Source: a bacterium (GTDB taxonomy: Bacteria; Electryoneota; RPQS01). From it: DNA of 64,000 nucleotides. How positions within the stretch are numbered: position 1 is the stretch's first letter; every line of letters begins with the position of its first letter. A program made the translations under genes and the position numbers. Shown here one piece after another: positions 1 through 64,000 of this stretch. The notes beneath the pieces were generated by a model. The model had not been told where the DNA came from. It saw nothing but the letters and a program-made list of their open reading frames with translations, and ran no database searches. Location of the stretch: NCBI GenBank assembly GCA_036504735.1, contig DASXUQ010000001.1:1-64000 (forward strand). Direction: 5' to 3'.

Positions 1-2460
1 GGAATAGGTGGTGCCAGCCACCACATCGGCATCGAGGTAGCTGTACTGCTGGGCCGTGCTGGAATTGCCCTGCGAGCGGATGGACGCGATACGGCTGAAC
101 TCACCGGTAGCTGAGGCGCTGCGCCAGAGTTCGAAGTGGTCATTGCGGTTTTCGGTAGCCGTGGCAAACCTGAAGCGGATGCCGCCCTGCTCCGGATTGG
201 CACTGACAGAAGCCAGTTCCACCGGCAGAATTTCATCATACTGGAAGCTCAGGCAGACCCAATTGACCCGTCCGGAGTCACCGGCCTGTGCACCCGAGAT
301 GCGGAGTACCCAGTCGCCCATAGCATTCTCGCCGTCAAAGACGGAGAGCGGGGTTTCCGGAGTGAACGTACCGCGGAAGGGCGGGAAGCTCTGGGGAATG
401 GAATCCAGCGCTTCATCATCGAAGGTGGTGCAGGAGTAGCCCTGACCGCCCGGGCCCTGACGTGAGGCAAGGGTGGAGACATGGCCGGCGGGGGACAGCA
501 ACTGGATGACCAGGTCCATATCATCGGGGTACGTGATGTCGAGGCAGACGTTCACATCGGTGACATGGTACTGGGTCGGCACATGGATGGGGATCAGGCT
601 GGGAGCAAAGTCACCGATAGGGCCACCGGTGAGGTTGCAGACGCTGTTCGGCGCATTCTGGCACGTACACTCGAAGGAGGACGGGCAGGGCGTGTCACAG
701 GTCATGGTGCTGTCCCAGACGCCGCCGTACTGGGCGCAGAGGGCTTCGGTCTCCATCGAGCAGAAAGGATTGATGGGATCGAGGTAACAGCAGCGGCCAA
801 CCACGGGAGGCGGAACCTGACCATTGTGGAACGGAAAGTTCGGCATCAGCGGCGTGGTGGGAATGTCGGTGACATTCACCTGATGGTAGTAGACGTAGTT
901 GTCGGTGGCCACACCTTCCCCCTGCGGAATGCTGCCCGCATCGGCATCCTTCACATATTCGAGATTGAGCATGCCCTGTCCGGCGAAGTAGAAGACGCGA
1001 TCGGCGAGGGTGATGTCGCGCTCGCTCCAGCAGAATCCGGCGGGAGTGGGGACAATGGGGGGACGCGTGTCGGTGACGTTCCGGCCCGTGGACCAATGGG
1101 CGCCGCCGTCGGTGGAGACGGTGATCCAGGCATCACCCTGATAGAAACCACCTTCCGAGATGGCATCCAGATCATACTTCTGGTAGGATGAGTACAGGTA
1201 TCCCGTGACTTCGTCCTGTGACAGGCTGGGGCGCTGCACAAGGCGCTGCCATGCACCGACAAGGCCGTCGGAGTTAAATTCCCAGTCACGGGCCATGGGG
1301 CTGAACTGGTTATGCTGCTCGTCCCAGTGCCAGATCATGGAGTATTGACTACTGATGTACGGACCACCGGGGGTCATCATGTCATAGAAGCCCGTGGTGA
1401 AGGCCACATGCAATACGTCATTATCATCGAACAACACGCTGACGTCGTTGTAGGCGCGGAGGGTATCCTGATTGGTGAACTGGGTGAGGTTTACACGCGG
1501 ACCCCACGTCAGGCCGCCGTCATTGGACGTGATGAGGTAGATGTCATTGTCATACTGGTTGGCGGAATCATTCATGGCGCGGCGCGGACGGGGGTAGGCG
1601 ATGGCGACGCGGCTGGAGAGCTTGGATGCGGCGACATCCGCGGCGATGGTCATAGCGGTGTCCAACACCTTGTACTGCAGGTTGCCGGGGGCAACGTTCT
1701 GCCAGAAGATCTGCATACCATTCCCATCCTGGTCCCACTGGGGAATGCCGCGGGAATAGTAGATGCGCTGGGGTGCGCCGGCAGTCGGCAGGCTGTGCGT
1801 GGTGACCATGTGCAGGACGCTGTCATGGCCCATAGCCACTTTCGGCCAGATCAGTTCAAGCGGGGAGCCGGATTCATAGATCAGATTCGGCTGCGTGGAG
1901 GTAAAGGCACCAAGGCGCGGCAGGAAGTCGATTGCCATAGCCGAATGGTTACCGGAGATTCCATTGCGGACTTCATGGTAGCCCGGGAACGCCATGCCGC
2001 CGGGCATGACGGCCTGGCAGGCGTAGCCGCCGCGCGCCCCGGCGTCAACCTGAACACCCGTGGGCATGTTACCTGAATTCAAGAACATCATGGACTGGGT
2101 GGTCGGATCCCACACCTGATAATAGATACGGCGGGGACCGCCGACCATGCTGGTCATGCCTTTCATCCAGACAAAATGGGCAAAGCCGTCATTGTCCATG
2201 CCGATCATCTTGCCGGCGGAGCCATTATGCTGATAGTCATACCATGTTGAGCCCACCAGATAGATAGAGCCGATGGGATCGTCGAGGCGTCCGTCAGGCG
2301 GACGCAGATGGGACTCTTCGGCGGGACCGAAATAGGTCTGTTGTTCTGCGCCGACGACGGGTAGATTGACCGCATGCTGATAGGGTCCTTTGGCTGCGGG
2401 GGCAGCCCAAAGTGCGGCGCACATTAGGACCAACACGACAAACAGGGAACGCTTAAACAT
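1..2460 (-). CDS. Secreted P-domain protein with BNR-like repeats (partial, C-terminus off window)
   Basis: The gene reads from an ATG at 2460 leftward without a stop for 820 codons and leaves the window. It opens with a signal peptide (MFKRSLFVVLVLMCAALWAA). Two Asp-box-like BNR motifs are visible (SNDGGLTW near residue 312, STDGGAHW near residue 452), suggesting a propeller. A Cys-rich segment (about residues 553-606, starting CCYLDP) follows, then a proprotein-convertase P-domain (about 633-743, with DMDLVIQLLSP and GDWVLRISG). The last visible part (PVELASVSA onward) is the kind of domain that usually precedes a T9SS sorting tail, so the tail is probably just outside the window. Role inferred: exported cell-surface or extracellular protein; no catalytic activity can be assigned. 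Confidence 0.85.
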   Translation of the reverse strand, partial: MFKRSLFVVLVLMCAALWAAPAAKGPYQHAVNLPVVGAEQQTYFGPAEESHLRPPDGRLDDPIGSIYLVGSTWYDYQHNGSAGKMIGMDNDGFAHFVWMKGMTSMVGGPRRIYYQVWDPTTQSMMFLNSGNMPTGVQVDAGARGGYACQAVMPGGMAFPGYHEVRNGISGNHSAMAIDFLPRLGAFTSTQPNLIYESGSPLELIWPKVAMGHDSVLHMVTTHSLPTAGAPQRIYYSRGIPQWDQDGNGMQIFWQNVAPGNLQYKVLDTAMTIAADVAASKLSSRVAIAYPRPRRAMNDSANQYDNDIYLITSNDGGLTWGPRVNLTQFTNQDTLRAYNDVSVLFDDNDVLHVAFTTGFYDMMTPGGPYISSQYSMIWHWDEQHNQFSPMARDWEFNSDGLVGAWQRLVQRPSLSQDEVTGYLYSSYQKYDLDAISEGGFYQGDAWITVSTDGGAHWSTGRNVTDTRPPIVPTPAGFCWSERDITLADRVFYFAGQGMLNLEYVKDADAGSIPQGEGVATDNYVYYHQVNVTDIPTTPLMPNFPFHNGQVPPPVVGRCCYLDPINPFCSMETEALCAQYGGVWDSTMTCDTPCPSSFECTCQNAPNSVCNLTGGPIGDFAPSLIPIHVPTQYHVTDVNVCLDITYPDDMDLVIQLLSPAGHVSTLASRQGPGGQGYSCTTFDDEALDSIPQSFPPFRGTFTPETPLSVFDGENAMGDWVLRISGAQAGDSGRVNWVCLSFQYDEILPVELASVSANPEQGGIRFRFATATENRNDHFELWRSASATGEFSRIASIRSQGNSSTAQQYSYLDADVVAGTTYS

Positions 2461-2917
2461 GATGCACCTCATTTGTTTGAACATGGCTGGGAGTACACAG
2501 ATAATTTAGGCATATTCTCCGACAAGCAATATTCATCCGAGTTCATTGATAAATATTTTGATGGTTCAAGTATATTAAGGATATTATAGTTTAATAGTTT
2601 GTCAAATAGCAGTTTAGTTATTCAATACCTTGAAGTGCAGAACAAAGCCAACTATGCATATCTGGCAGAGTAGCTATGTGCATTTTCCGCAAATGGTAAA
2701 CAATAAGTGACCGCAAACGAAAACCGGTAAGTAACGGATATATTTAAAAAGTTGCATGTTACGTGATAACCTAAACCGTTTTGGGCGACCAAAACGCCGG
2801 GTCAGCAATCAGGTATACGGTTTGCGATAGAATTGTCTGGTGTCATGATCAATGGTATTGTCAATAACATAACGGACACAGGGTTTGCGATGAAGATGAC
2901 CCGGAACTGGAGGCATT
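2461..2917. other. AT-rich intergenic region between divergent genes
   Basis: This 457-base stretch separates two divergently transcribed secreted-protein genes and is clearly more AT-rich than its surroundings, notably 2520-2640 and 2740-2770. I see no convincing coding sequence, tRNA or strong hairpin. It must hold promoters for both sides, but no promoter could be assigned with confidence. Confidence 0.6.
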
Positions 2918-3373
2918 ATGCACGCTGCTCGAATCTTTTGTTTGGTGCTGGTCGTCTCACTGCTTGCGTATGGTCAATCCGCTCCCGACAGTCTGGGACT
3001 CTGCTACCATTCTGACACCGGCATCGCACAGGACCTTTCGGTCTCATTTGACGACGACGATGATTCTGTGCCCGTTGTACCATCCACGCCGCAGGATGCG
3101 GGGTTTCTGGAGACGACGGCTCTCTACCCGAACTATCCCAATCCCTTCAATCCCGAAACCGAAGTGGCCTTTGACCTGCCGCAGAGCATGAATGTGCTGG
3201 TAGCGGTGTATGATATTCTGGGACAGCACGTGATGACACTGGCCAGTGGATGGTTAGAAGGCGGACATCATGTGGCAGAATTCGACGGCAGCGATTTGCC
3301 TCCGGGAATTTATTTTTGCAGGCTGGACGCCCCGGGAGTGACACAAACTCACCGAATGACGCTTTTGAAATAG
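2918..3373 (+). CDS. Minimal T9SS-type secreted protein
   Basis: A 151-residue protein starting at an ATG eight bases after GGAGG. It has a signal peptide (about residues 1-20, ending AYGQS), only some 50 residues of mature region with an acidic run of five Asp, and then an apparently complete C-terminal sorting domain (about 70-151: NYPNPFNP, YDILGQHV, LPPGIYFCRL, MTLLK). The N-terminal QSAPDSL resembles the QSVPDTLW start of the propeller protein at 3456-4934, so it may be an internal deletion derivative of such a gene. Export by type IX secretion is inferred from the tail; the function of the short passenger is unknown. Confidence 0.8.
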   Translation: MHAARIFCLVLVVSLLAYGQSAPDSLGLCYHSDTGIAQDLSVSFDDDDDSVPVVPSTPQDAGFLETTALYPNYPNPFNPETEVAFDLPQSMNVLVAVYDILGQHVMTLASGWLEGGHHVAEFDGSDLPPGIYFCRLDAPGVTQTHRMTLLK

Positions 3374-3384
3374 CAATACACTCT

Positions 3385-3416
3385 ACAGGCGGGTCTTTTG
3401 ACCCGCCTGTCGGTTT
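3385..3416 (+). terminator. Rho-independent terminator
   Basis: A perfect 10-bp stem (3385-3394 with 3401-3410) and a six-base loop are followed by CGGTTTT, twelve bases after the stop of the minimal T9SS cargo gene. Confidence 0.75.
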
Positions 3417-3455
3417 TGAATGATCGTGGCGTACAACAGTGGCATGGAGGCGCTT

Positions 3456-4934
3456 ATGAGACCCTTGATCATGTTATGGGCACTGATCGCGCTGGCAACT
3501 GTGGTTTGTGCTCAAAGTGTGCCGGATACTCTTTGGACCCGCGAGTATCCGGAGTTCCGGAATGCTGGAGTCAATGCGGTGGTTCCTTCGTTTGATGGCG
3601 GCCTGGTGCTCACAGGAGTGCAGGAGTTTGCCCCGGCGGACACGTTTGCGTTGATTCCCCGGGACCTGATTGTGATCCAGACGGACGCACGCGGAGAGGT
3701 TCAATGGACCTACCGCCGGGCCAGCATGCTGGATACGCTGTGGGAAGGTGTGACGCTGTGCCGTACGCTGGACAGCGCCTATGTGGTGCTGGCGCGCAAG
3801 CGGTATGATGACAGCGTAGCGGTGATAACGCTGGTGAAGCTGAACCGCCGGGGAGAAGAAATCTGGTTGCGGGATTACCGGATTCAGACCTTCAATTTCG
3901 CGCACACGCTGGGGCTGATGGCCGATGGCTCTTATCTGGTGGGATCGAATTTGCAGATCGTCCGTCCGCATGAACGGGGCTGCACCAACAATCTGTTTGT
4001 GATGGATGTGAGCCCGGATGGCGATACCGTATGGACGCAGACCTGGCGCGGCGCGCAATGCGAGCGGCTGATCACCAGTGCGATCACGACCAGCGACGGT
4101 GGCTGTCTGTTGATGGGAGTGGATTGCCCTCCGCGCGTGCCCGAGACCAACCCGCTGATGATCAAGCTGAACGGACGGGGTGACGTGGAGTGGGAGCGGT
4201 TGGACGATGCCCAGATGGATTGGGCCCGGGTCTGCGCCCTCGAGGTAGCCGATGGATATATCATCGGCAGAAATTACTTCAGTATTACCCAACTGGAAAA
4301 GGTTGGCCTCGATGGCAGCACGCAGTGGGTGCAAAGTTATGAAGTGGAGACGGAGCGGAGCGAATATCCGGAAGCGGTAGTGGCGGCGGAAGACGGCGGA
4401 TATCTGATCGCGCAGCTTTCGCAGCTCCGCGCCTCGGAGCGCTGGGCACCGATTTTGAGCAAGACGGATGCGGCGGGCAATCTGCAGTGGCGGATCATCG
4501 CCGATTTGACCACGAGTAATTACGCGCCGGGGTTTTGCCAGACGCCGTGGAACACGCTGGTGTTTGCCGGTTGGAGCGGCGTACCGCGCGGGTATACTCA
4601 GCCGTGGTATCTGTGGATGGAAGAGTATGGCTGGCCGACGGCAAAAACAACGCATCAAACTGTGAGGCCCGAGACTTTCGGCCTTCGGCCCAACTATCCG
4701 AATCCCTTCAATCCCACCACGGAGATTGCCTTCGATCTGCCGCGCACCTCTGTGGTGACGCTGACGGTGCATAATCTTCTTGGGCAGGAAGTGGCGAGCC
4801 TGACTCATGACGTGCTCAGCGCGGGTCGGCATACGGTAATGTTCGATGGCGGCGCGCTGCCCTCGGGCGTGTATCTCTGCCGTTTGCAGACAGCGGAAGG
4901 GATGCAGACGCGGAAGATGATGCTGTTGAAGTAA
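3456..4934 (+). CDS. T9SS-type secreted beta-propeller-like protein
   Basis: 492 residues. The ATG at 3456 is chosen because GGAGG lies five bases upstream and the signal peptide (MRPLIMLWALIALATVVCAQ) begins there; an in-frame upstream ATG at 3420 would add 12 residues before it. The body holds six repeats of about 55 residues built on a (V/L)xxxDxxGxxxW core (for example TDARGEVQW, LNRRGEEIW, SPDGDTVW, TDAAGNLQW), as in propeller proteins. The C-terminal 80 residues are a T9SS sorting domain with NYPNPFNP, LPSGVYLCRL and MMLLK. Paralogous to the genes at 5190-6620 and 47303-48724. Ligand or enzymatic role unknown. Confidence 0.85.
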   Translation: MRPLIMLWALIALATVVCAQSVPDTLWTREYPEFRNAGVNAVVPSFDGGLVLTGVQEFAPADTFALIPRDLIVIQTDARGEVQWTYRRASMLDTLWEGVTLCRTLDSAYVVLARKRYDDSVAVITLVKLNRRGEEIWLRDYRIQTFNFAHTLGLMADGSYLVGSNLQIVRPHERGCTNNLFVMDVSPDGDTVWTQTWRGAQCERLITSAITTSDGGCLLMGVDCPPRVPETNPLMIKLNGRGDVEWERLDDAQMDWARVCALEVADGYIIGRNYFSITQLEKVGLDGSTQWVQSYEVETERSEYPEAVVAAEDGGYLIAQLSQLRASERWAPILSKTDAAGNLQWRIIADLTTSNYAPGFCQTPWNTLVFAGWSGVPRGYTQPWYLWMEEYGWPTAKTTHQTVRPETFGLRPNYPNPFNPTTEIAFDLPRTSVVTLTVHNLLGQEVASLTHDVLSAGRHTVMFDGGALPSGVYLCRLQTAEGMQTRKMMLLK

Positions 4935-4961
4935 GGATGAAGGCGGAAGGATGAAGGATGA
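4933..4961. repeat. Purine-rich GGATGAAGG repeat, copy 1
   Basis: 29 bases starting at the stop codon of the preceding gene. They are identical to 30093-30121, and 22 bases of it recur in inverse orientation at 56985-57006. Built from GGATGAA and GGCGGAA units. Confidence 0.85.
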
Positions 4962-5077
4962 AAGGAAGAGGGGCGATGGGGCGGGCTTGTGGGGGCAGAT
5001 GCGGAAACGGCGGGCCAATGCAATCGGCCCCCGCGCCCGGCCCGGCTGGAATTGTTGGAGTGTGGTTATTGTTCAGG

Positions 5078-5138
5078 CGGAGGGTTGCGCGTGGAACGGT
5101 TTGCGTCAGGCAAAATCCTGCGCTTAACCCTCCCCTAC
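5078..5138 (-). repeat. CCCCTAC-bounded inverted-repeat element, copy 1
   Basis: About 61 bases beginning GGAGGGTTGCGCG and ending GCGCTTAACCCTCCCCTAC, so the ends can pair as GAGGGTT with AACCCTC. The same architecture recurs at 14080-14144 and 56876-56940. It lies between two T9SS propeller genes, and no coding potential is evident. Confidence 0.75.
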
Positions 5139-5189
5139 GACCCGTGTGGCTTTTCAGACTTTCGGCACGTTCTTCAGATGGAGGTCATC

Positions 5190-6620
5190 ATGAAAGCGCT
5201 GTTAGTGGTTTTGCTGGTTGTGCTGATTCCTGTGGGATTGTGGGCACAGCCGGATACTCTGTGGACACATGTTTATTTGGAGCTGCATCCGGGACAGCCT
5301 CAGGATATGCAGCCTTCTTTTGACGGCGGACTGGTTTGGACCGGAATGTGGTTGACAGGGGCGGACTCGATGAACGGGCACGGGGATTTGATTGCAAGGG
5401 AAGCGGATGAACAGGGCGAAACCCGCTGGACCTTCCATGTGGAAGGGGTCACCGATGACACGATCTGGTACGGGCAGTCCCTTTGCCGCACTGCCGATAG
5501 TTGCTATATGATACTTGGCGGCAGGCACTACGGGGACAGTGCGGACTGTGTACTGTTCAAACTGAACCGGCAGGGGGAATTGCTCTGGCGGCGCACCTGC
5601 CCGGTTTCCGACTTTGATCTTGCCAAGTCCATCGGGGCTTTGGAGAACGACACTTATGCCGTGTGCATGACCTCGACGGTGCATGATCCGAGCGGATATG
5701 ATTATCAGGTCAATCTGGTGGCCAAGCTCACCGCCGACGGCGACACACTGTGGACCTATTCCTATCCGGGAAATCCGGTGAGGGCGGTGCCGGTGACGGG
5801 TGGCTGTATACTGTTGGGAAAGACGACGTATCCCCTGCTGGTGAAGTTGGACGAGGATGGCCAGGTAGTCTGGCTTCGGGAGTACACCAACATTTCCGTC
5901 GACGACTTTATGGATCTGGTGGAGTTGCCCAGCGGCTACTTTGTGCTGGGACAGGGCTGGTCCTACGGCTCGGATAATGTCAGCCTGATGAATGTCGGTT
6001 TCGATGGCGAGCCGGTGACCATTCGGCAATTTATTCCAGAGGGTGGCCGCGATGAACGTCCGGTGCGTATGGCGCGAAGCGCGGATGGAGGACTGATGAT
6101 CGGCGGCTACAGCATGTCCGTCGAAGATTTTGACGTGCCGATGATGCTGATCAAGACGGATTCTCTCGGTGCGCGGCAATGGCGGACCTTGACCGATCCC
6201 GGCTGGCAGGCGGCCGTCACGGCCTTCTGTGGTCTGCCGGATGGCGGGTACGTCCTTGGCGGTGCGGCCGCGAGCGGCGGAGGTGGGTTCAGCTATGGAT
6301 TTCTGGCGAGATTCGGTGAGACACCGAATCACCTGAACGAGACGGTGTCGCTGGCCGCGGTTCCGAGCCTGGCGCAGAACTATCCCAACCCATTTAATGC
6401 GCGGACCGAGATTGCCTTCGATCTGCCAAGAACGGGCGTGGTGCGACTGGCTGTGTACGATCTGCTGGGCCGGGCTGTAGCCCAGGAGGTGGACGAGGTG
6501 ATGACTGCCGGACACCATACGATCACCTTTGACGGCGCGCCGCTGGCTTCGGGAATCTATTTCTACACGCTGCAGACGGCGGATCTGAAGGCGACCCGAA
6601 AAATGATGCTGTTGAAGTAG
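5190..6620 (+). CDS. T9SS-type secreted beta-propeller-like protein
   Basis: 476 residues; the ATG at 5190 follows GGAGG by six bases and begins a signal peptide (MKALLVVLLVVLIPVGLWAQ). The mature N-terminus PDTLWTHVY parallels PDTLWTREY of the upstream paralog. Six repeats with LNRQGELLW, LTADGDTLW, LDEDGQVVW or TDSLGARQW cores suggest a propeller. The C-terminal sorting domain (NYPNPFNA, YDLLGRAV, LASGIYFYTL, MMLLK) marks it for type IX export. It was probably produced by tandem duplication with 3456-4934. Substrate or binding partner cannot be told from sequence. Confidence 0.85.
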   Translation: MKALLVVLLVVLIPVGLWAQPDTLWTHVYLELHPGQPQDMQPSFDGGLVWTGMWLTGADSMNGHGDLIAREADEQGETRWTFHVEGVTDDTIWYGQSLCRTADSCYMILGGRHYGDSADCVLFKLNRQGELLWRRTCPVSDFDLAKSIGALENDTYAVCMTSTVHDPSGYDYQVNLVAKLTADGDTLWTYSYPGNPVRAVPVTGGCILLGKTTYPLLVKLDEDGQVVWLREYTNISVDDFMDLVELPSGYFVLGQGWSYGSDNVSLMNVGFDGEPVTIRQFIPEGGRDERPVRMARSADGGLMIGGYSMSVEDFDVPMMLIKTDSLGARQWRTLTDPGWQAAVTAFCGLPDGGYVLGGAAASGGGGFSYGFLARFGETPNHLNETVSLAAVPSLAQNYPNPFNARTEIAFDLPRTGVVRLAVYDLLGRAVAQEVDEVMTAGHHTITFDGAPLASGIYFYTLQTADLKATRKMMLLK

Positions 6621-6732
6621 GCCTCGGAGCGGCCTTGCAGTAACGGATTGGCGGGATGCGGGCTCTGCACCGGAGGCGAACACACAAGCATGGGGCTTTG
6701 TCTAAGTTCCGGGAGCCCGCTCCGCTGTTTTT

Positions 6733-6776
6733 GCAACAGGCGAGCACTCACACGAGTGGTCGCCTGTTGCGTCTTT
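6733..6776 (+). terminator. Hairpin terminator
   Basis: A 17-bp stem with one mismatch (6733-6749 with 6754-6770), a four-base loop and trailing GTCTTT, about 110 bases after the stop of the propeller gene. Confidence 0.6.
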
Positions 6777-6837
6777 GGATGGCACGGAGGTGCAAGAAAG
6801 TGGTCAGCGTGCAAATCCAAACGAACGATGGCGGCTA

Positions 6838-6986
6838 ACCATTTCCCGAACTACCCGAATTCCTTCAACCCGACAGGTGGTTCAGATGAGCCAGCGGTTG
6901 GAGGAAGGCAACCGCCGGTTTGTGGAGAACACAGCTTGCTACGCGGCGGCATGCCGCGCGCGGGGGTCTACTCGGCTCGGTGACGG
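6838..6986 (+). pseudogene. Remnant of a T9SS sorting domain
   Basis: Frame +3 translates to NYPNSFNP (6849-6872) and, after only about 23 codons, GGMPRAGVYSA (6943 onward), matching the two most conserved blocks of the T9SS tails in the two upstream genes. Intact copies place roughly 50-60 residues between these blocks, so there is an internal deletion, and no signal peptide or start belongs to it. It is read as the decayed 3' end of a third tandem paralog. 6621-7137 holds nothing else I can support apart from the hairpin at 6733. Confidence 0.65.
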
Positions 6987-7137
6987 CGAGCATCCTCAAA
7001 GAAGACAACGGGTTTGCGAATCGGCATCGGTTGATTTGGCGGTCAAGAGGTATGGTCCGGCAATTGCAATGAACCCGGTGCAATAATCTTGTGAAGCGCA
7101 CCGAATCCTTTTATTACTTTTCCGGTTGCCATACGCT

Positions 7138-8742
7138 ATGCATCACAAACACCCCATGTCCAACCGATCCCGCCAACGCGGGTTTGTGATGGTCCTTGCC
7201 GCCCTGTTGATTGTCGGTCTGATGACCATCGCAACGGTAGCGGTGAGACGCACCCAAACCCTGAATGATCAGAGCCAGCGCGCCTACCATGAAGCGCGAG
7301 TGTTCTACGTGGCCGAAGGCGGCGCCGACGTGGCGGCGGATTGGCTGCGCAATGCCATCCATATTAACACGGTTCCCTCGCAGTCGGATCTGAACGATTT
7401 CCATGCGCCCACCGTTCCGGATTATGTGTTCCCGCAACTCACCATCGCCAAGCAGCCGGTAACGACTACGATACCGATTACCCAAGGGGCGTATGCGGGG
7501 ATGAATGCGACCGTGCAGCCCTATCTGATCGTATCCCACGCGGCGAACAGCAAGGGCACAGTGGATCAGGTGGTGCGGGTGACGGTGAACCGCGAGGGCA
7601 TCGGGATGTACCAGTTCGGTATCTACTATGACCACGATCTGGAGATGTTCCCCGCCTACCCGCTGGACTTCAACGGGCGGATCCACACCAACGGCAACCT
7701 GTATATCGGATCGAGCGACGTGCTGAACATCAACGGCAGTGTCACCGCGGGTGGACATATCTACAACACGCCCAAGGATCCGACCCAATATTACAATGGC
7801 AAGGCACGGATCACGGATGTAGCCGGCCACTGGCACGATTTGAGCTATGACAGCCGCGACCCCAACTGGCAGCGAAAGAGTCTGGAAGACTGGCAGGGAC
7901 GAGTGAAGGATGTCAGCCAAGGGACCACCGCCCTGGCCTTCCCTCTGTCGACACCGGCTTTTCCGATTGACGTCATCAAGCGCGGTCAGCCGGGAGATGA
8001 TGAGGAACTGCGGGCCAAGCGATACTATTACAAAGCCGGTTTGAAAATTATTGACGGTATCGCCACGGATTCGACTGGAAATCCGATCGCATTGCCCGTT
8101 GGCGTGCTGACCTCAAGCAATGTCTGGGACTTCCGCGAGCAGAAGACGATGCACATGACGAACGTGAATATCGGCCTGCTGGCCTCCTCGGGCATGGTTC
8201 CATCCAACCGCACCATCTATTTCTGCTATACCGATCCGGCGGGCGCGATTCGACTGGTAAACGGCGCAACCCTTCCGGCAGGCGGCCTAAGCATCGCGAC
8301 GGAAAATCCCCTGTATGTCTGGGGCAATTTCAATACGGTGAACAAAAAGGCCTGCTCTATCCTGTGTGATGCCTTCAATGTCTATTCCAACAACTGGTCT
8401 GACGGCAACGCCACGAAGAGCATCAATCAGCGGGGATCCTCGGCGACCACGGTCAACAGTTGCGTCGTGGCAGGAAATACAGAAACGACCTCAGGCGATT
8501 ACAACGGCGGCGCGGAAAATCTGATCCGCCTGCACGAAAAATGGGTAGGACACGAGCTGACCTACCGCGGCTCCCTGGTCTGCATCTGGAACAGCCAGCG
8601 GGCAACGGGAGACTTCCGCAACGCATCCTATGTGGAGGCCCACCGCGACTGGGGTTACGATCAATCCCTGCTGGATCCGTCCCTCTGGCCGCCGGACATG
8701 ATTTCCGTCCAACGCACGGTCCGCGCGCGCTGGCAGGGCTAA
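7138..8742 (+). CDS. PilX-like pseudopilin / DUF4900-type protein
   Basis: 534 residues from the ATG at 7138; a TTG at 7126 and an ATG at 7156 are alternatives, and none has a good ribosome-binding site. The N-terminus has a prepilin-like segment (RQRGFVMVLAALLIVGL) after a short basic leader, then YVAEGGADVAADWL, as in PilX/type IV pilus minor pilins whose AEGG follows the pilin helix. The body contains GRIHTNGNLYIGSSDVLNI, a pattern seen in DUF4900 proteins. It lacks the Glu at +5 of major pilins, as PilX does. Probable role: minor component of a type IV pilus or type II-like pseudopilus. No other pilus genes are nearby. Confidence 0.7.
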   Translation: MHHKHPMSNRSRQRGFVMVLAALLIVGLMTIATVAVRRTQTLNDQSQRAYHEARVFYVAEGGADVAADWLRNAIHINTVPSQSDLNDFHAPTVPDYVFPQLTIAKQPVTTTIPITQGAYAGMNATVQPYLIVSHAANSKGTVDQVVRVTVNREGIGMYQFGIYYDHDLEMFPAYPLDFNGRIHTNGNLYIGSSDVLNINGSVTAGGHIYNTPKDPTQYYNGKARITDVAGHWHDLSYDSRDPNWQRKSLEDWQGRVKDVSQGTTALAFPLSTPAFPIDVIKRGQPGDDEELRAKRYYYKAGLKIIDGIATDSTGNPIALPVGVLTSSNVWDFREQKTMHMTNVNIGLLASSGMVPSNRTIYFCYTDPAGAIRLVNGATLPAGGLSIATENPLYVWGNFNTVNKKACSILCDAFNVYSNNWSDGNATKSINQRGSSATTVNSCVVAGNTETTSGDYNGGAENLIRLHEKWVGHELTYRGSLVCIWNSQRATGDFRNASYVEAHRDWGYDQSLLDPSLWPPDMISVQRTVRARWQG

Positions 8743-8743
8743 G

Positions 8744-8760
8744 CAGGCGTGACGCCTGCA
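8744..8760. repeat. Small palindrome GCAGGCG/CGCCTGC
   Basis: A 7-bp perfect stem with a three-base loop directly after the pseudopilin stop. Related palindromes (GCAGGGG with CCCCTGC) occur at 8887-8904 and 14280-14296; this one and the one near 8887 both run into the same CCTGCACCCATGTCG sequence. Confidence 0.6.
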
Positions 8761-8822
8761 CCCATGTCGCCTTCGGCGCGCTATCGATGACGAAAGGGCG
8801 ACCCTGTCGGGTGCCCTTTCTT
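8755..8822 (+). repeat. 68-bp direct repeat, copy 1, containing a terminator hairpin
   Basis: Identical over 68 bases to 8899-8966. Its second half is a hairpin (GAAAGGGC paired with GCCCTTTC, with a one-base bulge) followed by TTTCTT, so it probably terminates the pseudopilin transcript. Confidence 0.85.
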
Positions 8823-8898
8823 GGTTTGTGGTATGGTAATGCAAATGCGGATGACGGGGCCAAGCCCTGTACCCAAGTCGGCTTCGGCAGGGGTAACC

Positions 8899-8966
8899 CC
8901 TGCACCCATGTCGCCTTCGGCGCGCTATCGATGACGAAAGGGCGACCCTGTCGGGTGCCCTTTCTT
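8899..8966 (+). repeat. 68-bp direct repeat, copy 2
   Basis: Perfect copy of 8755-8822, 144 bases downstream. A diverged partial unit (CCTGTACCCAAGTCGGCTTCGG, split by changes) lies between them at about 8867-8890. The rest of 8743-9225 has no convincing gene. Confidence 0.85.
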
Positions 8967-9000
8967 TGTTGGTGCAAGGGGGTGCGCTCATGCAAGAGGC

Positions 9001-9022
9001 GGGCGCACACGCAGGTGCGCCC
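9001..9022. repeat. Palindrome ending in CCCCTAC, copy B1
   Basis: GGGCGCAC (9001-9008) pairs with GTGCGCCC (9015-9022), immediately followed by CTAC. Shares the trailing CCTAC with palindromes at 11880, 11907 and 13941. Confidence 0.6.
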
Positions 9023-9225
9023 CTACTGCATGAATGTGGTATGGGATCTGTCGGCTTGTGACGGGAGGGTCGTGTGGAGTGGAGCGGCCCGAATTGGAAT
9101 GTGCTTTGCATCTTCGAAGCTCCAACTTAGCGGCCCAAATCAGGCCGATCATGTTGCCACTTTGCAGCAGCGGGAGCCCTCAATTCGCAACGGTCGGCGA
9201 GTGACGAACGAACTTGGAGTATTGA

Positions 9226-10344
9226 ATGAAATCCTCGATTGTAATCTTCCGCATTATCCTGTGCGCGGGAGTATTTGCGGCGGCCACCGCCGGCGCGACC
9301 GGGTTTGATCTCAAACCCTACGGCTACGTCAAAGCCGAGATGACCTATGCATCCCATGGTGTGCTCTCCACCGGAAAGCCGGGTCTGTCCGCGCCGCAAC
9401 TGGCGGACACTCTGAAAGGGCACAGTTTCGGAGTGTCGGTTCAGTCCACCCGTCTCGGCATGAAAGGCTGGATGACGGCGGACAACGGCATGGAAGTCGG
9501 GGGTAAGGTGGAAGGAGACTTTTCCACCAGCACCGGCAATGACGCCAGCGCCAAGCCACGTTTGCGTCTGGCCTATGCCTGGATCGCCACCCATCTGGCG
9601 GAAATCCGCGTGGGGCAGCAGTGGGATCTGTTCTCCTCCCAGAATCCGACCATGAGCACCGGAGCTTCCGGTCTGTGGTATGCCGGAAACCTCGGCACGC
9701 GCCGCGGCCAGTTCCAGTGCAACATCTTTATCCCGGAAAACTATACCGCGCCGATTCTGTCGGTAGCTCTCTGTGAAGGCGCCAAGGAGACCGACGGCCT
9801 CGGAGCGGACAATTTTTCCAGTTTCCCCATGGTCCAGGCCCGCGGCTCCATCGAAGTCAGCAAAAAGTACCTGGTGGGTCTGTCCCTGGTGCACGCCAAT
9901 TTCGATCCGGACCCATCCAAGAACAATGACGAGTATACGACGCTGGGATACGGCGTAGATTATGATTTGCGCTTCCACAAGCTGTTTTCCATCCGCGGTG
10001 AAGTCAACATGGGAAAGAACCTGGCCAACGGTAACTTCTCGACCATCGCCGGAGCGGGCAAGCATGGCGACACGCGCGAAAACAGCTGCTTCTGGGCCAA
10101 TATCGTGTCCAAGCCGCTCAAGCACTTAAATGTCTCGCTGGGCGGTGGTATGGACCAGAACAAAAGCGATCACATCGCTGCCGCGGCTGCGACGAAGAAT
10201 ACCATTATGTACGGCGAATTCATCTTCCCCTTGATGAATGGTCTGTCTGTGGAAACCGAAGTAGGCTCGATCCACACCTTGTACAAGGAGCGGGCTTCGC
10301 AGTCGGCAATGTTTACAAATCTGGCGGGTAAATTGGAGTTCTAA
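9226..10344 (+). CDS. Outer-membrane porin, DcaP-like
   Basis: 372 residues; the ATG at 9226 follows TTGGAG. Signal peptide about residues 1-25 (ending TAGATG). The mature start FDLKPYGYVKAEMTY, then RLGMKGW, KVEGDF, RLRLAYAW and VGQQWDLF, match the strand-rich organisation of DcaP-like trimeric porins, and the chain ends in a final strand KLEF with terminal Phe, the usual beta-barrel assembly signal. Role: diffusion pore in the outer membrane, substrate unknown. It is followed after 63 bases by a periplasmic carbonic anhydrase on the same strand, so co-transcription and a link to CO2/bicarbonate or anion handling are possible but inferred. Confidence 0.75.
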   Translation: MKSSIVIFRIILCAGVFAAATAGATGFDLKPYGYVKAEMTYASHGVLSTGKPGLSAPQLADTLKGHSFGVSVQSTRLGMKGWMTADNGMEVGGKVEGDFSTSTGNDASAKPRLRLAYAWIATHLAEIRVGQQWDLFSSQNPTMSTGASGLWYAGNLGTRRGQFQCNIFIPENYTAPILSVALCEGAKETDGLGADNFSSFPMVQARGSIEVSKKYLVGLSLVHANFDPDPSKNNDEYTTLGYGVDYDLRFHKLFSIRGEVNMGKNLANGNFSTIAGAGKHGDTRENSCFWANIVSKPLKHLNVSLGGGMDQNKSDHIAAAAATKNTIMYGEFIFPLMNGLSVETEVGSIHTLYKERASQSAMFTNLAGKLEF

Positions 10345-10407
10345 GCGAGGCCTTGGGCAGCGCATAGTTCCGGCAACAGTTTTTCGGTTCGATAGAAAGG
10401 ATTTCTC

Positions 10408-11280
10408 ATGAAACTTCGTATATTCGCATCCACCCTTTTGCTGATTCCGCTGGCCCTGCAGGCGAGCGACACTCCGCCGGCCACGGTGAGCCGTGACGAG
10501 GCTCTGACACGTTTGATGGACGGCAATGCCCGCTCGGTGAGCGCGGCACCTGCGGCCTGGAATGCCGGCGCGGAACGGCGCACGGTGCTGGCCGCCGCGC
10601 AGTATCCCTATGCCTGCATCGTGACCTGTTCCGACTCCCGCGTGGTTCCGGAGATCATCTTCGATGAGTCTCTGGGATCGCTGTTTGTGGTGCGCACACT
10701 GGGCAATGTGCCCTCCGCCGACGTGGTGGCATCGGTAGAATATGCGGTGGCGCATTTGCACGTCCCGGTGGTGGTTGTACTGGGACACACGGATTGCGAC
10801 GCGCCGGCAGGGCGCAAGAGCAGCAGCAAGGGCGCCGCGATGACGGCCGCCTTCCATGGCGCTGCCGCCGCCGGCGAAGCCCCGAGCGCGGTACCGGCGG
10901 AGCAGACGTCGGGCATCACGGCGCGTTTGACGGCCATGTCCCTGCTGTGCGAGAGTGCCGCCATTTCGGCAGCGGTATCCGGTCATCAGACGACCCTGAT
11001 TTCGGGGATGTATGATGTCGGCACCGGCAAAGCCAGCTTTGAAACCGAGATGGGATCTGTCGCGATGCCTGCGCCCAAGGCCACTGCCCCGGCCACAGCA
11101 GCGGTAGCGACGGCTCCTGCGGTGGCAGCCCCGGCGGTAGCACCGGCCAAGGTGGAAGTTGCGGTGTCCAAACCTGCAGCGCCTGCTGAAGCCAAAGCAG
11201 CTCCCGAAGCAAAGGAAGCTAAGGCCAGCGCGCCTAAGGCGGCAGAACCTTCGGCAAGTTTTGCCCGACGCAGCCGCTGA
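10408..11280 (+). CDS. Exported beta-class carbonic anhydrase with Ala/Pro/Lys-rich tail
   Basis: 290 residues. Signal peptide about 1-19 (ending ALQAS) places it in the periplasm. The zinc site of beta-carbonic anhydrases is complete: Cys74 in CSDSR, the Asp76-Arg78 dyad, His127 and Cys130 in GHTDC; the Gly that normally follows the last Cys is Asp here. PEIIFDESLGSLFVVRTLGN and SVEYAVAHLHVPVVVVLG are also typical, and the domain closes with ISGMYDVGTGKASF. After about residue 218 a low-complexity Ala/Pro/Lys tail of some 70 residues follows, possibly binding the envelope. Expected reaction: reversible hydration of CO2. Probably in one operon with the upstream porin. Confidence 0.85.
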   Translation: MKLRIFASTLLLIPLALQASDTPPATVSRDEALTRLMDGNARSVSAAPAAWNAGAERRTVLAAAQYPYACIVTCSDSRVVPEIIFDESLGSLFVVRTLGNVPSADVVASVEYAVAHLHVPVVVVLGHTDCDAPAGRKSSSKGAAMTAAFHGAAAAGEAPSAVPAEQTSGITARLTAMSLLCESAAISAAVSGHQTTLISGMYDVGTGKASFETEMGSVAMPAPKATAPATAAVATAPAVAAPAVAPAKVEVAVSKPAAPAEAKAAPEAKEAKASAPKAAEPSASFARRSR

Positions 11281-11307
11281 CGGCATCTGCCCCAAGACTG
11301 GTAATGA

Positions 11308-11340
11308 AACAGGCTCCCGAGTGATCGGGAGCCTGTTCTG
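11308..11340 (+). terminator. Rho-independent terminator
   Basis: A perfect 12-bp stem (11308-11319 with 11326-11337) with a six-base loop and trailing TTCTGT, 27 bases after the carbonic anhydrase stop. Confidence 0.75.
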
Positions 11341-11364
11341 TATGCAAGGGGGTCTGACGTTCGG

Positions 11365-11649
11365 TCAGCCGGGATAGTTGTTGGCGGACTCGAGGATGGT
11401 CATGGTGGGCGGGCCCATGACTCCGGCGGCTTTCATCGTCTCGGCAAGGTCGGGAGACTCGCCGAACTTCTTGAAGGAGTCGGCATCTTTCCAATCGAAG
11501 AGGATGAAGACATTGTTCGGGTCATCGCTGTTACGAAAAACTTCGGCTTTCAGGCAGCCGGCAGGCACGCGCTTTTCGGCATGCTTTTCAAAATGCGGCA
11601 GCCACGTGTTGTAATCGGCCACTTTGTGATTCACCAATGCCTTGACCAT
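11365..11649 (-). CDS. ABM-like dimeric alpha-beta-barrel protein
   Basis: 94 residues, ATG at 11649 preceded by AGGA. HKVADYNTWLPHFEKH, VFRNSDDPNNVFILFDW and ESPDLAETMKAAGVMGPP match small proteins of the antibiotic-biosynthesis-monooxygenase-like fold, often annotated as cyclase. No substrate can be assigned; such proteins act as cytoplasmic dimers. It stands alone, converging on the terminator of the carbonic anhydrase gene. Confidence 0.7.
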   Translation of the reverse strand: MVKALVNHKVADYNTWLPHFEKHAEKRVPAGCLKAEVFRNSDDPNNVFILFDWKDADSFKKFGESPDLAETMKAAGVMGPPTMTILESANNYPG

Positions 11650-11879
11650 ACGTCCTCGCTTTCATGACTAAACCTGCCACCGCGGATTAATAGATGATAA
11701 TCTACGGAACGGCACGGGGATTGTCAAAGGTCCGGCGATGAATTCCTACAGAGACAAAGAGCGGGAGTGCCATAGCGGGATGCACATAGGGCGAGTGGCA
11801 GCGGGTGCGAAGAGGCGGAGGGCGCAGGCATTCCCTACAAAAAAGCCCTACCGCATGGGGTGCCGTCAAAAAAGAAGCG

Positions 11880-11926
11880 GGCGGGTCTTAGACCCGCCCC
11901 TACGACGGACACGGCGAGCCGTGTCC
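11880..11926. repeat. Two adjacent palindromes each followed by CCCTAC (B2, B3)
   Basis: GGCGGGTC/GACCCGCC (11880-11898) is followed by CCTAC, and GGACACGGC/GCCGTGTCC (11907-11926) is followed by CTAC. They sit in the 311-base gap 11650-11960 downstream of typA, in which I see no gene; either could also stop the typA transcript. Confidence 0.6.
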
Positions 11927-11960
11927 CTACCCGTTTATGCGTCCGCAGGCAGGGCGTAAC

Positions 11961-13802
11961 CTACGCGTTGCCCTCGATGCGGCCGGTTTTTTCTTTTTCG
12001 GCGCGTTTGCGCTCTTCGGCGCTGAGGTAGATTTTACGCAGGCGAAGTGACTGCGGAGTGACTTCCACCAGTTCGTCCTCATTGATGAAGGCGATGGCTT
12101 CTTCAAGGGACAGCACACGCGGCGGGGCGATCTGCAGCGCATCATCGGAGCCGCTGGCGCGCATGTTGGTGAGCTTCTTCTCGCGCACGATGTTCACGGC
12201 CAGATCGGAATCCCGGGAGTTCTCACCGACGATCATGCCTTCATAGACCTGCGTGCCAGGGCCGACGAACAGTTCACCGCGATCCTGCAAATTGTTCAGC
12301 GCGTAGCCGGTCACGCGGCCTTCACGGTCGGCGACAATCACGCCGGTGGGGCGGTGGCTGACTTCACCTTCGAGGGGACGGTAGCCGGCAAACATGCTGT
12401 GCATGATGATGGTGCCACGGGTGGTGGTCATGAGGATGGGCCGCACCCCGATCAGGCCGCGCATGGGAATTTCGTAGTTCATGCGCACCCAGCCGGTGGA
12501 ATGGTTGGTCATGCGGGTCATGATGCCGCGCCGCATGCCGAGGGTGCCGGTGATGACACCGACAAATTCTTCCGGGCAGTCCACCAGCACATTTTCATAG
12601 GGCTCCATCAGGCGGCCATTGTCGCGCTTGAAGAGCACGCGCGGCTTGCCGACGAGCATTTCGAAGCCTTCACGGCGCATCATCTCAATCAAGATCGCCA
12701 TCTGCAATTCGCCGCGCCCATAGACCTTATAGGCGTCGGTGGTCTCGGACTCTTCGACGCGGATCGCGGGATTGGCACGCAACTCCTTGAACAGACGGTC
12801 GCGGATCTGGCGGGTGGTGACGTACTTTCCTTCGCGCCCGGCAAAGGGAGAGGTGTTCACCGAGAAGAGCATCTCCAGCGTCGGCTCGTCGATTTTGAGC
12901 GGCGGCAGAGGCCGGGGATCTTCGGCGGAGGTGACGGTGTCGCCGATGAAGATGCCTTCAATGCCCGCCAGCGCAATGATGTCTCCGGCGGAGGCCTCTT
13001 CGATGGGCGTGCGCGCCAGGCCTTCGAAGCCGTAAAGCTGAGTGATCTTGGTGGGAATATGCTCTTCTTCCGACTTAACCAATACCACCTGGTCGCCGAC
13101 GTGAATCTTGCCGTGCATGATTCTGCCAATGCCGATCCGGCCCACGTAGTCATTGTAATCGAGGGTGACGATTTGAAGCTGAAGGGCATGTTCGGGATCG
13201 AAGGATGGCGGCGGCACTTCCTTGAAGATCAGTTCGAACAGCGGCTCGAGGTTCACGCCGGGGACGCTCAGATCCATGGTGGCGGTGCCTTCGCGGGCGT
13301 TGGTATAGATCACCGGGAAATGGCACTGCTCTTCGGAGGCATCAAGGTCGAGGAACAGCTCGAGGACTTCGTCGAGGACCTCATCGATCCGGGCATCGGG
13401 GCGGTCAATCTTGTTGATCACCACGATGGGGGATAGTCCCGCTTCGAGGGCGTTGGAGAGCACATAGCGGGTCTGAGGCAGCGGGCCTTCGGAGGCATCT
13501 ACTAAGAGCAGGCAGCCATCCACCATTTTCAGGACACGCTGGACCTGTCCGCCGAAATCGGCGTGACCCGGCGTGTCTACGATATTCACCAATTTCCCAC
13601 GCCAATGTACGGCGGTATTCTTAGATAGAATGGTAATACCTTTTTCGCGCTCCAGATCGAGCCGGTCGAGGATCCGTTCCTGCACCTGCTGATTGGCGCG
13701 GAACACACCCGCCTGATGGAGCATACCATCCACGAGCGTAGTCTTGCCGTGGTCGACGTGGGCGATAATCGCGATATTGCGGAGGTCGTTTCTCTCTTGC
13801 AC
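11961..13802 (-). CDS. typA: Ribosome-associated GTPase TypA/BipA
   Basis: 613 residues, the usual family length. G1 AHVDHGKTT (14-22), G3 DTPGH (76-80) and G4 NKID (130-133) are intact; EF-G-like domains and the TypA C-terminal region (RGLIGVRPILMTTTRGTIIM, TNMRASGSDDA) follow. Translation GTPase that binds the 70S ribosome and helps 50S assembly or stress adaptation. Single-gene unit; flanked on both sides by palindrome-rich gaps. Confidence 0.97.
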   Translation of the reverse strand: MQERNDLRNIAIIAHVDHGKTTLVDGMLHQAGVFRANQQVQERILDRLDLEREKGITILSKNTAVHWRGKLVNIVDTPGHADFGGQVQRVLKMVDGCLLLVDASEGPLPQTRYVLSNALEAGLSPIVVINKIDRPDARIDEVLDEVLELFLDLDASEEQCHFPVIYTNAREGTATMDLSVPGVNLEPLFELIFKEVPPPSFDPEHALQLQIVTLDYNDYVGRIGIGRIMHGKIHVGDQVVLVKSEEEHIPTKITQLYGFEGLARTPIEEASAGDIIALAGIEGIFIGDTVTSAEDPRPLPPLKIDEPTLEMLFSVNTSPFAGREGKYVTTRQIRDRLFKELRANPAIRVEESETTDAYKVYGRGELQMAILIEMMRREGFEMLVGKPRVLFKRDNGRLMEPYENVLVDCPEEFVGVITGTLGMRRGIMTRMTNHSTGWVRMNYEIPMRGLIGVRPILMTTTRGTIIMHSMFAGYRPLEGEVSHRPTGVIVADREGRVTGYALNNLQDRGELFVGPGTQVYEGMIVGENSRDSDLAVNIVREKKLTNMRASGSDDALQIAPPRVLSLEEAIAFINEDELVEVTPQSLRLRKIYLSAEERKRAEKEKTGRIEGNA

Positions 13803-13940
13803 AGACGTTCATTCCTGTTTTTAGCTGACCTTTAATATACGGAGAGTTTTTGTGATCTGCCAAGGGGGCGAGGGAACGGGTACGGTAGGCCGATAAGACG
13901 GGCACGCCATGGCCCTTCGGCCACCCCCCTGATTAGAGAC

Positions 13941-13960
13941 GGGCACGACATGTCGTGCCC
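13941..13960. repeat. Perfect 20-bp palindrome followed by CTAC (B4)
   Basis: GGGCACGACA and its exact reverse complement form a spacer-free palindrome, then CTAC. Same trailing motif as the palindromes at 9001, 11880 and 11907. Confidence 0.7.
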
Positions 13961-14020
13961 CTACGGCAGAGGCCGATCCTCGTTTGATGGTGCCCCAGAC
14001 CTCTACCCTTGCCATTGTCG

Positions 14021-14054
14021 TGTAGGGGAGGGTTAAGGTATGCCGCAACCCTCC
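14021..14054 (+). repeat. CCCCTAC-bounded element, short copy
   Basis: TGTAGGGGAGGGTTAAGG, a few bases, then GCAACCCTCCC: the same two ends as the 61-65-base copies but only 34 bases long, apparently missing the centre. Confidence 0.65.
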
Positions 14055-14079
14055 CGTGTTAGCGATTGCAGGATGTGGC

Positions 14080-14144
14080 GCGGGCGGGTTGCGCGTGGTG
14101 CATCCTCTGAGGTGTGGCATTCTTCTGCTTAACCCGCCCCTACA
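14080..14144 (-). repeat. CCCCTAC-bounded element, full copy
   Basis: Begins GCGGGCGGGTTGCGCG and ends GCTTAACCCGCCCCTACAC; GGCGGGTT can pair with AACCCGCC. Its ends match the copy at 56876-56940 in inverse orientation, while the middle differs. Confidence 0.75.
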
Positions 14145-14338
14145 CGGGAATGGGTTCGTGAGCGGGCAGACCCCCATCCCCCCGGCCCGCTTTCCTCATG
14201 AAATAGGGAAAGGGGGAGAAGAGAGGGAGTGCGCAGTCTCCACGGAGAATCCTTACGACGCCGAGCAGGCGATACAGGTGCAGGGGTTACCCCTGCGTTG
14301 CAAGTGTGAAAAGAAATTGTTAAACTTATTTGAAACAC

Positions 14339-15583
14339 ATGAATGTCATTAACCACACCTACTCTCTGCCGCATGTGCAGCAGATCTCTTGCCCTCCGGT
14401 CTGGCGGGCTTGGGATGGGCTGGCGGCGGCGTATGCACCGGCTTTTTTATGGCGGGAGCGGGCCGGGCAAGAGGTGGTGCTGGCCTTAGGTGCGGCGGGG
14501 GTCTACTCCAGTTTGACTGAATGCCGGAAGGCTCTGGCTTCGGATCACGGCGCGCCGCTGGCTTTCGGGATGGTGGCCTTCGATCCGCGCTCGATCCTGC
14601 TTGCGCCGTGGGAAGGGTTTCAGAGCAGCCTGTTTGTGGTGCCGAAGGTGCTGGTGCGATGGAAAGACGGGATTGCCAGTATCTGGGGCCAGGAGAAGGC
14701 GCTGGCGGATGTGGTGGATGCTTTGCAGAATCCGCCGCCGCCGAGACGGCTGTTGGATGTGGATGGGGGACGCGCCTTTTCGGAAGCGGAATGGACGAAG
14801 GCCGTGCGGGCCATGCAGGCGCATATTGCCGCGGGGGCTATTACCAAGGCGGTGCTGGCGCGGGATTCGATTCGTGAAAGTGCCGCGCCGGTTCAGGCGG
14901 GGTATGTGCTGGAGCGGCTTGCGAGTTCCACACCGGATTGTTACCTTTTTGCGCACGGTATGAACGGCGCCACATTTTTGGGCGCATCCCCGGAACGGTT
15001 ATTCCGGCTGGATCGTTCTATGGTGGAAACCGAGAGCCTGGCGGGAACGCGTCCGCGCGGGAAAACCGCCCGCGAGGATGAGCGGCTGGCGCAGGAGCTG
15101 CTGCATTCGGCTAAAGAGAACATCGAGCAGAATATCGTCACGCAGTTCTTGCAGCAGGGCCTCGCGGAATTGTGCGTGGCAGTGAGTGACGATCTGGAAC
15201 CGCACGTGCGCAAGCTGGCGGGGCTCCAACATCTGCACACGCGCATCCACGGACAGTTGAAAGACAATGTGACGCCGGACGACGTGCTGCACGCGCTGCA
15301 TCCGACGCCAGCGGTGTGTGGGATGCCGAAGGAGCAGGCGCGGGAGATTATCGCCGAACTGGAGCCTGTGCCGCGCGGGCTGTATGCCGGGGCGATTGGC
15401 TGGATGGATGCGGAGCGCGCGGAGCTTGCCGTGGCGATTCGCTCGGCGTTGTTGAAGGATCGCGTCGCCCGCGTGTTTGCCGGCGCGGGAATTATCGCCG
15501 CGTCGGATGCCAAAGCCGAGTGGCGGGAAACCGCGCTGAAAATGAAACCGATGCTGTCTGCCTTGAACTGCGAGGAGCTGTGA
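14339..15583 (+). CDS. menF: Isochorismate synthase MenF
   Basis: 414 residues from the ATG at 14339 (a TTG at 14330 is possible; neither has a clear Shine-Dalgarno). Chorismate-binding-enzyme motifs are all in the C-terminal half: LAGTRPRGKTAREDERLAQE, HSAKENIEQN, HLHTRIHGQL, HPTPAVCGMP, LYAGAIGW and the final GAGI with KAEWRETALKMKPML. It converts chorismate to isochorismate, the first committed step to menaquinone. First gene of the men operon; its stop overlaps the menD start. Family sister enzymes (EntC, DhbC, salicylate synthase) are excluded mainly by context. Confidence 0.93.
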   Translation: MNVINHTYSLPHVQQISCPPVWRAWDGLAAAYAPAFLWRERAGQEVVLALGAAGVYSSLTECRKALASDHGAPLAFGMVAFDPRSILLAPWEGFQSSLFVVPKVLVRWKDGIASIWGQEKALADVVDALQNPPPPRRLLDVDGGRAFSEAEWTKAVRAMQAHIAAGAITKAVLARDSIRESAAPVQAGYVLERLASSTPDCYLFAHGMNGATFLGASPERLFRLDRSMVETESLAGTRPRGKTAREDERLAQELLHSAKENIEQNIVTQFLQQGLAELCVAVSDDLEPHVRKLAGLQHLHTRIHGQLKDNVTPDDVLHALHPTPAVCGMPKEQAREIIAELEPVPRGLYAGAIGWMDAERAELAVAIRSALLKDRVARVFAGAGIIAASDAKAEWRETALKMKPMLSALNCEEL

Positions 15584-17316
15584 ATCTTCCGAACGTAAAT
15601 TATCTGCATGCGACGGTTCTTCTGAAGCAATGGATGGCCTGCGGCGCGCGCCGCGTTGTAATTTCTCCCGGCTCCCGCTCTACCCCACTGGCCCTTGCCG
15701 CCGCTGAGCTTCCTGAACTTGAAACCTATGTACTGACCGACGAGCGGTCGGCGGCATTTTTTGCGCTGGGCCTCTCCAAAAGCGACGGTGTGCCGGCGAT
15801 TCTGATTTGCACATCGGGCACCGCCGCGGCCAACTATTTTCCCGCAGTGATTGAAGCCGCGCAGTCCGCCGTGCCCTTGATTGTGCTGACCGCCGACCGG
15901 CCGCTGACGCTGCGAGGCAGCGGCGCGCCGCAGACGATGGATCAGTCCCATTTGTATGGGGGTTATGCGCGGTTCTTTGCCGATCTTCCCGAAGCCAGAT
16001 TAGACCTTGACCATTGCCGCGCGGTGCGGTCGATTGCCGCGGATGCGTTTTCCCATGCGGTGACGGTTCCGCGCGGTCCGGTACATCTGAATGTTCCATT
16101 GGATGAACCGCTGGCGCCGGTGCTGCGGGATGAGCGGGTGTGCCACGCGTTATGGACGGAGTTGCAGGCGGAAGGCCAGATTCGTATTTCTTCCCGTGTG
16201 CCGCGCGTGGTCTCTGCGGAGACCCTTCGGCGGCTGTCGATTGTGCTGGGGGACTCGCTGTGCGGATTGATTGTGGCGGGGGTGGACGCGGCGCGGAGCA
16301 GCGAAGAGGCGGAAGCGCTGTATCTGTTGAGCCGGCAGCTCGGCTGGCCGGTGTTCGCCGACGTGCTGTCCGGCTTGCAGGGATACGGCTATCCGGTTTT
16401 CCCACACTATGATATTTTTCTGCGCGATGAGGAATTGGCAGGGCTGGCGCCGGATGTGGTGCTGATGTTCGGCGGGTTTCCCACATCGAAGGCGCTGAAC
16501 GTCTATCTGGACCGCCACCGGGCGGCCAATACGATTCAGGTGGACTCGCGCGGACTTCCCGCCGATCCCACATTCCGCGCCAATGAGCGGATTGAGGCGG
16601 ATGTGGCGCCGCTCTGTCACAGTCTGGCACGGGCCAGCAAGTCCTCGCGGGACTCGCTGATTCTCGAACCCTTCCGTCAGGCGGCCTTTTTTATCGGCAC
16701 GGCGCTGGAGAAGGATGCCGCCCAAGCGGAGTGCGAAGCTTTGTATGTGCTGGAAGCGGCGCGCGCCATGCCGGAGCAGGCGGCGATTGTGCTGGCCAGC
16801 AGCATGCCTGTGCGCTATGCCGATGCCCTGCTCGGCGGGAAGGCGTTTCACGTGTACGGACTGCGCGGGGTAAACGGGATCGACGGCACCATTTCCCATG
16901 CGGCGGGAATTGCGGCGGCGTCGGGGAAACCCACGCTGCTGGTCACGGGAGATCTGGCCTTCATCCACGATATGAATGGATTAATCGCGGCCGTGCGCCA
17001 CGCGCCGAGCCTTTCGATTGTGCTGCTGAACAACAACGGCGGCGGAATTTTCCATTTCCTGCCCGTACACAAGCATGAAAACACCGCGCAGTTCGAGAAG
17101 CTGCACGGCACACCGCATGGCCTCGATCTGTCTGCCGCGGGCAGACTCTTCGGGCTGGAGTGGCAAACGGCTGCCGGACCGCAACAGGCGGGAGACCTGC
17201 TTTCACAGAAACATTCCGGGGTACGCGTCATTGAAGTCAGGACGTCGCGCGAGGCAAATCATCGCGCTTTTTCGGAACTGGTCTCACGGCTGGGAAAGGA
17301 GGCTATCCGCTTATGA
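15580..17316 (+). CDS. menD: SEPHCHC synthase MenD
   Basis: 578 residues. The GTG at 15580 overlaps the menF stop as GTGA, with GAGGAG just upstream, and gives the conserved start NxxYLHATVLLKQWMACG. RRVVISPGSRSTPL, TSGTAAANYFPAVIEA and LTADRP are hallmark N-terminal sequences; the thiamine-diphosphate region (GVNGIDGTISHAAG, GDLAFIHDMNGL, NNNGGGIF) is intact. It joins isochorismate and 2-oxoglutarate, releasing CO2, to form SEPHCHC in the cytoplasm. Coupled to menH by an ATGA overlap at its end. Confidence 0.96.
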   Translation: MNLPNVNYLHATVLLKQWMACGARRVVISPGSRSTPLALAAAELPELETYVLTDERSAAFFALGLSKSDGVPAILICTSGTAAANYFPAVIEAAQSAVPLIVLTADRPLTLRGSGAPQTMDQSHLYGGYARFFADLPEARLDLDHCRAVRSIAADAFSHAVTVPRGPVHLNVPLDEPLAPVLRDERVCHALWTELQAEGQIRISSRVPRVVSAETLRRLSIVLGDSLCGLIVAGVDAARSSEEAEALYLLSRQLGWPVFADVLSGLQGYGYPVFPHYDIFLRDEELAGLAPDVVLMFGGFPTSKALNVYLDRHRAANTIQVDSRGLPADPTFRANERIEADVAPLCHSLARASKSSRDSLILEPFRQAAFFIGTALEKDAAQAECEALYVLEAARAMPEQAAIVLASSMPVRYADALLGGKAFHVYGLRGVNGIDGTISHAAGIAAASGKPTLLVTGDLAFIHDMNGLIAAVRHAPSLSIVLLNNNGGGIFHFLPVHKHENTAQFEKLHGTPHGLDLSAAGRLFGLEWQTAAGPQQAGDLLSQKHSGVRVIEVRTSREANHRAFSELVSRLGKEAIRL

Positions 17317-18146
17317 CCGATGTAGCTGCCAGCAGTATTGACTGGCACGTGGCCTGGCAGGGAGATCCGCAATTGCCGGTGCTCGCGCTGGCGCACGGGT
17401 TTGCCGGATCGCTGCACGCCTGGGAGCATCTGATTGTCGATCTTGAGCAGCATTTCCATCTGATGCTGATTGACCTGCCCGGGCACGGCAAGACACCGCT
17501 GCCGCCCGAACCGGAGATGAATCTGGTGCGCCTTGGCACGGCGCTGGGGCAGTTGATTTCCACCGCCGCCGAAGAACCGGTCAGCCTGTGCGGGTACAGC
17601 ATGGGCGGGCGGATTGCACTGCACACCGCGCTGTATGCGCCCGAGATGGTGAAATCGCTGGCACTGATCGGCGCGTCACCGGGAATTGCGGACGCAGTCG
17701 AACGCGAGGAGCGGCGCAAGGCGGACCGTGAATTGGCCGCCATGATTCGCACCAGAGGGATCGAATGGTTTGCGGACTTCTGGGGCAACCTGCCGCTGTT
17801 CGCGTCGCAGAAATCGCTCGCGCCGTCGGTGCAGGAAAACCTGCACCGGTCACGGCTGCATAACGATCCGGAAGGCTTGGCCATTGCGCTGGAGCATTTC
17901 GGCGTAGGCACGCAGGAGGATCTGCATCCCAAGCTGAGTCAACTAAAATGCCCCGTGCTGCTGATTGCCGGGGCGCTGGACAAAAAATACTGCCGTTCCA
18001 ATGCGGTCTTCGAACAGTCGACGCAAGGCGGTGTTCATCTCAAGCGGGCAGAGATTCACGGCGTCGGCCATGCGGCGCACGTCGAAGCGCCGGATCTGGT
18101 GGCGCAGGAACTCATCGAATTTTTTGAAGTCGGCATCATCTCCTAA
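17313..18146 (+). CDS. menH: SHCHC synthase MenH (alpha/beta hydrolase)
   Basis: 277 residues, ATG overlapping the menD stop (ATGA), AAGGAGG ten bases upstream. Alpha/beta-hydrolase triad: Ser in GYSMGGR (nucleophile elbow), Asp in GALDKKY and His in [23 protein letters not shown] carries the oxyanion-hole HG. It removes pyruvate from SEPHCHC to give SHCHC. Position between menD and menB supports menH over a generic hydrolase. Confidence 0.92.
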
Positions 18147-18159
18147 CCTTATATCCCCT

Positions 18160-18981
<822 letters not shown>

Positions 18982-18987
18982 TTCCCT

Positions 18988-20526
18988 ATGAAGAATCTCC
19001 CTCTGCTGCAGCGCGGCGGCTTCGTGCTCGCGGCCTTCCTGCTGATTACCCTGCTTGCTCATCTGCTTACAGCCACTCACTACCCGATGTTCCGGGATGA
19101 GTTTTATTATCTCGACTGCGCCAATCATCTGGATTATGGCTACGTCGATCAGCCGCCGTTTTCGATTTTTGTGCTGGACGGCTGGCGGATGATTTTCGGC
19201 GATTCGCTGTTTGCCGTGCGGCTGCTGCCCTCGCTGCTGGCGGTGGCGCTGATGTGGCTGACGTGGAAGATCACCGAGGAGATGGGTGGCGGACTGTTTG
19301 CGCGTACGCTGGCCTGCGGAGCCGCGTTCTTTTCGCCGCAGTTGCGCGCGCTGGCGGGATTTTACTCGATGAATGCCTTCGATCTGGTCTTCTGGGCGGC
19401 GGCGGCGCTGATTCTGATCCGCATTGCCAAGACCAACGACTCCCGGTTGTGGATTCCTTTCGGAATTATTGCCGGGTGGGGACTGCTCAACAAGATCAGC
19501 CTGCTCTATTTCGGCGCGGGGCTGATTGTTGCGATGGCGCTGACGCCGCTACGCCGGCAGTTCGCGCGCCGGCAGTTCTGGATCGGCGGGATCATGGCTC
19601 TGCTGCTGTTTCTGCCGTATGTGCTGTGGCAGTTTTCCCATGAGTTTGCCACGCTGCAGTTCATCCGCAATGCCACGGCCTTCAAGAATGCCGCGTTTGC
19701 CCCGCACCAGTTTCTGATGGAATTCGCGCTGGAAAATAATCCGATTTCGATTCTGCTGTGGCTGGGCGGGCTCGGCGTGCTGTTGTTTTACAAACCGCTG
19801 CGGACCTTCCGGTTTTTAGGATGGCTGGCGCTGACGGTGCTGGTGATTCTGATGACCAACAAGGGCAAGCCCTATTATGCGGCGGGGCTGTTTCCGCTGC
19901 TGATTGCTTCCGGCGCGGTGTGGCTGGAAAGTAAATTCGCGCTGCCGCGACTGAAGTGGGCGCGGCTTGCTTATGCGGGATTGCTGGTGGCCGGCGGGTT
20001 GCTGCTGCTGCCGTTCGGATTGCGGATTTTGAATCCGGAAACATACATTGACTATCAATGGACGCTGGGGATCGAGCCGAAGGCGAGCGAGAAGGGCCAA
20101 CAGGATGCGCTCTGGCCGCAGCACTATGCCGATTCCTTCGGCTGGGAAGAGCTTGCGCAGGCAACCGTGCGGGCTTATAACCAGCTTGACCCGGAAGAGA
20201 AAAAGGATTGCGTGATTTTTGCGCGCAACTACGGCGAGGCCGGGGCCATCAACTATTACTGCCGCAAACAGGGGCTGCCCGAAGCGGTGTGCGGCCATAA
20301 CAACTACTACTTCTGGGGACCACCCGTCGTGGGCGTACACACGGTGTTCCTCGTGGTTGCCAAGCCGGAGCGGGATCCGCGCGACGTGTTCGATTCGATC
20401 TTTGTCGGCGGCGGCAGCGACAATGATTATGCCATGCCTACCGAACGCAAACTGGTGGTCTTCATCGGGCGCGGCATTCACCGCTCGCTCGCGGAAATTT
20501 GGGCTGCGAATAAGAGTTTCGATTGA
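18988..20526 (+). CDS. Membrane glycosyltransferase, GT39/ArnT-like
   Basis: 512 residues, starting six bases after menB. About ten hydrophobic segments follow an N-terminal loop with FRDEFYYLDCANHLDYGYV, where the Asp-Glu pair is the catalytic motif of PMT/ArnT-type glycosyltransferases that use polyprenyl-phosphate sugars. LLNKISLLYFG and NKGKPYYAAGLFPLL are also typical. The C-terminal 150 residues are a soluble, presumably periplasmic domain. It probably modifies lipid A, glycans or proteins at the inner membrane. It has no known role in menaquinone synthesis although it sits inside that operon. Confidence 0.82.
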   Translation: MKNLPLLQRGGFVLAAFLLITLLAHLLTATHYPMFRDEFYYLDCANHLDYGYVDQPPFSIFVLDGWRMIFGDSLFAVRLLPSLLAVALMWLTWKITEEMGGGLFARTLACGAAFFSPQLRALAGFYSMNAFDLVFWAAAALILIRIAKTNDSRLWIPFGIIAGWGLLNKISLLYFGAGLIVAMALTPLRRQFARRQFWIGGIMALLLFLPYVLWQFSHEFATLQFIRNATAFKNAAFAPHQFLMEFALENNPISILLWLGGLGVLLFYKPLRTFRFLGWLALTVLVILMTNKGKPYYAAGLFPLLIASGAVWLESKFALPRLKWARLAYAGLLVAGGLLLLPFGLRILNPETYIDYQWTLGIEPKASEKGQQDALWPQHYADSFGWEELAQATVRAYNQLDPEEKKDCVIFARNYGEAGAINYYCRKQGLPEAVCGHNNYYFWGPPVVGVHTVFLVVAKPERDPRDVFDSIFVGGGSDNDYAMPTERKLVVFIGRGIHRSLAEIWAANKSFD

Positions 20527-20575
20527 GGAAGAGGCTATTGTATTCGAATACAGGTCAGCAAACGGGAGTGGCCGA

Positions 20576-22321
20576 ATGACCTCTAGTAAGTGTGCATCGG
20601 GATGTGGCCGGGACGTATATGACAACGCCAATTATCCGACGAACAAATGCATTTTCCACTCCGAGAAAAAGGACTCAGCTGAGTTCTATGAGGAGATCGG
20701 AAACTTAGTTCATTCAGTCCAGCAATATTGGAATGCGCCTTGTTCGTTCAATGGTTTCGTCTTCCCCGACTGCCCGAACCCGAGGACACTTGTTGAAATC
20801 CTCGGACGCTCTCATGCGGGGATCTTTTGCTTGGACTTTAGTGGTGCGGTGTTCGAAGGAAGGATTGATCTTTCTGGTTACCATTTTCAGGCGGGACTGA
20901 CTTTCGAGCGTGCTACTTTCAAGTGCGACGCTCTCTTTGACGGATCAAATATGCCGCTGGGAGTCTCATTCGCTGGTACAACGTTTGAGGGCTTGACCCG
21001 CTTCGTTGGCACATTTTTCCAAGCTAATGCCAACTTCCAAGGAGCAAAGTTTCGTCAAAGTTCTTTTGAAAGCGCCACGTTCAAAGGACAGGTCACATTT
21101 CTCAAAGTTTTCTTTGCTGAACCGGCCTCCTTTTGTAAGGCCAAGGTGGCCGGGTGCGGTGTTTGGTCTAGATCAGAGTTCTTGGACACTGCGGACATGT
21201 CTTGTATGGTATTCTCCGATAGAGCTTTGTTCCAAGATACGATCTTTCACAACATAGCCTCTTTCCACAGCGCCAAGTTCAAGGGCGAGGTTCGCTTCGA
21301 TAACGCTCTGTTTCGTGAAGATGTGTCATTCTCTAGAGTGTCGTTTGAAGACCATGCGCATTTTGCTGAAACCAAGCTCGCCAGAGGCCTAAACTTGGGT
21401 TATGCATCTTTCGCCGTCCTCGGTGATTTCAGTCGGTGCAAGATTATCAGTCGCGTCAGGTTAACTTGGCCTGGTGAAGGTGCAAAGCGGGAGCCGGCCG
21501 AGCACCAGACGGCAGAGGTAAGACGCGGAATTTTGCAATTCAAAAGCCCCAATTTTGGTGTACGCGGGCTCCTTGACATTCGAGACAATATGTTGCAGCC
21601 GGATTGCTCTCTGCACTTGGTTGACTGTGATATGGCTAAGGTGCTACTACAAGGAACAGATTGTAGAATGGTCCGCTTTAAGTATTGCCGTTGGCCGAAG
21701 GTTACGCATAGACAAGTTGTTGGTGACGAGTACCGTGCACGGAAGCACTTCAGGAGCCTAAGGACTGTGCTCGTACGTATTTTGCCTTTCGCGCGCGCAT
21801 TGATGAATCACCCACGGTTGACCTTCGCCTTGATGTTCCGACCTAAGGAGGTGAATTGGCCCCGCATCATTACTATTTATCAAGAACTGGTAGACAACTG
21901 CCGTGAAATACATGACTACCGTCGAGTGAACGACTTTGACCGTGGCATTTTTGAAGCTCGGCGAATGATTGCAAAGAGTCGAGGGCGGCGAGGCATTTCG
22001 GATTACCTACTATTATCGACATACCGATCTGTATCAGCTTATAGCGGCAGTTTGCTAAAGCCAGTCATATGGCTTGTGGCGAGCACTCTCGCTTATGCAT
22101 ACTTCTACTGGGGCAATAGCTACGCCATAGACGCGGAGACAGGGCTTCTATCTGATTTCATAAAGAAAAGTGTACAAATTGCCTCTCTGAACCGGATCGG
22201 ATTCGAGTTTGCTCGTGCGAACTCGCTCGCGGTAAATGTCCTCATCGCACTGCAAGTCGTAACGACTACGGGATTGGTTGCACTTCTCTTGTTTTCTATA
22301 CGACGGCGTTTCAAACACTGA
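20576..22321 (+). CDS. Membrane-anchored pentapeptide-repeat protein
   Basis: 581 residues from the ATG at 20576 (GGGAG upstream). An N-terminal Cys/His cluster (Cys6, Cys10, Cys25, His28, in KCIFH) looks zinc-binding. About residues 85-270 are pentapeptide repeats with Phe every fifth residue (LDFSG AVFEG, AKFRQ SSFES ATFKG), predicting a right-handed quadrilateral helix. Two transmembrane segments close the protein (VIWLVASTLAYAYFYW and VLIALQVVTTTGLVALLLF). Base composition is visibly more AT-rich and codon choice less biased than in the flanking men genes, which suggests later acquisition. Function unknown; similar Cys-repeat-membrane proteins occur sporadically in many phyla. Confidence 0.82.
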   Translation: MTSSKCASGCGRDVYDNANYPTNKCIFHSEKKDSAEFYEEIGNLVHSVQQYWNAPCSFNGFVFPDCPNPRTLVEILGRSHAGIFCLDFSGAVFEGRIDLSGYHFQAGLTFERATFKCDALFDGSNMPLGVSFAGTTFEGLTRFVGTFFQANANFQGAKFRQSSFESATFKGQVTFLKVFFAEPASFCKAKVAGCGVWSRSEFLDTADMSCMVFSDRALFQDTIFHNIASFHSAKFKGEVRFDNALFREDVSFSRVSFEDHAHFAETKLARGLNLGYASFAVLGDFSRCKIISRVRLTWPGEGAKREPAEHQTAEVRRGILQFKSPNFGVRGLLDIRDNMLQPDCSLHLVDCDMAKVLLQGTDCRMVRFKYCRWPKVTHRQVVGDEYRARKHFRSLRTVLVRILPFARALMNHPRLTFALMFRPKEVNWPRIITIYQELVDNCREIHDYRRVNDFDRGIFEARRMIAKSRGRRGISDYLLLSTYRSVSAYSGSLLKPVIWLVASTLAYAYFYWGNSYAIDAETGLLSDFIKKSVQIASLNRIGFEFARANSLAVNVLIALQVVTTTGLVALLLFSIRRRFKH

Positions 22322-22359
22322 CCGAGTCGATACTCACTCTCGGAGCACACACCTAACTA

Positions 22360-23238
22360 ATGGTGTCTCTTCATAACTGGATCTTAGCCTCCCGTCCGAA
22401 GACGCTGGTGGCGGCGATTGTGCCGGTGATTGTCGGGGCGGCGTATGTGCACGCGGCGGCGGTGGAGCAGTGGCCGATTTTGCTGTGCGCACTGGCCTCG
22501 GCGCTGTGCATTCAGATCGGCACCAATTTCGCCAACGACTATTCCGATTTCAAAAAGGGCGCGGATACCGCCGAGCGCCTCGGGCCGGTGCGCGTCACGC
22601 AGGCGGGGCTGATCAAGCCGTCGACGGTCAAGGCGGGCGCGATGCTCGCCTTTGCTGTGGCTGTGCTGTTCGGGATTCCACTGATTTTGCGCGGCGGCTG
22701 GCCGATTCTGCTCATCGGCGTGTTCAGCATTCTCTCCGGCTGGGCCTACACGGGCGGACCGTATCCTTTGGGCTACAACGGGCTGGGCGAGTTGTTTGTG
22801 TTTCTGTTTTTCGGCCTGGCGGCGGTGACGGGAACCGCCTATGTGCTCACGCTGCAGTGGGACCCCTTAGTGCCGGCGATTGCCACCATTCCGGGGCTGC
22901 ATGCATCGGCGTTGCTGGCCGTCAACAATCTGCGGGATGTGGACACCGACCGCGTGGCAGGCAAACGGACCCTCGCGGCGCGTTTCGGCAGAACCTTTGG
23001 CCGGGTGGAATACGCTTTGCTCCTCCTGCTGCCGTATGCCATCATTCTTGCATTGTTTGCGTTTTCACACCTGAAGTCGCCGGCACTGCTGCCCCTGCTT
23101 TCGCTGCCGCTGATAGTGCCACCCGTGAAACGTGCGTTATCGCGCACCGACGGGCCGGGCATGATCCGCGCACTGGCGGGAACGGCCTTGGTGCAGCTTG
23201 CATTCGGCGCTCTTCTTGCCATCGGTCTTATCCTGTGA
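22360..23238 (+). CDS. menA: 1,4-dihydroxy-2-naphthoate polyprenyltransferase MenA
   Basis: 292 residues, eight or nine transmembrane segments. Both Asp-rich motifs of the UbiA superfamily are present: NFANDYSDFKKGAD (about 52-65) and NNLRDVDTDRVAGKRTLA (about 190-207). WILASRPKTLVAAIVPV is the standard MenA start. It attaches the polyprenyl side chain to DHNA in the inner membrane, giving demethylmenaquinone. Its stop overlaps the menC start as GTGA. Confidence 0.95.
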   Translation: MVSLHNWILASRPKTLVAAIVPVIVGAAYVHAAAVEQWPILLCALASALCIQIGTNFANDYSDFKKGADTAERLGPVRVTQAGLIKPSTVKAGAMLAFAVAVLFGIPLILRGGWPILLIGVFSILSGWAYTGGPYPLGYNGLGELFVFLFFGLAAVTGTAYVLTLQWDPLVPAIATIPGLHASALLAVNNLRDVDTDRVAGKRTLAARFGRTFGRVEYALLLLLPYAIILALFAFSHLKSPALLPLLSLPLIVPPVKRALSRTDGPGMIRALAGTALVQLAFGALLAIGLIL

Positions 23239-24287
23239 CGTCACATCCCTTAGCTTTCGCACCCTACGAACTGGCTTTTCGGAACCCCCTGCACACCGCG
23301 CGCGGCGTCATCACGCTGCGGTGCGGATTTCTGGTTGCGTTGCGAGTCGGCAACGCCGTGGGCATCGGCGACGTCGCACCGTTGCCGGACTTCGGGACGG
23401 AAACGGTTGAGGAAGCCGGGCAGAAGCTTGAAGAAAAGCGAAAAACGAAAAACGAAAAGCTGGATCTGGAGCTGGATTGCCTTGACGGGTTTCCGGCCAC
23501 GCGCTTCGGACTGCAATGCGCCCTGCTGGCGCTGGAAGGTCAGCCATCTGAAGGGGCAAGAGAAATTCCCGTCAATGCATTGATCGGCGGGGGAACGGTG
23601 CGGGAGGCCTGGGTGGCGGGGCAGAAGGCGGTGGAAGCAGGCTACGAAACGCTGAAGGTGAAGGTGGGAATGCGGACCGTGCGGCAGGACATCGAAATCT
23701 TCCGCGTGCTGCGCTCGGCATTTCCCAAGCTTGCGCTAAGGGCCGACGCCAATGGCGCGTGGTCCTTCGATGAGGCGCGGCAATTTGCGCACGGCGTAAC
23801 CGCCTGCGAGCTGCAATACATTGAGGATCCGCTGAAAGATCCTGATACGGAGGCGCTGTCGGTTTTTCGACGTAACTGTGAGGTTCCCGTAGCCTGCGAC
23901 CGGATGGCGGATTCGGTGGAGGATATCGAAGCGCTGATTGAGCGCCGCCTGTGTGATGTGCTGGTGCTGAAGCCGTCGGTGATCGGCTCCATCCGTAAAC
24001 TTGAACAGCTCGCGGACAAGGCAAAAGCGGCGGGGATGGCAGTGGTGATCAGCAGCCTGCTGGAATCGAGCGTGGGCCTTTCCTACGTTGCGCATCTGGC
24101 GGCGCGTTGCGGCACGGAGGGATTGGCGCACGGCATCGGCACGGCAGAGATGTTCGAAACGGATATGCTGCGCACACCGTTTTGTCCGGTAAAGGGTAAG
24201 ATTGCGTTGCCGGATCTTTCGGCTCTGCAATATGCAGTGATTCCCGGCATGGCGGCCGGACTCGGATTACAGGAAAGCGATGAGTAA
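23235..24287 (+). CDS. menC: o-Succinylbenzoate synthase MenC
   Basis: 350 residues from the GTG at 23235, overlapping the menA stop. Enolase-superfamily residues are intact: KVKVG (acid/base Lys), metal ligands in RADANGAW, YIEDP and ACDRM, and the second catalytic Lys in LVLKPSVIGS. It dehydrates SHCHC to o-succinylbenzoate. A charged stretch (EKRKTKNEKLDLEL, about 60-73) looks like a lineage-specific insertion. The last eight bases overlap menE. Confidence 0.93.
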   Translation: MTSHPLAFAPYELAFRNPLHTARGVITLRCGFLVALRVGNAVGIGDVAPLPDFGTETVEEAGQKLEEKRKTKNEKLDLELDCLDGFPATRFGLQCALLALEGQPSEGAREIPVNALIGGGTVREAWVAGQKAVEAGYETLKVKVGMRTVRQDIEIFRVLRSAFPKLALRADANGAWSFDEARQFAHGVTACELQYIEDPLKDPDTEALSVFRRNCEVPVACDRMADSVEDIEALIERRLCDVLVLKPSVIGSIRKLEQLADKAKAAGMAVVISSLLESSVGLSYVAHLAARCGTEGLAHGIGTAEMFETDMLRTPFCPVKGKIALPDLSALQYAVIPGMAAGLGLQESDE

Positions 24288-25734
24288 ACAGGACTGGTTC
24301 AGCAAACAGACCGAAGGCACGCACTCGCATTTGTCCGACCTCAACGGCTCGATGCCCGATGAGGAGTTCAACGGCAAGACGTTGCGCCTCGCGCAGATGC
24401 TGGCGGAGCGTTTCCCCGAACGGAATGCGCGGATCGGCCTGTGGGGCGAGAACAGTCTCGACTATGTGATCGCCCTGTTTGCCGTGCTCCGCGCCGGACA
24501 TGTGGCGGTGCCGCTCAACACACGCCTGTCCGCACGGGAATTGCAGGATCTTGCGGAAGCCGCCGGGCTCAGCGGTGTGCTGGCCTCGCGCGATTTTCCG
24601 CAGTCGCACCGCGAGGTGTTCAATGGCCTGTCCATGTTCGCCCTCGCTCAGAAGCTTGCGCCGCTCGGTCCCAATGCCAAGCCTCCTCGCATGCGCGAAC
24701 TCGGCGAGAAAGACGTGGCCGTGCTGCTCTGTTCCTCGGGCAGTTCGGGCAAGCCCAAGATCGTACCGTTCACGCTGCGCAGCCTGTTCTCTCACGCCCG
24801 CGCGGTGTGCAGCCATCTGAATGTCACCTGGCGCGATTCCTGGGTGGCGTGTCTGCCGCTCTACCACGTCGGCGGCCTGGCGATTCCTTTCCGCTGCATG
24901 GTCTCGGGAGCCTCGTTGATTCTCAGTCAGAGCAGTGATCCGGATGATCTCCACCATTTGATCACCGCGGAAAATGTGACACTGATCTCCGTGGTGCCGA
25001 CGGCCCTCGAACGGATGCTGAACAAACGCGGCTCCGATCCGTATCCCAAGACATTGCGCGGCCTGCTGGTCGGCGGCGGCCCCGTGGCCGATGCGCTGCT
25101 GGCTCGCTGCGACCGCGCCTATGCGACGTACGGTCTTACCGAAGCAGGCTCGATGGTGAGCTGCGCGCGGCCGGGATGCGGCGACAAAGAGCGGCGCACC
25201 GCCGGACCGGCCCTGCCGGATACCGAGATTAAGATTGTCGATGAAAAGGGGAAGGACATCCGGAAGGGCGAGGCGGGACAGATTCTGGTGCGGGGACCGG
25301 GCATGGCCGCCGGCTATCTGGGAAATTCGGAAGCCAGTGCGCGCACCTTCCGCTCAGGCTGGATTCACACGGGAGACATTGGCCGCCTGGACGAGAGCGG
25401 ACTGCTGAAGGTTGAAGCGCGACGCGGGGACATTGTGCTCTCCGGCGGGGAGAATATTTATCCGGCGGAGATCGAAGCGGCACTCAAAAAGCATCCGCGT
25501 GTGGAGGCCGCGATTGTCTTGCCGGTGGATCATCCCGAATGGGGACAGACACCCGCCGCACTGATCGTGCTCAAGCCGGGCCGTCCCTTGGAAAAGACCC
25601 ACATCTACATGTTCCTTGAAGGCCATCTTGCCCGCTACAAGTTTCCCAAGAAGATCCTCTTCGCCGACGCCTTGCCGCTTCTGTCCACCGGAAAACCGGA
25701 TCTGGCGGCCATTCGAAAGATGTTGAAGGGCTGA
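24280..25734 (+). CDS. menE: o-Succinylbenzoate-CoA ligase MenE
   Basis: 484 residues, ATG inside the end of menC. Adenylate-forming enzyme with intact motifs: P-loop SSGSSGKPK (about 151-159), YGLTEAG, HTGDIGRLD, RRGDIVLSGGENIYPAEIE (hinge and A8) and the C-terminal catalytic Lys in STGKPDLAA. It activates o-succinylbenzoate with ATP and CoA for MenB. It is slightly unusual in the P-loop (SSGSSGK where most have TSGTTGK). Followed by a terminator-like hairpin and a diverged second copy. Confidence 0.94.
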   Translation: MSKQDWFSKQTEGTHSHLSDLNGSMPDEEFNGKTLRLAQMLAERFPERNARIGLWGENSLDYVIALFAVLRAGHVAVPLNTRLSARELQDLAEAAGLSGVLASRDFPQSHREVFNGLSMFALAQKLAPLGPNAKPPRMRELGEKDVAVLLCSSGSSGKPKIVPFTLRSLFSHARAVCSHLNVTWRDSWVACLPLYHVGGLAIPFRCMVSGASLILSQSSDPDDLHHLITAENVTLISVVPTALERMLNKRGSDPYPKTLRGLLVGGGPVADALLARCDRAYATYGLTEAGSMVSCARPGCGDKERRTAGPALPDTEIKIVDEKGKDIRKGEAGQILVRGPGMAAGYLGNSEASARTFRSGWIHTGDIGRLDESGLLKVEARRGDIVLSGGENIYPAEIEAALKKHPRVEAAIVLPVDHPEWGQTPAALIVLKPGRPLEKTHIYMFLEGHLARYKFPKKILFADALPLLSTGKPDLAAIRKMLKG

Positions 25735-25758
25735 AAGCGGCAGCGTGCTGAGTGCGAA

Positions 25759-25785
25759 GGGCGGCCTCATGGGACCGCCTTTTTG
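25759..25785 (+). terminator. Probable terminator after menE
   Basis: A short hairpin around GGCGG/CCGCC with an imperfect extension, followed by TTTTTG, 24 bases after the menE stop. It probably ends the main men transcript. The remaining 190 bases to the second menE-like gene hold no gene. Confidence 0.6.
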
Positions 25786-25979
25786 TTGGTACGCCTGTAC
25801 AGAAATATGGGTTGGTCGGCCACGTCGCTCACGCCGTTGTAGACGGGCAAGTATATTCCTTAGAGTCTGGCAGAGTGTTTGCATCATCTGTAATCAAAAG
25901 CTCAGCATGACAACCGGCATGATCGAGCAAACAAGGGCTTAACCGTTCACGCACGAAAGCCTTGGGGTATTTGACGCAG

Positions 25980-27401
25980 ATGAGTGCTTTAAGTTGGTTG
26001 ACATCCACCATTCGAGGACCGAAATCCCGGCCCTTTAATTGGGACCACCTGCTGCCGCACGGTGAATTCCGCGATCAAATCCTGCGCACAGCGGCGTTTC
26101 TCAGCGAGCGGTTTTCCGGGCATCATGCGCGGATCGGTCTCTGGGGCGAATGCACGGAGGGCTATCTGGCGGCCTTTCTGGCCATCTTACGTGCCGGTCA
26201 CACAGCGGTGCCGCTGGATCCGCGGCTCGGCAGTCATGAACTGACCGACATCGTCCACTCGGCAAAGATCGCGGGGTTGCTGGTGTCGCGGGATTTCCCT
26301 ATTGCCTACAGCGCGGCGCTGGGTAATACGAAGATTTACCCTCTTAGCCCCTATCTCCGGTCCAAGACCTGCGGGGGGCAGGATTCCGGGCCACCGGTGG
26401 CTGACGGCGCGGATGCGGCGGTGATGTTGTGCGGGTCGCGCTGCGACCGCAGCACGCGGATGATTACCTTCGCCCTTCCCTCGCTGATCCGTCACGCGCA
26501 GGTTGTCTGCTCCCACTTGAATGTGACGGCGGAAGACGCATGGCTGATGTCCGTGCCTCTGCATTGTGTGGCGGGGCTGGTGATTCCCTTCCGCTGCCTG
26601 GTGTCGGGAGCCTCCCTGCGGATGTGCACCGCGCGGGATCCCGATGAGATCAACCGGCTGATCGATACCGGCCGGGTCTCCATCGTGTCGGCGACGCCGG
26701 ATATGTTCGACAAGATGCTGCGGCGGCACGGGACTCATCCTTATTTGGGAAATCTGCGCGCCATTTTCATCAGCGGCATTGTGCCGGAACTGCAACTGCT
26801 GCGCTGCCCGCAGGCGTGCATGGTGTACGGTGTGGCCGAGGCGGGCTCCATGGTGAGCTGTTCACGTCCGGGATGCACGGCGGAAGAACACCTGAGCGCC
26901 GGGCCCGTGTTGCCGGGCATGGGAGTGCGCATTATCGGGTCGGACGGAAAAGATGTGCGGCGGGGAGAACGGGGCCGGATTCTGGTGCGGGGGCTGGATG
27001 CAAGCGGCGAAGGACAGCGGGCAGGCTGGGTGCAGACGGAAGACTACGGATATCTCGATGGACACGGTTATCTGCATCCGGAGCCGCATCAGGACGATGC
27101 GGCAGGATCGGGTGAAAACAGTGTGTGCACGGTCGAGATCCAGACGCTTCTCGAACGCCATCCCCGGGTGCAGCGGGTGATTGTGGTGTCTATGGAGGAC
27201 AAGGAGTGGGGGCAGGTTCCAGCGGCGCTGGTGGTCTTGACGCCGGGACGTCCCATGGAGAAGACGCACCTGTTCCAGTTTCTGGAGGGCAAACTGGCGC
27301 GCTACAAATTCCCCAAGAAGATCATCTTCGCCGATGCCCTGCCGCTCTTGTCTGGCGGCAAACCGGATTTGGCGGCGATTCGGAAGCTGCTGAAGGGCTG
27401 A
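25980..27401 (+). CDS. Degenerate MenE paralog, probable pseudoenzyme
   Basis: 473 residues; the ATG at 25980 is chosen because the resulting N-terminus aligns with that of menE (a TTG at 25962 is possible). The protein is collinear with menE and nearly identical over the last 45 residues, including catalytic Lys in SGGKPDLAA, yet the ATP-handling motifs are lost: the P-loop position reads CGSRCDRSTRM instead of CSSGSSGKPKI, HTGD became QTED, and RRGDIVLSGGENIYP became PHQDDAAGSGENSVC. The frame is open throughout. It is inferred to be a tandem duplicate kept without ligase activity or with altered chemistry; early-stage pseudogenisation is the alternative. Confidence 0.8.
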   Translation: MSALSWLTSTIRGPKSRPFNWDHLLPHGEFRDQILRTAAFLSERFSGHHARIGLWGECTEGYLAAFLAILRAGHTAVPLDPRLGSHELTDIVHSAKIAGLLVSRDFPIAYSAALGNTKIYPLSPYLRSKTCGGQDSGPPVADGADAAVMLCGSRCDRSTRMITFALPSLIRHAQVVCSHLNVTAEDAWLMSVPLHCVAGLVIPFRCLVSGASLRMCTARDPDEINRLIDTGRVSIVSATPDMFDKMLRRHGTHPYLGNLRAIFISGIVPELQLLRCPQACMVYGVAEAGSMVSCSRPGCTAEEHLSAGPVLPGMGVRIIGSDGKDVRRGERGRILVRGLDASGEGQRAGWVQTEDYGYLDGHGYLHPEPHQDDAAGSGENSVCTVEIQTLLERHPRVQRVIVVSMEDKEWGQVPAALVVLTPGRPMEKTHLFQFLEGKLARYKFPKKIIFADALPLLSGGKPDLAAIRKLLKG

Positions 27402-27437
27402 AAACGGCAGTGGTGCCGGGGCGCGCGGAGCAAGATA

Positions 27438-27848
27438 TTACGCATATTTCGTCAGCGCCTGACGGAAATCATCCGGCAGGGGCATGGAGGCGCCGGTCTT
27501 GGGGTCGACGCAGACCTGCACGGTGGCGGCGGTGGCCATGCGACGGCCATCTTCCGACCAAAGTTCATAGGCCATGCGGTACGAGGAGCTGCCGATCTGC
27601 GCCACGTGCGCGCGGATTTCCACCTTCATGCCCACCGTGAGCATCTGCTCGAAGTCGCCTTCGGCATGCACCACCGGCAATCCCATGGTGCGGCGGCCAA
27701 ACAGCACGGGCAATCCGAAGCCGATGTCCGCCAGGAATCCTTCGAGAGCATGCTGGCAGATGCGGAAAAGATTGGCGTAGAAAATAATCTGCGCCGCGTC
27801 CGTATCATAGAGGGCGATGGTATAGGGTAAACGGAAGATTTTGGGCAT
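27438..27848 (-). CDS. Hotdog (4HBT) thioesterase, candidate DHNA-CoA hydrolase
   Basis: 136 residues. YDTDAAQIIFYANLFRICQHALE is the active-site helix of 4HBT thioesterases (spaced YxTDxAxxxxYxNxF), with the catalytic Asp in place; VHAEGDFEQML and VGMKVEIRAHV are standard strands. The men operon needs a DHNA-CoA thioesterase between MenB and MenA, none of the men genes here supplies it, and this gene converges on the operon end 36 bases away, so a MenI-like role is a reasonable inference. A general acyl-CoA thioesterase remains possible. Confidence 0.8.
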   Translation of the reverse strand: MPKIFRLPYTIALYDTDAAQIIFYANLFRICQHALEGFLADIGFGLPVLFGRRTMGLPVVHAEGDFEQMLTVGMKVEIRAHVAQIGSSSYRMAYELWSEDGRRMATAATVQVCVDPKTGASMPLPDDFRQALTKYA

Positions 27849-27869
27849 AGGAGACTACTACCTTTTACG

Positions 27870-27896
27870 CAGGCCGCGTTCATGCGCGGCCTGTTT
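27870..27896. terminator. Hairpin terminator
   Basis: A perfect 9-bp stem (CAGGCCGCG with CGCGGCCTG, 27870-27893) and six-base loop between two minus-strand genes. It lies just past the stop of the GT4 gene; the T-rich side faces the plus direction, so direction is uncertain. Confidence 0.55.
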
Positions 27897-29081
27897 CTAT
27901 ATAGATGAACTACAAACCTCGGTGTACACCGCGTCGTAGTCTGCGGCGCACCGTTTTAGAGTCAGATACTCGAAGGCGCGCGCCTGTGCGGCACGGCCCA
28001 GCGACTCCCGCAGCGCCGGATCTCGCAGCAGGACGTCGATCTGCGCGGCCAGACTCTGCGGATCTTCCGATTCGAAGACCAATCCTTCCAGACCGGGTCG
28101 CGCCGCTTCGGCTGACCCACCCGCCGAACTGACCACCGAAGCTTTGCCGTGCTGCATGGCTTCGACAAGACTGAGCGGCAAGCCTTCCGTGCGCGAGGAA
28201 ATTACGAACAGATCCAGTGCCGACAGAAAGCCCGCTTTGGGATCCAGTGTATCGAGCAGTCTCACTCTGCCGCCGGGACATAGCGCGGTGATCAACGCTT
28301 GCAGGCTGCGCCGCACCGAGGTATCTCCCAGCACATCACCGCCGGCGATCCATAACTGCAATGCCGGATAGTTATCCTGTAACACTGCAAAAGCCCGGAC
28401 GAGAATGTCAAAGCCCTTGACCGGAGCAAAATAGCCCAGTGCACCCACCAGCATTGCATCTGCGGCGACTCCAAGTGTGGCGCGGGCTGCCGACCGGTCC
28501 ATAATGTTAGCCGGACGGGGAAGCCCATTCAACACCGTGCGGATCTTGGCGGCGGGAAGGCCGATGCTCAGCAATTCCTGCCGCGCGTACTCCGAGACCG
28601 TCACCACCCGCGCCGCGCTGCGCAGCGTCACCCAATCGCCGAAGGCATGACGCAGCAACAGATACGGTTTCAGATAGGGCTTGGCAACCGTCACCGGCGC
28701 ATAGGCAAACTGTTTATAGGATCCGTGCGCGGTGGTGACCCACGGCAGCTTGATGGGCGGCAGCACGCGGCTGCAGAGCAGATTACCCAGCGGCACATGA
28801 GAATGTACCAGATTGGGCGTGAACTCTTTGGCCGCACGGCGCAGACTCTCCGCGGCGCGCGCGCGGAATTGATGCTTGCCGATCACGGCGCCATCGGGCA
28901 ACTCGGGAGAGATCACCGGAAGGCCCATACGCGCGGCGGTCTGCTGAACTTTGCCCGGCATCAGTACCAGCAAGCGCACATCATGCCCGCGGCGCTGCTG
29001 CTCGGCAGCCAGAGACAGACAGACCTGTTCGGCGCCGCCGAGATGCGGCGACGTTAAGAGATGCAGCAGTTTCAGGCTCAT
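27897..29081 (-). CDS. Glycosyltransferase family 4
   Basis: 394 residues, GT-B fold. HLGGAEQVCLSLA (about 12-24) is the N-terminal nucleotide-sugar loop region; VTTAHGS, VSEYARQELL and the C-terminal SSRTEGLPLSLVEAMQHGK (the EX7E motif that binds the sugar nucleotide) are diagnostic of GT4 retaining transferases. Cytoplasmic, probably for polysaccharide or glycolipid assembly. Its start overlaps the end of the adjacent GT2 gene as ATGA. Confidence 0.88.
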   Translation of the reverse strand: MSLKLLHLLTSPHLGGAEQVCLSLAAEQQRRGHDVRLLVLMPGKVQQTAARMGLPVISPELPDGAVIGKHQFRARAAESLRRAAKEFTPNLVHSHVPLGNLLCSRVLPPIKLPWVTTAHGSYKQFAYAPVTVAKPYLKPYLLLRHAFGDWVTLRSAARVVTVSEYARQELLSIGLPAAKIRTVLNGLPRPANIMDRSAARATLGVAADAMLVGALGYFAPVKGFDILVRAFAVLQDNYPALQLWIAGGDVLGDTSVRRSLQALITALCPGGRVRLLDTLDPKAGFLSALDLFVISSRTEGLPLSLVEAMQHGKASVVSSAGGSAEAARPGLEGLVFESEDPQSLAAQIDVLLRDPALRESLGRAAQARAFEYLTLKRCAADYDAVYTEVCSSSI

Positions 29082-30007
29082 GCGGACATCCCATTACGAT
29101 AGACCCGCCGCTCGGCCCGCGCCCCTTCCACACGCAGCCTTGCCAGTTCTCCCTTTCCCAGCCAGCCGGCTACCGTTGCCGCAATGATGCGGATGGTCAG
29201 TGCCATTCTCATCCAGCGCCGCACACTCTTAAGCCCTGCCGCGCCGTTGTGCTTTTCGAAATACTGCATGGCGCTGCGCGCATTGGCTTCCCGCGCCTTG
29301 ACATAGAAGCGGCTCATCGTGGTGGCGCGATGATGGCGGATTTTTGCGTCCTTTACCAGATGAATTTCGAAGCTCGCATTCCGGACCCGCTTGCACCAGT
29401 CCACTTCTTCAAAGAACAGAAAGAAACGCGGATCCAGATTGCCAACGGCTTGCCATGCGTCGCGGCTGATCAGCAGTGCGCTGCCTTCCACCTGATCCAC
29501 CGCATCGAGCGTGGCCGGGTCGACATCTCCGTAGAAATAGCCCGCGAATTGCCGCGTGTGCGGAAACAGATAGGCCAGTCGCGTGCACTCGCAAAAGAGA
29601 TAATAGGGAGTGGGAAATCGCCGTGCCGCCAGATAAGGCTGATCGAATGGATCGACCATCGTCGGACCCACCACGCCCCAAGTTGGATGCTGCTCAAGAG
29701 TGTCCACCAGGCGGCAAAGAGAGCCGGACAAAACTTCCGTGTCAGGATTCAGCAACATGGCATGACGGCCCTTGGCCTGCTCTAAACCGAGGTTGCACCC
29801 TCGGGCAAACCCCAGATTGCCCCCCGCACTGAGAAACCGCACCCAGCCGAACCGCGCCTGTCCGTCTTCCAGACTGCCATCGGTGGACCCGTTATCGACC
29901 ACGATCACCTCAAATGGCCGCTCTGCCCGCACCGCCTCCAAAGATCCGAGACAGCGCAGCAAGTCCTTTTTTCCATTGTAGTTAACGATGATGATCGAGA
30001 GGTCCAC
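29078..30007 (-). CDS. Glycosyltransferase family 2, rhamnosyltransferase-like
   Basis: 309 residues from a GTG at 30007 preceded by AAGGGA; a TTG at 30061 would add 18 residues that precede the usual domain start. DLSIIIVNYNGK, VVDNGSTDGS, GFARGCNLG, LLNPDTEV and FFEEVDWCKR are the GT2/WbbL-type motifs, with DxD replaced by the NPDTE form usual in this subgroup. Two-gene unit with the GT4 gene; likely adds sugars to a surface glycan. Confidence 0.87.
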   Translation of the reverse strand: MDLSIIIVNYNGKKDLLRCLGSLEAVRAERPFEVIVVDNGSTDGSLEDGQARFGWVRFLSAGGNLGFARGCNLGLEQAKGRHAMLLNPDTEVLSGSLCRLVDTLEQHPTWGVVGPTMVDPFDQPYLAARRFPTPYYLFCECTRLAYLFPHTRQFAGYFYGDVDPATLDAVDQVEGSALLISRDAWQAVGNLDPRFFLFFEEVDWCKRVRNASFEIHLVKDAKIRHHRATTMSRFYVKAREANARSAMQYFEKHNGAAGLKSVRRWMRMALTIRIIAATVAGWLGKGELARLRVEGARAERRVYRNGMSA

Positions 30008-30092
30008 CGATTCCCTTTGCAGCGACGTGATCCGATCCGGCCCGTTTGAGCAAAGTAGCAATTTCTTTCAGGTTATGCAAGCGAGCTGAACA

Positions 30093-30121
30093 AAGGATGA
30101 AGGCGGAAGGATGAAGGATGA
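30093..30121. repeat. Purine-rich GGATGAAGG repeat, copy 2
   Basis: 29 of 29 bases identical to 4933-4961. Confidence 0.85.
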
Positions 30122-30232
30122 GACCAGAGACATGAGACCAAAGACCTGAGGCATGCCGCCTCATCCTCAGGTTTGGGGCGAATTATGCAAAAGGATGCGA
30201 TGGGCGCATCCCGCTTAGCAAGGGTCGTCTTG

Positions 30233-30264
30233 TTTCAGCGTTTCAGATTCTCAGCGTTTCAGCC
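30233..30264. repeat. TTTCAG-unit repeat, copy 1
   Basis: Four imperfect 8-9-base units (TTTCAGCG, TTTCAGATTC, TCAGCG, TTTCAGCC) in tandem. Same unit as at 35948, 45954 (inverse) and 47268. Confidence 0.7.
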
Positions 30265-30382
30265 TTTGGGGAGTGAGCGTCGTCAAATGCCAACCTCTTC
30301 AGGCAAGGTAGTTGCTCTTTCTTGGATGCCGAACCCGGCGGAGCCCTACCTTCGGGATGCTGCTATAGAAACTGCTGCATGA

Positions 30383-32848
30383 ATGGAGAGTACATTGCCG
30401 ACCCTGGAACAGATCGCGGCTGAAGTTGTCTTGTTGTCCCCGGAGGACAGCACGGGACGCGTACATCTCGAAAAGATGCTGCGCGGCGTCGCTCAGTCGG
30501 AAGAGTTTGTTGAGCCGGTGCGCGACCTTGCCTGGCAGGCCATCGCCACCGTGCAGAGTCTGATGCAGTCCAAGGACCCGGATAGCTGTCTGAAGACGTT
30601 GAATCGTCTGCTGGACCAGATGATCCTGGCTGAAACGGCTCCTGCGGTCACCGTGCCTGCGGAGGCCGCTCCTGTGCCCGAAGCTCCACCGGTCGCGGAT
30701 GAGTCCCTGGTAGCCGATTTCCTCGGCAAGCAGGATTCCGTGCTGGCCGAATTTGAAGCCCATTGCCTCGCCTATGAAAACGGCGATACCGACGGGCTCT
30801 CTGCCGTAAAACGGCAGATCCATACCTGGAAAGGCGAAGCCAGCGTTCTGCTGCTGCATGATTTGGCCACGATGCTGCACGCGGTGGAAGACGAACTGGA
30901 ATCCACATCCCTTGAGCCCAAACCTCTCGGTGAGAATCTGCTCTTTCTCGCCGATCAGATCAAAATCTATTTTGGAGCCCGGCGCAGCGCCGCTGACGCT
31001 GGCATCAATGCCGAAACCATTCTGGCCAAATTTCGGCCCGCGGCCGCTCCGGCGACCGCCACGGTGGATATACCGGCGCCGGTAGCGGCAGCCGTCGGAC
31101 AGGTCTTTGAGATGCCTGCCGAAATTGATATGGATCTGCTCCACGAATTCTGCAACGAGTCCGAAGAACATTTCCAGCAGGCCGAACAGGCGCTGATGAC
31201 GCTCGAGGCTGATCCGTCGGATAAGGAAGCGGTGAACGTCGTGTTCCGCGCGTTCCATACCGTCAAGGGCACCTCGGGTTTTGTCGGTCTCGGCTGCGTA
31301 ACGGAACTGGCCCATAAGGCCGAGACCTTCTTCGACCGGCTCCGCAAGGGCACACTGGTGATGCAGGGTGTCTATACCGATCTGGCCTTTGAAGCCCTCG
31401 ATATGCTCAAGGGCATTTTGCGCGGCACCCAAGGGGCCATCGAGAGTGGCCGTCTGCCCTTGCCTCCGCTCTATGCGGATCTGCTTAAGCGACTGGAGCA
31501 CGTCGGCACGGCTCCCGCTTCGGCGGCCGTCCCCGCCGCGGCGGTGATCGAACGCGCTCCCGCGGCGCAAGCCTCAGATGCGGCCTCGGGTTCGGCGGAG
31601 ACCTCGGGCGAAGCGGTGGAAAGCAAAGCCGCCGATGGCGCGCGCGGAAAACGCACCGGACAGGCGGAGAGCGATGGCTCGGTGAAGGTGAGCACCGGAC
31701 GGCTCGACAATATGATCAATATGGTCGGCGAGCTGGTGATCGCCCAATCGATGGTCAGTCAGGATCCCGTCATACAAAACGGTACGGACCAGCGGCTCAT
31801 CCGCAATGTCTCGCAGCTCAACAAAATCACACGCTCGCTGCAGGAACTGGCGCTCTCCATGCGCATGGTCTCGGTCAAGGCCACCTTCCAGAAGATGGCA
31901 CGCCTCGTGCGAGACCTGGCCCGCAAGGCCAACAAGGAAATTCTCTTCGAGACCGAAGGCGAAGACACCGAACTGGACCGCAACATGGTGGAGGCGATTG
32001 CCGACCCGCTGGTTCATATGGTGCGCAATGCCGCCGATCATGGCCTCGAGACCCCGGACGACCGCGTCAAAGCCGGCAAGCCGCGCCAGGGAATCATCCG
32101 GCTGCGCGCCGCCCATGAAGGCGGATCGGTGCTGATCACCCTCACCGATGATGGCCGCGGCTTGAACAAGCAGAAGATTCTGGCCAAGGCTATCGAGCGC
32201 GGCATCGTGGAACCCAATGCCCAGCTCTCAGACTCGGAAATTCACAATCTGATCTTCATGCCCGGCTTTTCCACAGCGGACAAGATCACCGACGTATCCG
32301 GTCGCGGCGTGGGCATGGACGTGGTACGCACCAACGTGGAAGCGCTGCGCGGCACGGTGGAGATCTCCTCCAAGCCGGGAGAAGGCAGTGTCTTCAGCGT
32401 ACGCTTGCCGCTGACGCTGGCTATCATCGACGGCATGGTGATCCGCGCGGGCAGTGAGCGCTTCATTCTGCCGATCATCTCGATTACGGAGACCTTCCGC
32501 CCGCGGCCCGAAGACCTCAGCACGGTGCAGGGACAGACCGAACTGGTCCTGCTGCGCGGCGACCTGATTCCTGTCTGCCGCCTTGAGCGGGCGTTCCACA
32601 TCGCCGATGCGGGCCGTGAACTGACCGAGAGTATTCTCGTGGTCATCGAACACAAGGGCCGCCGGCTTGCACTGATGGTGGACGAGCTGCTCGGTCAGCA
32701 GCAGGTCGTGATCAAAAGCCTGGGCTCGACGTTCGGCAATGTTGCCGGCGTCAGCGGCGGCGCCATTCTGGGCGATGGCCGTATCAGCCTGATTCTGGAT
32801 GTGGACGGCCTGATGCGCCTCAGCAGCGGCGCCAACCGCGTACTCTAA
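30383..32848 (+). CDS. cheA: Chemotaxis histidine kinase CheA with two HPt domains
   Basis: 821 residues. Two Hpt domains are visible, with phospho-acceptor His147 (QIHTWKGEA) and His292 (AFHTVKGTS). An Ala/Pro/Glu-rich linker (about 375-430) is followed by the dimerisation helix pair, the ATPase with N-box HMVRNAADHG (545-554), G1 TDDGRGL and G2 GRGVGMDVV, and a C-terminal CheW-like P5 domain. Kinase for CheY and CheB in the cytoplasm, normally bound to receptors through CheW. Start: ATG at 30383, with a TTG at 30395 preceded by GGAGAG as an alternative. First gene of a seven-gene unit. Confidence 0.95.
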   Translation: MESTLPTLEQIAAEVVLLSPEDSTGRVHLEKMLRGVAQSEEFVEPVRDLAWQAIATVQSLMQSKDPDSCLKTLNRLLDQMILAETAPAVTVPAEAAPVPEAPPVADESLVADFLGKQDSVLAEFEAHCLAYENGDTDGLSAVKRQIHTWKGEASVLLLHDLATMLHAVEDELESTSLEPKPLGENLLFLADQIKIYFGARRSAADAGINAETILAKFRPAAAPATATVDIPAPVAAAVGQVFEMPAEIDMDLLHEFCNESEEHFQQAEQALMTLEADPSDKEAVNVVFRAFHTVKGTSGFVGLGCVTELAHKAETFFDRLRKGTLVMQGVYTDLAFEALDMLKGILRGTQGAIESGRLPLPPLYADLLKRLEHVGTAPASAAVPAAAVIERAPAAQASDAASGSAETSGEAVESKAADGARGKRTGQAESDGSVKVSTGRLDNMINMVGELVIAQSMVSQDPVIQNGTDQRLIRNVSQLNKITRSLQELALSMRMVSVKATFQKMARLVRDLARKANKEILFETEGEDTELDRNMVEAIADPLVHMVRNAADHGLETPDDRVKAGKPRQGIIRLRAAHEGGSVLITLTDDGRGLNKQKILAKAIERGIVEPNAQLSDSEIHNLIFMPGFSTADKITDVSGRGVGMDVVRTNVEALRGTVEISSKPGEGSVFSVRLPLTLAIIDGMVIRAGSERFILPIISITETFRPRPEDLSTVQGQTELVLLRGDLIPVCRLERAFHIADAGRELTESILVVIEHKGRRLALMVDELLGQQQVVIKSLGSTFGNVAGVSGGAILGDGRISLILDVDGLMRLSSGANRVL

Positions 32849-32867
32849 CCGGAGCCCGAAAGATTCT

Positions 32868-33725
32868 ATGTCCTCGACACCCCCGGAAATCCTCGCCCCG
32901 GTCTCGCTCAGTGACAGTGACTATAAAAAAGTCACGCAGATCGTCCACGAATTGTCCGGCATTCACCTGCATGAAGGCAAGCGTGAACTGGTCGTGGCAA
33001 GGCTGGGAAAACGGATCCGCCAGCTCGGCATGAAGAGCGTCGGCGACTATTTGAAATATGTGCGCGAGGAGCAGACGCAGGGTGAACTGGTCACGATGCT
33101 CGATGCGCTCTCCACCAACCTTACCGCCTTCTGGCGGGAATCCCAGCACTTCGATTATGTCGTCAAGACCACCTTGCCGCGTCTGAGCGAACGCGCCCGC
33201 CGCACAGAAGATAACAAGATCCGCGTGTGGAGCGCCGGCTGCTCTTCGGGGGAAGAGCCTTACGGCCTGACGATGCTGATGCTGCATCATCTGGACCGGC
33301 CCGAGCGCTACGACATCCGGGTACTGGCGACCGATCTGTCAACCAAAGTGCTGGGCATCGCCCGCGGCGCCACCTATTCGTCCGAGCGTGTCAAGCCGAT
33401 TCCGTCCGATATCCGGCAGAAATACATACAGGAAGTCCGGGCGGCGTACGGCGCGCAGTACCGCGTGCGTCCGGAAGTGACGGCCCATGTGACCTTCGCG
33501 CGGCTGAATCTGATGGAAACCTGGCCGATGAAGGGCCCGATGGACTTCATCTTCTGCCGTAATGTAATGATCTATTTTGACAAGCCGACCCAGGCGCGGC
33601 TTGTGAACCGGTTTTATGATTTGCTTCGCCCCGGCGGCACGCTGTTTGTCGGTCATTCGGAAAGTCTGACCGGCGTGGAAAACCACTTTCGCTACGTCAG
33701 ACCTACTATTTACGAGAAGCCGTGA
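32868..33725 (+). CDS. cheR: Chemoreceptor glutamate methyltransferase CheR
   Basis: 285 residues. The N-terminal helical domain precedes the SAM-binding domain with VWSAGCSSGEEPYGLTMLM, LATDLSTKVL and FIFCRNVMIYFD, all typical of CheR. It methylates receptor glutamates using SAM. The presence of cheR, cheD and cheB implies that adapting receptors exist elsewhere in the genome. Its stop overlaps cheD as GTGA. Confidence 0.95.
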   Translation: MSSTPPEILAPVSLSDSDYKKVTQIVHELSGIHLHEGKRELVVARLGKRIRQLGMKSVGDYLKYVREEQTQGELVTMLDALSTNLTAFWRESQHFDYVVKTTLPRLSERARRTEDNKIRVWSAGCSSGEEPYGLTMLMLHHLDRPERYDIRVLATDLSTKVLGIARGATYSSERVKPIPSDIRQKYIQEVRAAYGAQYRVRPEVTAHVTFARLNLMETWPMKGPMDFIFCRNVMIYFDKPTQARLVNRFYDLLRPGGTLFVGHSESLTGVENHFRYVRPTIYEKP

Positions 33726-34222
33726 ATTTATCCACTTTAAACGCAAAGCGGATCATCGTCGGCGTGGGCGACATGAAACTTTCCAACCGTGCCGGGGAGA
33801 TTCTGGTCACACACGCTCTCGGCTCCTGCATCGGAATCACCATCTATGATCCCGTGGCGGTGGTCGGCGGTCTGCTGCATTTTATGCTGCCCGATTCGGC
33901 GGTGAATCCGCAGCGCGCGCAGGAGAACCCCTGGATGTTCGCCAATGTGGCCATCCCGCTTTTCTTCAAGAAAGCCTATGAACTGGGCGCCAGCAAGCCG
34001 CACCTGATTGTCAAGGTCGCTGGCGGCGCGCAGTTCCTCGATGATAAGGATTTCTTCGCCATCGGCAAGCGCAATCACACCATGATGCGCAAGATTTTCT
34101 GGCAGAACGGCGTGCTGATCAAGGGAGAACACGTGGGCGGCACAGTGTCGCGCACTCTCTTTTTGGAAGTCGGCACCGGAAAGGTCTGGTTTAGCAGCGG
34201 CGGAGAGGATTACGAACTATGA
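33722..34222 (+). CDS. cheD: Chemoreceptor glutamine deamidase CheD
   Basis: 166 residues from a GTG overlapping the cheR stop. LGSCIGITIYD contains the catalytic Cys and GGLLHFMLPDS the catalytic His; KVAGGAQFL and LGGT-like HVGGTVSRTLFLEV are family motifs. It deamidates receptor glutamines and in some bacteria is controlled by CheC-type phosphatases; the CheX-like gene three positions downstream may be relevant. Ends with an ATGA overlap with the HDOD gene. Confidence 0.93.
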   Translation: MNLSTLNAKRIIVGVGDMKLSNRAGEILVTHALGSCIGITIYDPVAVVGGLLHFMLPDSAVNPQRAQENPWMFANVAIPLFFKKAYELGASKPHLIVKVAGGAQFLDDKDFFAIGKRNHTMMRKIFWQNGVLIKGEHVGGTVSRTLFLEVGTGKVWFSSGGEDYEL

Positions 34223-35079
34223 TCTCACTGGCGGACCTTTCCAACGAGATTGATCATCTCGAACCGATCCCTTCATCCCAGCCTTTGCTGGCGCAGGCGC
34301 TTTCCGACCCGAACGCGGACATGCAGGAATTCGTCAAAGTGATCGAATATGATCCGGCCCTGACGGCCAATGCCCTGCGGCTGGCCAACTCGGCGTATTA
34401 CTCGCCGGGCGTGGCCGTAAACACGGTGCGCGAGGCCGTCATCCGGCTCGGCGCGGGGCGCATTCTGCAGCAATCGGTGGGACGCAGCGTGCGCGGCAAG
34501 CTCACGCAGTCCTGTCCCGGCTACAGCCTCGAGGAAGACGAGCTGTGGCGGCACTCGGTGGCGGCCGCTGTGGCGGCGGACCTTCTGCCGCGTCACGCAA
34601 AGACCAGTATTCATCCCGTGGCTTTCACCGCCGCGCTGCTGCACGACATCGGAAAACTGGTGCTCTCCCGCCATCTCAACGATGAATTGAAGCAGGATAT
34701 TTTCGCCGTCGCAAAGCAGCGGGGAATCTCCTATGTGGAAGCCGAGCGCGCGGTCCTGGGATTCGATCATGCGCAGGTCGGGGGCGTCATCGCGCGGCGC
34801 TGGAAATTTCCCGACGCCCTCGCGACGGCCATCGCCTACCACCATCGCCCGCGGGAAAGCAGTGAAAACAGCGCCCTCGACGCCGTGCATGTAGCCAATG
34901 CGGTTGCCAAAATCATCGGCGTGGGCATGGGCAGTGAGGAAATGAATCTGCTGGTGGACAGCGGCTCGGCCCGCGCTATCGGACTGACTCCCGCAAGTTT
35001 TGAGTCGCTCTGCGCCGCCGCGGCGCATGATCTGCCGTCGGTCATCGCATTATATGAGGATGAGGCACATGGCCTATAA
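34219..35079 (+). CDS. HDOD-domain signalling protein
   Basis: 286 residues, single HDOD domain: PALTANALRLANSAYY and AVIRLGAGRI in the N-terminal half, then FTAALLHDIGKLVL, GFDHAQVGGVIARRWKFP and AIAYHHRP, retaining HD-type histidines that many HDOD proteins lack. Role unknown; HDOD proteins often act in signalling with che or cyclic-di-GMP systems. Both ends overlap che genes, so it is translated as part of the chemotaxis operon, which argues for a role in this pathway. Confidence 0.88.
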   Translation: MISLADLSNEIDHLEPIPSSQPLLAQALSDPNADMQEFVKVIEYDPALTANALRLANSAYYSPGVAVNTVREAVIRLGAGRILQQSVGRSVRGKLTQSCPGYSLEEDELWRHSVAAAVAADLLPRHAKTSIHPVAFTAALLHDIGKLVLSRHLNDELKQDIFAVAKQRGISYVEAERAVLGFDHAQVGGVIARRWKFPDALATAIAYHHRPRESSENSALDAVHVANAVAKIIGVGMGSEEMNLLVDSGSARAIGLTPASFESLCAAAAHDLPSVIALYEDEAHGL

Positions 35080-35458
35080 CATTCTGATCGTGGACGACTC
35101 GGGCGTCACCCGGGAAGTGCTGACGCGGACCTTGCGGCTCTGCGGCATGCCGCTCGGTGAAGTCTATCAGGCCGCCAACGGCGCCGAGGCTCTGAAGGTG
35201 CTCGAGGAGAAATGGGCGGACATGGTCTTCACCGACATCAATATGCCCGTAATGGACGGCATGCAGTTCATTGCCGAACTCCAGAAACGCGACGACTGGC
35301 AGCAGCTTCCGGTGGTAGTGGTCTCCACCGAAGGCAGCAGCAGCCGGGTCGAGGAGCTGGAGAAGATCGGCATCAGCGGCTATATCCGCAAGCCGTTCAC
35401 CCCCGAACAGGTCGCCGAAATGATTGGCAAAGTGATGGGAGAAAAGCCTCATGTCTGA
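35069..35458 (+). CDS. cheY: Single-domain response regulator CheY
   Basis: 129 residues; the ATG at 35069 lies inside the end of the HDOD gene and follows GATGAGG. Receiver-domain residues: acidic pair in IVDDSG, phospho-acceptor Asp in FTDINMPVMDG, Thr in VVSTEG and Lys in IRKPFTPEQ. No output domain. Expected target of CheA; the effector (flagellar switch, pilus motor or other) is not encoded here. Confidence 0.93.
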   Translation: MAYNILIVDDSGVTREVLTRTLRLCGMPLGEVYQAANGAEALKVLEEKWADMVFTDINMPVMDGMQFIAELQKRDDWQQLPVVVVSTEGSSSRVEELEKIGISGYIRKPFTPEQVAEMIGKVMGEKPHV

Positions 35459-35909
35459 ACCGCTGAATGACGCCGCCAGCGCGGCCGTAATCCACGTGCT
35501 GGAAACCGCCGCCTTCATGACCGTCTGGCCCTGGCAGGAGGCCGACGGCGACTTGCAGCCGCCGGACACTACCGCCAGCATGACCTTTGCCGGACCAACG
35601 ACAGGCATTTTGAGACTGAGCGTCGCTACGGACGTGCTGCCGCTGCTCACGCAGAATATTCTCGGCGAACTGGAACCCGGCGACTCCGCCGAGGAAAAGG
35701 GCCGCGATGCGCTGAAGGAAATGCTGAATATGATCTGCGGCAATCTGCTCACCGCCTGGCAAGGCGAAGCGCCGGTGTTCAACCTCAGCCCGCCGGAGAT
35801 CGTGGATGTGACGGCGCTTGCCGCCGCGACCGAACAGGCCGCGGCGCGGATTCCATTCAATTTAGAAAATACTCTCGCCGTCCTGGAAGTACAGGAAAAC
35901 AAAATCTGA
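35451..35909 (+). CDS. CheX-like chemotaxis phosphatase
   Basis: 152 residues, overlapping the cheY end by eight bases. ALKEMLNMICGNLLTAW carries the ExxNxxxGN helix of the CheC/CheX/FliY phosphatase family, preceded by SMTFAGPTTGILRLSV. Only one such motif is present, as in CheX. Predicted to dephosphorylate CheY-P, the product of the gene immediately upstream. Confidence 0.8.
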   Translation: MSEPLNDAASAAVIHVLETAAFMTVWPWQEADGDLQPPDTTASMTFAGPTTGILRLSVATDVLPLLTQNILGELEPGDSAEEKGRDALKEMLNMICGNLLTAWQGEAPVFNLSPPEIVDVTALAAATEQAAARIPFNLENTLAVLEVQENKI

Positions 35910-35930
35910 AGCGATGAGATGCAGCAGTGA

Positions 35931-37013
<1,083 letters not shown>

Positions 37014-37040
37014 TTTTTCTTGTTACAGATTGAAATACAA

Positions 37041-37075
37041 CAGCGCGGAGTCTTTGGCTCCGCGCTGTGCGTTTC
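37041..37075 (+). terminator. Rho-independent terminator after cheB
   Basis: A perfect 10-bp stem (37041-37050 with 37058-37067) with a seven-base loop, then GCGTTTC, 27 bases after the cheB stop. Confidence 0.75.
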
Positions 37076-37180
37076 GATAGGCCCAACAGATAGATCAGTC
37101 CGGACTTGCGTTTATTCGCGGAAAATATTACCTTTTGGGTAGGTAATAAGAAAGGTGCATATAAATTGGCAGCACGATCA

Positions 37181-37867
37181 ATGAGAACCCTTGCAATTTT
37201 ACTGTCTCTGGTAATGCTTGTGGCATTTGGATGCAAGCAGAATAAGCCAGCCGCGCAGGATATGTCTCAGGCCAATCCCCACGCCGGGATGGATATGAAG
37301 GACAATCCCCATGCGGGCATGGACATGAAGAACAACCCGCATGCCGGAATGAATCCCAACGAAGCGCCGGCAGCCGTTCCGGGCGGTCTGGATCTGGACT
37401 ACATGACCTCCGGGCTCCCCGCCGGGTGGACCAAGGCCGAGCCCGGCTCCTCGATGCGCCTCGCGCAGATTAACATCGCGGCGGAAAAGGGCGACACCGC
37501 TCCCGCTGTCCTCGCGGTCTTCTTCTTCCCCGGCTCGGGCGGTTCCGCCGCGGCGAATATCATGCGCTGGCAGAATCAATACACCGGCCCCAAGGGCCAG
37601 CCCGGCGATCAGGTGGCCAAGACCGATACCATGATGGTTGGTTTGCTGACGGTGGTGACCACCGATGTAACCGGCACCCAGCTCGGCTCCGCATCAATGA
37701 ACGGCGATGCTGCCGATCTGCCCAACCAGCGGATGATTGCTTCGGTCATCGAGACCCCGTCCGGCAACTGGTTCATCAAGACCACCGGCCCGGCCAAGAC
37801 CATGTCCGCCAACGAAGCCAAGATTCGCGCCTTCGTCAAGAAAGCCCGGATTAAAGAGAAAAGCTGA
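37181..37867 (+). CDS. Lipoprotein with His/Met-rich NPHAGM repeats
   Basis: 228 residues. The ATG at 37181 begins a lipoprotein signal (MRTLAILLSLVMLVAFGC, acylated Cys18); an upstream in-frame start would spoil this, although no good Shine-Dalgarno is seen. Residues 32-57 contain three copies of NPHAGM separated by DMKD or DMKN, a His/Met arrangement that could bind copper or another soft metal. The rest (GLPAGWTKAEPGSSMRLAQI, AVFFFPGSGGS) resembles secreted proteins of unknown function. Metal binding is inferred from composition only. Confidence 0.75.
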   Translation: MRTLAILLSLVMLVAFGCKQNKPAAQDMSQANPHAGMDMKDNPHAGMDMKNNPHAGMNPNEAPAAVPGGLDLDYMTSGLPAGWTKAEPGSSMRLAQINIAAEKGDTAPAVLAVFFFPGSGGSAAANIMRWQNQYTGPKGQPGDQVAKTDTMMVGLLTVVTTDVTGTQLGSASMNGDAADLPNQRMIASVIETPSGNWFIKTTGPAKTMSANEAKIRAFVKKARIKEKS

Positions 37868-37895
37868 GAGAACCCTTACGCTCACGCGTCGCCGC

Positions 37896-37922
37896 GGCAT
37901 GCGTTTTTTCTCTTCGCATGCC
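37896..37922. repeat. Hairpin GGCATGCG/CGCATGCC
   Basis: An 8-bp perfect stem with an 11-base T-rich loop, 28 bases after the lipoprotein stop; possibly its terminator although no T-run follows. The gap 37868-38172 also carries the palindrome at 38075 and no gene. Confidence 0.5.
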
Positions 37923-38074
37923 CGGCTGAGGCAGGATTGAGCGCGATTCTGCCTTGCTCTATAAGAAAGCCTAATACCTCTTGGTTCCCGCGAGCAATCG
38001 CTGTCCTTCGGACTGACGGCCGGAGGCCGCCGCTAGGGGCGGGTAAGGGGCTGAAAGCCTCTTGTCTCTGATCC

Positions 38075-38097
38075 TTCCCCCTTTGAAAAAGGGGGAA
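38075..38097. repeat. Interspersed palindrome TTCCCCCTTT/AAAGGGGGAA
   Basis: A perfect 10-bp stem with a three-base loop, followed by TAAGAAGGGGG. Sequences of this form are found scattered in many unrelated bacterial genomes. Confidence 0.65.
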
Positions 38098-38139
38098 TAA
38101 GAAGGGGGTTCTGTATTTCACTTTCCGACTTTGAACGAG

Positions 38140-38165
38140 AAGCGGCGACCGATTGGTCGCCGCTT
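38140..38165 (-). terminator. Rho-independent terminator
   Basis: An 11-bp perfect stem (AAGCGGCGACC with GGTCGCCGCTT) eight bases past the stop of the minus-strand DarT-like gene; the flanking TTTTG also allows use from the plus side. Confidence 0.65.
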
Positions 38166-38172
38166 TTGTGTG

Positions 38173-38829
38173 TTACGATTTGATCATCCACTTGGGCCAG
38201 ATGAAGAGATGGGGAAGCGTTTCGATCTTCATCGTGCGGCCCCGCGTATCGCACAACCGCTTCACCTCCGCCCCTACGGCATCACTCGGAACAATAATTT
38301 TGCGCACGTCCGCCAGGGTCAGCGAGCCATGCAGCAGCACTTCGGCCTGTGGGTGAGTGGCCACGTTATGCGGCAGAGGATCACGCTTGTGGCCTTCCAC
38401 TTTGCCGGCAAACATCTCGCGCAAACCTTCCGGGCCGGGCTTCAGATGCTTGCCCATGTCCGCCGCCGCCGAGACTTGGCAGAAGAGCGTATGGTCCCGC
38501 GAAAGCAGACTCAGATCCAGCGCCAGATGTACCCAGTCTGCGGTCCATTCCGATCTGGAGCGGCGGTAGAGCAGTTCCACATTGGGCATGGAAAGCGACG
38601 CATTGATATAGTCCAGTCCCACCGCAAACCGCTCATAGCGGTATGGATCGTGCAGATAGCGCGATGCGTCCGAGCCGTAGGCCTCTTCCAGGCTGCGAAC
38701 CGTGTGCAGCTTGCCGTCGGCAATGATCTGCGGCAGGTTCTTGTACAGATGCGTGCTGTGCAGCAGCAGAAGAATGCCGCGCCGCCGGAGTTCGTGGGCA
38801 ATCGTATCTTGGGAGAAGAAACGGATCAT
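38173..38829 (-). CDS. DarT-like (DUF4433) ADP-ribosyltransferase
   Basis: 218 residues; the ATG at 38829 overlaps the MFS gene stop as ATGA. LLHSTHLYKNLPQIIADGKL matches the NAD-binding HxThxxNLPxIxxxGxL start of DarT toxins. INASLSMPNVELLYRRSR, WVHLALDLSLL, FCQVSAAADMG and THPQAEVLLHG match the later blocks of the DarT1-like subgroup, the Glu of QAEVL being the predicted catalytic residue. DarT enzymes ADP-ribosylate bases in DNA. The usual antitoxin (DarG macrodomain, or NADAR) is not encoded nearby, so it is either an orphan or has another role. Confidence 0.72.
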   Translation of the reverse strand: MIRFFSQDTIAHELRRRGILLLLHSTHLYKNLPQIIADGKLHTVRSLEEAYGSDASRYLHDPYRYERFAVGLDYINASLSMPNVELLYRRSRSEWTADWVHLALDLSLLSRDHTLFCQVSAAADMGKHLKPGPEGLREMFAGKVEGHKRDPLPHNVATHPQAEVLLHGSLTLADVRKIIVPSDAVGAEVKRLCDTRGRTMKIETLPHLFIWPKWMIKS

Positions 38830-40172
38830 ACGACCATCAACCGTTTGTTTCGCGCCAGGGTTAATAGCGCCACGATGAGACAGATAATCGCGCCCGCCGC
38901 TACGGTGTAGGACGCGCCGAATTCGGTCGCCGCCGATCCCACCAGCATACTTCCGATGGGCATCATGCCCAGAAAGCTGGTGGTATAGAAGCCCAGCACC
39001 CGCCCCCGCAGGTGGTCCGGCGTCAGCGTTTGCAACAGCGTATTGGTGGAGGCCAGCATGCTGATGCTCGACAGGCCGACCAGCGGCAGAATCAGCAGCG
39101 AGAGCACAAAGTTGCGGGAAAACGAAAAGAGCAGAATACTGATACACAGACCGATCGCGCCGAAGATGACGACCCGGCCCCGGCGCGCGTTGTGCGGCAG
39201 CGACGCCTGATACACGCCGCCGATCAGCGCGCCGATCCCGATGGCGCCCATCAGCGCACCCAGGCCGCGCACTCCCGATTCCAGAATCTGGTCGGCGAAC
39301 ATCGGCATCAGCACCACATACGACATGATAAAGACCGAGAACACCGCGACATTCAGGATCAGCGAGCGGGCAATCCGCGCATGAATCACATACTGAAAGG
39401 CCTCCCGCCACTCCGAAGCCACGGACGCATGGTTTGTGCTGAACACCGGCGGCGGCAGATCGCGCATCGAAAGCAACGCGAAGATCATCGCCAGAAAGGA
39501 AATCGCATTGATCAAAAAACAGCCGCCCGCTCCCACCCAGGGAATAATCAGTCCCGCAATGGCAGGTCCGATCAGCCGCGTGGCATTGAAGGTGGTGGAG
39601 TTCAGCGCAATGGCATTGCCCACATACTGCTTGCCGACGATCTCGCTGACAAAGGAGAGCCGTGCCGGAGTATCCGCCGCCGTGAAAATTCCCGTGACTC
39701 CGGCGATAATCACGACCTGAAGCACCTGCACATGGTGGCTCATTGTAAAGATCGCCAGCGCCAGTGCGCACAGCGCCAGTCCCGACTGCGTGACGATCAG
39801 CAGCGTACGCTTGACCGTGCGGTCCACAATCACACCGCCGATGGAGCCTAAAATCAGCGACGGAAGCTGCGGCATCGCGCCGACGATTCCCAGCCAGAAG
39901 GCTGACCGCGTCAGATCCCACACCAGCCAGCTCTGGGCAAGGGTCTGCATCCAGGAGCCAACCAGTGAAAGGGTGAAACCTGTCCAGTAGATGCGGTAAT
40001 TGCGCACCGCGAAGGCGCCGAAAATGGGGTGCAAAGCAGACGACTGCGAGTTAGAGGTAGACTTCGGACACGGAGAAAAGATCGCGGCTGAGGAATCCCC
40101 AGCCGCTTCTAAAATAGCAACAAAAAAGTTGGCCAGCAAGACAAAAAAGCAAAATGACGTCCGCCTCACCAC
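38826..40172 (-). CDS. MFS transporter, EntS/MFS_3-like
   Basis: 448 residues if started at the GTG at 40172; the first 50 residues are unusual for the family and the true start may be nearer FGAFAVRNYRIYW. About twelve transmembrane segments follow, with SLVGSWMQTLAQSWLVWDLT and the loop GGVIVDRTVKR characteristic of MFS_3 exporters. Probable drug or siderophore efflux in the inner membrane. Its stop codon overlaps the start of the DarT-like gene, so the two are translationally coupled. Confidence 0.85.
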   Translation of the reverse strand: MVRRTSFCFFVLLANFFVAILEAAGDSSAAIFSPCPKSTSNSQSSALHPIFGAFAVRNYRIYWTGFTLSLVGSWMQTLAQSWLVWDLTRSAFWLGIVGAMPQLPSLILGSIGGVIVDRTVKRTLLIVTQSGLALCALALAIFTMSHHVQVLQVVIIAGVTGIFTAADTPARLSFVSEIVGKQYVGNAIALNSTTFNATRLIGPAIAGLIIPWVGAGGCFLINAISFLAMIFALLSMRDLPPPVFSTNHASVASEWREAFQYVIHARIARSLILNVAVFSVFIMSYVVLMPMFADQILESGVRGLGALMGAIGIGALIGGVYQASLPHNARRGRVVIFGAIGLCISILLFSFSRNFVLSLLILPLVGLSSISMLASTNTLLQTLTPDHLRGRVLGFYTTSFLGMMPIGSMLVGSAATEFGASYTVAAGAIICLIVALLTLARNKRLMVV

Positions 40173-40199
40173 GTCCGACGCGCGCTTGGAACAGGGTCA

Positions 40200-41861
40200 C
40201 TATCCCTGCGCTCGGATCATCCGCTGGAGTTCCTCAAAGAACCGCCTGTTCTTTCTGTATGCCCGCGCATAATCGGCTTCGCGCGGTGCGCCCTTTTTGC
40301 GGCAGAAATCGAACAGCGTCATCTTTTCCGAAGTCGTCCAGTGATTTACCCGGGGCATAGCCAACACAAACAGGCCCATTTGTGCAAACCGCGATTTCTC
40401 CGGCGCTGTCCAGCCTTGGTATGAGAATCCGAACTGCTGCTTCATCCGGTTCAAAATCCGGTTTTCCAGATTCTGCCGCTCCCCATCGAACTCTCCGGCA
40501 ATCACCCGTGATGCCAGCAACCCGGCTTCGGCCAGCGGGAATTCCCGATACTTTTCGGCGGACTCACCTTTGAGAGACAGAACGGCATCCGCCGCACAGA
40601 GCTTTTTCAAAATCCGTTTTGGTGTCCGGTAGCCCTTGTGTTTGGCAATCTGCGCCCGTTCGGCATCGGCCAGCTTGCGGATCTCCCCATCGACCGAACG
40701 AAATCCAAGCTTATCGTAGAACCAGAAACTCCCCGAGGCCAGGCCTTCCTCATTTTCGTAACCAAGTTGGTAACGGCGGGTGACCAGCCACGGCGCATGG
40801 CAGAGACTGTTCAGGATCCGCGCATATTGAGAATAGAGCCACGCCGCTTCGCCGCCGCGGAAGGTGTCGAACACGTTAATGGCGATCTCCGAGCGGTCAT
40901 GCAGCATCCCGCCGGCTCCGTACCCAATGGGCACATGGTTCTTCAGCACCACCAGCCCCCAGCCGACTTCCAGGGGCAACCGGAACCGGGGCTCCATAAA
41001 CCACAGGATCACCCGGATCCCGCGCTCCAAAGGAATATCATAGACCTCCGCCGGATTGCCGTGGATCGCCGGATACAGTTCGCGCAGGCGCGGCAACAGA
41101 GTACCGTAAGCCAAGTCCAGCAAGGCTCTTCCCCGCGCCGCCGGGACGGGTTCGGGTACAGATAGCGGCCGTTTGATCTCCGTCAGCAGATCGAACTTGG
41201 TACGGGCCGCTACCGGGTCCCATAGGAACAACTTCGGCGGTTTGCCATCTTCCAGGAGCGTGCGGGACGGACCCTCCCCTGTCAGGGTCATGAGCAGCGA
41301 CAGGTCCATCGCATTGTAAATTTGCTGGCCTGCAGGACCGGGAAATGTGCGGGAAATGGCATCGACTACCCAATCCAGAGATGTCCCGTGGGACGGCCCG
41401 CGAGCGGCCTTTATGAACCCTTGAGCAGTGGTGTCCGCATCATCCACGGCATCCCCTTCGGCTGGCTCGATCCAGAGCGGCAAATACTCCGCCAGCGGGT
41501 CCGATGCGCGGTCAGCATAGGCTTCCCAGTCGATCTCCACCCCATCTCCCAGCCGCGCCATCAGCCAGCGGGCCATCTCCAGATCGTAGGGATAGTAGAT
41601 CTCGGTTCCGACAATGCCCGTTTGTGCCAATTCCGCGCGCGGCGTCTTCTTCAGTGTTGCCACGCGCTGCCCGAAGCGGCCAAGTTCCCCTTCGCAGAAC
41701 TGGCGGATAGCCACGGACCGGGGATAGGCTTTGTAGAACTGCAGCAGTTCGTGCAGCGTCAGCAGCCCATCGGAGCCCGTGGCCGTTGCCGCCAGCTTTT
41801 GCAGCAGCGCCAGTGTCCGTTCCGGATCGGGATGGGAACGCAATTCCTTGACAGGGTTCAT
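40200..41861 (-). CDS. Uncharacterised 553-residue protein with GNAT-like segment
   Basis: No signal peptide or membrane segment. The middle (about 300-400) contains PLEVGWGLVVLKNHVPIGYG, INVFDTFRGGEAAWLY and GSFWFYDKLGFRS; the last is reminiscent of the C-terminal strand-helix of GNAT acyltransferases (YxxxGF). The N-terminal third is helical and hydrophilic. I do not recognise a named family and give no reaction. Not obviously coupled to the neighbouring MFS/DarT-like unit, which begins 27 bases downstream on the same strand and might be co-transcribed. Confidence 0.75.
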   Translation of the reverse strand: MNPVKELRSHPDPERTLALLQKLAATATGSDGLLTLHELLQFYKAYPRSVAIRQFCEGELGRFGQRVATLKKTPRAELAQTGIVGTEIYYPYDLEMARWLMARLGDGVEIDWEAYADRASDPLAEYLPLWIEPAEGDAVDDADTTAQGFIKAARGPSHGTSLDWVVDAISRTFPGPAGQQIYNAMDLSLLMTLTGEGPSRTLLEDGKPPKLFLWDPVAARTKFDLLTEIKRPLSVPEPVPAARGRALLDLAYGTLLPRLRELYPAIHGNPAEVYDIPLERGIRVILWFMEPRFRLPLEVGWGLVVLKNHVPIGYGAGGMLHDRSEIAINVFDTFRGGEAAWLYSQYARILNSLCHAPWLVTRRYQLGYENEEGLASGSFWFYDKLGFRSVDGEIRKLADAERAQIAKHKGYRTPKRILKKLCAADAVLSLKGESAEKYREFPLAEAGLLASRVIAGEFDGERQNLENRILNRMKQQFGFSYQGWTAPEKSRFAQMGLFVLAMPRVNHWTTSEKMTLFDFCRKKGAPREADYARAYRKNRRFFEELQRMIRAQG

Positions 41862-41929
41862 GGGTCAAAATCCAAAAAGCTAAAGTGAAGACCCTTGGAG
41901 GCAGCAACGAAGCCCCGGGTTTGTGGTGG

Positions 41930-41950
41930 GGGCCGGTCTAAAACCGGCCC
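41930..41950. repeat. Hairpin GGGCCGGT/ACCGGCCC
   Basis: An 8-bp perfect stem between the 553-residue gene and the histone-like gene; related in style to the other G/C-rich palindromes of the window. Confidence 0.5.
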
Positions 41951-41990
41951 GCGCCCCTTCAGCCGGCCATCGTTCGCAAGGTCCAGATAA

Positions 41991-42024
41991 CAAAAGCCGG
42001 CCACGCGATAAGCCACGGGCCGGC
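41991..42024 (-). terminator. Terminator of the histone-like gene
   Basis: On the minus strand GCCGGCC pairs with GGCCGGC around a 15-base spacer and is followed by TTTTG, 35 bases past the gene's stop. Confidence 0.65.
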
Positions 42025-42058
42025 AAATGGTTCGCCGAGAAAACAAGGCAATAGAAAG

Positions 42059-42430
42059 TTACATTGCCGCGGGCATGGCCTTCTTGGCGGCCTTCTTCGG
42101 GGCAGCCCTCTTCACGGTTGCCTTCTTCGGGGCGGCCTTCTTTGCCGTCGCCTTCTTCGGAGCGGCCTTCTTCGCGGTGGCCTTCTTCACGACCTTCTTC
42201 GCGACCTTCTTCGGGGCGGCCTTCTTCACGGTAGCCTTCTTCACGATCTTCTTGGCAACCTTCTTCGGGGCGGCCTTCTTCACGGTAGCCTTCTTCACGA
42301 TCTTCTTGGCGACCTTCTTCGGGGCAGCCTTCTTCACGGTAGCCTTCTTCACGGCCTTCTTCGGGGCGGCTTTCTTGGCAGTCGCCTTCTTCGGGGCGGC
42401 TTTCTTCACGGTTGCCTTTTTCGTAGGCAT
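42059..42430 (-). CDS. Lys/Ala-rich histone H1-like DNA-binding protein
   Basis: 123 residues from the ATG at 42430, with AAGGAG eight bases upstream; an in-frame ATG at 42454 is less likely. Almost the whole protein consists of KKATVKKAAPKK-type repeats (Lys, Ala, Pro, Thr, Val), like the C-terminal tail of histone H1 and bacterial Hc1/AlgP-type proteins. No folded domain. Expected to bind and compact DNA by charge. DNA shows a 57-base tandem repeat unit (KKAAPKKVAKKIVKKATV), so copy number may vary. Other reading frames across it are open because of the repeat and are not genes. Confidence 0.85.
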   Translation of the reverse strand: MPTKKATVKKAAPKKATAKKAAPKKAVKKATVKKAAPKKVAKKIVKKATVKKAAPKKVAKKIVKKATVKKAAPKKVAKKVVKKATAKKAAPKKATAKKAAPKKATVKRAAPKKAAKKAMPAAM

Positions 42431-42760
42431 AATCATTCTCCTTGAACTGAACATTGAGGGCAGGGACTCGTTCGGGAACGAACAGATGTTTCTGTTTGGC
42501 CGGGAACCACGCTCTACCCTCGCCTGCGCGGGTTCCCCTCTGGCCGTAATCGCCAGGTCCGTGCGGCGGACCGGGCGGTATTGCGGGCTGCATCACCCGA
42601 AGGCAACGCGGCCGACATCTCTATCATCAAGCCTTCGATGGAAGGCCGATACGATCGTTCTCGAACGTTGGCTCGCGCGTCGAACGCTGCGTGCCGTTTT
42701 CAGTTTAGCCTATAGAGCAAGTTTCGGGCCGAATACGGCGGAAGTGGCTCTATTGCGCTC
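42431..42760 (-). other. Hairpin-rich leader upstream of the histone-like gene
   Basis: About 330 noncoding bases. Several stems can be drawn: CGTTC/GAACG near 42469-42480, GGGAACC/GGTTCCC (42502-42537), GGTCCG/CGGACC (42557-42572), GCCTTC/GAAGGC (42631-42646) and CGTTC/GAACG near 42656-42667. It follows the terminator-like hairpin at 42761 and precedes the start codon at 42430, so it could be a structured 5' leader. No open frame is convincing. Confidence 0.45.
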
Positions 42761-42787
42761 AAAAAAGCACTCGGACTCTGCCGAGCG
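42761..42787 (-). terminator. Terminator-like hairpin with T6
   Basis: Read on the minus strand: CGCTCGG, six bases, CCGAGTG (7 bp with one G-T pair), then C and six T. It stands 330 bases before the histone-like start and about 380 bases after the promoter-like site at 43148-43176. Confidence 0.55.
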
Positions 42788-43141
42788 GATCGTGAATCGC
42801 ACCCGGCGATCCCTTGATCAGCGCCCATTTGGCGGTCTCAGGTGAGCATCTCGAGAGGCATGATCACGCCCCGGTCGGGCGAATCATGGTCGCGCGGCTC
42901 TTGCCACACGCCATCTCGACAGGCGTCGAATACGCGACGCTCACACCGGTTCTTCTGCCGCGAATCAGACACATCGTGTGTCCGTCATCGCGTGTCCATC
43001 ACCGCATCTCACTCTGAAAATTCTCTCTATGAGACAGCGCGTGTGCGCGCGCTGTTCCATGGGGTGAGTGCCGTCAAGGGACTCGCATCGCTCACAGAAC
43101 ATGTCCGCGCTTCATGCATCACACGCGTGCGGCGAACAAAC
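42761..43141 (-). ncRNA. Candidate noncoding RNA of about 380 nt
   Basis: A promoter-like pair (43148-43176) and an intrinsic-terminator-like hairpin (42761-42787) bracket this stretch on the same strand, and no reading frame inside is convincing. It contains further stems such as ACAGCGCG/CGCGCTGT (43033-43054) and GACACA/TGTGTC (42968-42982). I looked for the conserved sequences of tmRNA, RNase P RNA and SRP RNA and did not find them. Could instead be an attenuated leader of the histone-like gene or simply noncoding spacer. Confidence 0.35.
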
Positions 43142-43147
43142 GCCCGA

Positions 43148-43176
43148 AATATATAACACAATTTATAAAAATGCAA
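43148..43176 (-). promoter_or_regulatory. Sigma70-like promoter on the minus strand
   Basis: TTGCAT (43176-43171), a 17-base spacer and TATATT (43153-43148) in an AT-rich patch just downstream of polA, directed toward the histone-like gene. Based on consensus only. Confidence 0.45.
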
Positions 43177-43194
43177 GTGCTTTGCGGTAAAAAG

Positions 43195-45942
43195 TCAAGC
43201 GTGAGCACCAAGCCAGCTTGAACCCGAGCCGATCTCAACCATCACAGGTACACGCAGCGGGAGCGCAGTCTGCATTTCGTGCCGCACCATCTCCGCGAGC
43301 CGCTCGATTTCGTCGTCGGGTGCTTCGAAAACGAGTTCATCGTGGACCTGCAAGAGCATTTTTGCGGCAAATTTTTCCGCGTTCAAGCGGCGATGAATGG
43401 CGATCATCGCCAACTTGATCATGTCCGCCGCGCTGCCCTGCACCGGTGTGTTGATCGCCGTGCGCTCGGCAAACTGCCGCACCTGACGGTCGGGCGCTTC
43501 GATGTCGGGAATCTTTCTCTGCCGCCCGAGGATCGTCTCCACGTAACCGCGCTTGCGGCACTCCTCAATCGTGCGGCGCATGAACTCCGTCACGCCGGGA
43601 TAAAGGGCAAAGTAGTTCTCGCGGAAGACGCGGGCCTCATGGCGCGGAAGGCCCAACTCCTGAGCCAGCCCGAAGTCGGTCTGACCGTAAATAATCCCGA
43701 AGTTGACCGTCTTGGCCGCCCGCCGCATGTTGACGTCCACCATCCCCACCGGCACCTGAAAGATCAGCGCCGCCGTCTCGGTGTGAATATCGCCTCCGCG
43801 CTCGAAGGCCTCCAGCATCCGCTCGTCGCCGGACAGATGGGCCATGATCCGCAGCTCGATCTGGCTGTAATCTGCCGAGACCATCTTCCAGCCCTTGGTC
43901 CCCGCCACGAAGCTCTCGCGGATTCCCCGCGCCACCTCGGTGCGGATCGGAATATTCTGCAAATTGGGATTGACCGACGACAGGCGGCCCGTGGCGGCCA
44001 CCGTCTGGCTGAAGGTCGTGTGCACCCGCCCGGTATCCGGATGGACCAGCCCCGGCAGCGTATCCACGTACGTGTTCTTGAGCTTGGACAGCATGCGGTA
44101 ATCCATCAACCGTTTGGGCAGTTCATGCATCGGCGCGAGCACCGTCAGGGTGTCGATATCCGTGGACGGCCCGCTCTTCAGCATCCGCTGCACCGGCAGT
44201 TTCAGCTTCTCAAAGAGAATCATCGCCAGCTTCTTGGGGGAGTTCAGATTGAAAACCTCGCCCGCCAGCCGGAAGCAATCTTCTTCTATACGTGAGAGAT
44301 CTCGCTCGAGTTCCTTGCTCATGGTGTGCAGCAGGTCCACGTCGAGCTTGACGCCGGTGAATTCCATGTCGCACAGCACGGGCATCAGCGGCAGTTCGAT
44401 GTCGCAGAGGATCCGGCCCTGATTTTCCAGCAACGGTTCGAGCACATGGGATAGCCGCAGGGCATAATCGGCATCCTCACACGCGTACTCACTGACCCGT
44501 TCCACGTCCACCTCGCGCATCGTGATCTGGTCCTTGCCGCGCCGGCCCAGCAGTTCCTGCGTCGCGATCTTGGGCAGCTTGAGGTAGTCTCTGGCCAGAC
44601 TGTCGAGGCTGAGCGTGCGGTCGCCGGGGTTCAGCAGATAGGCCGCGAGGATCGTGTCAAAGGCGACTCCCTCAACCTCAATTCCGTAGGTTTTATACAC
44701 CAGAACATCGTACTTGAGGTTCTGTCCGGTCTTGGGAACATTTGAATTTTCGAGGACTTCCGCCACAATCGAAAGATAGGTTGCAACTCCGGCGGGGACC
44801 TCGTGGCCGAAGCGCAGGAAGCGGCGGCCCGGTTTGGCGGGACCGTCCAGATGGTCCATCGAGATGTACACCGCCTCCCCTTCCACCGTCGAGAAGCTCG
44901 CGCCCACCAGTTCGGCGCGCATCGGATCGGTGCCCGTCGTCTCCACGTCAAAGGACAGCAGCGGCTTCTCTTTTTGCCATTGCGCCGCCAGTTCTTCAAG
45001 CTCCGCGGTGGTCGAGACCGTGCGGAACTTGCGGACGGATCTGCCCGTGTCAGCGTGCTTTGCGGACGTTCCGCCGAACACAGTGCGGAGCCTTTCGACC
45101 AACTTGAAGAGTTCCAGATCAATCAGCAGCCGCTCCAGTTCGGGGTTCCAGATCATCCCCAGGGTCAGTTCTTCGGGTTTGAACTCTACCGGAGCTTTGC
45201 GGTCGATGGTCACCAGTTCGCGCGCCAAAAGCACCTTCTCGCGGTCCCGGATCAGGGCCTCGCGCATTTTGGAGGGCTTCATGGAAGGCGCGGCATCGAG
45301 GACCTTATCCAGCGAGCCGTACTCGGTGATGAGTTTGACGGCGGTTTTGGGGCCGATGCCTTCGGCTCCGGGCACATTATCGCTGGTGTCCCCGGTCAGC
45401 GCCAGCACATCGACCACCTTCTCCGGCGGCACTCCGAAGTGTTGCTGCACCTCCTCAGGCCCCATCAGCACCACACCGTCCGGTTTGGCGTTCCACATCC
45501 GCACCTTCTCGGTCACCAGTTGCTGATAGTCCTTGTCCCCGGTGACCATCACCACCTCAAACCCTTCCTGCTCGGCATCGGTAGCCATGGTCCCGATCAC
45601 ATCATCGGCCTCCCAGCCGGGCCTTGAGATGATGCGGATTCCGGTGGACTCCAGCACCTGATAGAGCCGTCCGAGCTGGCTGACCAGCTCGTCGGGCATC
45701 TTCTGCCGCGTGGCCTTGTAGGTGGGCAGGGTCTTGTGGCGGAAGGTCGGCGCGGGCGTGTCGAAGACAATCGCCATATGGCTCGGCTTCTCGTTCTCGA
45801 TCAGGTTGAACAGAGACGTCAGAAACCCGTAAATCGCCGAGGTGATCTCCCCCCGGCTGGTCCGCAACGGATTGCGGATAAACGCAAAGTGCGCGCGATA
45901 CATCTGCGCGGACCCGTCAATCAAAAATAAGCGATCGCTCAT
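43195..45942 (-). CDS. polA: DNA polymerase I
   Basis: 915 residues with all three domains. 5'-3' exonuclease: FLIDGSAQMYRAHFAF, SRPGWEADDVIGT and GDTSDNVPGAEGIGPKTA. 3'-5' proofreading domain with the metal ligands of Exo I still present in SFDVETTGTDP. Polymerase: motif A DYSQIELRIMAHLSGD, motif B RRAAKTVNFGIIYGQ and motif C VHDELVFE. Role in Okazaki-fragment processing and repair. Single gene; unlike many Bacteria with inactive exonuclease motifs, both nuclease sites look complete. Confidence 0.98.
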   Translation of the reverse strand: MSDRLFLIDGSAQMYRAHFAFIRNPLRTSRGEITSAIYGFLTSLFNLIENEKPSHMAIVFDTPAPTFRHKTLPTYKATRQKMPDELVSQLGRLYQVLESTGIRIISRPGWEADDVIGTMATDAEQEGFEVVMVTGDKDYQQLVTEKVRMWNAKPDGVVLMGPEEVQQHFGVPPEKVVDVLALTGDTSDNVPGAEGIGPKTAVKLITEYGSLDKVLDAAPSMKPSKMREALIRDREKVLLARELVTIDRKAPVEFKPEELTLGMIWNPELERLLIDLELFKLVERLRTVFGGTSAKHADTGRSVRKFRTVSTTAELEELAAQWQKEKPLLSFDVETTGTDPMRAELVGASFSTVEGEAVYISMDHLDGPAKPGRRFLRFGHEVPAGVATYLSIVAEVLENSNVPKTGQNLKYDVLVYKTYGIEVEGVAFDTILAAYLLNPGDRTLSLDSLARDYLKLPKIATQELLGRRGKDQITMREVDVERVSEYACEDADYALRLSHVLEPLLENQGRILCDIELPLMPVLCDMEFTGVKLDVDLLHTMSKELERDLSRIEEDCFRLAGEVFNLNSPKKLAMILFEKLKLPVQRMLKSGPSTDIDTLTVLAPMHELPKRLMDYRMLSKLKNTYVDTLPGLVHPDTGRVHTTFSQTVAATGRLSSVNPNLQNIPIRTEVARGIRESFVAGTKGWKMVSADYSQIELRIMAHLSGDERMLEAFERGGDIHTETAALIFQVPVGMVDVNMRRAAKTVNFGIIYGQTDFGLAQELGLPRHEARVFRENYFALYPGVTEFMRRTIEECRKRGYVETILGRQRKIPDIEAPDRQVRQFAERTAINTPVQGSAADMIKLAMIAIHRRLNAEKFAAKMLLQVHDELVFEAPDDEIERLAEMVRHEMQTALPLRVPVMVEIGSGSSWLGAHA

Positions 45943-45953
45943 GACTACCTAAA

Positions 45954-45987
45954 AGGCTGAAACTCTGAAATTCTGAAACGCTGAAAA
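45954..45987. repeat. TTTCAG-unit repeat, copy 3 (inverse)
   Basis: Units GGCTGAAA, CTCTGAAA, TTCTGAAA, CGCTGAAA in tandem, beginning twelve bases upstream of the polA start codon. Confidence 0.75.
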
Positions 45988-46127
45988 AAGAAGCCAAGAA
46001 GCCAAAATCAAAACACGCCGCCTCAAAACCACACTACCCCGCACCCTCCGGGTGCGGTTGAAAGAAAGAAATTCTTCCCTTACTTCCGGCGGCCTCCCGG
46101 CCGCCTCTTCAACCCACCCAACAACCT

Positions 46128-46163
46128 TTGTCATCCTGAACGCAGTGAAGGACCTCGGGTTCA
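46128..46163 (-). repeat. Common interspersed sequence (GTCATCCTGAACGCAGTGAAG type)
   Basis: Reverse translation in one frame gives MNPRSFTAFRMTK, the well-known spurious peptide produced by this widely distributed noncoding repeat in many bacterial genomes. Confidence 0.7.
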
Positions 46164-46310
46164 TCTTGCGATGTTGGCTACTTGTCCGTGAAACGCGATC
46201 TCGCCGCAGGCGGACAGCCGCCCATTCACATCACGCCGTGGTGCCTCTCCAGAGGCACCCGGTCGTGCAGATATGTGCATGTGGGGGCTCTGGAGAGTCA
46301 TCGCTGCGAT

Positions 46311-47129
46311 TCAGGCCCTGTCCGCACCTGGTTCGCGCTTTAGATACTCTGTCAGCATTGCCCTCATTTGACCGCAAATATCTCTCACAATTTCATCGCC
46401 TGACTCATGCAACTTATCGAGATGGAATATGGCATCGCGCCGCAAACTTCGCAGTATCTCGATCTGGCCTGGAGCCTCGCTGATGCTGGTCAAAGCCTCA
46501 AGAGCCTTGTCAAGCAGGTGCGAATACTTGTGTTGTGATTCAGCGCGATCCTGTGCATCGGTGCAATAAGCCGTCAAGAAGCTCTGAACCAAAGCACCCG
46601 AAAGTCGGCTCATAAATACCCGAGCAAATTGCTTCCTGTCTGATTCGATTTCCGCCGTTGCATGGTATACATTCGCCGAAGCCATCCATGCCGTGTAGAA
46701 GACGTTTGTCAGTTGTTCCTTGGACTGCCTCTCGAACTCCACGCTCTGTTGCCTCAATGTCTGGACATCGAACATGATTTGCTGTACGAAGGCCTTATTC
46801 TGCGTCGCAAGTTCCTGTGATCGCTCTTGAGCTAACTGCGTTATCTTACTTACTTCACCTTTGAATCTGGAGAAGGTTAGAAATCCACCAATCGCTACAC
46901 CGATGACAACTATCGCCGAGAACAATCCTGTTTGCACAGCCAAACCACTCGCGAAGAAGTGTTCTTCGACCGCATGCTTGTCAAGTTGCCCCTGCAAACT
47001 GTCAGTTCTATGCGACAACAATTCCACGCGCGCCGAGAGCACCTTTAATGTACTGTCGGCACTGTTCGGTTGTGCGAAGGCGCACACAGTCAGGACAAAG
47101 ATCAAAAAGAAGTATGGCAGGCGCAGCAT
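46311..47129 (-). CDS. Uncharacterised exported/membrane protein with coiled coil
   Basis: 272 residues; the ATG at 47129 follows AGGAGAG and starts a signal peptide (MLRLPYFFLIFVLTVCAFAQ). A heptad-like stretch (LKVLSARVELLSHRTDSLQG) precedes one transmembrane helix (about 67-90, GLFSAIVVIGVAIGGFLTF), followed by a second, longer helical region. No family recognised. Base composition is more AT-rich than its neighbours, as with the pentapeptide gene, suggesting a more recent arrival. Confidence 0.72.
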   Translation of the reverse strand: MLRLPYFFLIFVLTVCAFAQPNSADSTLKVLSARVELLSHRTDSLQGQLDKHAVEEHFFASGLAVQTGLFSAIVVIGVAIGGFLTFSRFKGEVSKITQLAQERSQELATQNKAFVQQIMFDVQTLRQQSVEFERQSKEQLTNVFYTAWMASANVYHATAEIESDRKQFARVFMSRLSGALVQSFLTAYCTDAQDRAESQHKYSHLLDKALEALTSISEAPGQIEILRSLRRDAIFHLDKLHESGDEIVRDICGQMRAMLTEYLKREPGADRA

Positions 47130-47162
47130 GAAGCTCTCCTGTAAGGTTGAGGTTGCATAAGA

Positions 47163-47179
47163 GTCGGCCAGAGGCCGAC
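47163..47179. repeat. Hairpin GTCGGCC/GGCCGAC
   Basis: A 7-bp perfect stem with a three-base loop in the 173-base gap between two minus-strand genes. Confidence 0.5.
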
Positions 47180-47267
47180 GCAAGTAAGTTGTCTGGGTCG
47201 GCTGCAAGCAGCCAACACCGCCTTTTAATGGACGGCCACGAGCCCGCCCCCAGAAGACTTGACTTAC

Positions 47268-47302
47268 TTCAGCGTTTCAGCATTTCAGATTTTCAGCGTT
47301 TT
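47268..47302. repeat. TTTCAG-unit repeat, copy 4
   Basis: Four units (TTCAGCG, TTTCAGCA, TTTCAGAT, TTTCAGCG) directly abutting the stop codon of the T9SS propeller gene. Confidence 0.75.
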
Positions 47303-48724
47303 CTACCGGACCAGCACCACCTTCTTTACCTCCTGCAGCTCTTCGGTCTTCACGCGCAGGAAGTAGATGCCGGGGGGAAGGGCCCAGCCGTCGAAGATTT
47401 CGGTGTGGCTGCCGCTGCCGTACTCTTCGTCGGCCACGGTGCGGATCAATCGTCCGGTAGTGTCATAGACCGTGATGCTGGCCCATTGCCGGCGATTGAG
47501 GGTAAAGCTGGCCCAGTAGACATTGCCGAAGGAATCCAGCGGGTGATGGCGCTCGGAACGCTCGGGAAAGGGCGCCTGCGGGACAATGGACGCAGTCTCT
47601 GCGACGGGCGCATGCGGATCCACGAAGAAATCATAGATCCCCGCGGCAAATGGCGACGCGATGCGGCTCTCCCAATAGCCGTAGGGCCGTTCCCACCGCC
47701 GGTACCCCATGCCGTCATAAAAGGTGCGGTATTGAAACTCCCCCGCCTGATCAAAAAACCAGATTTCCATCTGCCGCGCCCGGTCGCCCAGCGAGACATT
47801 GAGCCGCGTCATGAGAAAGCCCGAGAGGGTCGGTTTCATCACCACCTGTTCCGCCGCATCACACCCCGAGTGACAGGAGCGCAGCCACAACGGCACCCCC
47901 GTGCTGTCCATCCGCATCAGAAAATAGGTGCACGGCTCCGAAGGCGGATTGCGCAGCCCCGCCATCACAAACTCCCCGCCTTCGACCTGTTCGAAACCGT
48001 AAATCCGCTTCAGTCCCCGTAGCGGATAGGCTTTCGTCCAGCGCAGATTGCCCGCCGAATCCGTACGGAGAATGTGCAGCATCTCCACATTGGTGTCGCT
48101 GCGGCTCTGTCCCACCATCAGGTAGCCGCGCCCCGCCTTCTGCACCGCCACCGCCCACTCCTCGCCCGGTTCGTCGTAAGTGTGCTTCCAAACCACATTG
48201 CCCCAGGCATTCAGCCGGATCAAGGCCACATTTGACCCGCCCGAGTCCGGCGGCGCCGTCCAGCCCGTCAGCACACAGCCGCCGTCTTCCAGCGGTTGAA
48301 TGGCATGAAAGCCGCCCACCGTGTCATCGAATACCCGGTTCCAGACCGTGTCGCCCGCGCCGTTCACGCGCATCACAAACGCGTGTTCCGAATCCGCCGC
48401 CAGCGGCGCGGTGGTTCCCGCCAAAAGAAAGTCGCCCGCCGCCGTCTGCCGGGCATCTCGCACCCGCATCGGAAACGCGCCGCAATATTCGCGGCTCCAC
48501 AGCACCTGCCCGCTGCTGTCCGTGAGCACCGCGCGCACGTCGTCACCGGAAGGCGACGCTTCCGTCCCTGCAAAGAAGTAGCCCTGATCCGCCGTGCGGC
48601 GAATCACGCCGGCCACGCATTCGCCGGTGGCGCCAAAGGGCTGCACCCAGGCGGAATCTGCGCGGGACTGCGCCGTCGCCGTGGCCACAGGCAGCAGGAT
48701 CATCCAGAAAAGAACGATTCTCAT
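47303..48724 (-). CDS. T9SS-type secreted beta-propeller-like protein
   Basis: 473 residues from the ATG at 48724 (GAGG five bases upstream, signal peptide MRIVLFWMILLPVATATAQ). Five repeats of the DxxGxxxW type (TDSSGQVLW, VNGAGDTVW, LNAWGNVVW, TDSAGNLRW, MDSTGVPLW) make it a paralog of the genes at 3456 and 5190. The sorting domain is divergent: NYPNPFNP is missing, but ITVYDTTGRLIR, ALPPGIYFLRV and VVLVR remain. It reads divergently from the DUF3467 gene across a 113-base gap. Role unknown. Confidence 0.82.
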   Translation of the reverse strand: MRIVLFWMILLPVATATAQSRADSAWVQPFGATGECVAGVIRRTADQGYFFAGTEASPSGDDVRAVLTDSSGQVLWSREYCGAFPMRVRDARQTAAGDFLLAGTTAPLAADSEHAFVMRVNGAGDTVWNRVFDDTVGGFHAIQPLEDGGCVLTGWTAPPDSGGSNVALIRLNAWGNVVWKHTYDEPGEEWAVAVQKAGRGYLMVGQSRSDTNVEMLHILRTDSAGNLRWTKAYPLRGLKRIYGFEQVEGGEFVMAGLRNPPSEPCTYFLMRMDSTGVPLWLRSCHSGCDAAEQVVMKPTLSGFLMTRLNVSLGDRARQMEIWFFDQAGEFQYRTFYDGMGYRRWERPYGYWESRIASPFAAGIYDFFVDPHAPVAETASIVPQAPFPERSERHHPLDSFGNVYWASFTLNRRQWASITVYDTTGRLIRTVADEEYGSGSHTEIFDGWALPPGIYFLRVKTEELQEVKKVVLVR

Positions 48725-48837
48725 AAGACCTCGGCAGTTGACTTTCTTGCTGGAAATGCATTCCTTGTTCAAAGCTTCAAGGAAACTTTTCCGGCAGTCG
48801 CCGGGTTCACCAAATAAACCCAATCTTCCCAAATCGT

Positions 48838-49164
48838 ATGATGCCTAACGAGCCTAAACCTCAACAAATCAACGTGCAACTGGACGAGAAGGTGGCGGAG
48901 GGGACCTATTCCAACCTCGCCCTTATCGCCCACAGCCCGGCCGAGTTCTTCCTCGACTTCGCCCGCATGGTGCCCGGAACCGCCAAGGCCACCGTCCACA
49001 CGCGCGTCATTATGACTCCGGCCCATGTGAAATTCCTGATCAATGCGCTCAAGGAAAACGTCGACCGCTACGAGAAGCAGTTCGGCGAAATCAAGATGCA
49101 CGGCGCCCCGACGGGGTCGGCCGGAGAATTCGGTTTCCGTCCCAGTTCGCCTGAAGAGAAGTAA
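48838..49164 (+). CDS. DUF3467 protein
   Basis: 108 residues (the start could also be the second ATG at 48841). INVQLDEKVAEGTYSNLALI, FFLDFARMVPG and VIMTPAHVKFLINALKENV match DUF3467 closely across its full length. The family is widespread in the FCB group and elsewhere, and its function is not known. Cytoplasmic by sequence. Followed 28 bases later by a lipoprotein gene on the same strand. Confidence 0.88.
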   Translation: MMPNEPKPQQINVQLDEKVAEGTYSNLALIAHSPAEFFLDFARMVPGTAKATVHTRVIMTPAHVKFLINALKENVDRYEKQFGEIKMHGAPTGSAGEFGFRPSSPEEK

Positions 49165-49192
49165 TTCCATCCACCCTAAGGAGGATCCGGCT

Positions 49193-50674
49193 GTGTCTGC
49201 TACCCGCCTTGGCCTCATCGCGCTGCTTGCGCTTGCGGCGGGACTCTGCCTGTCCTGCAAGTCAGATAATAAGTTCATCGGCCCACCGCCACCGCCGCCT
49301 GCCGCGCCCAGCAGTCTGTATGACTACCAAACCACCCAAACCGGTGTGGTCCTGCGGTGGGAATACAATGCCAGTGACATCCAGGGCTTTCACATCTACG
49401 TGTCTCAGGATACCTCGGCGGCTTCCTTCGTCGTGGTGGATACCGTCGTTTCCATCAACCGTCAGGCCATCATTGACAGCCTGACACCCGGAACCACCTA
49501 TTATTTTTACATCACGGCCTTCAACCAGAACGGCGAATCCGCGCGCTCCAACGTGCGCCCCGTGCACACCGTTCCGCTGAATGGTCCCGGCACACCTAAC
49601 CACGTTGAGGCTCTGCCCCTCGAGGGTAACATTGTGGAGGTGAGCTGGCAGACAACGGGCACGCTACCGGACAGCTTCCTGATCCAGCGGCATGACACCC
49701 TGTTCAACACCGCCTGGACCACCATCGGCTCGACGCCTGCCGACATCCGGACGTTTCTCGATTCTTCGGTCACCTATTTGACCCATTACTATTACCGAGT
49801 CGGCGGCAAGCGGTCTTCCACTATTGTCTGGAGCCTTGATTCGGCGCTGGCGGTCACGTTCGGTCCCGGCGCCATCAGTGCCCCGGAGAGCCTGCGCACG
49901 GAAGTGCATCTCGGTCTGGGCGTCATCTTGACCTGGGTAAATGTCACCCACAATGCCACCCGCATCGTCATCAGCCGTGGAACCGGCGGCAACCCTGCGG
50001 TAGCCATCGACACCGTCGCCGCGACGGCAACCTCCTATCTGGACACCCTCGGCCAGAACTTCGGGCTCTATAATTACCGTCTGCAAGCCATCAGTGACAC
50101 CGCCAGTTCCCCGCTGACCCCGGCGGTGGAAGCGGACTACCGGCTCTGCTCCCCCGGCGCGATTCCGCTCTGCGTGGGCAACTTCTGGACCTATGATGTC
50201 ACCGATACAGCCGGCGGCACCACGCTGCAGCGTACGGTCTCCGCGGCCATTTTCTTCGGCGGGCAGGATTTCTACCTGATCTCGCAGGATGAGCGCGGCA
50301 TCACCGACAGCCTCTATTATCTGCGCAATGACACTCTGGCCCGCGGCGTCGAAATGCTGCACTGGCCGCTGCTCGATACCGATCACCCGCAACTGCTCTT
50401 CAAGTATCCCGCCTTGCAGGTCGGGGACTCGTTCTTAGTGGATGGCCAGAAGGTCGAAGTGGTGATCGCCTCCCCCGGACAGGACAAGAACGTCAGCGGC
50501 ACCGTCTATCATGGTGTACTCGCCTACGAGCGTTTCGTCTCCGCATCTTTCCGCATCATCTATTACATTGTACCCGGCACCGTCGGCATCATCAAGGAAG
50601 AGCACTACAACGGCCCCATCAGCCATCCCGCGCCCTCCAAGACCCTGAGCCTGCGCGCCTATCACGTAAGCTGA
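49193..50674 (+). CDS. Lipoprotein with fibronectin type III repeats
   Basis: 493 residues from the GTG at 49193, which has AAGGAGG eight bases upstream. Lipobox near residue 23 (LCLSC), then a proline run (six Pro) and at least two fibronectin type III domains (about 35-130 with GVVLRWEYN and PGTTYYFYITAFNQNGES; about 135-230 with NIVEVSWQTTG), with a third, degenerate one. The final 150 residues (VGNFWTYDVTD, SLYYLRNDTL) form an unknown domain. Surface-anchored, probably adhesive or structural. A strong terminator follows. Confidence 0.82.
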   Translation: MSATRLGLIALLALAAGLCLSCKSDNKFIGPPPPPPAAPSSLYDYQTTQTGVVLRWEYNASDIQGFHIYVSQDTSAASFVVVDTVVSINRQAIIDSLTPGTTYYFYITAFNQNGESARSNVRPVHTVPLNGPGTPNHVEALPLEGNIVEVSWQTTGTLPDSFLIQRHDTLFNTAWTTIGSTPADIRTFLDSSVTYLTHYYYRVGGKRSSTIVWSLDSALAVTFGPGAISAPESLRTEVHLGLGVILTWVNVTHNATRIVISRGTGGNPAVAIDTVAATATSYLDTLGQNFGLYNYRLQAISDTASSPLTPAVEADYRLCSPGAIPLCVGNFWTYDVTDTAGGTTLQRTVSAAIFFGGQDFYLISQDERGITDSLYYLRNDTLARGVEMLHWPLLDTDHPQLLFKYPALQVGDSFLVDGQKVEVVIASPGQDKNVSGTVYHGVLAYERFVSASFRIIYYIVPGTVGIIKEEHYNGPISHPAPSKTLSLRAYHVS

Positions 50675-50705
50675 CCGCAGCCGTTCGGCATCGTTCCTTC
50701 GAAAG

Positions 50706-50742
50706 CAGGGCGGGTTTTCACCCGCCCTGTTCTGTTTTTTTT
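50706..50742. terminator. Strong bidirectional terminator
   Basis: A perfect 9-bp stem (CAGGGCGGG with CCCGCCCTG) with a six-base loop, then TTCTGT and eight T. It serves the plus-strand lipoprotein gene; the minus-strand kinase gene ends at its edge (50741). Confidence 0.85.
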
Positions 50743-51685
50743 ATATCCCGCGCGATTCAGTATGGGTTCGCCCCCACTCCTGCAGGAACAGCAACCCGCC
50801 TTCCATCGGCCCACCCGAAGGCTCGGCAAAGACAAAGGGCAAATTGCGCAGCCGGATCTCCTCTTCCATCAGCGGCTGCAAGTGGTAGCGGTGCTCCCAC
50901 AGGCCGCCGATCACCACCAGCGGAACATTCTGCGCTTCAGGCAGCAGTGTCTCCTGCAACCGCCCCGCCAGAGAGACCAGTTCAATCGCCGCGCGATTCA
51001 TGATCTTAAAGGCTCCCAGGTCTTCCCGCACATAGCGGAACACCAGCGGGGCCAGTTTGGCCCAGCCTGACGGCCCCAGCCCTTCCTTATACACCTTGGT
51101 CAGAATCTGCGAGGCCAATTCGATTTCCAGAGCCTCCAGCACCGCCGCGTGCAACGGGCTGAGTTCGTCGCGCTCCCATTCGAGGAGGCAATGCCGCAGC
51201 GCTTCGCGTCCCAGCCATGCGCCGCTGCCCTCATCACCTAACAGCGGACCCCAGCCGCCCGCGCGGGTGAATTCGTGGCTGATGGGCGCACGGTAGAGGG
51301 CAATCGTTCCCGTGCCGGTAATCAGCAGAATGCCGTGCCGCCCGTCGGCAAACGCGCCGCGGTAGGCCAGTTCGGCATCCGTAATCACGCTCACCTCGCT
51401 GCCGGCAAACACCTGCGTGGCCGCGCCGAGGGCCGCATCGCGCTCCGGTTTGCGTCCCACTCCGGCCAATCCCAGCACCACCGAGACCGGCGCAGTCGTC
51501 CCCGGCAACCGCGACTTCAAATCGCGCAGCGCCGCCGCCACTCCCTCCGCTCCCACGGCTCCGAAACTGGTGGGTCCCACGTCCACGGTGACCACGTCCT
51601 CGGGCGCCGCCGAACCGTTCTCCGACCGTTTGATCAGCCATCCGCGTGTCTTCGTTCCTCCTCCATCCACAATCAGTACGGTCAT
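50741..51685 (-). CDS. BadF/BcrA-type ATPase, N-acetylglucosamine-kinase-like
   Basis: 314 residues, ASKHA fold. The phosphate-1 motif is VDGGGTKTRGWLI, GLAGVGR is the family loop, ITGTGTIALY and GGWGPLLGDEGSGAWLG are typical of BadF-type sugar kinases, and VVIGGLWEH is the adenosine motif. No iron-sulfur Cys cluster of the benzoyl-CoA reductase activators is present, so a sugar kinase such as GlcNAc kinase is favoured. Its ATG overlaps the stop of the last of four lipoprotein genes (ATGA), so it belongs to that operon. Confidence 0.85.
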   Translation of the reverse strand: MTVLIVDGGGTKTRGWLIKRSENGSAAPEDVVTVDVGPTSFGAVGAEGVAAALRDLKSRLPGTTAPVSVVLGLAGVGRKPERDAALGAATQVFAGSEVSVITDAELAYRGAFADGRHGILLITGTGTIALYRAPISHEFTRAGGWGPLLGDEGSGAWLGREALRHCLLEWERDELSPLHAAVLEALEIELASQILTKVYKEGLGPSGWAKLAPLVFRYVREDLGAFKIMNRAAIELVSLAGRLQETLLPEAQNVPLVVIGGLWEHRYHLQPLMEEEIRLRNLPFVFAEPSGGPMEGGLLFLQEWGRTHTESRGI

Positions 51686-52506
51686 TGACTCACTCCGTTT
51701 TCGATGATGGTTTGCGGCAGAAGATAGCCCAGGTCATGCAAGTCCTGCTGGGCATGGTTCAGCGCATTGTCTATCGTCACTCGCGCTCGTTGTTGGATGC
51801 CGCCCATGTATGCCGGATCCAGATCCAGGGACTGCGCCCACGGTGTAATCGCTTCGTCCAGTTGCGACGCCAGCAGCGTGGCGGTGCCCGGATTCACCTC
51901 CGGCAGATTTTCCAGCAACCGCCGCAGCACTACCGGCCAGAAGAGCAGGTTCCGTGCTCCCGAACGGTAATTCACCAGAGCCTGCTGTGCGCGGATTTCC
52001 GGCCCGCGGGGGATCAGCGTGTCCGGGCCGACCGGGGTCAACAACGGTTTCAGGTAATTGGCCGACTGCATCTGCGTATTCATGGCCGTGATCTGGTTGC
52101 TGATCTGCCGCGCAATCTCCGCAAACAGCAACTTGCCCGTGTCGCGCCACTCGCGATCCGGTTCGTGCTTCTTCTGCTGATAGACCGCCCCGCACACCAG
52201 CCCGGCCTGTACCAGAATATCCAGATCGTCCGCGTGGTTTTCCTCGTTGGGCCGCAGCCGCACCTCTTCTACAGAAGAGCGCGCAAACTCGTGCCACAGA
52301 TCCATGCGATTGGCGTTTTCATTCAAGAGCGACAGCGCCAGGGCGCGCGCGGAGTCCGCCTGCCCGGCCAGACGCAGGTCCCGGACCTCGTTGACGCGCT
52401 TCTCGCGGCCGCAACCGGCCACCAGAAGCAGGGCCAGAATCAGGATCATGCCCGCACCGATTGGCCGCGCGATGCGCGGCCCGGGTGTTCCGCTGAAGGG
52501 TGTCAC
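51682..52506 (-). CDS. Lipoprotein of a four-member paralog family (member 4)
   Basis: 274 residues from a GTG at 52506 three bases after the previous gene; an ATG at 52449 would also retain the signal. Lipobox LLLVAGC. It shares with its three neighbours the block VNEVRDLRLAGQADSARALA, MDLWHEFA and a short C-terminal block (DLHDLGYLLPQTIIEN). Most diverged of the four. Helical throughout and reminiscent of TPR proteins without a recognisable TPR consensus. Function unknown. Translationally coupled to the kinase gene downstream. Confidence 0.8.
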   Translation of the reverse strand: MTPFSGTPGPRIARPIGAGMILILALLLVAGCGREKRVNEVRDLRLAGQADSARALALSLLNENANRMDLWHEFARSSVEEVRLRPNEENHADDLDILVQAGLVCGAVYQQKKHEPDREWRDTGKLLFAEIARQISNQITAMNTQMQSANYLKPLLTPVGPDTLIPRGPEIRAQQALVNYRSGARNLLFWPVVLRRLLENLPEVNPGTATLLASQLDEAITPWAQSLDLDPAYMGGIQQRARVTIDNALNHAQQDLHDLGYLLPQTIIENGVSQ

Positions 52507-52509
52507 GGT

Positions 52510-53274
52510 TTACTCGAGTATGGTGTTGCCAAGGATCGTTTCCGCCTGAAAATAGCCGAGGTCATCGAGGTCCTGCACCGCCGCGGCAATCTGCTTGCTC
52601 GTCGCGGCGCTCGCCCGGTCGCGCTGCGCCTGCACCTGGCTCATCGTGATATTCGAATTAATGCCCATCTGGCTGACGCGCGCGTCATACTCCTGGGCGT
52701 TCTTCGAAAAGTCTATCGAAACCACCGGGCCGAGCTGCTGGGCAAAGACCATCAGCGGCACGGTGTTCTTCACCACCCACTGCATCCCGTCGGTATCCAC
52801 AAAGCGTTCCGGGTCGATATCAGAATGTCCCAGCCGTTCGAGCGTCACCTTCCCCCGCGCCGTTGAGATCGACACTCCACCGAGGCCTGTCGTCGCCAGT
52901 TCCATCGCCCGCAACACCGTCTGTGATGCCACCGCGAGCCACGGCTCGTCGAGCTTCCCCTTGTTGTGCTCGCTCATGGCGGCGCAGATCAGCGCCGCCT
53001 CCACGGCATAGCGGTAGGGCTCGTTCTCCGGAGGCACCGCGCGCTCCCGCGCCAGCACGATATCCGTCGCGGCCAGTTCCCGCCAAAGCCGCAGGTTTTT
53101 CGGTTCCTTTTGCAGTTCCGCTATGGCCATCTCCCGTGCGGCGTCGGCCTTGCGCTCCAGCCGCAACGCCGCGACCTCCTTGGCCACGCGGTTGGTCGAA
53201 CAACCGTTCAGCGCCAGACTGCCCATCAGCAGCAGCGCGATACAAACATGCGCGAAAACACGGATCATTTTCAT
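52510..53274 (-). CDS. Lipoprotein of a four-member paralog family (member 3)
   Basis: 254 residues from the ATG at 53274 (GGGAGAA upstream). Lipobox LALNGC. Shared blocks: VAALRLERKADAAREMAIAE, LRLWRELAATDIVLAR, YAVEAALICAAMSEHNKGKL and the ending DLDDLGYFQAETILGN. The middle section is unique to this member. Predicted outer-membrane- or inner-membrane-anchored, facing the periplasm. Function unknown. Confidence 0.82.
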   Translation of the reverse strand: MKMIRVFAHVCIALLLMGSLALNGCSTNRVAKEVAALRLERKADAAREMAIAELQKEPKNLRLWRELAATDIVLARERAVPPENEPYRYAVEAALICAAMSEHNKGKLDEPWLAVASQTVLRAMELATTGLGGVSISTARGKVTLERLGHSDIDPERFVDTDGMQWVVKNTVPLMVFAQQLGPVVSIDFSKNAQEYDARVSQMGINSNITMSQVQAQRDRASAATSKQIAAAVQDLDDLGYFQAETILGNTILE

Positions 53275-53307
53275 CGAGGTTCTCCCCGGCAATGCCGTAG
53301 TAGGTGA

Positions 53308-54120
53308 CTATTCCGCGAGCCGGTTGCTCAGAAGGGTGCGCGCATCAAAATGGTGGTGCTCGGCCAGATCATTCCGCGCCGCGTCAAAGGCAACGGCGGC
53401 GGCCTTTCGCCCCTTGTCCCGTTGCAAATCCACAAAGGCCGCACTCAGATTGGAATGGGAGGCCGCCCACAGCAGCTTCTGCTCTATTTGATTCAGATTC
53501 ACCGCCGCCACTTTCGGATTGTCGCAGGGCAGATGCCGGAAAAGTTCCATCAGCATCGCGGTCTGTTGAATGATCTCTCCCGCCGTCTCCGGATCCACAT
53601 AGGTCTCGAACACATCCGGATTCGATCCCTGTGGCCTCACGGTCAGCGGCTGATCGTCCGGATCCTCGAGATCCCGCGGCAGATAGCCCGGCGGATCATA
53701 CGGCACTCTGCCGAAGTTGTCAATCGGCAGACGGCTCACCAGATGGTTTGCCCAGTTGCTTGTCTCCGCTGCGCTGCTGACGCCCGCTCCGTTCCACTCG
53801 CGGTCTAAAAGACCTTTCTTGTACTCGTTATACGCACCGCAAATCAGCGCGGCTTCAACCAGATAGGGCAGTGGATCTTCCTGCGCCTCCACAGCCGAGG
53901 CGGCCCGTCGGCCCAGTTGGACATCCGTGATCGCCAACTCGCGCCAGACATCCATCTGTTTGGAATTCTCCTTCAGCTCATCGATGGCCCGGTCTCTTGC
54001 CATACTGACGCTGCCCGACATGCGCATCTGCGCAATATCCTCAGCCGTCCGGTCCAGCTTACAGCCGGCGATCAAAGCCGGCAGAACCATCAGCAGCAAC
54101 GCGCCATGTCTAAGACTCAT
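53308..54120 (-). CDS. Lipoprotein of a four-member paralog family (member 2)
   Basis: 270 residues. Lipobox LIAGC within the first 20 residues. Shared blocks: IAQMRMSGSVSMARDRAIDE, MDVWRELAITDVQLGR, LVEAALICGAYNEYKKGLL and ending DLAEHHHFDARTLLSNRLAE. A proline/aspartate-rich insertion (about 130-165) is peculiar to this copy. Function unknown; 33 bases separate it from the next gene. Confidence 0.82.
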   Translation of the reverse strand: MSLRHGALLLMVLPALIAGCKLDRTAEDIAQMRMSGSVSMARDRAIDELKENSKQMDVWRELAITDVQLGRRAASAVEAQEDPLPYLVEAALICGAYNEYKKGLLDREWNGAGVSSAAETSNWANHLVSRLPIDNFGRVPYDPPGYLPRDLEDPDDQPLTVRPQGSNPDVFETYVDPETAGEIIQQTAMLMELFRHLPCDNPKVAAVNLNQIEQKLLWAASHSNLSAAFVDLQRDKGRKAAAVAFDAARNDLAEHHHFDARTLLSNRLAE

Positions 54121-54157
54121 ATCATGACTCCCCGTACATCATAGCGCTCGGACACAG

Positions 54158-55084
54158 TTACTCCAAAAGTGAAAGCTTTGAAACAGTCTCGGGCTCAAAA
54201 TGGCCCTTTGTATCGAGATCCTTCTGAGCGGCCATCAGTGCGGCAACCACCGCCGTTCTTGCGGCGGCCCGGTGGTTCATTACAAATCCCGTCGTCAGGT
54301 TCGAATGCTCCGTCGCCGCCGCCAGCTTTTCGGTCATCTTCTTTACCGCTCGGGAGACTCGCATCGGATCGTCGGTGGGGAGCCGCTCTAAGAGCGTTAT
54401 CAGCACGCCGAGGTTGTGAATATCCACCCCCGCAGCGGTTGAATCGAAGTAAGTCGCCGGAATCTCTTTGCCTTCCAGTTCCCAGCGGCGCTTGTACGTC
54501 TCGATTTGCTCGGACGTCGCGTCCGGAAGGTGTACATCGAGGACCCGGCCATCATTCTCGTACCGCACCTGCCGTCGGGGCCGCACTCCCCATTCCTCTT
54601 CGCGCAGCATTTCCGGAGTCGGTCCCGATCCACGCGGCGGCCCCAGCAATCCCGCATCCACGGGACGGTCGCTGGGTTTCCGTTCGAAACGGCCGGCAAG
54701 CTGATCGGCCTGCCTGGTGATTTCCTCTGCTACGGACCGGCCAATCCAACTCCAGTCAAAATCCAGTCTGTCTTTCCGGTGGTCATACATCGCGGCGCAC
54801 AGCAGCGCGGCTTCGGTCAGATTCGCCAGAGGATCTTCCTCCGTCACCTCTGCGTTCTGCTGGGCCAGTTCCAGTTGGGTCGCTGCCAATTCACGCCACA
54901 CCGCCATCCGCTCCGGCCTCTGCTGCAACGCGTCAACCGCCTTCTGTTTGGCCGCGACCACCTGGCCGTCTTTGCGCAGCGACGCGATTTTGCGTGGCGT
55001 GCGGTCCAGAACTTCCAGCGCATCGCAACCGGCCAGCAGCAGGGAGACGCCGATCAATGCGCTGAAACCCCATCTGAGGGTCAT
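54158..55084 (-). CDS. Lipoprotein of a four-member paralog family (member 1)
   Basis: 308 residues, the first and longest of the set. Lipobox LLLAGC. Shared blocks: IASLRKDGQVVAAKQKAVDA, MAVWRELAATQLELAQ, LTEAALLCAAMYDHRKDRLD and ending DLDTKGHFEPETVSKLSLLE. A longer central part includes basic and acidic segments not seen in the others. A terminator-like hairpin lies upstream at 55164, so transcription probably starts between 55085 and 55160. Function unknown. Confidence 0.82.
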   Translation of the reverse strand: MTLRWGFSALIGVSLLLAGCDALEVLDRTPRKIASLRKDGQVVAAKQKAVDALQQRPERMAVWRELAATQLELAQQNAEVTEEDPLANLTEAALLCAAMYDHRKDRLDFDWSWIGRSVAEEITRQADQLAGRFERKPSDRPVDAGLLGPPRGSGPTPEMLREEEWGVRPRRQVRYENDGRVLDVHLPDATSEQIETYKRRWELEGKEIPATYFDSTAAGVDIHNLGVLITLLERLPTDDPMRVSRAVKKMTEKLAAATEHSNLTTGFVMNHRAAARTAVVAALMAAQKDLDTKGHFEPETVSKLSLLE

Positions 55085-55163
55085 GCGCTCGACCTCCGGT
55101 GAATTGAGACGGTTCCGATCTATCCGATCTAAATGTCACGATTTTTCGTGAATTCTGCAAGTG

Positions 55164-55193
55164 AAAAGACCGGCCCTAAGACCGGTCTTTTTC
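55164..55193 (-). terminator. Rho-independent terminator
   Basis: A perfect 10-bp stem (AAAAGACCGG with CCGGTCTTTT), 24 bases past the stop of the GyrI-like gene; A and T runs on both sides allow either direction. Confidence 0.75.
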
Positions 55194-55216
55194 TCCAAAT
55201 GCCTGTAAAAGGTCCA

Positions 55217-55864
55217 CTATCGGCCAGAACCGGGAGGATCATTGCCGTCCGCGTGGGGCTGGGCCATTCGCCGTACGGGCCAGCGGATTTCCGCCACATC
55301 ATCACTCGGCACCGGTTTGGCGCGCGTACCGTTCACATAGACTTCCATAAAGGGTCCCGCCGGAGCATAGCCCCGGGAGAAGATCCACTTTCCTAAAGAA
55401 TCGCGTAGCGCGGCACGGTCATCCAGAGATCCTTGATGCCGCACCACCGCCGAGGTTGTGGCAGGCAGCCGCTCAATGGTGACCAGGTTTTTGCCTCCGG
55501 CGTTTTCCGCCACCGGATAGCCGATCTTACACGTCATGTTCTGCGGCGGCGTGGTTTGCGGGTCTTCATTGAACACCACAAAGCTCGGGCCGGCGGGGCG
55601 GCCTCCCTCTTTCATCCAGCGCGCCAGCTTCTCATATCCATTGGTCAACATTATCTCTACGGCTTGCCTCACACCGCTTGCGCCAGCCGCCCAGCCATGT
55701 TTCGGAACATAATCCGCCGCCCTTACGGTGACGGTCGCCGCCGTCAAAGGCGGCACCGCGCGGATCACCATTTCGCCGATGCTGCTGGGTCTAACCTGCT
55801 CTTCGGCCTGAGCCACTCCCATAAACAACAAGATAACCACCGAAACCATCCACCACCACTTCAT
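55217..55864 (-). CDS. Exported GyrI-like effector-binding-domain protein
   Basis: 215 residues from the ATG at 55864 (GGAG upstream; an in-frame start at 55903 would precede the signal peptide). Signal peptide MKWWWMVSVVILLFMGVAQA, then a single domain with AVEIMLTNGYEKLARWM, PAGPSFVVFNED, CKIGYPVAENAGG and FMEVYVNGTR, the layout of GyrI-like/AraC effector-binding domains, which normally sit in the cytoplasm. Paralogous to the next gene. A ligand-binding role in the periplasm is inferred. Confidence 0.75.
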   Translation of the reverse strand: MKWWWMVSVVILLFMGVAQAEEQVRPSSIGEMVIRAVPPLTAATVTVRAADYVPKHGWAAGASGVRQAVEIMLTNGYEKLARWMKEGGRPAGPSFVVFNEDPQTTPPQNMTCKIGYPVAENAGGKNLVTIERLPATTSAVVRHQGSLDDRAALRDSLGKWIFSRGYAPAGPFMEVYVNGTRAKPVPSDDVAEIRWPVRRMAQPHADGNDPPGSGR

Positions 55865-55915
55865 GCACCACTCCGGTTTGAATAAATAGACACCTCTATT
55901 CAACGCAATAAAGGC

Positions 55916-55945
55916 AAAAACCGATCCTGTGACAGACCGGTTTTT
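55916..55945 (-). terminator. Rho-independent terminator
   Basis: AAAAACCG pairs with CGGTTTTT around an inner CTG/CAG stem, 30 bases past the stop of the second GyrI-like gene; a T run follows on the minus strand. Confidence 0.7.
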
Positions 55946-55975
55946 GATTCAACAGACCCGAATGTCGTAATAGTC

Positions 55976-56764
55976 TTACTTGTTGCCGCCTGTAGCCTTA
56001 GGAGCCTCAGCCGCCTTGGGGGCCGCTGCTGCTTTCGGAGTTTCGGGAGTCTTGGGTGCCTCTGCGGCCTTGGGAGCGTCCGGAGCCATCGGCGCTTCGC
56101 CGACCTTCGTCTTGTCGCTCTTCGGCGCGGGTGCGTCCGCCTTCGTTACCGGGAAGCGAACCTCGGTCAAATACTCTTCCGGCTTCACCTTGTCGTGCTC
56201 GCTCTTCAGATAGATTTCCATCGGAGGACCGGCAAACTGGTAGCCGTGCTCGGGAATCCACTTCATCAGCGCGCCGTACACATCCATGCTGCCCTCATAC
56301 GGACCGGCAAACTGCACCACAGCCGCCTGCATTTCCGGAAACTCTTCGAGCTTCACGGCATCGGTAACCTTAGCATCCTTCGTTGTGGGGAAGCCAACTT
56401 TGCAGGTCAGATCCTTGGCAGCAACCTTCGTCGGATCTTCGAAATAGATTCCGAAGCTGGGGCCGGTGGGCTTGCCGCCTGCCGCCATCCATGCACCGAG
56501 CTTGCCGTAAGCATCCGGCATCATCACCTTCCATGCCTGCTCCGCACCTTCCATACCGGTCTTGTAGCCGTCCTTCGGAGCATGATCCGTCGCCTTTTCC
56601 ATCACGGTCACTGCTGTCATCGCGGGAATGGTCTTCACACTGATCTCGCCAACCATAGCCGTCTTCGCCTTCGGTGCCGCGGGCATCGCCTTCTTCTCGC
56701 CCGTCTGTGCCAACACCATTGCCGCCGACAGCAGCAACACAACCCCTACCAGTAACCGTCGCAT
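55976..56764 (-). CDS. Exported GyrI-like protein with Ala/Pro/Lys tail
   Basis: 262 residues. Signal peptide MRRLLVGVVLLLSAAMVLAQ; GyrI-like domain about 36-210 (MPDAYGKLGAWMAAGGKPTG, SFGIYFEDP, CKVGFPTTKDA, FPEMQAAVVQFAGPYEG, PPMEIYL); then some 45 residues of KAAEAPKTPETPK-type low complexity, similar to the tail of the exported carbonic anhydrase at 10408. SD AGGAGAAA is visible nine bases upstream. Function unknown; probably periplasmic ligand binding. Confidence 0.77.
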   Translation of the reverse strand: MRRLLVGVVLLLSAAMVLAQTGEKKAMPAAPKAKTAMVGEISVKTIPAMTAVTVMEKATDHAPKDGYKTGMEGAEQAWKVMMPDAYGKLGAWMAAGGKPTGPSFGIYFEDPTKVAAKDLTCKVGFPTTKDAKVTDAVKLEEFPEMQAAVVQFAGPYEGSMDVYGALMKWIPEHGYQFAGPPMEIYLKSEHDKVKPEEYLTEVRFPVTKADAPAPKSDKTKVGEAPMAPDAPKAAEAPKTPETPKAAAAPKAAEAPKATGGNK

Positions 56765-56875
56765 GTGCGTTTCTCCTTGATATATGTTAAGAACAATCTA
56801 AAGCGGATCCATCCGAACCCGCCTGTCCTGAAATCCTGTTTCCATCACCACTCCGCAAGCATCTCGCGTTCACAC

Positions 56876-56940
56876 TGTAGGGGCGGGTTAAGCTGAAGGA
56901 TTAAGCAACCAAGAGACGGTGACACGCGCAACCCGCCCGC
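56876..56940 (+). repeat. CCCCTAC-bounded element, full copy (forward)
   Basis: Starts TGTAGGGGCGGGTTAAGC and ends CGCGCAACCCGCCCGC; the ends are inverse to those at 14080-14144 while the centre differs. The remaining bases of 56765-57000 hold no gene. Confidence 0.75.
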
Positions 56941-56984
56941 TGAACATGAACCGCCATCGCAGTATCGAGCCGGGCAGATTGCCC

Positions 56985-57013
56985 CTTCATCCTTCCGCCT
57001 TCATCCTTCATCC
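56985..57013. repeat. GGATGAAGG repeat, copy 3 (inverse, overlapping the mutY stop)
   Basis: The reverse strand shares 22 consecutive bases with 4935-4956; units are shifted relative to copies 1 and 2. It supplies the last codons and stop of mutY. Confidence 0.75.
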
Positions 57014-58116
57014 CTGAGCTTTTCAATCACCACCCGGTCCGCCTTAGGAAAGGCAAACTGCGATAGCTCGTCCGGCGTCACCCAGCGGTAATCGGCTATC
57101 CCCAGCTTCTTAATCCGTCCCGCCATCGGCCTGCACTTGAAGACATGCAGCGTAATCCTGAAATGGGAATAGGCATGCTTGACGCGCGCGAACAATTTGC
57201 CCACACGGATCCGTATCCCCAACTCTTCTTCAATCTCCCGCGCCACACACTCTTCGAGAGTCTCTCCCGCATCCAGCTTGCCCCCGGGAAATTCCCATAA
57301 CCCGCCGAGCATGGCTTCCAGCGGGCGCTGGGTAATCAGAATCTTACCGTTCTTCTCGATGATGGCCGCGCCGATGTCATAGTGCGGAACCGACTTCTTC
57401 GGCGCCTTGCGCGGCAGCACCGTCACATCGGACAGTGTCCGGTAGGCACAGCACTCGCTCTTCAGCGGACACTCCTCGCACAGCGCGCGGCGCGGCATGC
57501 AGAGCGTCGCGCCGATTTCCATCATCGCCTGATTCAAATCTCCCGGCTTCAGCTTCTGCTCTGCGGCACTCTGCATAATCGCGCTCGCCGCCGTTTTCAA
57601 TCGCTTGGCCGCCGCAGGGCTCTTGATAATCCGCTTTTCGCCCAGCACTCGGGCCAGTACCCGCTCCACATTGCCATCGATTACGGGCACCGCTTCCCCG
57701 AAAGCAATCGAGGCAATTGCCGCTGCGGTATACGGCCCCACACCGGGCAGTTGCTGTAGTCCTTCAGCAGTATCAGGAAATTCTCCGCGCTCCGCAATCA
57801 ACTTCGCCGCGCGGTGCAGATGGCGGGCGCGTGCATAGTAGCCGCAGCCTTCCCATGCCTTCAGCACAGCATCGATTGGCGCGGCGGCCAGCGCCTCCAC
57901 GGTGGGAAATGCGGTCAGAAAACGCAAAAAATAAGGCCGAACCGTTTCGACCTGAGTTTGCTGCAAAAGGATTTCGCTGATCCAGATCGCATACGGATGA
58001 TGGGTGCGCCGCCACGGCAGGTCGCGTTGCTGACGCTGATACCAGCGGACAAGGGTCTTCACGGCGACGGCGGTCAGCGGCGGAGAGATGCGCGAGGATC
58101 GGGAGGGTATGGGCAC
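57001..58116 (-). CDS. mutY: A/G-specific adenine glycosylase MutY
   Basis: 371 residues. Catalytic Glu in ILLQQTQVETV, helix-hairpin-helix with LPGVGPYTAAAIASIAFG, catalytic Asp in VIDGNVERV, and the [4Fe-4S] ligands as C-x6-C-x2-C-x5-C (CMPRRALCEECPLKSEC). The C-terminal NUDIX-like domain that reads 8-oxoG follows (GGLWEFPGGKLDAGE). Removes adenine mispaired with 8-oxoguanine. The last residues are encoded by an interspersed repeat. Third gene of a tight minus-strand unit. Confidence 0.96.
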   Translation of the reverse strand: MPIPSRSSRISPPLTAVAVKTLVRWYQRQQRDLPWRRTHHPYAIWISEILLQQTQVETVRPYFLRFLTAFPTVEALAAAPIDAVLKAWEGCGYYARARHLHRAAKLIAERGEFPDTAEGLQQLPGVGPYTAAAIASIAFGEAVPVIDGNVERVLARVLGEKRIIKSPAAAKRLKTAASAIMQSAAEQKLKPGDLNQAMMEIGATLCMPRRALCEECPLKSECCAYRTLSDVTVLPRKAPKKSVPHYDIGAAIIEKNGKILITQRPLEAMLGGLWEFPGGKLDAGETLEECVAREIEEELGIRIRVGKLFARVKHAYSHFRITLHVFKCRPMAGRIKKLGIADYRWVTPDELSQFAFPKADRVVIEKLRDEG

Positions 58117-58126
58117 AGCAGGCAGG

Positions 58127-58660
58127 TTAATTAAGAGAGGTCTTGCCGAGATCCAGATCCAACAGCAGCTTTACTGTCTCTGACACCGGATCCACCGCTT
58201 CCCCTGCGTTTTTGTCCGGACTGAGCGGCCAGGATTGGACCTCGCCCGAGCCATCCAGCCAGATACGCATCAGTTGGCGGTCGGTTACGGCCACCACGCT
58301 GCGGCCTTCAACGGACTTCTGCGACTGCGACCGGCGCAGCAACTGGTAGCCGGCAATCGCGCCGAATACCACCAGCCACACCAGCATCAAAGGAATCGCC
58401 GTGCGCGAGACTAAGGCGAACGCCGTTCCGGTCACCAGCACAAACGGCGTGATCAGCATCATGGTTTTGAGCATCACATACTGCCGGGCCTGCTTACGGC
58501 TGCGCACCGCGGGCCAGTCCGACAGTTCGACCACATATTCTCCCGGCGAGAGCCGTGTCTGCAGGATCTCCAGCAATTCGCCGGCATCCTTGTGGACGGC
58601 CAGGTACTCTTTGGGAGTCAGTTCGCCGCGCGAATATTTTTGTAGAGTCGTTAAATCCAC
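58127..58660 (-). CDS. Uncharacterised membrane protein
   Basis: 177 residues. An N-terminal helical part (ELTPKEYLAVHKDAGELLEI) precedes two adjacent transmembrane segments (about 66-86 and 89-107: MLITPFVLVTGTAFAL, IPLMLVWLVVFGAIAG), then a cytoplasmic strand-rich domain (VVAVTDRQLMRIWLDGSGEV) somewhat like bacterial PH-type domains. No family assigned. Overlaps the upstream methyltransferase gene by ten bases and precedes mutY by ten. Confidence 0.75.
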   Translation of the reverse strand: MDLTTLQKYSRGELTPKEYLAVHKDAGELLEILQTRLSPGEYVVELSDWPAVRSRKQARQYVMLKTMMLITPFVLVTGTAFALVSRTAIPLMLVWLVVFGAIAGYQLLRRSQSQKSVEGRSVVAVTDRQLMRIWLDGSGEVQSWPLSPDKNAGEAVDPVSETVKLLLDLDLGKTSLN

Positions 58661-59427
58661 GGTTTGCTTTCCAGCACGTTCCGCCGCCCGCCAAACCGCG
58701 GGAAAATCATCGGCGTCGAGTTCCGGTAATCTTGATAGGAAGGATAGTTGCGGATCAGATCCCGCTCCTCCCAGATCGTCGCAATCAGGCCGTAAGCGGT
58801 CATCACTGTGGCAAACAGGGCATGGCCCACCGTCATGAGAGGCGAGGCCCAGAAGACAATGAATAAGCCCAGCATGATCGGATGCCGCATCCAGTGATAT
58901 GGCCCCAAGACCTGAATTTCCAACGGCTTATATGGAACGCCTTGGAAGTACGCATACACATGGCGGAATCCCCACATGTCCCAGGGATTAATCAGGTGCG
59001 AAGACCACAGCACGAGCCCCCAGCCCGCGAGGAAAAGTATCCGAATCGACCATATGGCAATCGGCTGCTCCGTCTGCCAGATTACCGCTCCAATAGGGCG
59101 CCACTGCCAGAAGAGCAGAGCGTAAGCCACTGCGACGAGCAGGACATAGGTGCTCCGCTCCAAATGCTCCGGGATGATTCTCCGCCAGAAAGCCTTGAAC
59201 CAGGGCCGGGCCATCACACTGTGCTGCAAGCCAAACAGCCCTAAGAGCACAATATCAATGACTAAAGCAGCAAAAAGGGAATCCCCTTCCCGCCCAATCG
59301 AGTCTACAGTTTTGGGCAAGAGGAAATTTCCCACAAAAGCTATTTGGCAGGCGGAGATTACGGCGCCGGCCGCAAGAGCCAACAATCCGTAGAGTAGCGC
59401 GAAGGTGCGGGTCAAAGTGTGGTACAA
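58651..59427 (-). CDS. MddA/NnrU-like membrane methyltransferase
   Basis: 258 residues with about six hydrophobic segments. GNFLLPKTVDS, FGLQHSVMARPWFK, HLERSTYVLLVAVAYALLFW, INPWDMWGFRHVY and the C-terminal MRHPIMLGLFIVFW with EERDL match the NnrU/isoprenylcysteine-methyltransferase-like proteins, particularly methanethiol S-methyltransferase MddA, which makes dimethyl sulfide from methanethiol and SAM. The activity is inferred from resemblance only; a generic lipid or thiol methyltransferase is the alternative. Confidence 0.75.
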   Translation of the reverse strand: MYHTLTRTFALLYGLLALAAGAVISACQIAFVGNFLLPKTVDSIGREGDSLFAALVIDIVLLGLFGLQHSVMARPWFKAFWRRIIPEHLERSTYVLLVAVAYALLFWQWRPIGAVIWQTEQPIAIWSIRILFLAGWGLVLWSSHLINPWDMWGFRHVYAYFQGVPYKPLEIQVLGPYHWMRHPIMLGLFIVFWASPLMTVGHALFATVMTAYGLIATIWEERDLIRNYPSYQDYRNSTPMIFPRFGGRRNVLESKPWI

Positions 59428-59609
59428 AAGCAGGGCATAACGTTCAGAAACAATATACTAAACTCTCCGAAGTGTTGCAAGACAAGAGTGAAACCCTCTG
59501 TTCCTCTACGCATTTGGATCTCCTCCGAAGTTGCTTTTTGATAAAGAATCCATATATTTAGAGAACTTGGGACGGTGGATTCCGTCTGTAGAAACTCTGG
59601 AAGGAACGC

Positions 59610-59999
59610 ATGACCCGCTGTAGTGCTGTTCTCTCGATCCTTCTTCTGGCCGCACACCTGTCGCTGGCGCAGACTTTGCCCGATTCTCTGCAGCCCGAAG
59701 CCGACACCATGTTTGTCATTCCTGCCGGACCCGTCGCCGGGACCTTCACCGATCCTGCGCGGCTCGTTGTAGTAGATACGGTCGCCGGCTGGGCAAAGAT
59801 CCAAGTGGAAGGCTGGGTGCCGGTTTCATCGGTCCTTCACCGCATGACCGCACCGCTTTCAGGCCCCGGGCAGGCCCAGCCGCCCAGCGTGAGCAAGGCA
59901 GCGCCGTCCACGCAGTGTGAAGGCCGGACCACCAAAGGCGCGCGCTGTAAGCGCAAGGCCGCAACGGGCTCCCGCTTCTGCTGGCAGCATCAGAAATAA
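59610..59999 (+). CDS. Small exported protein with Cys/His tail
   Basis: 129 residues. Signal peptide MTRCSAVLSILLLAAHLSLAQ; a short SH3-like segment (LVVVDTVAGWAKIQVEGWVP) and a C-terminal C-x9-C-x10-C-x2-H motif (CEGRTTKGARC, FCWQHQ), similar to small Cys/His domains of the DUF5763 type. Zinc binding is plausible but not shown. First gene of a plus-strand run; GGAAGG precedes the ATG. Confidence 0.72.
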   Translation: MTRCSAVLSILLLAAHLSLAQTLPDSLQPEADTMFVIPAGPVAGTFTDPARLVVVDTVAGWAKIQVEGWVPVSSVLHRMTAPLSGPGQAQPPSVSKAAPSTQCEGRTTKGARCKRKAATGSRFCWQHQK

Positions 60000-60033
60000 A
60001 GATTAACTTTTCGCATTCACTATACCTTTGACC

Positions 60034-60621
60034 ATGCACTATTCCGATCTGGTGGCTCACACAGCCTCGCTTTCCGAGGGCCGGCACATCATCTATGACC
60101 TCCCTGAAGGCAAAGTGGAGATTCAGAATGCCGGCGTACGCAATAAAGGGCTCTCGTCGCGTCCTGAATACCGCCTCAACGTGTATCTGGACAACCGCCG
60201 GATCGCACCGCGTCACGGAGATGTGTTTACCGACTACCTGTTGAAGGTGGAAGCCCGCCCGGAGTTGCATCTGCCGCTCACCGAAGCCTGTGAACAGGTC
60301 TGCAACGGCCTCAGCCCGCAAGCCATCATGACCTCCAAACGGCTGCCGCGCTGGTTCGCCGAACCCAGTGACAAGACGTATCCCTTCCAGAAGTCACAGG
60401 ATGAGACCGCCGGACTTCCCACCGAGCTGTTCCTCTGCGCGCTGCAGGTGATAATCCGGGTGTACGAACTCAATGATTACGTTCCCAAGACCGCCGAAGC
60501 CTTTCGCAATGCGTTCCTCGGACTGGAAAAGGGAAAGTCCCATATCGACGTTGCCAAGACTCTTGCCCCGCAGATTCGCCCCGGCAAACGCTACTTCAGC
60601 GGGTTGCTGCGCAAAGCGTGA
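60034..60621 (+). CDS. Uncharacterised cytoplasmic protein
   Basis: 195 residues from the ATG at 60034 (a TTG at 60028 is also possible). No signal peptide, membrane segment or recognised motif; the sequence is a mix of strands and helices (EYRLNVYLDNRRIAP, LFLCALQVIIRVYELND, LAPQIRPGKRYFSGLLRKA). Its stop overlaps the crcB start as GTGA, so it is coupled to the fluoride-channel gene; whether it has a role there is unknown. Confidence 0.7.
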   Translation: MHYSDLVAHTASLSEGRHIIYDLPEGKVEIQNAGVRNKGLSSRPEYRLNVYLDNRRIAPRHGDVFTDYLLKVEARPELHLPLTEACEQVCNGLSPQAIMTSKRLPRWFAEPSDKTYPFQKSQDETAGLPTELFLCALQVIIRVYELNDYVPKTAEAFRNAFLGLEKGKSHIDVAKTLAPQIRPGKRYFSGLLRKA

Positions 60622-61010
60622 GCCGTTTGCCCATGCGTGAAATCTTGCTGGTCGGCACAGGTGGGTTTTTAGGATCGGTAGCCCGCTATGCCGCGGGAGG
60701 TCTGGTCTATCGCATCGTGCGCACTCCGCTGCTGCCGTGGGGCACGCTGGCCGTAAATGTGCTCGGCTGTCTGGCCATTGGCTTTTGCGGCGGCCTGGCC
60801 GAATCGCGGCAACTGTTTTCGCCGGATGCGCGGCTGTTTCTGTTTATCGGAATCTTCGGCGGCTTCACCACCTTCTCGACCTTTGGCTATGAAACCTTCG
60901 CCCTGGCCCGCGACGGCGAGATGCTGCTCGCCGGAAGCAATATCCTGTTGCAGGTCACGTTCGGTCTGGGCGCGGTCTGGGCCGGACAGGTACTCAGCCG
61001 TGTCTTCTGA
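60618..61010 (+). CDS. crcB: Fluoride ion channel CrcB/FluC
   Basis: 130 residues from a GTG overlapping the previous stop; an ATG at 60633 would also give a normal protein. GTGGFLGSVARYAAG, GTLAVNVLGCLAIGF and GIFGGFTTFSTFGYET are the three signature stretches of Fluc channels, with four transmembrane helices; the protein acts as a dual-topology dimer exporting fluoride. No fluoride riboswitch could be seen; the gene is embedded in an operon. Confidence 0.95.
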   Translation: MSRLPMREILLVGTGGFLGSVARYAAGGLVYRIVRTPLLPWGTLAVNVLGCLAIGFCGGLAESRQLFSPDARLFLFIGIFGGFTTFSTFGYETFALARDGEMLLAGSNILLQVTFGLGAVWAGQVLSRVF

Positions 61011-61018
61011 GGTGTTCT

Positions 61019-61378
61019 ATGGTGCTGCCTGAAGAAGGAACCCTGCTGCGGATATTTTTCGGCGAGCATGACCGGCACGACGGAATCCCGCTCTATGAAT
61101 GGATCGTGCGGCGGGCGCGCGAACAGGGACTGGCCGGAGCGACCGTGCTCCGCGGGCTCGAAGGCTTCGGCGCGCACAGCCGCCTGCATACCGCCAAGAT
61201 TTTGCGGCTGTCCACCGATCTGCCCATCGTCGTGGAGATCGTCGACGTCCGCGAGAAGATCGAAGCCTTTCTACCGTTGATTGACGACGCGATTACTGAA
61301 GGAATGGCGACTTTGGAACGAGTACAGATCCGCTTCTACCGCAGCGGCGGCCCCGACCGGGAAGCAAAGGACAGGTGA
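61019..61378 (+). CDS. DUF190 protein associated with CrcB
   Basis: 119 residues. LLRIFFGEHDRHDGIPLYEW, GLAGATVLRGLEGFGAHSRL and TDLPIVVEIVDVREKIEAFL are hallmarks of DUF190, a PII-like fold protein that is very often next to crcB. Presumed accessory or regulator of fluoride export. GAGG lies upstream of the ATG; stop touches the next gene (TGATG). Confidence 0.92.
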   Translation: MVLPEEGTLLRIFFGEHDRHDGIPLYEWIVRRAREQGLAGATVLRGLEGFGAHSRLHTAKILRLSTDLPIVVEIVDVREKIEAFLPLIDDAITEGMATLERVQIRFYRSGGPDREAKDR

Positions 61379-62544
61379 TGACCACTCCCGAACTCGTGGC
61401 GGCTGTGGTCTTCTGGCTGTGCGTCGGAGCGATGTTCCACACGTACGTGCTGTATCCGCTCACCTTGCAGCTCTTTCGGCGCCGCTATGCGACCCCGCCC
61501 GTGATGCCGGAGGATAGCTGGCCGCGCGTGGCCGTGCTCGTCCCCGCTTATAATGAAGAGAAGGTCATCGCCGCCAAGATCGAGAATTGCCTTGCCCTCG
61601 ACTATCCTGCGGACAAACTCGAAATCCTCGTCGGCTCCGACGGCTCGAAAGACCGCACCAATGAGATCGTGCGCAGCTACGGCGATTCCCGCCTGCATCT
61701 GATCGAACTGCCCGGACGCAGCGGCAAGACCGGCGTTCTGAACCGCCTCGTGACCGAGACCGGTGCCGAGATCATTGTCTTCAGCGATGCCAATGTGATG
61801 ATCGAGCCTGCCGCGCTGCGGCTGCTCATCCGTCACTTTGCCGATGACAAAGTCGGCGTGGCCGGCGGCGGCAAATATATTCTGATTCCCGCGGGCGCCG
61901 AAGCCGTGCACGGCGAAGCGCTTTACGGCAACTATGAAAACCGCCTGCGCGCCAAAGAGAGCGCCGTCGGCGGCATGTCCGGCGCGCTGGGCTCGCTGAT
62001 GGCCATGCGGCGTGTGCTCTACCGGCCCTATGCCTCCGGCTCCACCAATGATGATACCGTGCCCTCCATCTGGGCTACGCTGGGCGGTTACCGCAATGTG
62101 TATGATCCCCAGGCCCGCGCCTTCGAAGAATCGGGCCGCAGCGTGAACGAGGAGTTCCGCCGCCGGATCCGCATCGGCGCCGGCAACTTTCAAACCTTAT
62201 TCCGCTACTTCGGCGTGCTGCACCCCCGCTGCGGAATCTGCGCCTACACCTTCTTTTCCCATAAGGTGCTGCGCTGGATCTTCCCCTTCCTGATGCTTGG
62301 CGCGCTGGTCAGCAATCTGTTTCTGTTGTCGGTAGACTTTTACCGCTTTGCCATGGCCGTGCAGGTCATCGGTTATGGCGCGGTGCTGCTCGGCTTCCTG
62401 CTGGATCGCGTCGGGCTGCGCCTGCCGCTGCTGACGGCTCTCTATCATTTCGTGGCGTTGAATATGGCTCTCTTTATTGGCTTTCTCGTCTATGGACGCG
62501 GTATTACCACGAGCGCCTGGGAACCCACCGCTCGCAAAGCATAG
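61378..62544 (+). CDS. Membrane glycosyltransferase family 2
   Basis: 388 residues from the ATG at 61378. A transmembrane anchor (about 10-28), a GT2 domain with VLVPAYNEEKVIAAKIENCL, VGSDGSKDRT, VFSDANVMIEP (the DxN/D metal site) and a later ED-like FEESGRSVNEEFRRRIRIGAG, then three or four C-terminal membrane helices. The QxxRW motif of cellulose-synthase-type enzymes appears altered to RRIRI. Probably builds a surface polysaccharide. Confidence 0.88.
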   Translation: MTTPELVAAVVFWLCVGAMFHTYVLYPLTLQLFRRRYATPPVMPEDSWPRVAVLVPAYNEEKVIAAKIENCLALDYPADKLEILVGSDGSKDRTNEIVRSYGDSRLHLIELPGRSGKTGVLNRLVTETGAEIIVFSDANVMIEPAALRLLIRHFADDKVGVAGGGKYILIPAGAEAVHGEALYGNYENRLRAKESAVGGMSGALGSLMAMRRVLYRPYASGSTNDDTVPSIWATLGGYRNVYDPQARAFEESGRSVNEEFRRRIRIGAGNFQTLFRYFGVLHPRCGICAYTFFSHKVLRWIFPFLMLGALVSNLFLLSVDFYRFAMAVQVIGYGAVLLGFLLDRVGLRLPLLTALYHFVALNMALFIGFLVYGRGITTSAWEPTARKA

Positions 62545-62558
62545 TCAAGGCCTTACTC

Positions 62559-62771
62559 ATGAAGTTTTCCCGTGCGTTGATCCTCTCGATCATCATCACG
62601 CTCGTGCTCACGCTGCTCCTGCAATTCGTGTTCGGCGCGATGGCTTTCGGTCTGTTCCTCTTTTTGCCGCTGAGCTTCTTCTGGGTCCACAACCACAACA
62701 AACGTGGACCCAAGCCCCCGGGGCAAAACCCGACCGCCGGCCCGCCCTCCACGCCGATTGAGCCCCGCTGA
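62559..62771 (+). CDS. Small membrane protein
   Basis: 70 residues: one long or two short transmembrane helices (about 5-43) then HNHNKRGPKPPGQNP and a proline-rich tail. No family recognised. It lies 14 bases after the glycosyltransferase gene and is probably co-transcribed. Confidence 0.6.
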   Translation: MKFSRALILSIIITLVLTLLLQFVFGAMAFGLFLFLPLSFFWVHNHNKRGPKPPGQNPTAGPPSTPIEPR

Positions 62772-62819
62772 GCCGGCCTCCACTCCAAGTCTCACCAACA
62801 TTCTTCTGAACCGGATACT

Positions 62820-63638
62820 ATGACGGCAAAATCCCTCACCACCTTTGCGGAGCGCCCCGAGCGGCAGTTCCGCAAAGTGGTCTGCATTATGCCCGCGTAC
62901 AACGCGGAAACCACTCTCGAGAAAACCTTCCGCTCGATCCCCGAAGGCTGCGTGGACGAATTCATTCTCACCGATGATTGCAGCCGGGACCACACCGCCG
63001 AGTTGGCGGAGAGTCTCGGCATCCGCGTCATTCGCCATAAGGTGAATGGCGGCTACGGCGCCAATCAGAAGACCTGCTACGACGCCGCGCTGGAATCCGG
63101 CGCCGATGTGGTCGTCATGGTGCATCCCGACTATCAGTATGATGGCCGCATCACTCCCGCCGTCATCAGTCTGCTGGCCACCGGCAACTGCGACATGATT
63201 CTCGGATCGCGCATCCGCACCCGCAACGAGACCCTCGAAGGTGGCATGCCCATCTATAAGTACCTGAGCAACCGCGCGCTGACCATGTTCGAGAATATCA
63301 TGCTCGGGCAGAACCTCGGCGATTTTCACAGCGGCTACCGGGCCTACACGCGCGAGGTGCTGGCGAAGATCAATTACCACGCCAACTCCGACGATTTCGT
63401 GTTCGACACCGAGTTTCTGGCACAGGCCGCCTATCACGGCTTCCGCATCGGTGATGTGCCCATTCCCACCCGCTATTTCGACGAAGCGTCTTCCATCAAC
63501 TTCCGCCGCAGCGCCAAGTACGGACTGCAAACCATCGGCGTGATGTTCAAATATCATTTGCAGAAGATGGGCCTGCTTCGCAGCCCGCTGTTTATGGGCG
63601 CGCCGCAGCCTGCCCTTCAGGGAGCAGGACAACGGTGA
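62820..63638 (+). CDS. Glycosyltransferase family 2, dolichyl-phosphate-mannose-synthase-like
   Basis: 272 residues. CIMPAYNAETTLEKTFRSIP, LTDDCSRDHTAEL, GGYGANQKTCYDAALESGAD, MVHPDYQYD and LGSRIRTR follow the GT2/DPM1-like order, and GDFHSGYRAYTREVL is the late conserved block. No membrane helices. Likely transfers a sugar to a polyprenyl phosphate, which would supply GT39-type enzymes. Its stop overlaps the last, partial gene as GTGA. Confidence 0.9.
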   Translation: MTAKSLTTFAERPERQFRKVVCIMPAYNAETTLEKTFRSIPEGCVDEFILTDDCSRDHTAELAESLGIRVIRHKVNGGYGANQKTCYDAALESGADVVVMVHPDYQYDGRITPAVISLLATGNCDMILGSRIRTRNETLEGGMPIYKYLSNRALTMFENIMLGQNLGDFHSGYRAYTREVLAKINYHANSDDFVFDTEFLAQAAYHGFRIGDVPIPTRYFDEASSINFRRSAKYGLQTIGVMFKYHLQKMGLLRSPLFMGAPQPALQGAGQR

Positions 63639-64000
63639 GCCCTGTCCGCACGGCGCCAGGCTACTGGATTTTGTGCGCGCTTCTGCTGCCGCTGGTAATC
63701 TTCGCGGCCTTCAATATGCCGTGGGGTCAGACCGCCGACATGTGGGAGACCGCTGCCGCCATCCGCGCCGCCGCGCAAAATGTTCTGCACCCTTCCAATC
63801 CGCTGCTCCCCCTCCCCGGCAGCACGTCTCCCCGCTTTACGCCTTTCGTCATCTTTTGGGGCGCGTTCGCGCGCCTGTCCGGTCTGGGTCTGTTCACCGT
63901 CGTCGGCCTGGCGGGCGTCGCCAATTTCCTGCTGTTCGTCACCGGCCTCGCCCGCTGGATCACCGGACAGTTCAAGGAGCCGAAGCTGGCGATCTTCGTG
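63635..64000 (+). CDS. Membrane protein, partial at window end
   Basis: GTG at 63635 overlapping the previous stop; 122 codons remain open to the edge. Hydrophobic segments (WILCALLLPLVIFAAFN, FTPFVIFWGAF, FTVVGLAGVANFLLFVTGL) and the position after a polyprenyl-sugar synthase suggest a polytopic membrane protein of a glycosylation pathway, but the visible part is too short to name it. Confidence 0.7.
   Translation, partial: MSPVRTAPGYWILCALLLPLVIFAAFNMPWGQTADMWETAAAIRAAAQNVLHPSNPLLPLPGSTSPRFTPFVIFWGAFARLSGLGLFTVVGLAGVANFLLFVTGLARWITGQFKEPKLAIFV

Follow-up and report, generated by a model that had tools for sequence, protein, structure and literature searches.

In this work we describe a full-length paralog of MenE, encoded directly 3' of an intact menE within a menaquinone gene cluster, that has evolved under purifying selection and has lost several residues used for ATP binding. 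It was examined within a 64,000-nucleotide stretch of bacterial DNA (hereafter the window), and the paralog is probably both retained and non-adenylating. Our leading reading, held tentatively, is that it represents a retained MenE pseudoenzyme that arose by tandem duplication of menE and serves as a binding partner or regulator of MenE. In this one genome it would appear to combine the features by which pseudoenzymes are defined, namely the loss of catalytic residues together with a fold and a gene kept by selection. Should the paralog act on MenE, quinone biosynthesis would contain a pseudoenzyme with a regulatory function, at a step whose control in B. subtilis proceeds, according to PMC11619455, through acetylation of the A10 Lys of MenE. 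More generally, the case would show that a tandem duplicate can shed catalysis while selection keeps its fold, although its reach is limited to a single genome pending sister genomes.

Homology and genomic context of the paralog

The paralog (25980..27401, + strand) opens with an ATG at 25980, runs through 473 open codons and closes with a stop codon ending at 27401. It aligns end to end with the adjacent intact menE (24280..25734, + strand; 484 aa) at 46-48% identity (BLASTP 224/487, 46%, E 2e-152), a score that excludes chance resemblance. Coordinates, alignment and BLASTP thus bear out an earlier, sequence-only reading of this DNA, which had described an open, full-length 473-codon copy beside an intact menE. 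Both domains of the ANL superfamily, AMP-binding (PF00501, 112.1 bits) and AMP-binding_C (PF13193, 52.7 bits), were detected in the paralog above their cut-offs, and its predicted fold also matches MenE, placing it within the superfamily. On the MenE equivalog model TIGR01923, by comparison, it scores 167.9 bits, well below the cut-off of 330.15, while the neighbouring menE, in which the catalytic motifs are present, reaches 335.5.

Immediately upstream of this pair lie menA (22360..23238, + strand; NF004751 321.6 bits and TIGR00751 202.4 bits, both above cut-off) and menC (23244..24287, + strand; TIGR01927 204.6 bits, above cut-off). Further upstream, a menF-like (chorismate-binding) frame at 14330-15583 and a menH-like (alpha/beta hydrolase) frame at 17313-18146 were labelled by reading the sequence, with Pfam support; a menD-like frame between these two and a menB-like frame following the menH-like one were likewise labelled by reading. 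A 4HBT thioesterase gene (27438..27848, - strand; PF13279 55.5 bits) is convergent with the paralog, giving the overall order menF-like, menD-like, menH-like, menB-like, mannosyltransferase-like, pentapeptide-repeat, menA, menC, menE, paralog and 4HBT thioesterase.

A 245-base gap (25735-25979) separates menE from the paralog and holds a terminator-like hairpin followed by a T run (25756..25784, + strand; RNA fold -16.5 kcal/mol, z -1.9), which suggests that the paralog may be expressed separately from menE. A consensus scanner reported no terminator at this hairpin, the only promoter-like match in a scan of the region was on the opposite strand, and reading the sequence upstream of the paralog ATG revealed no clear ribosome-binding site. 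These observations, together with the hairpin between the two genes, tell against the retained-pseudoenzyme reading.

Loss of the ATP-site motifs

The motif replacements listed in the earlier reading were confirmed by alignment of the two proteins. At the A3 P-loop, SSGSSGKPK of menE (residues 152-160) stands opposite GSRCDRSTR of the paralog (residues 152-160; 26433..26459, + strand), with eight of nine residues changed; elsewhere HTGD aligns with QTED and RRGDIVLSGGENIYP with PHQDDAAGSGENSVC. The paralog loop departs from the A3 consensus (T/S)SG(S/T)TGxPK and carries G154R, G157R and K160R, each at a column on which every other row of the alignment agrees. The A4 His has become Cys196 (H196C; 26565..26567, + strand) and the former A8 segment (residues 369-388; 27084..27143, + strand) carries R370H, G379E and E388Q, leaving neither the A4 His nor the A8 Arg in place. 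At the position of the A10 catalytic Lys, Gly460-Lys461 (27357..27362, + strand) is retained, within a tail that has possibly been converted. Further losses, absent from the earlier reading, include the A4 His itself, one Gly of the GGGPV loop, two A5 substitutions (T to A and L to V) and, at GPGMAAGYLG, a gap of 10 residues. A local compensated frameshift in the P-loop was ruled out, since the codons of the two genes align gap-free over it; the alignment is also gap-free from residue 345 to the end, with gaps elsewhere. QTED was set aside as a sign of inactivity, given that TED or SED occupies A7 in the MenE of four of the ten family relatives (G002, G010, G007 and G005), whose P-loops look intact. 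'IYP' is variable too among the MenE of relatives.

These losses were placed in the context of 13 other rows, comprising MenE and more distant homologs from the same phylum that are 29-66% identical to MenE, several of them just 24-32% identical to the paralog. With invariance assessed among covering rows, the paralog breaks 11 of 36 invariant columns and keeps 25, while each of the 13 rows left out in turn breaks 0-5. Two of the rows (L059 and L060) are partial sequences, which accounts for part of their gaps, and the alignment omits the incomplete MenE of G004 and G005. The broken columns are the P-loop, A4 and A8 substitutions named above together with V239T, a Gly deletion, G265S and a Tyr deletion; those kept include A5 Tyr283-Gly284 and Glu287, A7 Asp355 and A10 Gly460-Lys461. 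Among 113 columns invariant in seven family MenE the paralog keeps 76, and its losses fall more often in the ATP motifs (16/31) than elsewhere (21/82; Fisher p 0.013, with motif ranges set by us).

Single substitutions at equivalent sites are costly: PMC8388817 gives activity drops of 1000-fold, 14-fold and 4-fold for P-loop Gly163, Gly166 and Lys169, and of 500-fold and 100-fold for His207 and Arg400. We read the numbering of that source as 4-chlorobenzoate:CoA ligase, with positions matching those lost in the paralog. The combined P-loop, A4 and A8 losses, set beside these published costs of 4- to 1000-fold, make the loss of adenylation very likely.

In the MenE of G002 (L054:3102-4559), A7 reads TED and A8 contains ESVAP; this protein has TEDYG, DD and SV in common with the degenerate paralog, a likeness that could reflect either convergence or shared ancestry.

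Distribution and age of the duplication

The pair was found in one of 11 family genomes, every one of which was matched at least once at E 1e-3, with no second strong match in the other ten. Across the phylum it was found in one of 39 genomes, 13 of which matched at 1e-25, the other 12 with one such match each. The orthologs in relatives that the sequence-only reading had suggested looking for were therefore absent from the 10 other family and 38 other phylum genomes, and the case for retention is drawn from a single sequence. The comparison set contains one genome of the paralog's genus, and since several relatives are fragmented or incomplete (G003 is 56% complete, and the matches in G004 and G005 lie at contig ends), absence of the paralog from them is weak evidence. 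In G002 and G009, the two relatives in which gene order was read, a thioesterase-like frame follows menE on its 3' side, directly or one long frame later; no second menE copy lies between the two, and tblastn of these stretches located one menE place in each. A protein-pattern scan of genome contigs with the paralog alone returned no match, and the scan with the alignment returned MenE relatives; the named ones come from metagenome bins whose labels read candidate division KSB1, Calditrichaeota or simply bacterium.

In the phylogenetic tree, placement of the paralog received support of 32/26, and AU tests rejected neither its grouping with menE (p 0.49) nor a position outside a group of five MenE (p 0.445). 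Its branch is long (1.12, compared with 0.26 for menE). Identity at four-fold sites between paralog and menE (26/65) is near the chance level of 0.35 and does not exceed that between menE and its G009 ortholog (56/107), from which we conclude that the duplication is probably old.

The C-terminal tail of the paralog (residues 419-473; 27234..27398, + strand) constitutes a candidate gene-conversion tract. It is 84% identical to menE (46/55), compared with 42% for the body (175/418; p 5e-9). The last 45 residues, previously described as nearly unchanged, are 84% identical to menE as well. No such excess was seen between menE and its closest ortholog in G009 (tail 36/55, body 272/416), and comparisons of tail and body between menE and four orthologs gave p values of 1, 0.039, 0.31 and 1. 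Third-position identity between paralog and menE is also higher in the tail (0.64) than in the body (0.40), and eight of the nine first bases after the two stop codons match. Taken together, these similarities suggest that menE sequence was copied over the tail by gene conversion, in a tract extending beyond the stop codon. Tests restricted to third positions in same-residue codons gave p 0.15 with a cut at residue 429 and p 0.02, 0.04, 0.13 and 0.08 with cuts at 440, 450, 455 and 460, and a test of menE-specific residues in the tail was not significant (p 0.26). Moreover, the paralog tail is, relative to its body, closer to G009 and G002 as well, as constraint on the C-terminal domain alone would bring about; such constraint can account for part of the likeness, and overwriting of the tail by conversion is plausible rather than established. 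The retention of the A10 Lys and of a little-changed tail, which had appeared puzzling, stands as an observation (K461) but may reflect conversion from menE. Conversion of the tail would make the retained Lys a passenger, and given this prospect the Lys is weak evidence of function.

Selective constraint on the paralog

Selection was assessed with a codon branch model (custom script, F3x4 frequencies, one kappa, six sequences, 469 columns). With paralog and menE as sisters, lnL was -8135.4 whether dN/dS was single or free, and fell to -8167.4 when the paralog branch was fixed at 1; across all 469 columns, dN/dS = 1 on that branch was rejected with 2dlnL of 64 (topology P1P2) and 60 (P1anc). 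Exclusion of the tail (after residue 418) left this result in place under three topologies, with 2dlnL of 56-60 for a free branch and 68-80 for one tied to menE. Synonymous sites are near saturation, so the dN/dS value itself hangs on the clock assumption: tied to the menE clock, with the tail excluded, it is 0.29-0.31 for the paralog and 0.10 for the rest, whereas the free-branch estimate of 0.06 is untrustworthy, the branch length being at its bound. Setting the paralog branch to half or twice the menE length gave dN/dS of 0.49 and 0.18, respectively, with 1 rejected in both cases (2dlnL 28 and 153, all columns). Region by region, dN/dS = 1 was rejected in five of six regions at a threshold of 3.84, the exception being 271-340 around A5 (2dlnL 3.6). 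The comparison of menE and paralog proposed in the earlier reading therefore yields a dN/dS well below 1.

The same reading had argued that a neutral gene would gather stop codons over 1.4 kb, which a neutral model supports. Under neutral change beginning at the menE sequence, about 10 stops are expected at 1.34 substitutions per codon, the length that fits dN/dS = 1 (P(none) 3e-5), and 4 at 0.5 substitutions per codon (P(none) 0.017), whereas the 473 codons of the paralog contain zero. In addition, its synonymous codon score (0.222) is close to that of menE (0.286) and far from the null (-0.135, sd 0.038), and its GC by codon position (0.65/0.49/0.74; menE 0.65/0.47/0.75) is host-like, as in neighbouring genes. 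The paralog has evolved under purifying selection that is weaker than on MenE and clearly stronger than neutral; dN/dS, missing stops and codon bias together rule out a mostly neutral history and with it a long-neutral pseudogene.

A decaying pseudogene of another kind, in which selection on an old duplicate was relaxed and the final step of decay came recently, we regard as unlikely. A very recent loss of function may be compatible with the dN/dS, stop and codon data, and the missing orthologs, the long branch, the broken catalytic motifs, a weak start region and a clock-tied dN/dS roughly threefold that of the other branches would all fit this account. It is opposed by the rejection of dN/dS = 1, the open frame where about 10 stops were expected, the intact codon bias, and the change of eight of the nine P-loop residues, which requires a long period of non-adenylating evolution with the frame kept open. 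Of the two signs of a young decaying duplicate offered beforehand, a dN/dS near 1 and the lack of orthologs in relatives, only the second was found.

Predicted fold and possible role

AlphaFold2 models were built with 14 sequences, with menE as a control. The paralog model reached pLDDT 78.0 and pTM 0.69 (menE control 86.3 and 0.84), with low confidence at the former P-loop and A8, falling below 50 at 371-381 within the former A8 segment. The best Foldseek match to it in the PDB is B. subtilis MenE (5x8f, TM 0.76), and the model points to a two-domain ANL protein. The paralog thus resembles MenE (TIGR01923; B. subtilis MenE 5x8f/5bur) in whole-length homology, men-cluster location, predicted fold and the presence of the A5 Glu, A7 Asp and A10 Lys, and differs from it in lacking the P-loop, A4 His, A5 Thr and A8 Arg.

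We propose that a tandem duplication of menE inside the men cluster would have given rise to a copy in which the P-loop, A4 His and A8 Arg were lost, and with them ATP binding and adenylation, while it kept its frame, its host-like codon usage and two thirds of the residues invariant across family MenE. Such a protein would make no o-succinylbenzoyl-AMP, and its job would presumably be binding, most likely to the intact MenE, which it would serve as partner or regulatory subunit and whose stability or activity it would set; alternatively its ligand may be OSB or the OSB CoA ester. With an intact MenE encoded next door, a partner or regulatory role is the simplest guess, and we consider it possible but rather doubtful when taken by itself. 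The sequence-only reading had likewise imagined a regulator or partner of MenE or a binder of CoA esters; dN/dS, absent stops, codon usage and structural residues uphold its retained full-length copy lacking the ATP-site motifs, whereas the role we infer from context. As a functional analogy, HisZ, the regulatory subunit of ATP phosphoribosyltransferase, is built like an enzyme but acts by regulating a catalytic subunit. HisZ resembles histidyl-tRNA synthetase; its fold is unrelated to that of the MenE paralog, and the enzyme it regulates is not known to be its own paralog. No MenE pseudoenzyme or degenerate MenE paralog appeared in the titles and abstract openings searched, a coverage that takes in few subscription papers.

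Less likely again than recent decay is a neofunctionalised enzyme whose pocket was rebuilt for another reaction. The three Arg gained in the former P-loop, the retained A5 Glu, A7 Asp and A10 Lys, the Cys at or beside three former motif sites and the larger Cys total (13, seven in menE) are consistent with it; there is, however, no hint of a substrate, model confidence is low at the former P-loop and A8, and conversion may have carried the A10 Lys along as a passenger.

The A8 elements of ANL enzymes serve thioester formation, and those of the paralog are broken too, which tells against a split ligase in which MenE would make OSB-AMP and the paralog would carry out CoA transfer alone. That division of labour, which we consider improbable, has a precedent in the ANL paralogs PtmA1 and PtmA2, which according to PMC6594144 can divide the two half-reactions; menE and its paralog are adjacent genes, but in the same source MenE elsewhere performs both steps by itself. 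PtmA2, an acyl-CoA ligase homolog from platensimycin biosynthesis that does not adenylate, may be likened to the paralog as an ANL protein working beside an adenylating partner (PMC6594144), and its chain 5upq is among the PDB sequence matches of the paralog; it belongs to another pathway. Lastly, a sequencing or assembly error concealing a normal second menE can be dismissed, as more than half of the paralog residues differ from menE, the frame is kept throughout and the motifs were altered by substitutions that stay in frame.

Additional features of the locus

The paralog contains 13 Cys, compared with seven in menE, and the new Cys155, Cys196 and Cys383 (26442-27128) lie in or beside the former A3, A4 and A8. 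As a long shot, one can conceive of a MenE-like subunit dedicated to regulation within menaquinone biosynthesis and sensing a pathway ligand or the redox state, in which these three residues would replace the ATP pocket by a metal or thiol switch.

The men cluster is itself interrupted between menB and menA by the mannosyltransferase-like and pentapeptide-repeat genes (18988-22321), and GC drops to 0.52 in 20001-22000, at the pentapeptide-repeat part of this interruption. In G009, a TrkH-like transporter frame (L053:5107-6486, labelled by reading) occupies the equivalent position, suggesting that the menB-menA gap may be a variable insertion point.

Follow-up and report, generated by a model that had tools for sequence, protein, structure and literature searches.

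Five consecutive genes occupy the minus strand from position 55084 down to 50741 of the window, by which we mean the whole stretch of 64,000 nucleotides that was analysed. The first four encode lipoproteins, here called LP1 to LP4, and the fifth a BadF-type kinase. A reading made earlier from the sequence alone had described the locus as one operon of four strongly diverged paralogous lipoproteins and such a kinase, and in this it was accurate to the base: gaps of 37, 33 and 3 bases separate successive lipoprotein genes, and LP4 and the kinase gene share a 4-base ATGA overlap. The features are listed below.

54158..55084, minus strand: LP1, a 308-aa lipoprotein with lipobox LAGC-D, a TPR-like N-terminal hairpin and a helical C-terminus (both predicted)
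53308..54120, minus strand: LP2, a 270-aa paralogous lipoprotein with lipobox IAGC-K
52510..53274, minus strand: LP3, a 254-aa paralogous lipoprotein with lipobox LNGC-S
51682..52506, minus strand: LP4, a 274-aa lipoprotein with lipobox VAGC-G and a GTG start, overlapping the kinase gene by 4 bases
50741..51685, minus strand: BadF/BcrAD-type (NAGK/MurK-like) sugar kinase, 314 aa (PF01869, E 3.8e-13)
about 55161..55192, minus strand: hairpin 5′ of LP1 (-22.8 kcal/mol, z -5.1), probable terminator of the preceding gene
50704..50731, no strand assigned: hairpin between the kinase gene and a convergent FN3 lipoprotein gene (z -6.0), likely a bidirectional terminator

Since stable hairpins lie just 5′ of LP1 and just 3′ of the kinase gene, we infer that LP1–LP4 and the kinase gene are likely to form one transcription unit, its start probably falling after the hairpin at about 55161..55192. 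Two further features of the window are recorded here in their own right. Exported GyrI-like proteins (PF06445) are encoded by a tandem pair at 55217-55903 and 55976-56764, where relatives have a single copy, and at 42027-42845 there is a long Ala/Phe-rich open reading frame on the plus strand (AAFFAVAFFGAAFF...) that is probably the antisense strand of a histone-like tail rich in Lys and Ala.

The lipoprotein family and its distribution

By inspection, all four lipoproteins begin with a type II signal peptide ending in a lipobox, and their paralogy is supported by pairwise Smith-Waterman alignment of the mature proteins, with scores 20–48 s.d. above those of shuffled sequences. The blocks said to be shared among them are unequal, in that the EAALxC block has ~47% pairwise identity and the closing DLDxxGxF block, which is only moderately conserved, ~32%. 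Duplication introduced by assembly was excluded as the source of the four copies, the proteins being only 27-38% identical to LP1, and searches of the genome found none beyond the four. As the sequence-only reading had supposed, known families supply no name: neither Pfam nor NCBIfam gave a match above chance (those to LptM, LacI and Anticodon_3 were at chance level and were rejected), and a literature search found no description of the family.

The question of whether the shared blocks are simply ordinary TPRs, which would have counted against the sequence-only reading, receives a divided answer. The first blocks (LRxxGxxxxAxxxAxxxL…WRELA) are of TPR type: an alignment of 59 columns joins them to TPR lipoproteins from within the phylum (hhalign E 8.9e-7, 91%, against E 0.47 for a kinase control), and the aligned stretch in those proteins is TPR_14 or TPR_19 in Pfam. 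TPR_14 itself is weakly matched by two of ten family members, with a best E of 0.0049 that is below the cut-off; above cut-off, the curated TPR models detect no unit anywhere in the family, LP1–LP4 included. A profile search of the PDB with the family returned consensus TPR as its only match, in register, at E 0.39. The remainder of the protein does not look like ordinary TPR. The AlphaFold2 model of LP4 is all-helical (pLDDT 87, pTM 0.79) and that of LP1 mostly helical with a low-confidence middle (about residues 137-189), and Foldseek returned no match at E<=0.001 for either protein against the PDB or for LP4 against BFVD; its top lists are rich in TPR proteins, though these matches are weak (best E 0.09-0.42), and no known fold corresponds to the C-terminal two thirds. 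By alignment and model, the lipoproteins are each a TPR-type hairpin at the N-terminus followed by a predicted helical body of no recognised fold.

A survey of 386 genomes, including 11 from the window's own family, placed the full-length lipoprotein in that family only, where this genome has four copies and six of the ten relatives have exactly one each. Weak matches in three other genomes (G017, G018 and G031) were set aside as TPR lipoproteins that align only over the first ~60 residues. Nowhere in the 386 genomes was a lipoprotein of the family found away from the kinase: in all seven genomes that bear one it lies directly upstream of the kinase gene, in five of them with the 4-base overlap, so that the proposed linkage extends, by profile search, to six genomes besides this one. 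The orthologous lipoproteins of the relatives share only about 20-43% identity with LP4; most of the single copies have LP4 as their closest BLAST match, the exception being the divergent copy in G004. As LP1–3 form a clade of their own (support 97/95) that is found in this genome only, and given the closeness of most single copies to LP4, sequence comparison identifies LP4 as the conserved member, orthologous to the relatives' single copy, and LP1–3 as a lineage-specific expansion seen in this genome only. On these searches the lipoproteins are a new and unnamed family, restricted to one family of uncultured bacteria and fairly ordinary in kind.

The wider neighbourhood is also kept across the family and comprises Pol I, DUF3467, the FN3 lipoprotein, the kinase, the GyrI-like protein and MutY. 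This same gene order, kinase included but lipoprotein absent, is found in two genomes of genus g8, and the kinase also occurs without the lipoprotein in sister family f2 and in the remainder of the phylum; because the kinase is so often found alone, even at the same locus, lipoprotein and kinase are not an obligate unit and the kinase does not need the lipoprotein. A contig scan with the four-copy lipoprotein alignment found nothing, and one with the kinase found four named relatives and three distant kinases; the relatives are labelled in public records as candidate division KSB1, as Calditrichaeota or as unclassified MAGs. In the phylum's other families, BadF-type kinases often have as neighbour a protein of ~500 aa (L076-L088); both that were tested carry GT2 (PF00535) as their C-terminal domain and have an N-terminal half without assignment.

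The kinase and its likely role in amino-sugar recycling

The kinase passes the gathering score of PF01869, the BadF/BcrAD ATPase family, with 50 bits against 31.5. Its best solved relative is the MurNAc/GlcNAc kinase MurK of C. acetobutylicum (8zo3, profile E 1.9e-38), followed by the hexokinase 2e2n and GlcNAc kinases, which agrees with the earlier proposal of a cytoplasmic amino-sugar kinase in the operon. It has a DGGGT phosphate loop, a catalytic T102-D103 pair, GGWG and GDEGSG, and is closest to characterised amino-sugar kinases with DxGxT, catalytic Asp, GTG and GDEGS motifs. At 76 bits against a cut-off of 370, it is not the NagK_SO3507 equivalog.

As to substrate, a report on the MurK of T. 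forsythia explains its acceptance of MurNAc by a lactyl site lined with small residues and by a Thr before the catalytic Asp (PMC10465942). The kinase has Gly-Gly-Trp at the lactyl position, with no bulky Glu/His, and a Thr directly before the catalytic Asp. The same Gly-Gly-Trp and Thr are found in human NAGK, which is reported to phosphorylate muramyl peptides (PMC9477735). C. acetobutylicum MurK, however, has Asn rather than Thr at that position, and for this reason the sequence of the kinase does not separate GlcNAc from MurNAc.

Genome content speaks to the pathway. MurQ is over cut-off in 11 of 11 genomes of the window's family; in this genome it lies far from the operon, on contig 9, with no linkage to the kinase, and it is missing from some kinase-bearing genomes elsewhere (f4 and several of f5). 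AnmK is present in all nine genomes of family f3 and in none of the 30 other genomes of the phylum, and thus is absent from the window's family, whereas the BadF-type kinase is found in one of the nine and in 27 of the 30. The pattern is near-complementary (Fisher p 2e-5), although the counts follow clades and are not independent, and because it follows one clade it possibly reflects a single evolutionary event, so that the p value overstates the case. It suggests non-orthologous replacement of AnmK by a BadF/MurK-type kinase in peptidoglycan recycling. With MurQ present, AnmK absent and the kinase MurK-like, glycan recycling holds up as its likely pathway, and most likely it is a cytoplasmic MurNAc (or MurNAc/GlcNAc) kinase that would feed MurQ. 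What counts against a simple recycling reading is the fate of GlcNAc-6-P, since a test of four family genomes (G000, G001, G007 and G009), all with MurQ, gave no match to NagA (TIGR00221). Were the replacement real, the phylum may have exchanged the kinase that supplies MurQ, with AnmK serving one family and a BadF/MurK-type enzyme most of the others.

Two observations concern the surroundings of these genes. In one relative (G003) the kinase gene is followed by that of an oligopeptide:H+ symporter of the POT family, which overlaps the kinase stop codon (L019:1726-3075) and would fit salvage of wall fragments. On contig 9 of this genome (G000), 3′ of MurQ (L092:6427-9103), there is a UG36-type reverse transcriptase (PADLOC RT_UG36, E 2e-137) and, ahead of it, a protein weakly matching part of RT_UG35; together they are a candidate anti-phage system.

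What the lipoproteins may do, and how the operon compares with known systems

The explanation that we tentatively favour, with somewhat less than even confidence, is that the operon co-expresses a cytoplasmic MurNAc/GlcNAc kinase feeding MurQ with TPR-like envelope lipoproteins acting in murein turnover or uptake. The kinase would phosphorylate the 6 position of MurNAc, and perhaps of GlcNAc, recovered from cell-wall material, and the resulting MurNAc-6-P would be handed to the MurQ encoded elsewhere in the genome. The same operon would supply LP4 and, in this lineage only, the three extra paralogues. These would be membrane-anchored, all-helical periplasmic proteins whose TPR-type surfaces probably contact other proteins; most likely they would serve the envelope as docking sites or scaffolds in murein turnover and in sugar and peptide uptake, a role conjectured from linkage alone. 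A stronger version, in which TPR-derived lipoproteins of one bacterial family are tied both physically and functionally to a MurNAc kinase and, as an envelope component, belong to a route of peptidoglycan salvage where AnmK has been replaced by a BadF-type kinase, and four specialised copies serve one lineage, strikes us as unlikely.

Nearly as good as the favoured explanation, and a real possibility, is that the lipoprotein is a bystander: an envelope protein with no tie to the kinase, its gene having been inserted, or simply kept, between those of the GyrI-like protein and the kinase, with the adjacency due to conserved synteny and shared expression and LP1-3 to ordinary tandem duplication. 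Conservation of the whole neighbourhood from Pol I to MutY would be expected on such a model, as would the g8 genomes that keep the order without it; the restriction of the lipoprotein to this locus and the tandem duplication of the neighbouring GyrI-like gene can be read the same way. Harder to accommodate are the 4-base overlap, kept in five of seven genomes even as the lipoproteins drifted to about 20-43% identity with LP4, and the constancy with which the lipoprotein accompanies the kinase.

We consider it improbable that the lipoproteins are TatT-like (the TRAP T-component) or other transporter adaptors, docking with a permease or binding protein that handles amino sugars or muropeptides, with the four paralogues serving different ligands. 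The TAtT family is weakly matched (PF16811, E 4.5e-5, below cut-off) by a TPR lipoprotein whose first block is related, and the POT permease of G003 would suit the idea, but none of the family's own lipoproteins matches TAtT, no gene for a TRAP or binding protein was recognised beside the operon, and no TPR or TatT structure was matched significantly by Foldseek. Least probable of all is an obligate hetero-oligomeric periplasmic machine, which four adjacent, probably co-transcribed and diverged paralogues of matching plan might suggest, for the single copy in six relatives and the confinement of LP1-3, as a separate clade, to one genome mean that the ancestral state was not an assembly of four subunits; a conserved multi-subunit assembly of the kind suggested by the sequence-only reading is not supported.

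Should the lipoproteins act in murein turnover, as on the favoured explanation, they would add to cell-wall recycling an envelope component not seen before; in any case, the operon defines an unnamed lipoprotein family in a phylum about which little is known, and the family has a conserved genetic partner open to assay. That partner has in common with the MurK/NAGK kinases (PF01869; 8zo3, 1zc6, 2ch6) its family, phosphate loop and GGWG/GDEGSG motifs, the lack of a bulky Glu/His at the lactyl position and a MurQ in the genome, but is distant in sequence from MurK (phmmer E 6.9e-21 to 8zo3). As in AnmK-MurQ recycling, MurQ is present and requires a 6-kinase to supply it; unlike that system, AnmK is absent and a BadF-type kinase, not linked to MurQ, stands in its place. 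The idea of a periplasmic TPR-like lipoprotein is common to TatT, to which LP1 and LP4 show neither a sequence nor a fold match; no TRAP genes were seen next to the operon. Closest in kind to the lipoproteins are the bacterial TPR lipoproteins (TPR_14/TPR_19), including those of the same phylum, which likewise have a lipobox, a corresponding first hairpin and an all-helical make-up; unlike them, LP1–LP4 stay below Pfam cut-offs, without a run of consecutive detectable TPRs, and their C-terminal two thirds are predicted to be long helices without a PDB match.
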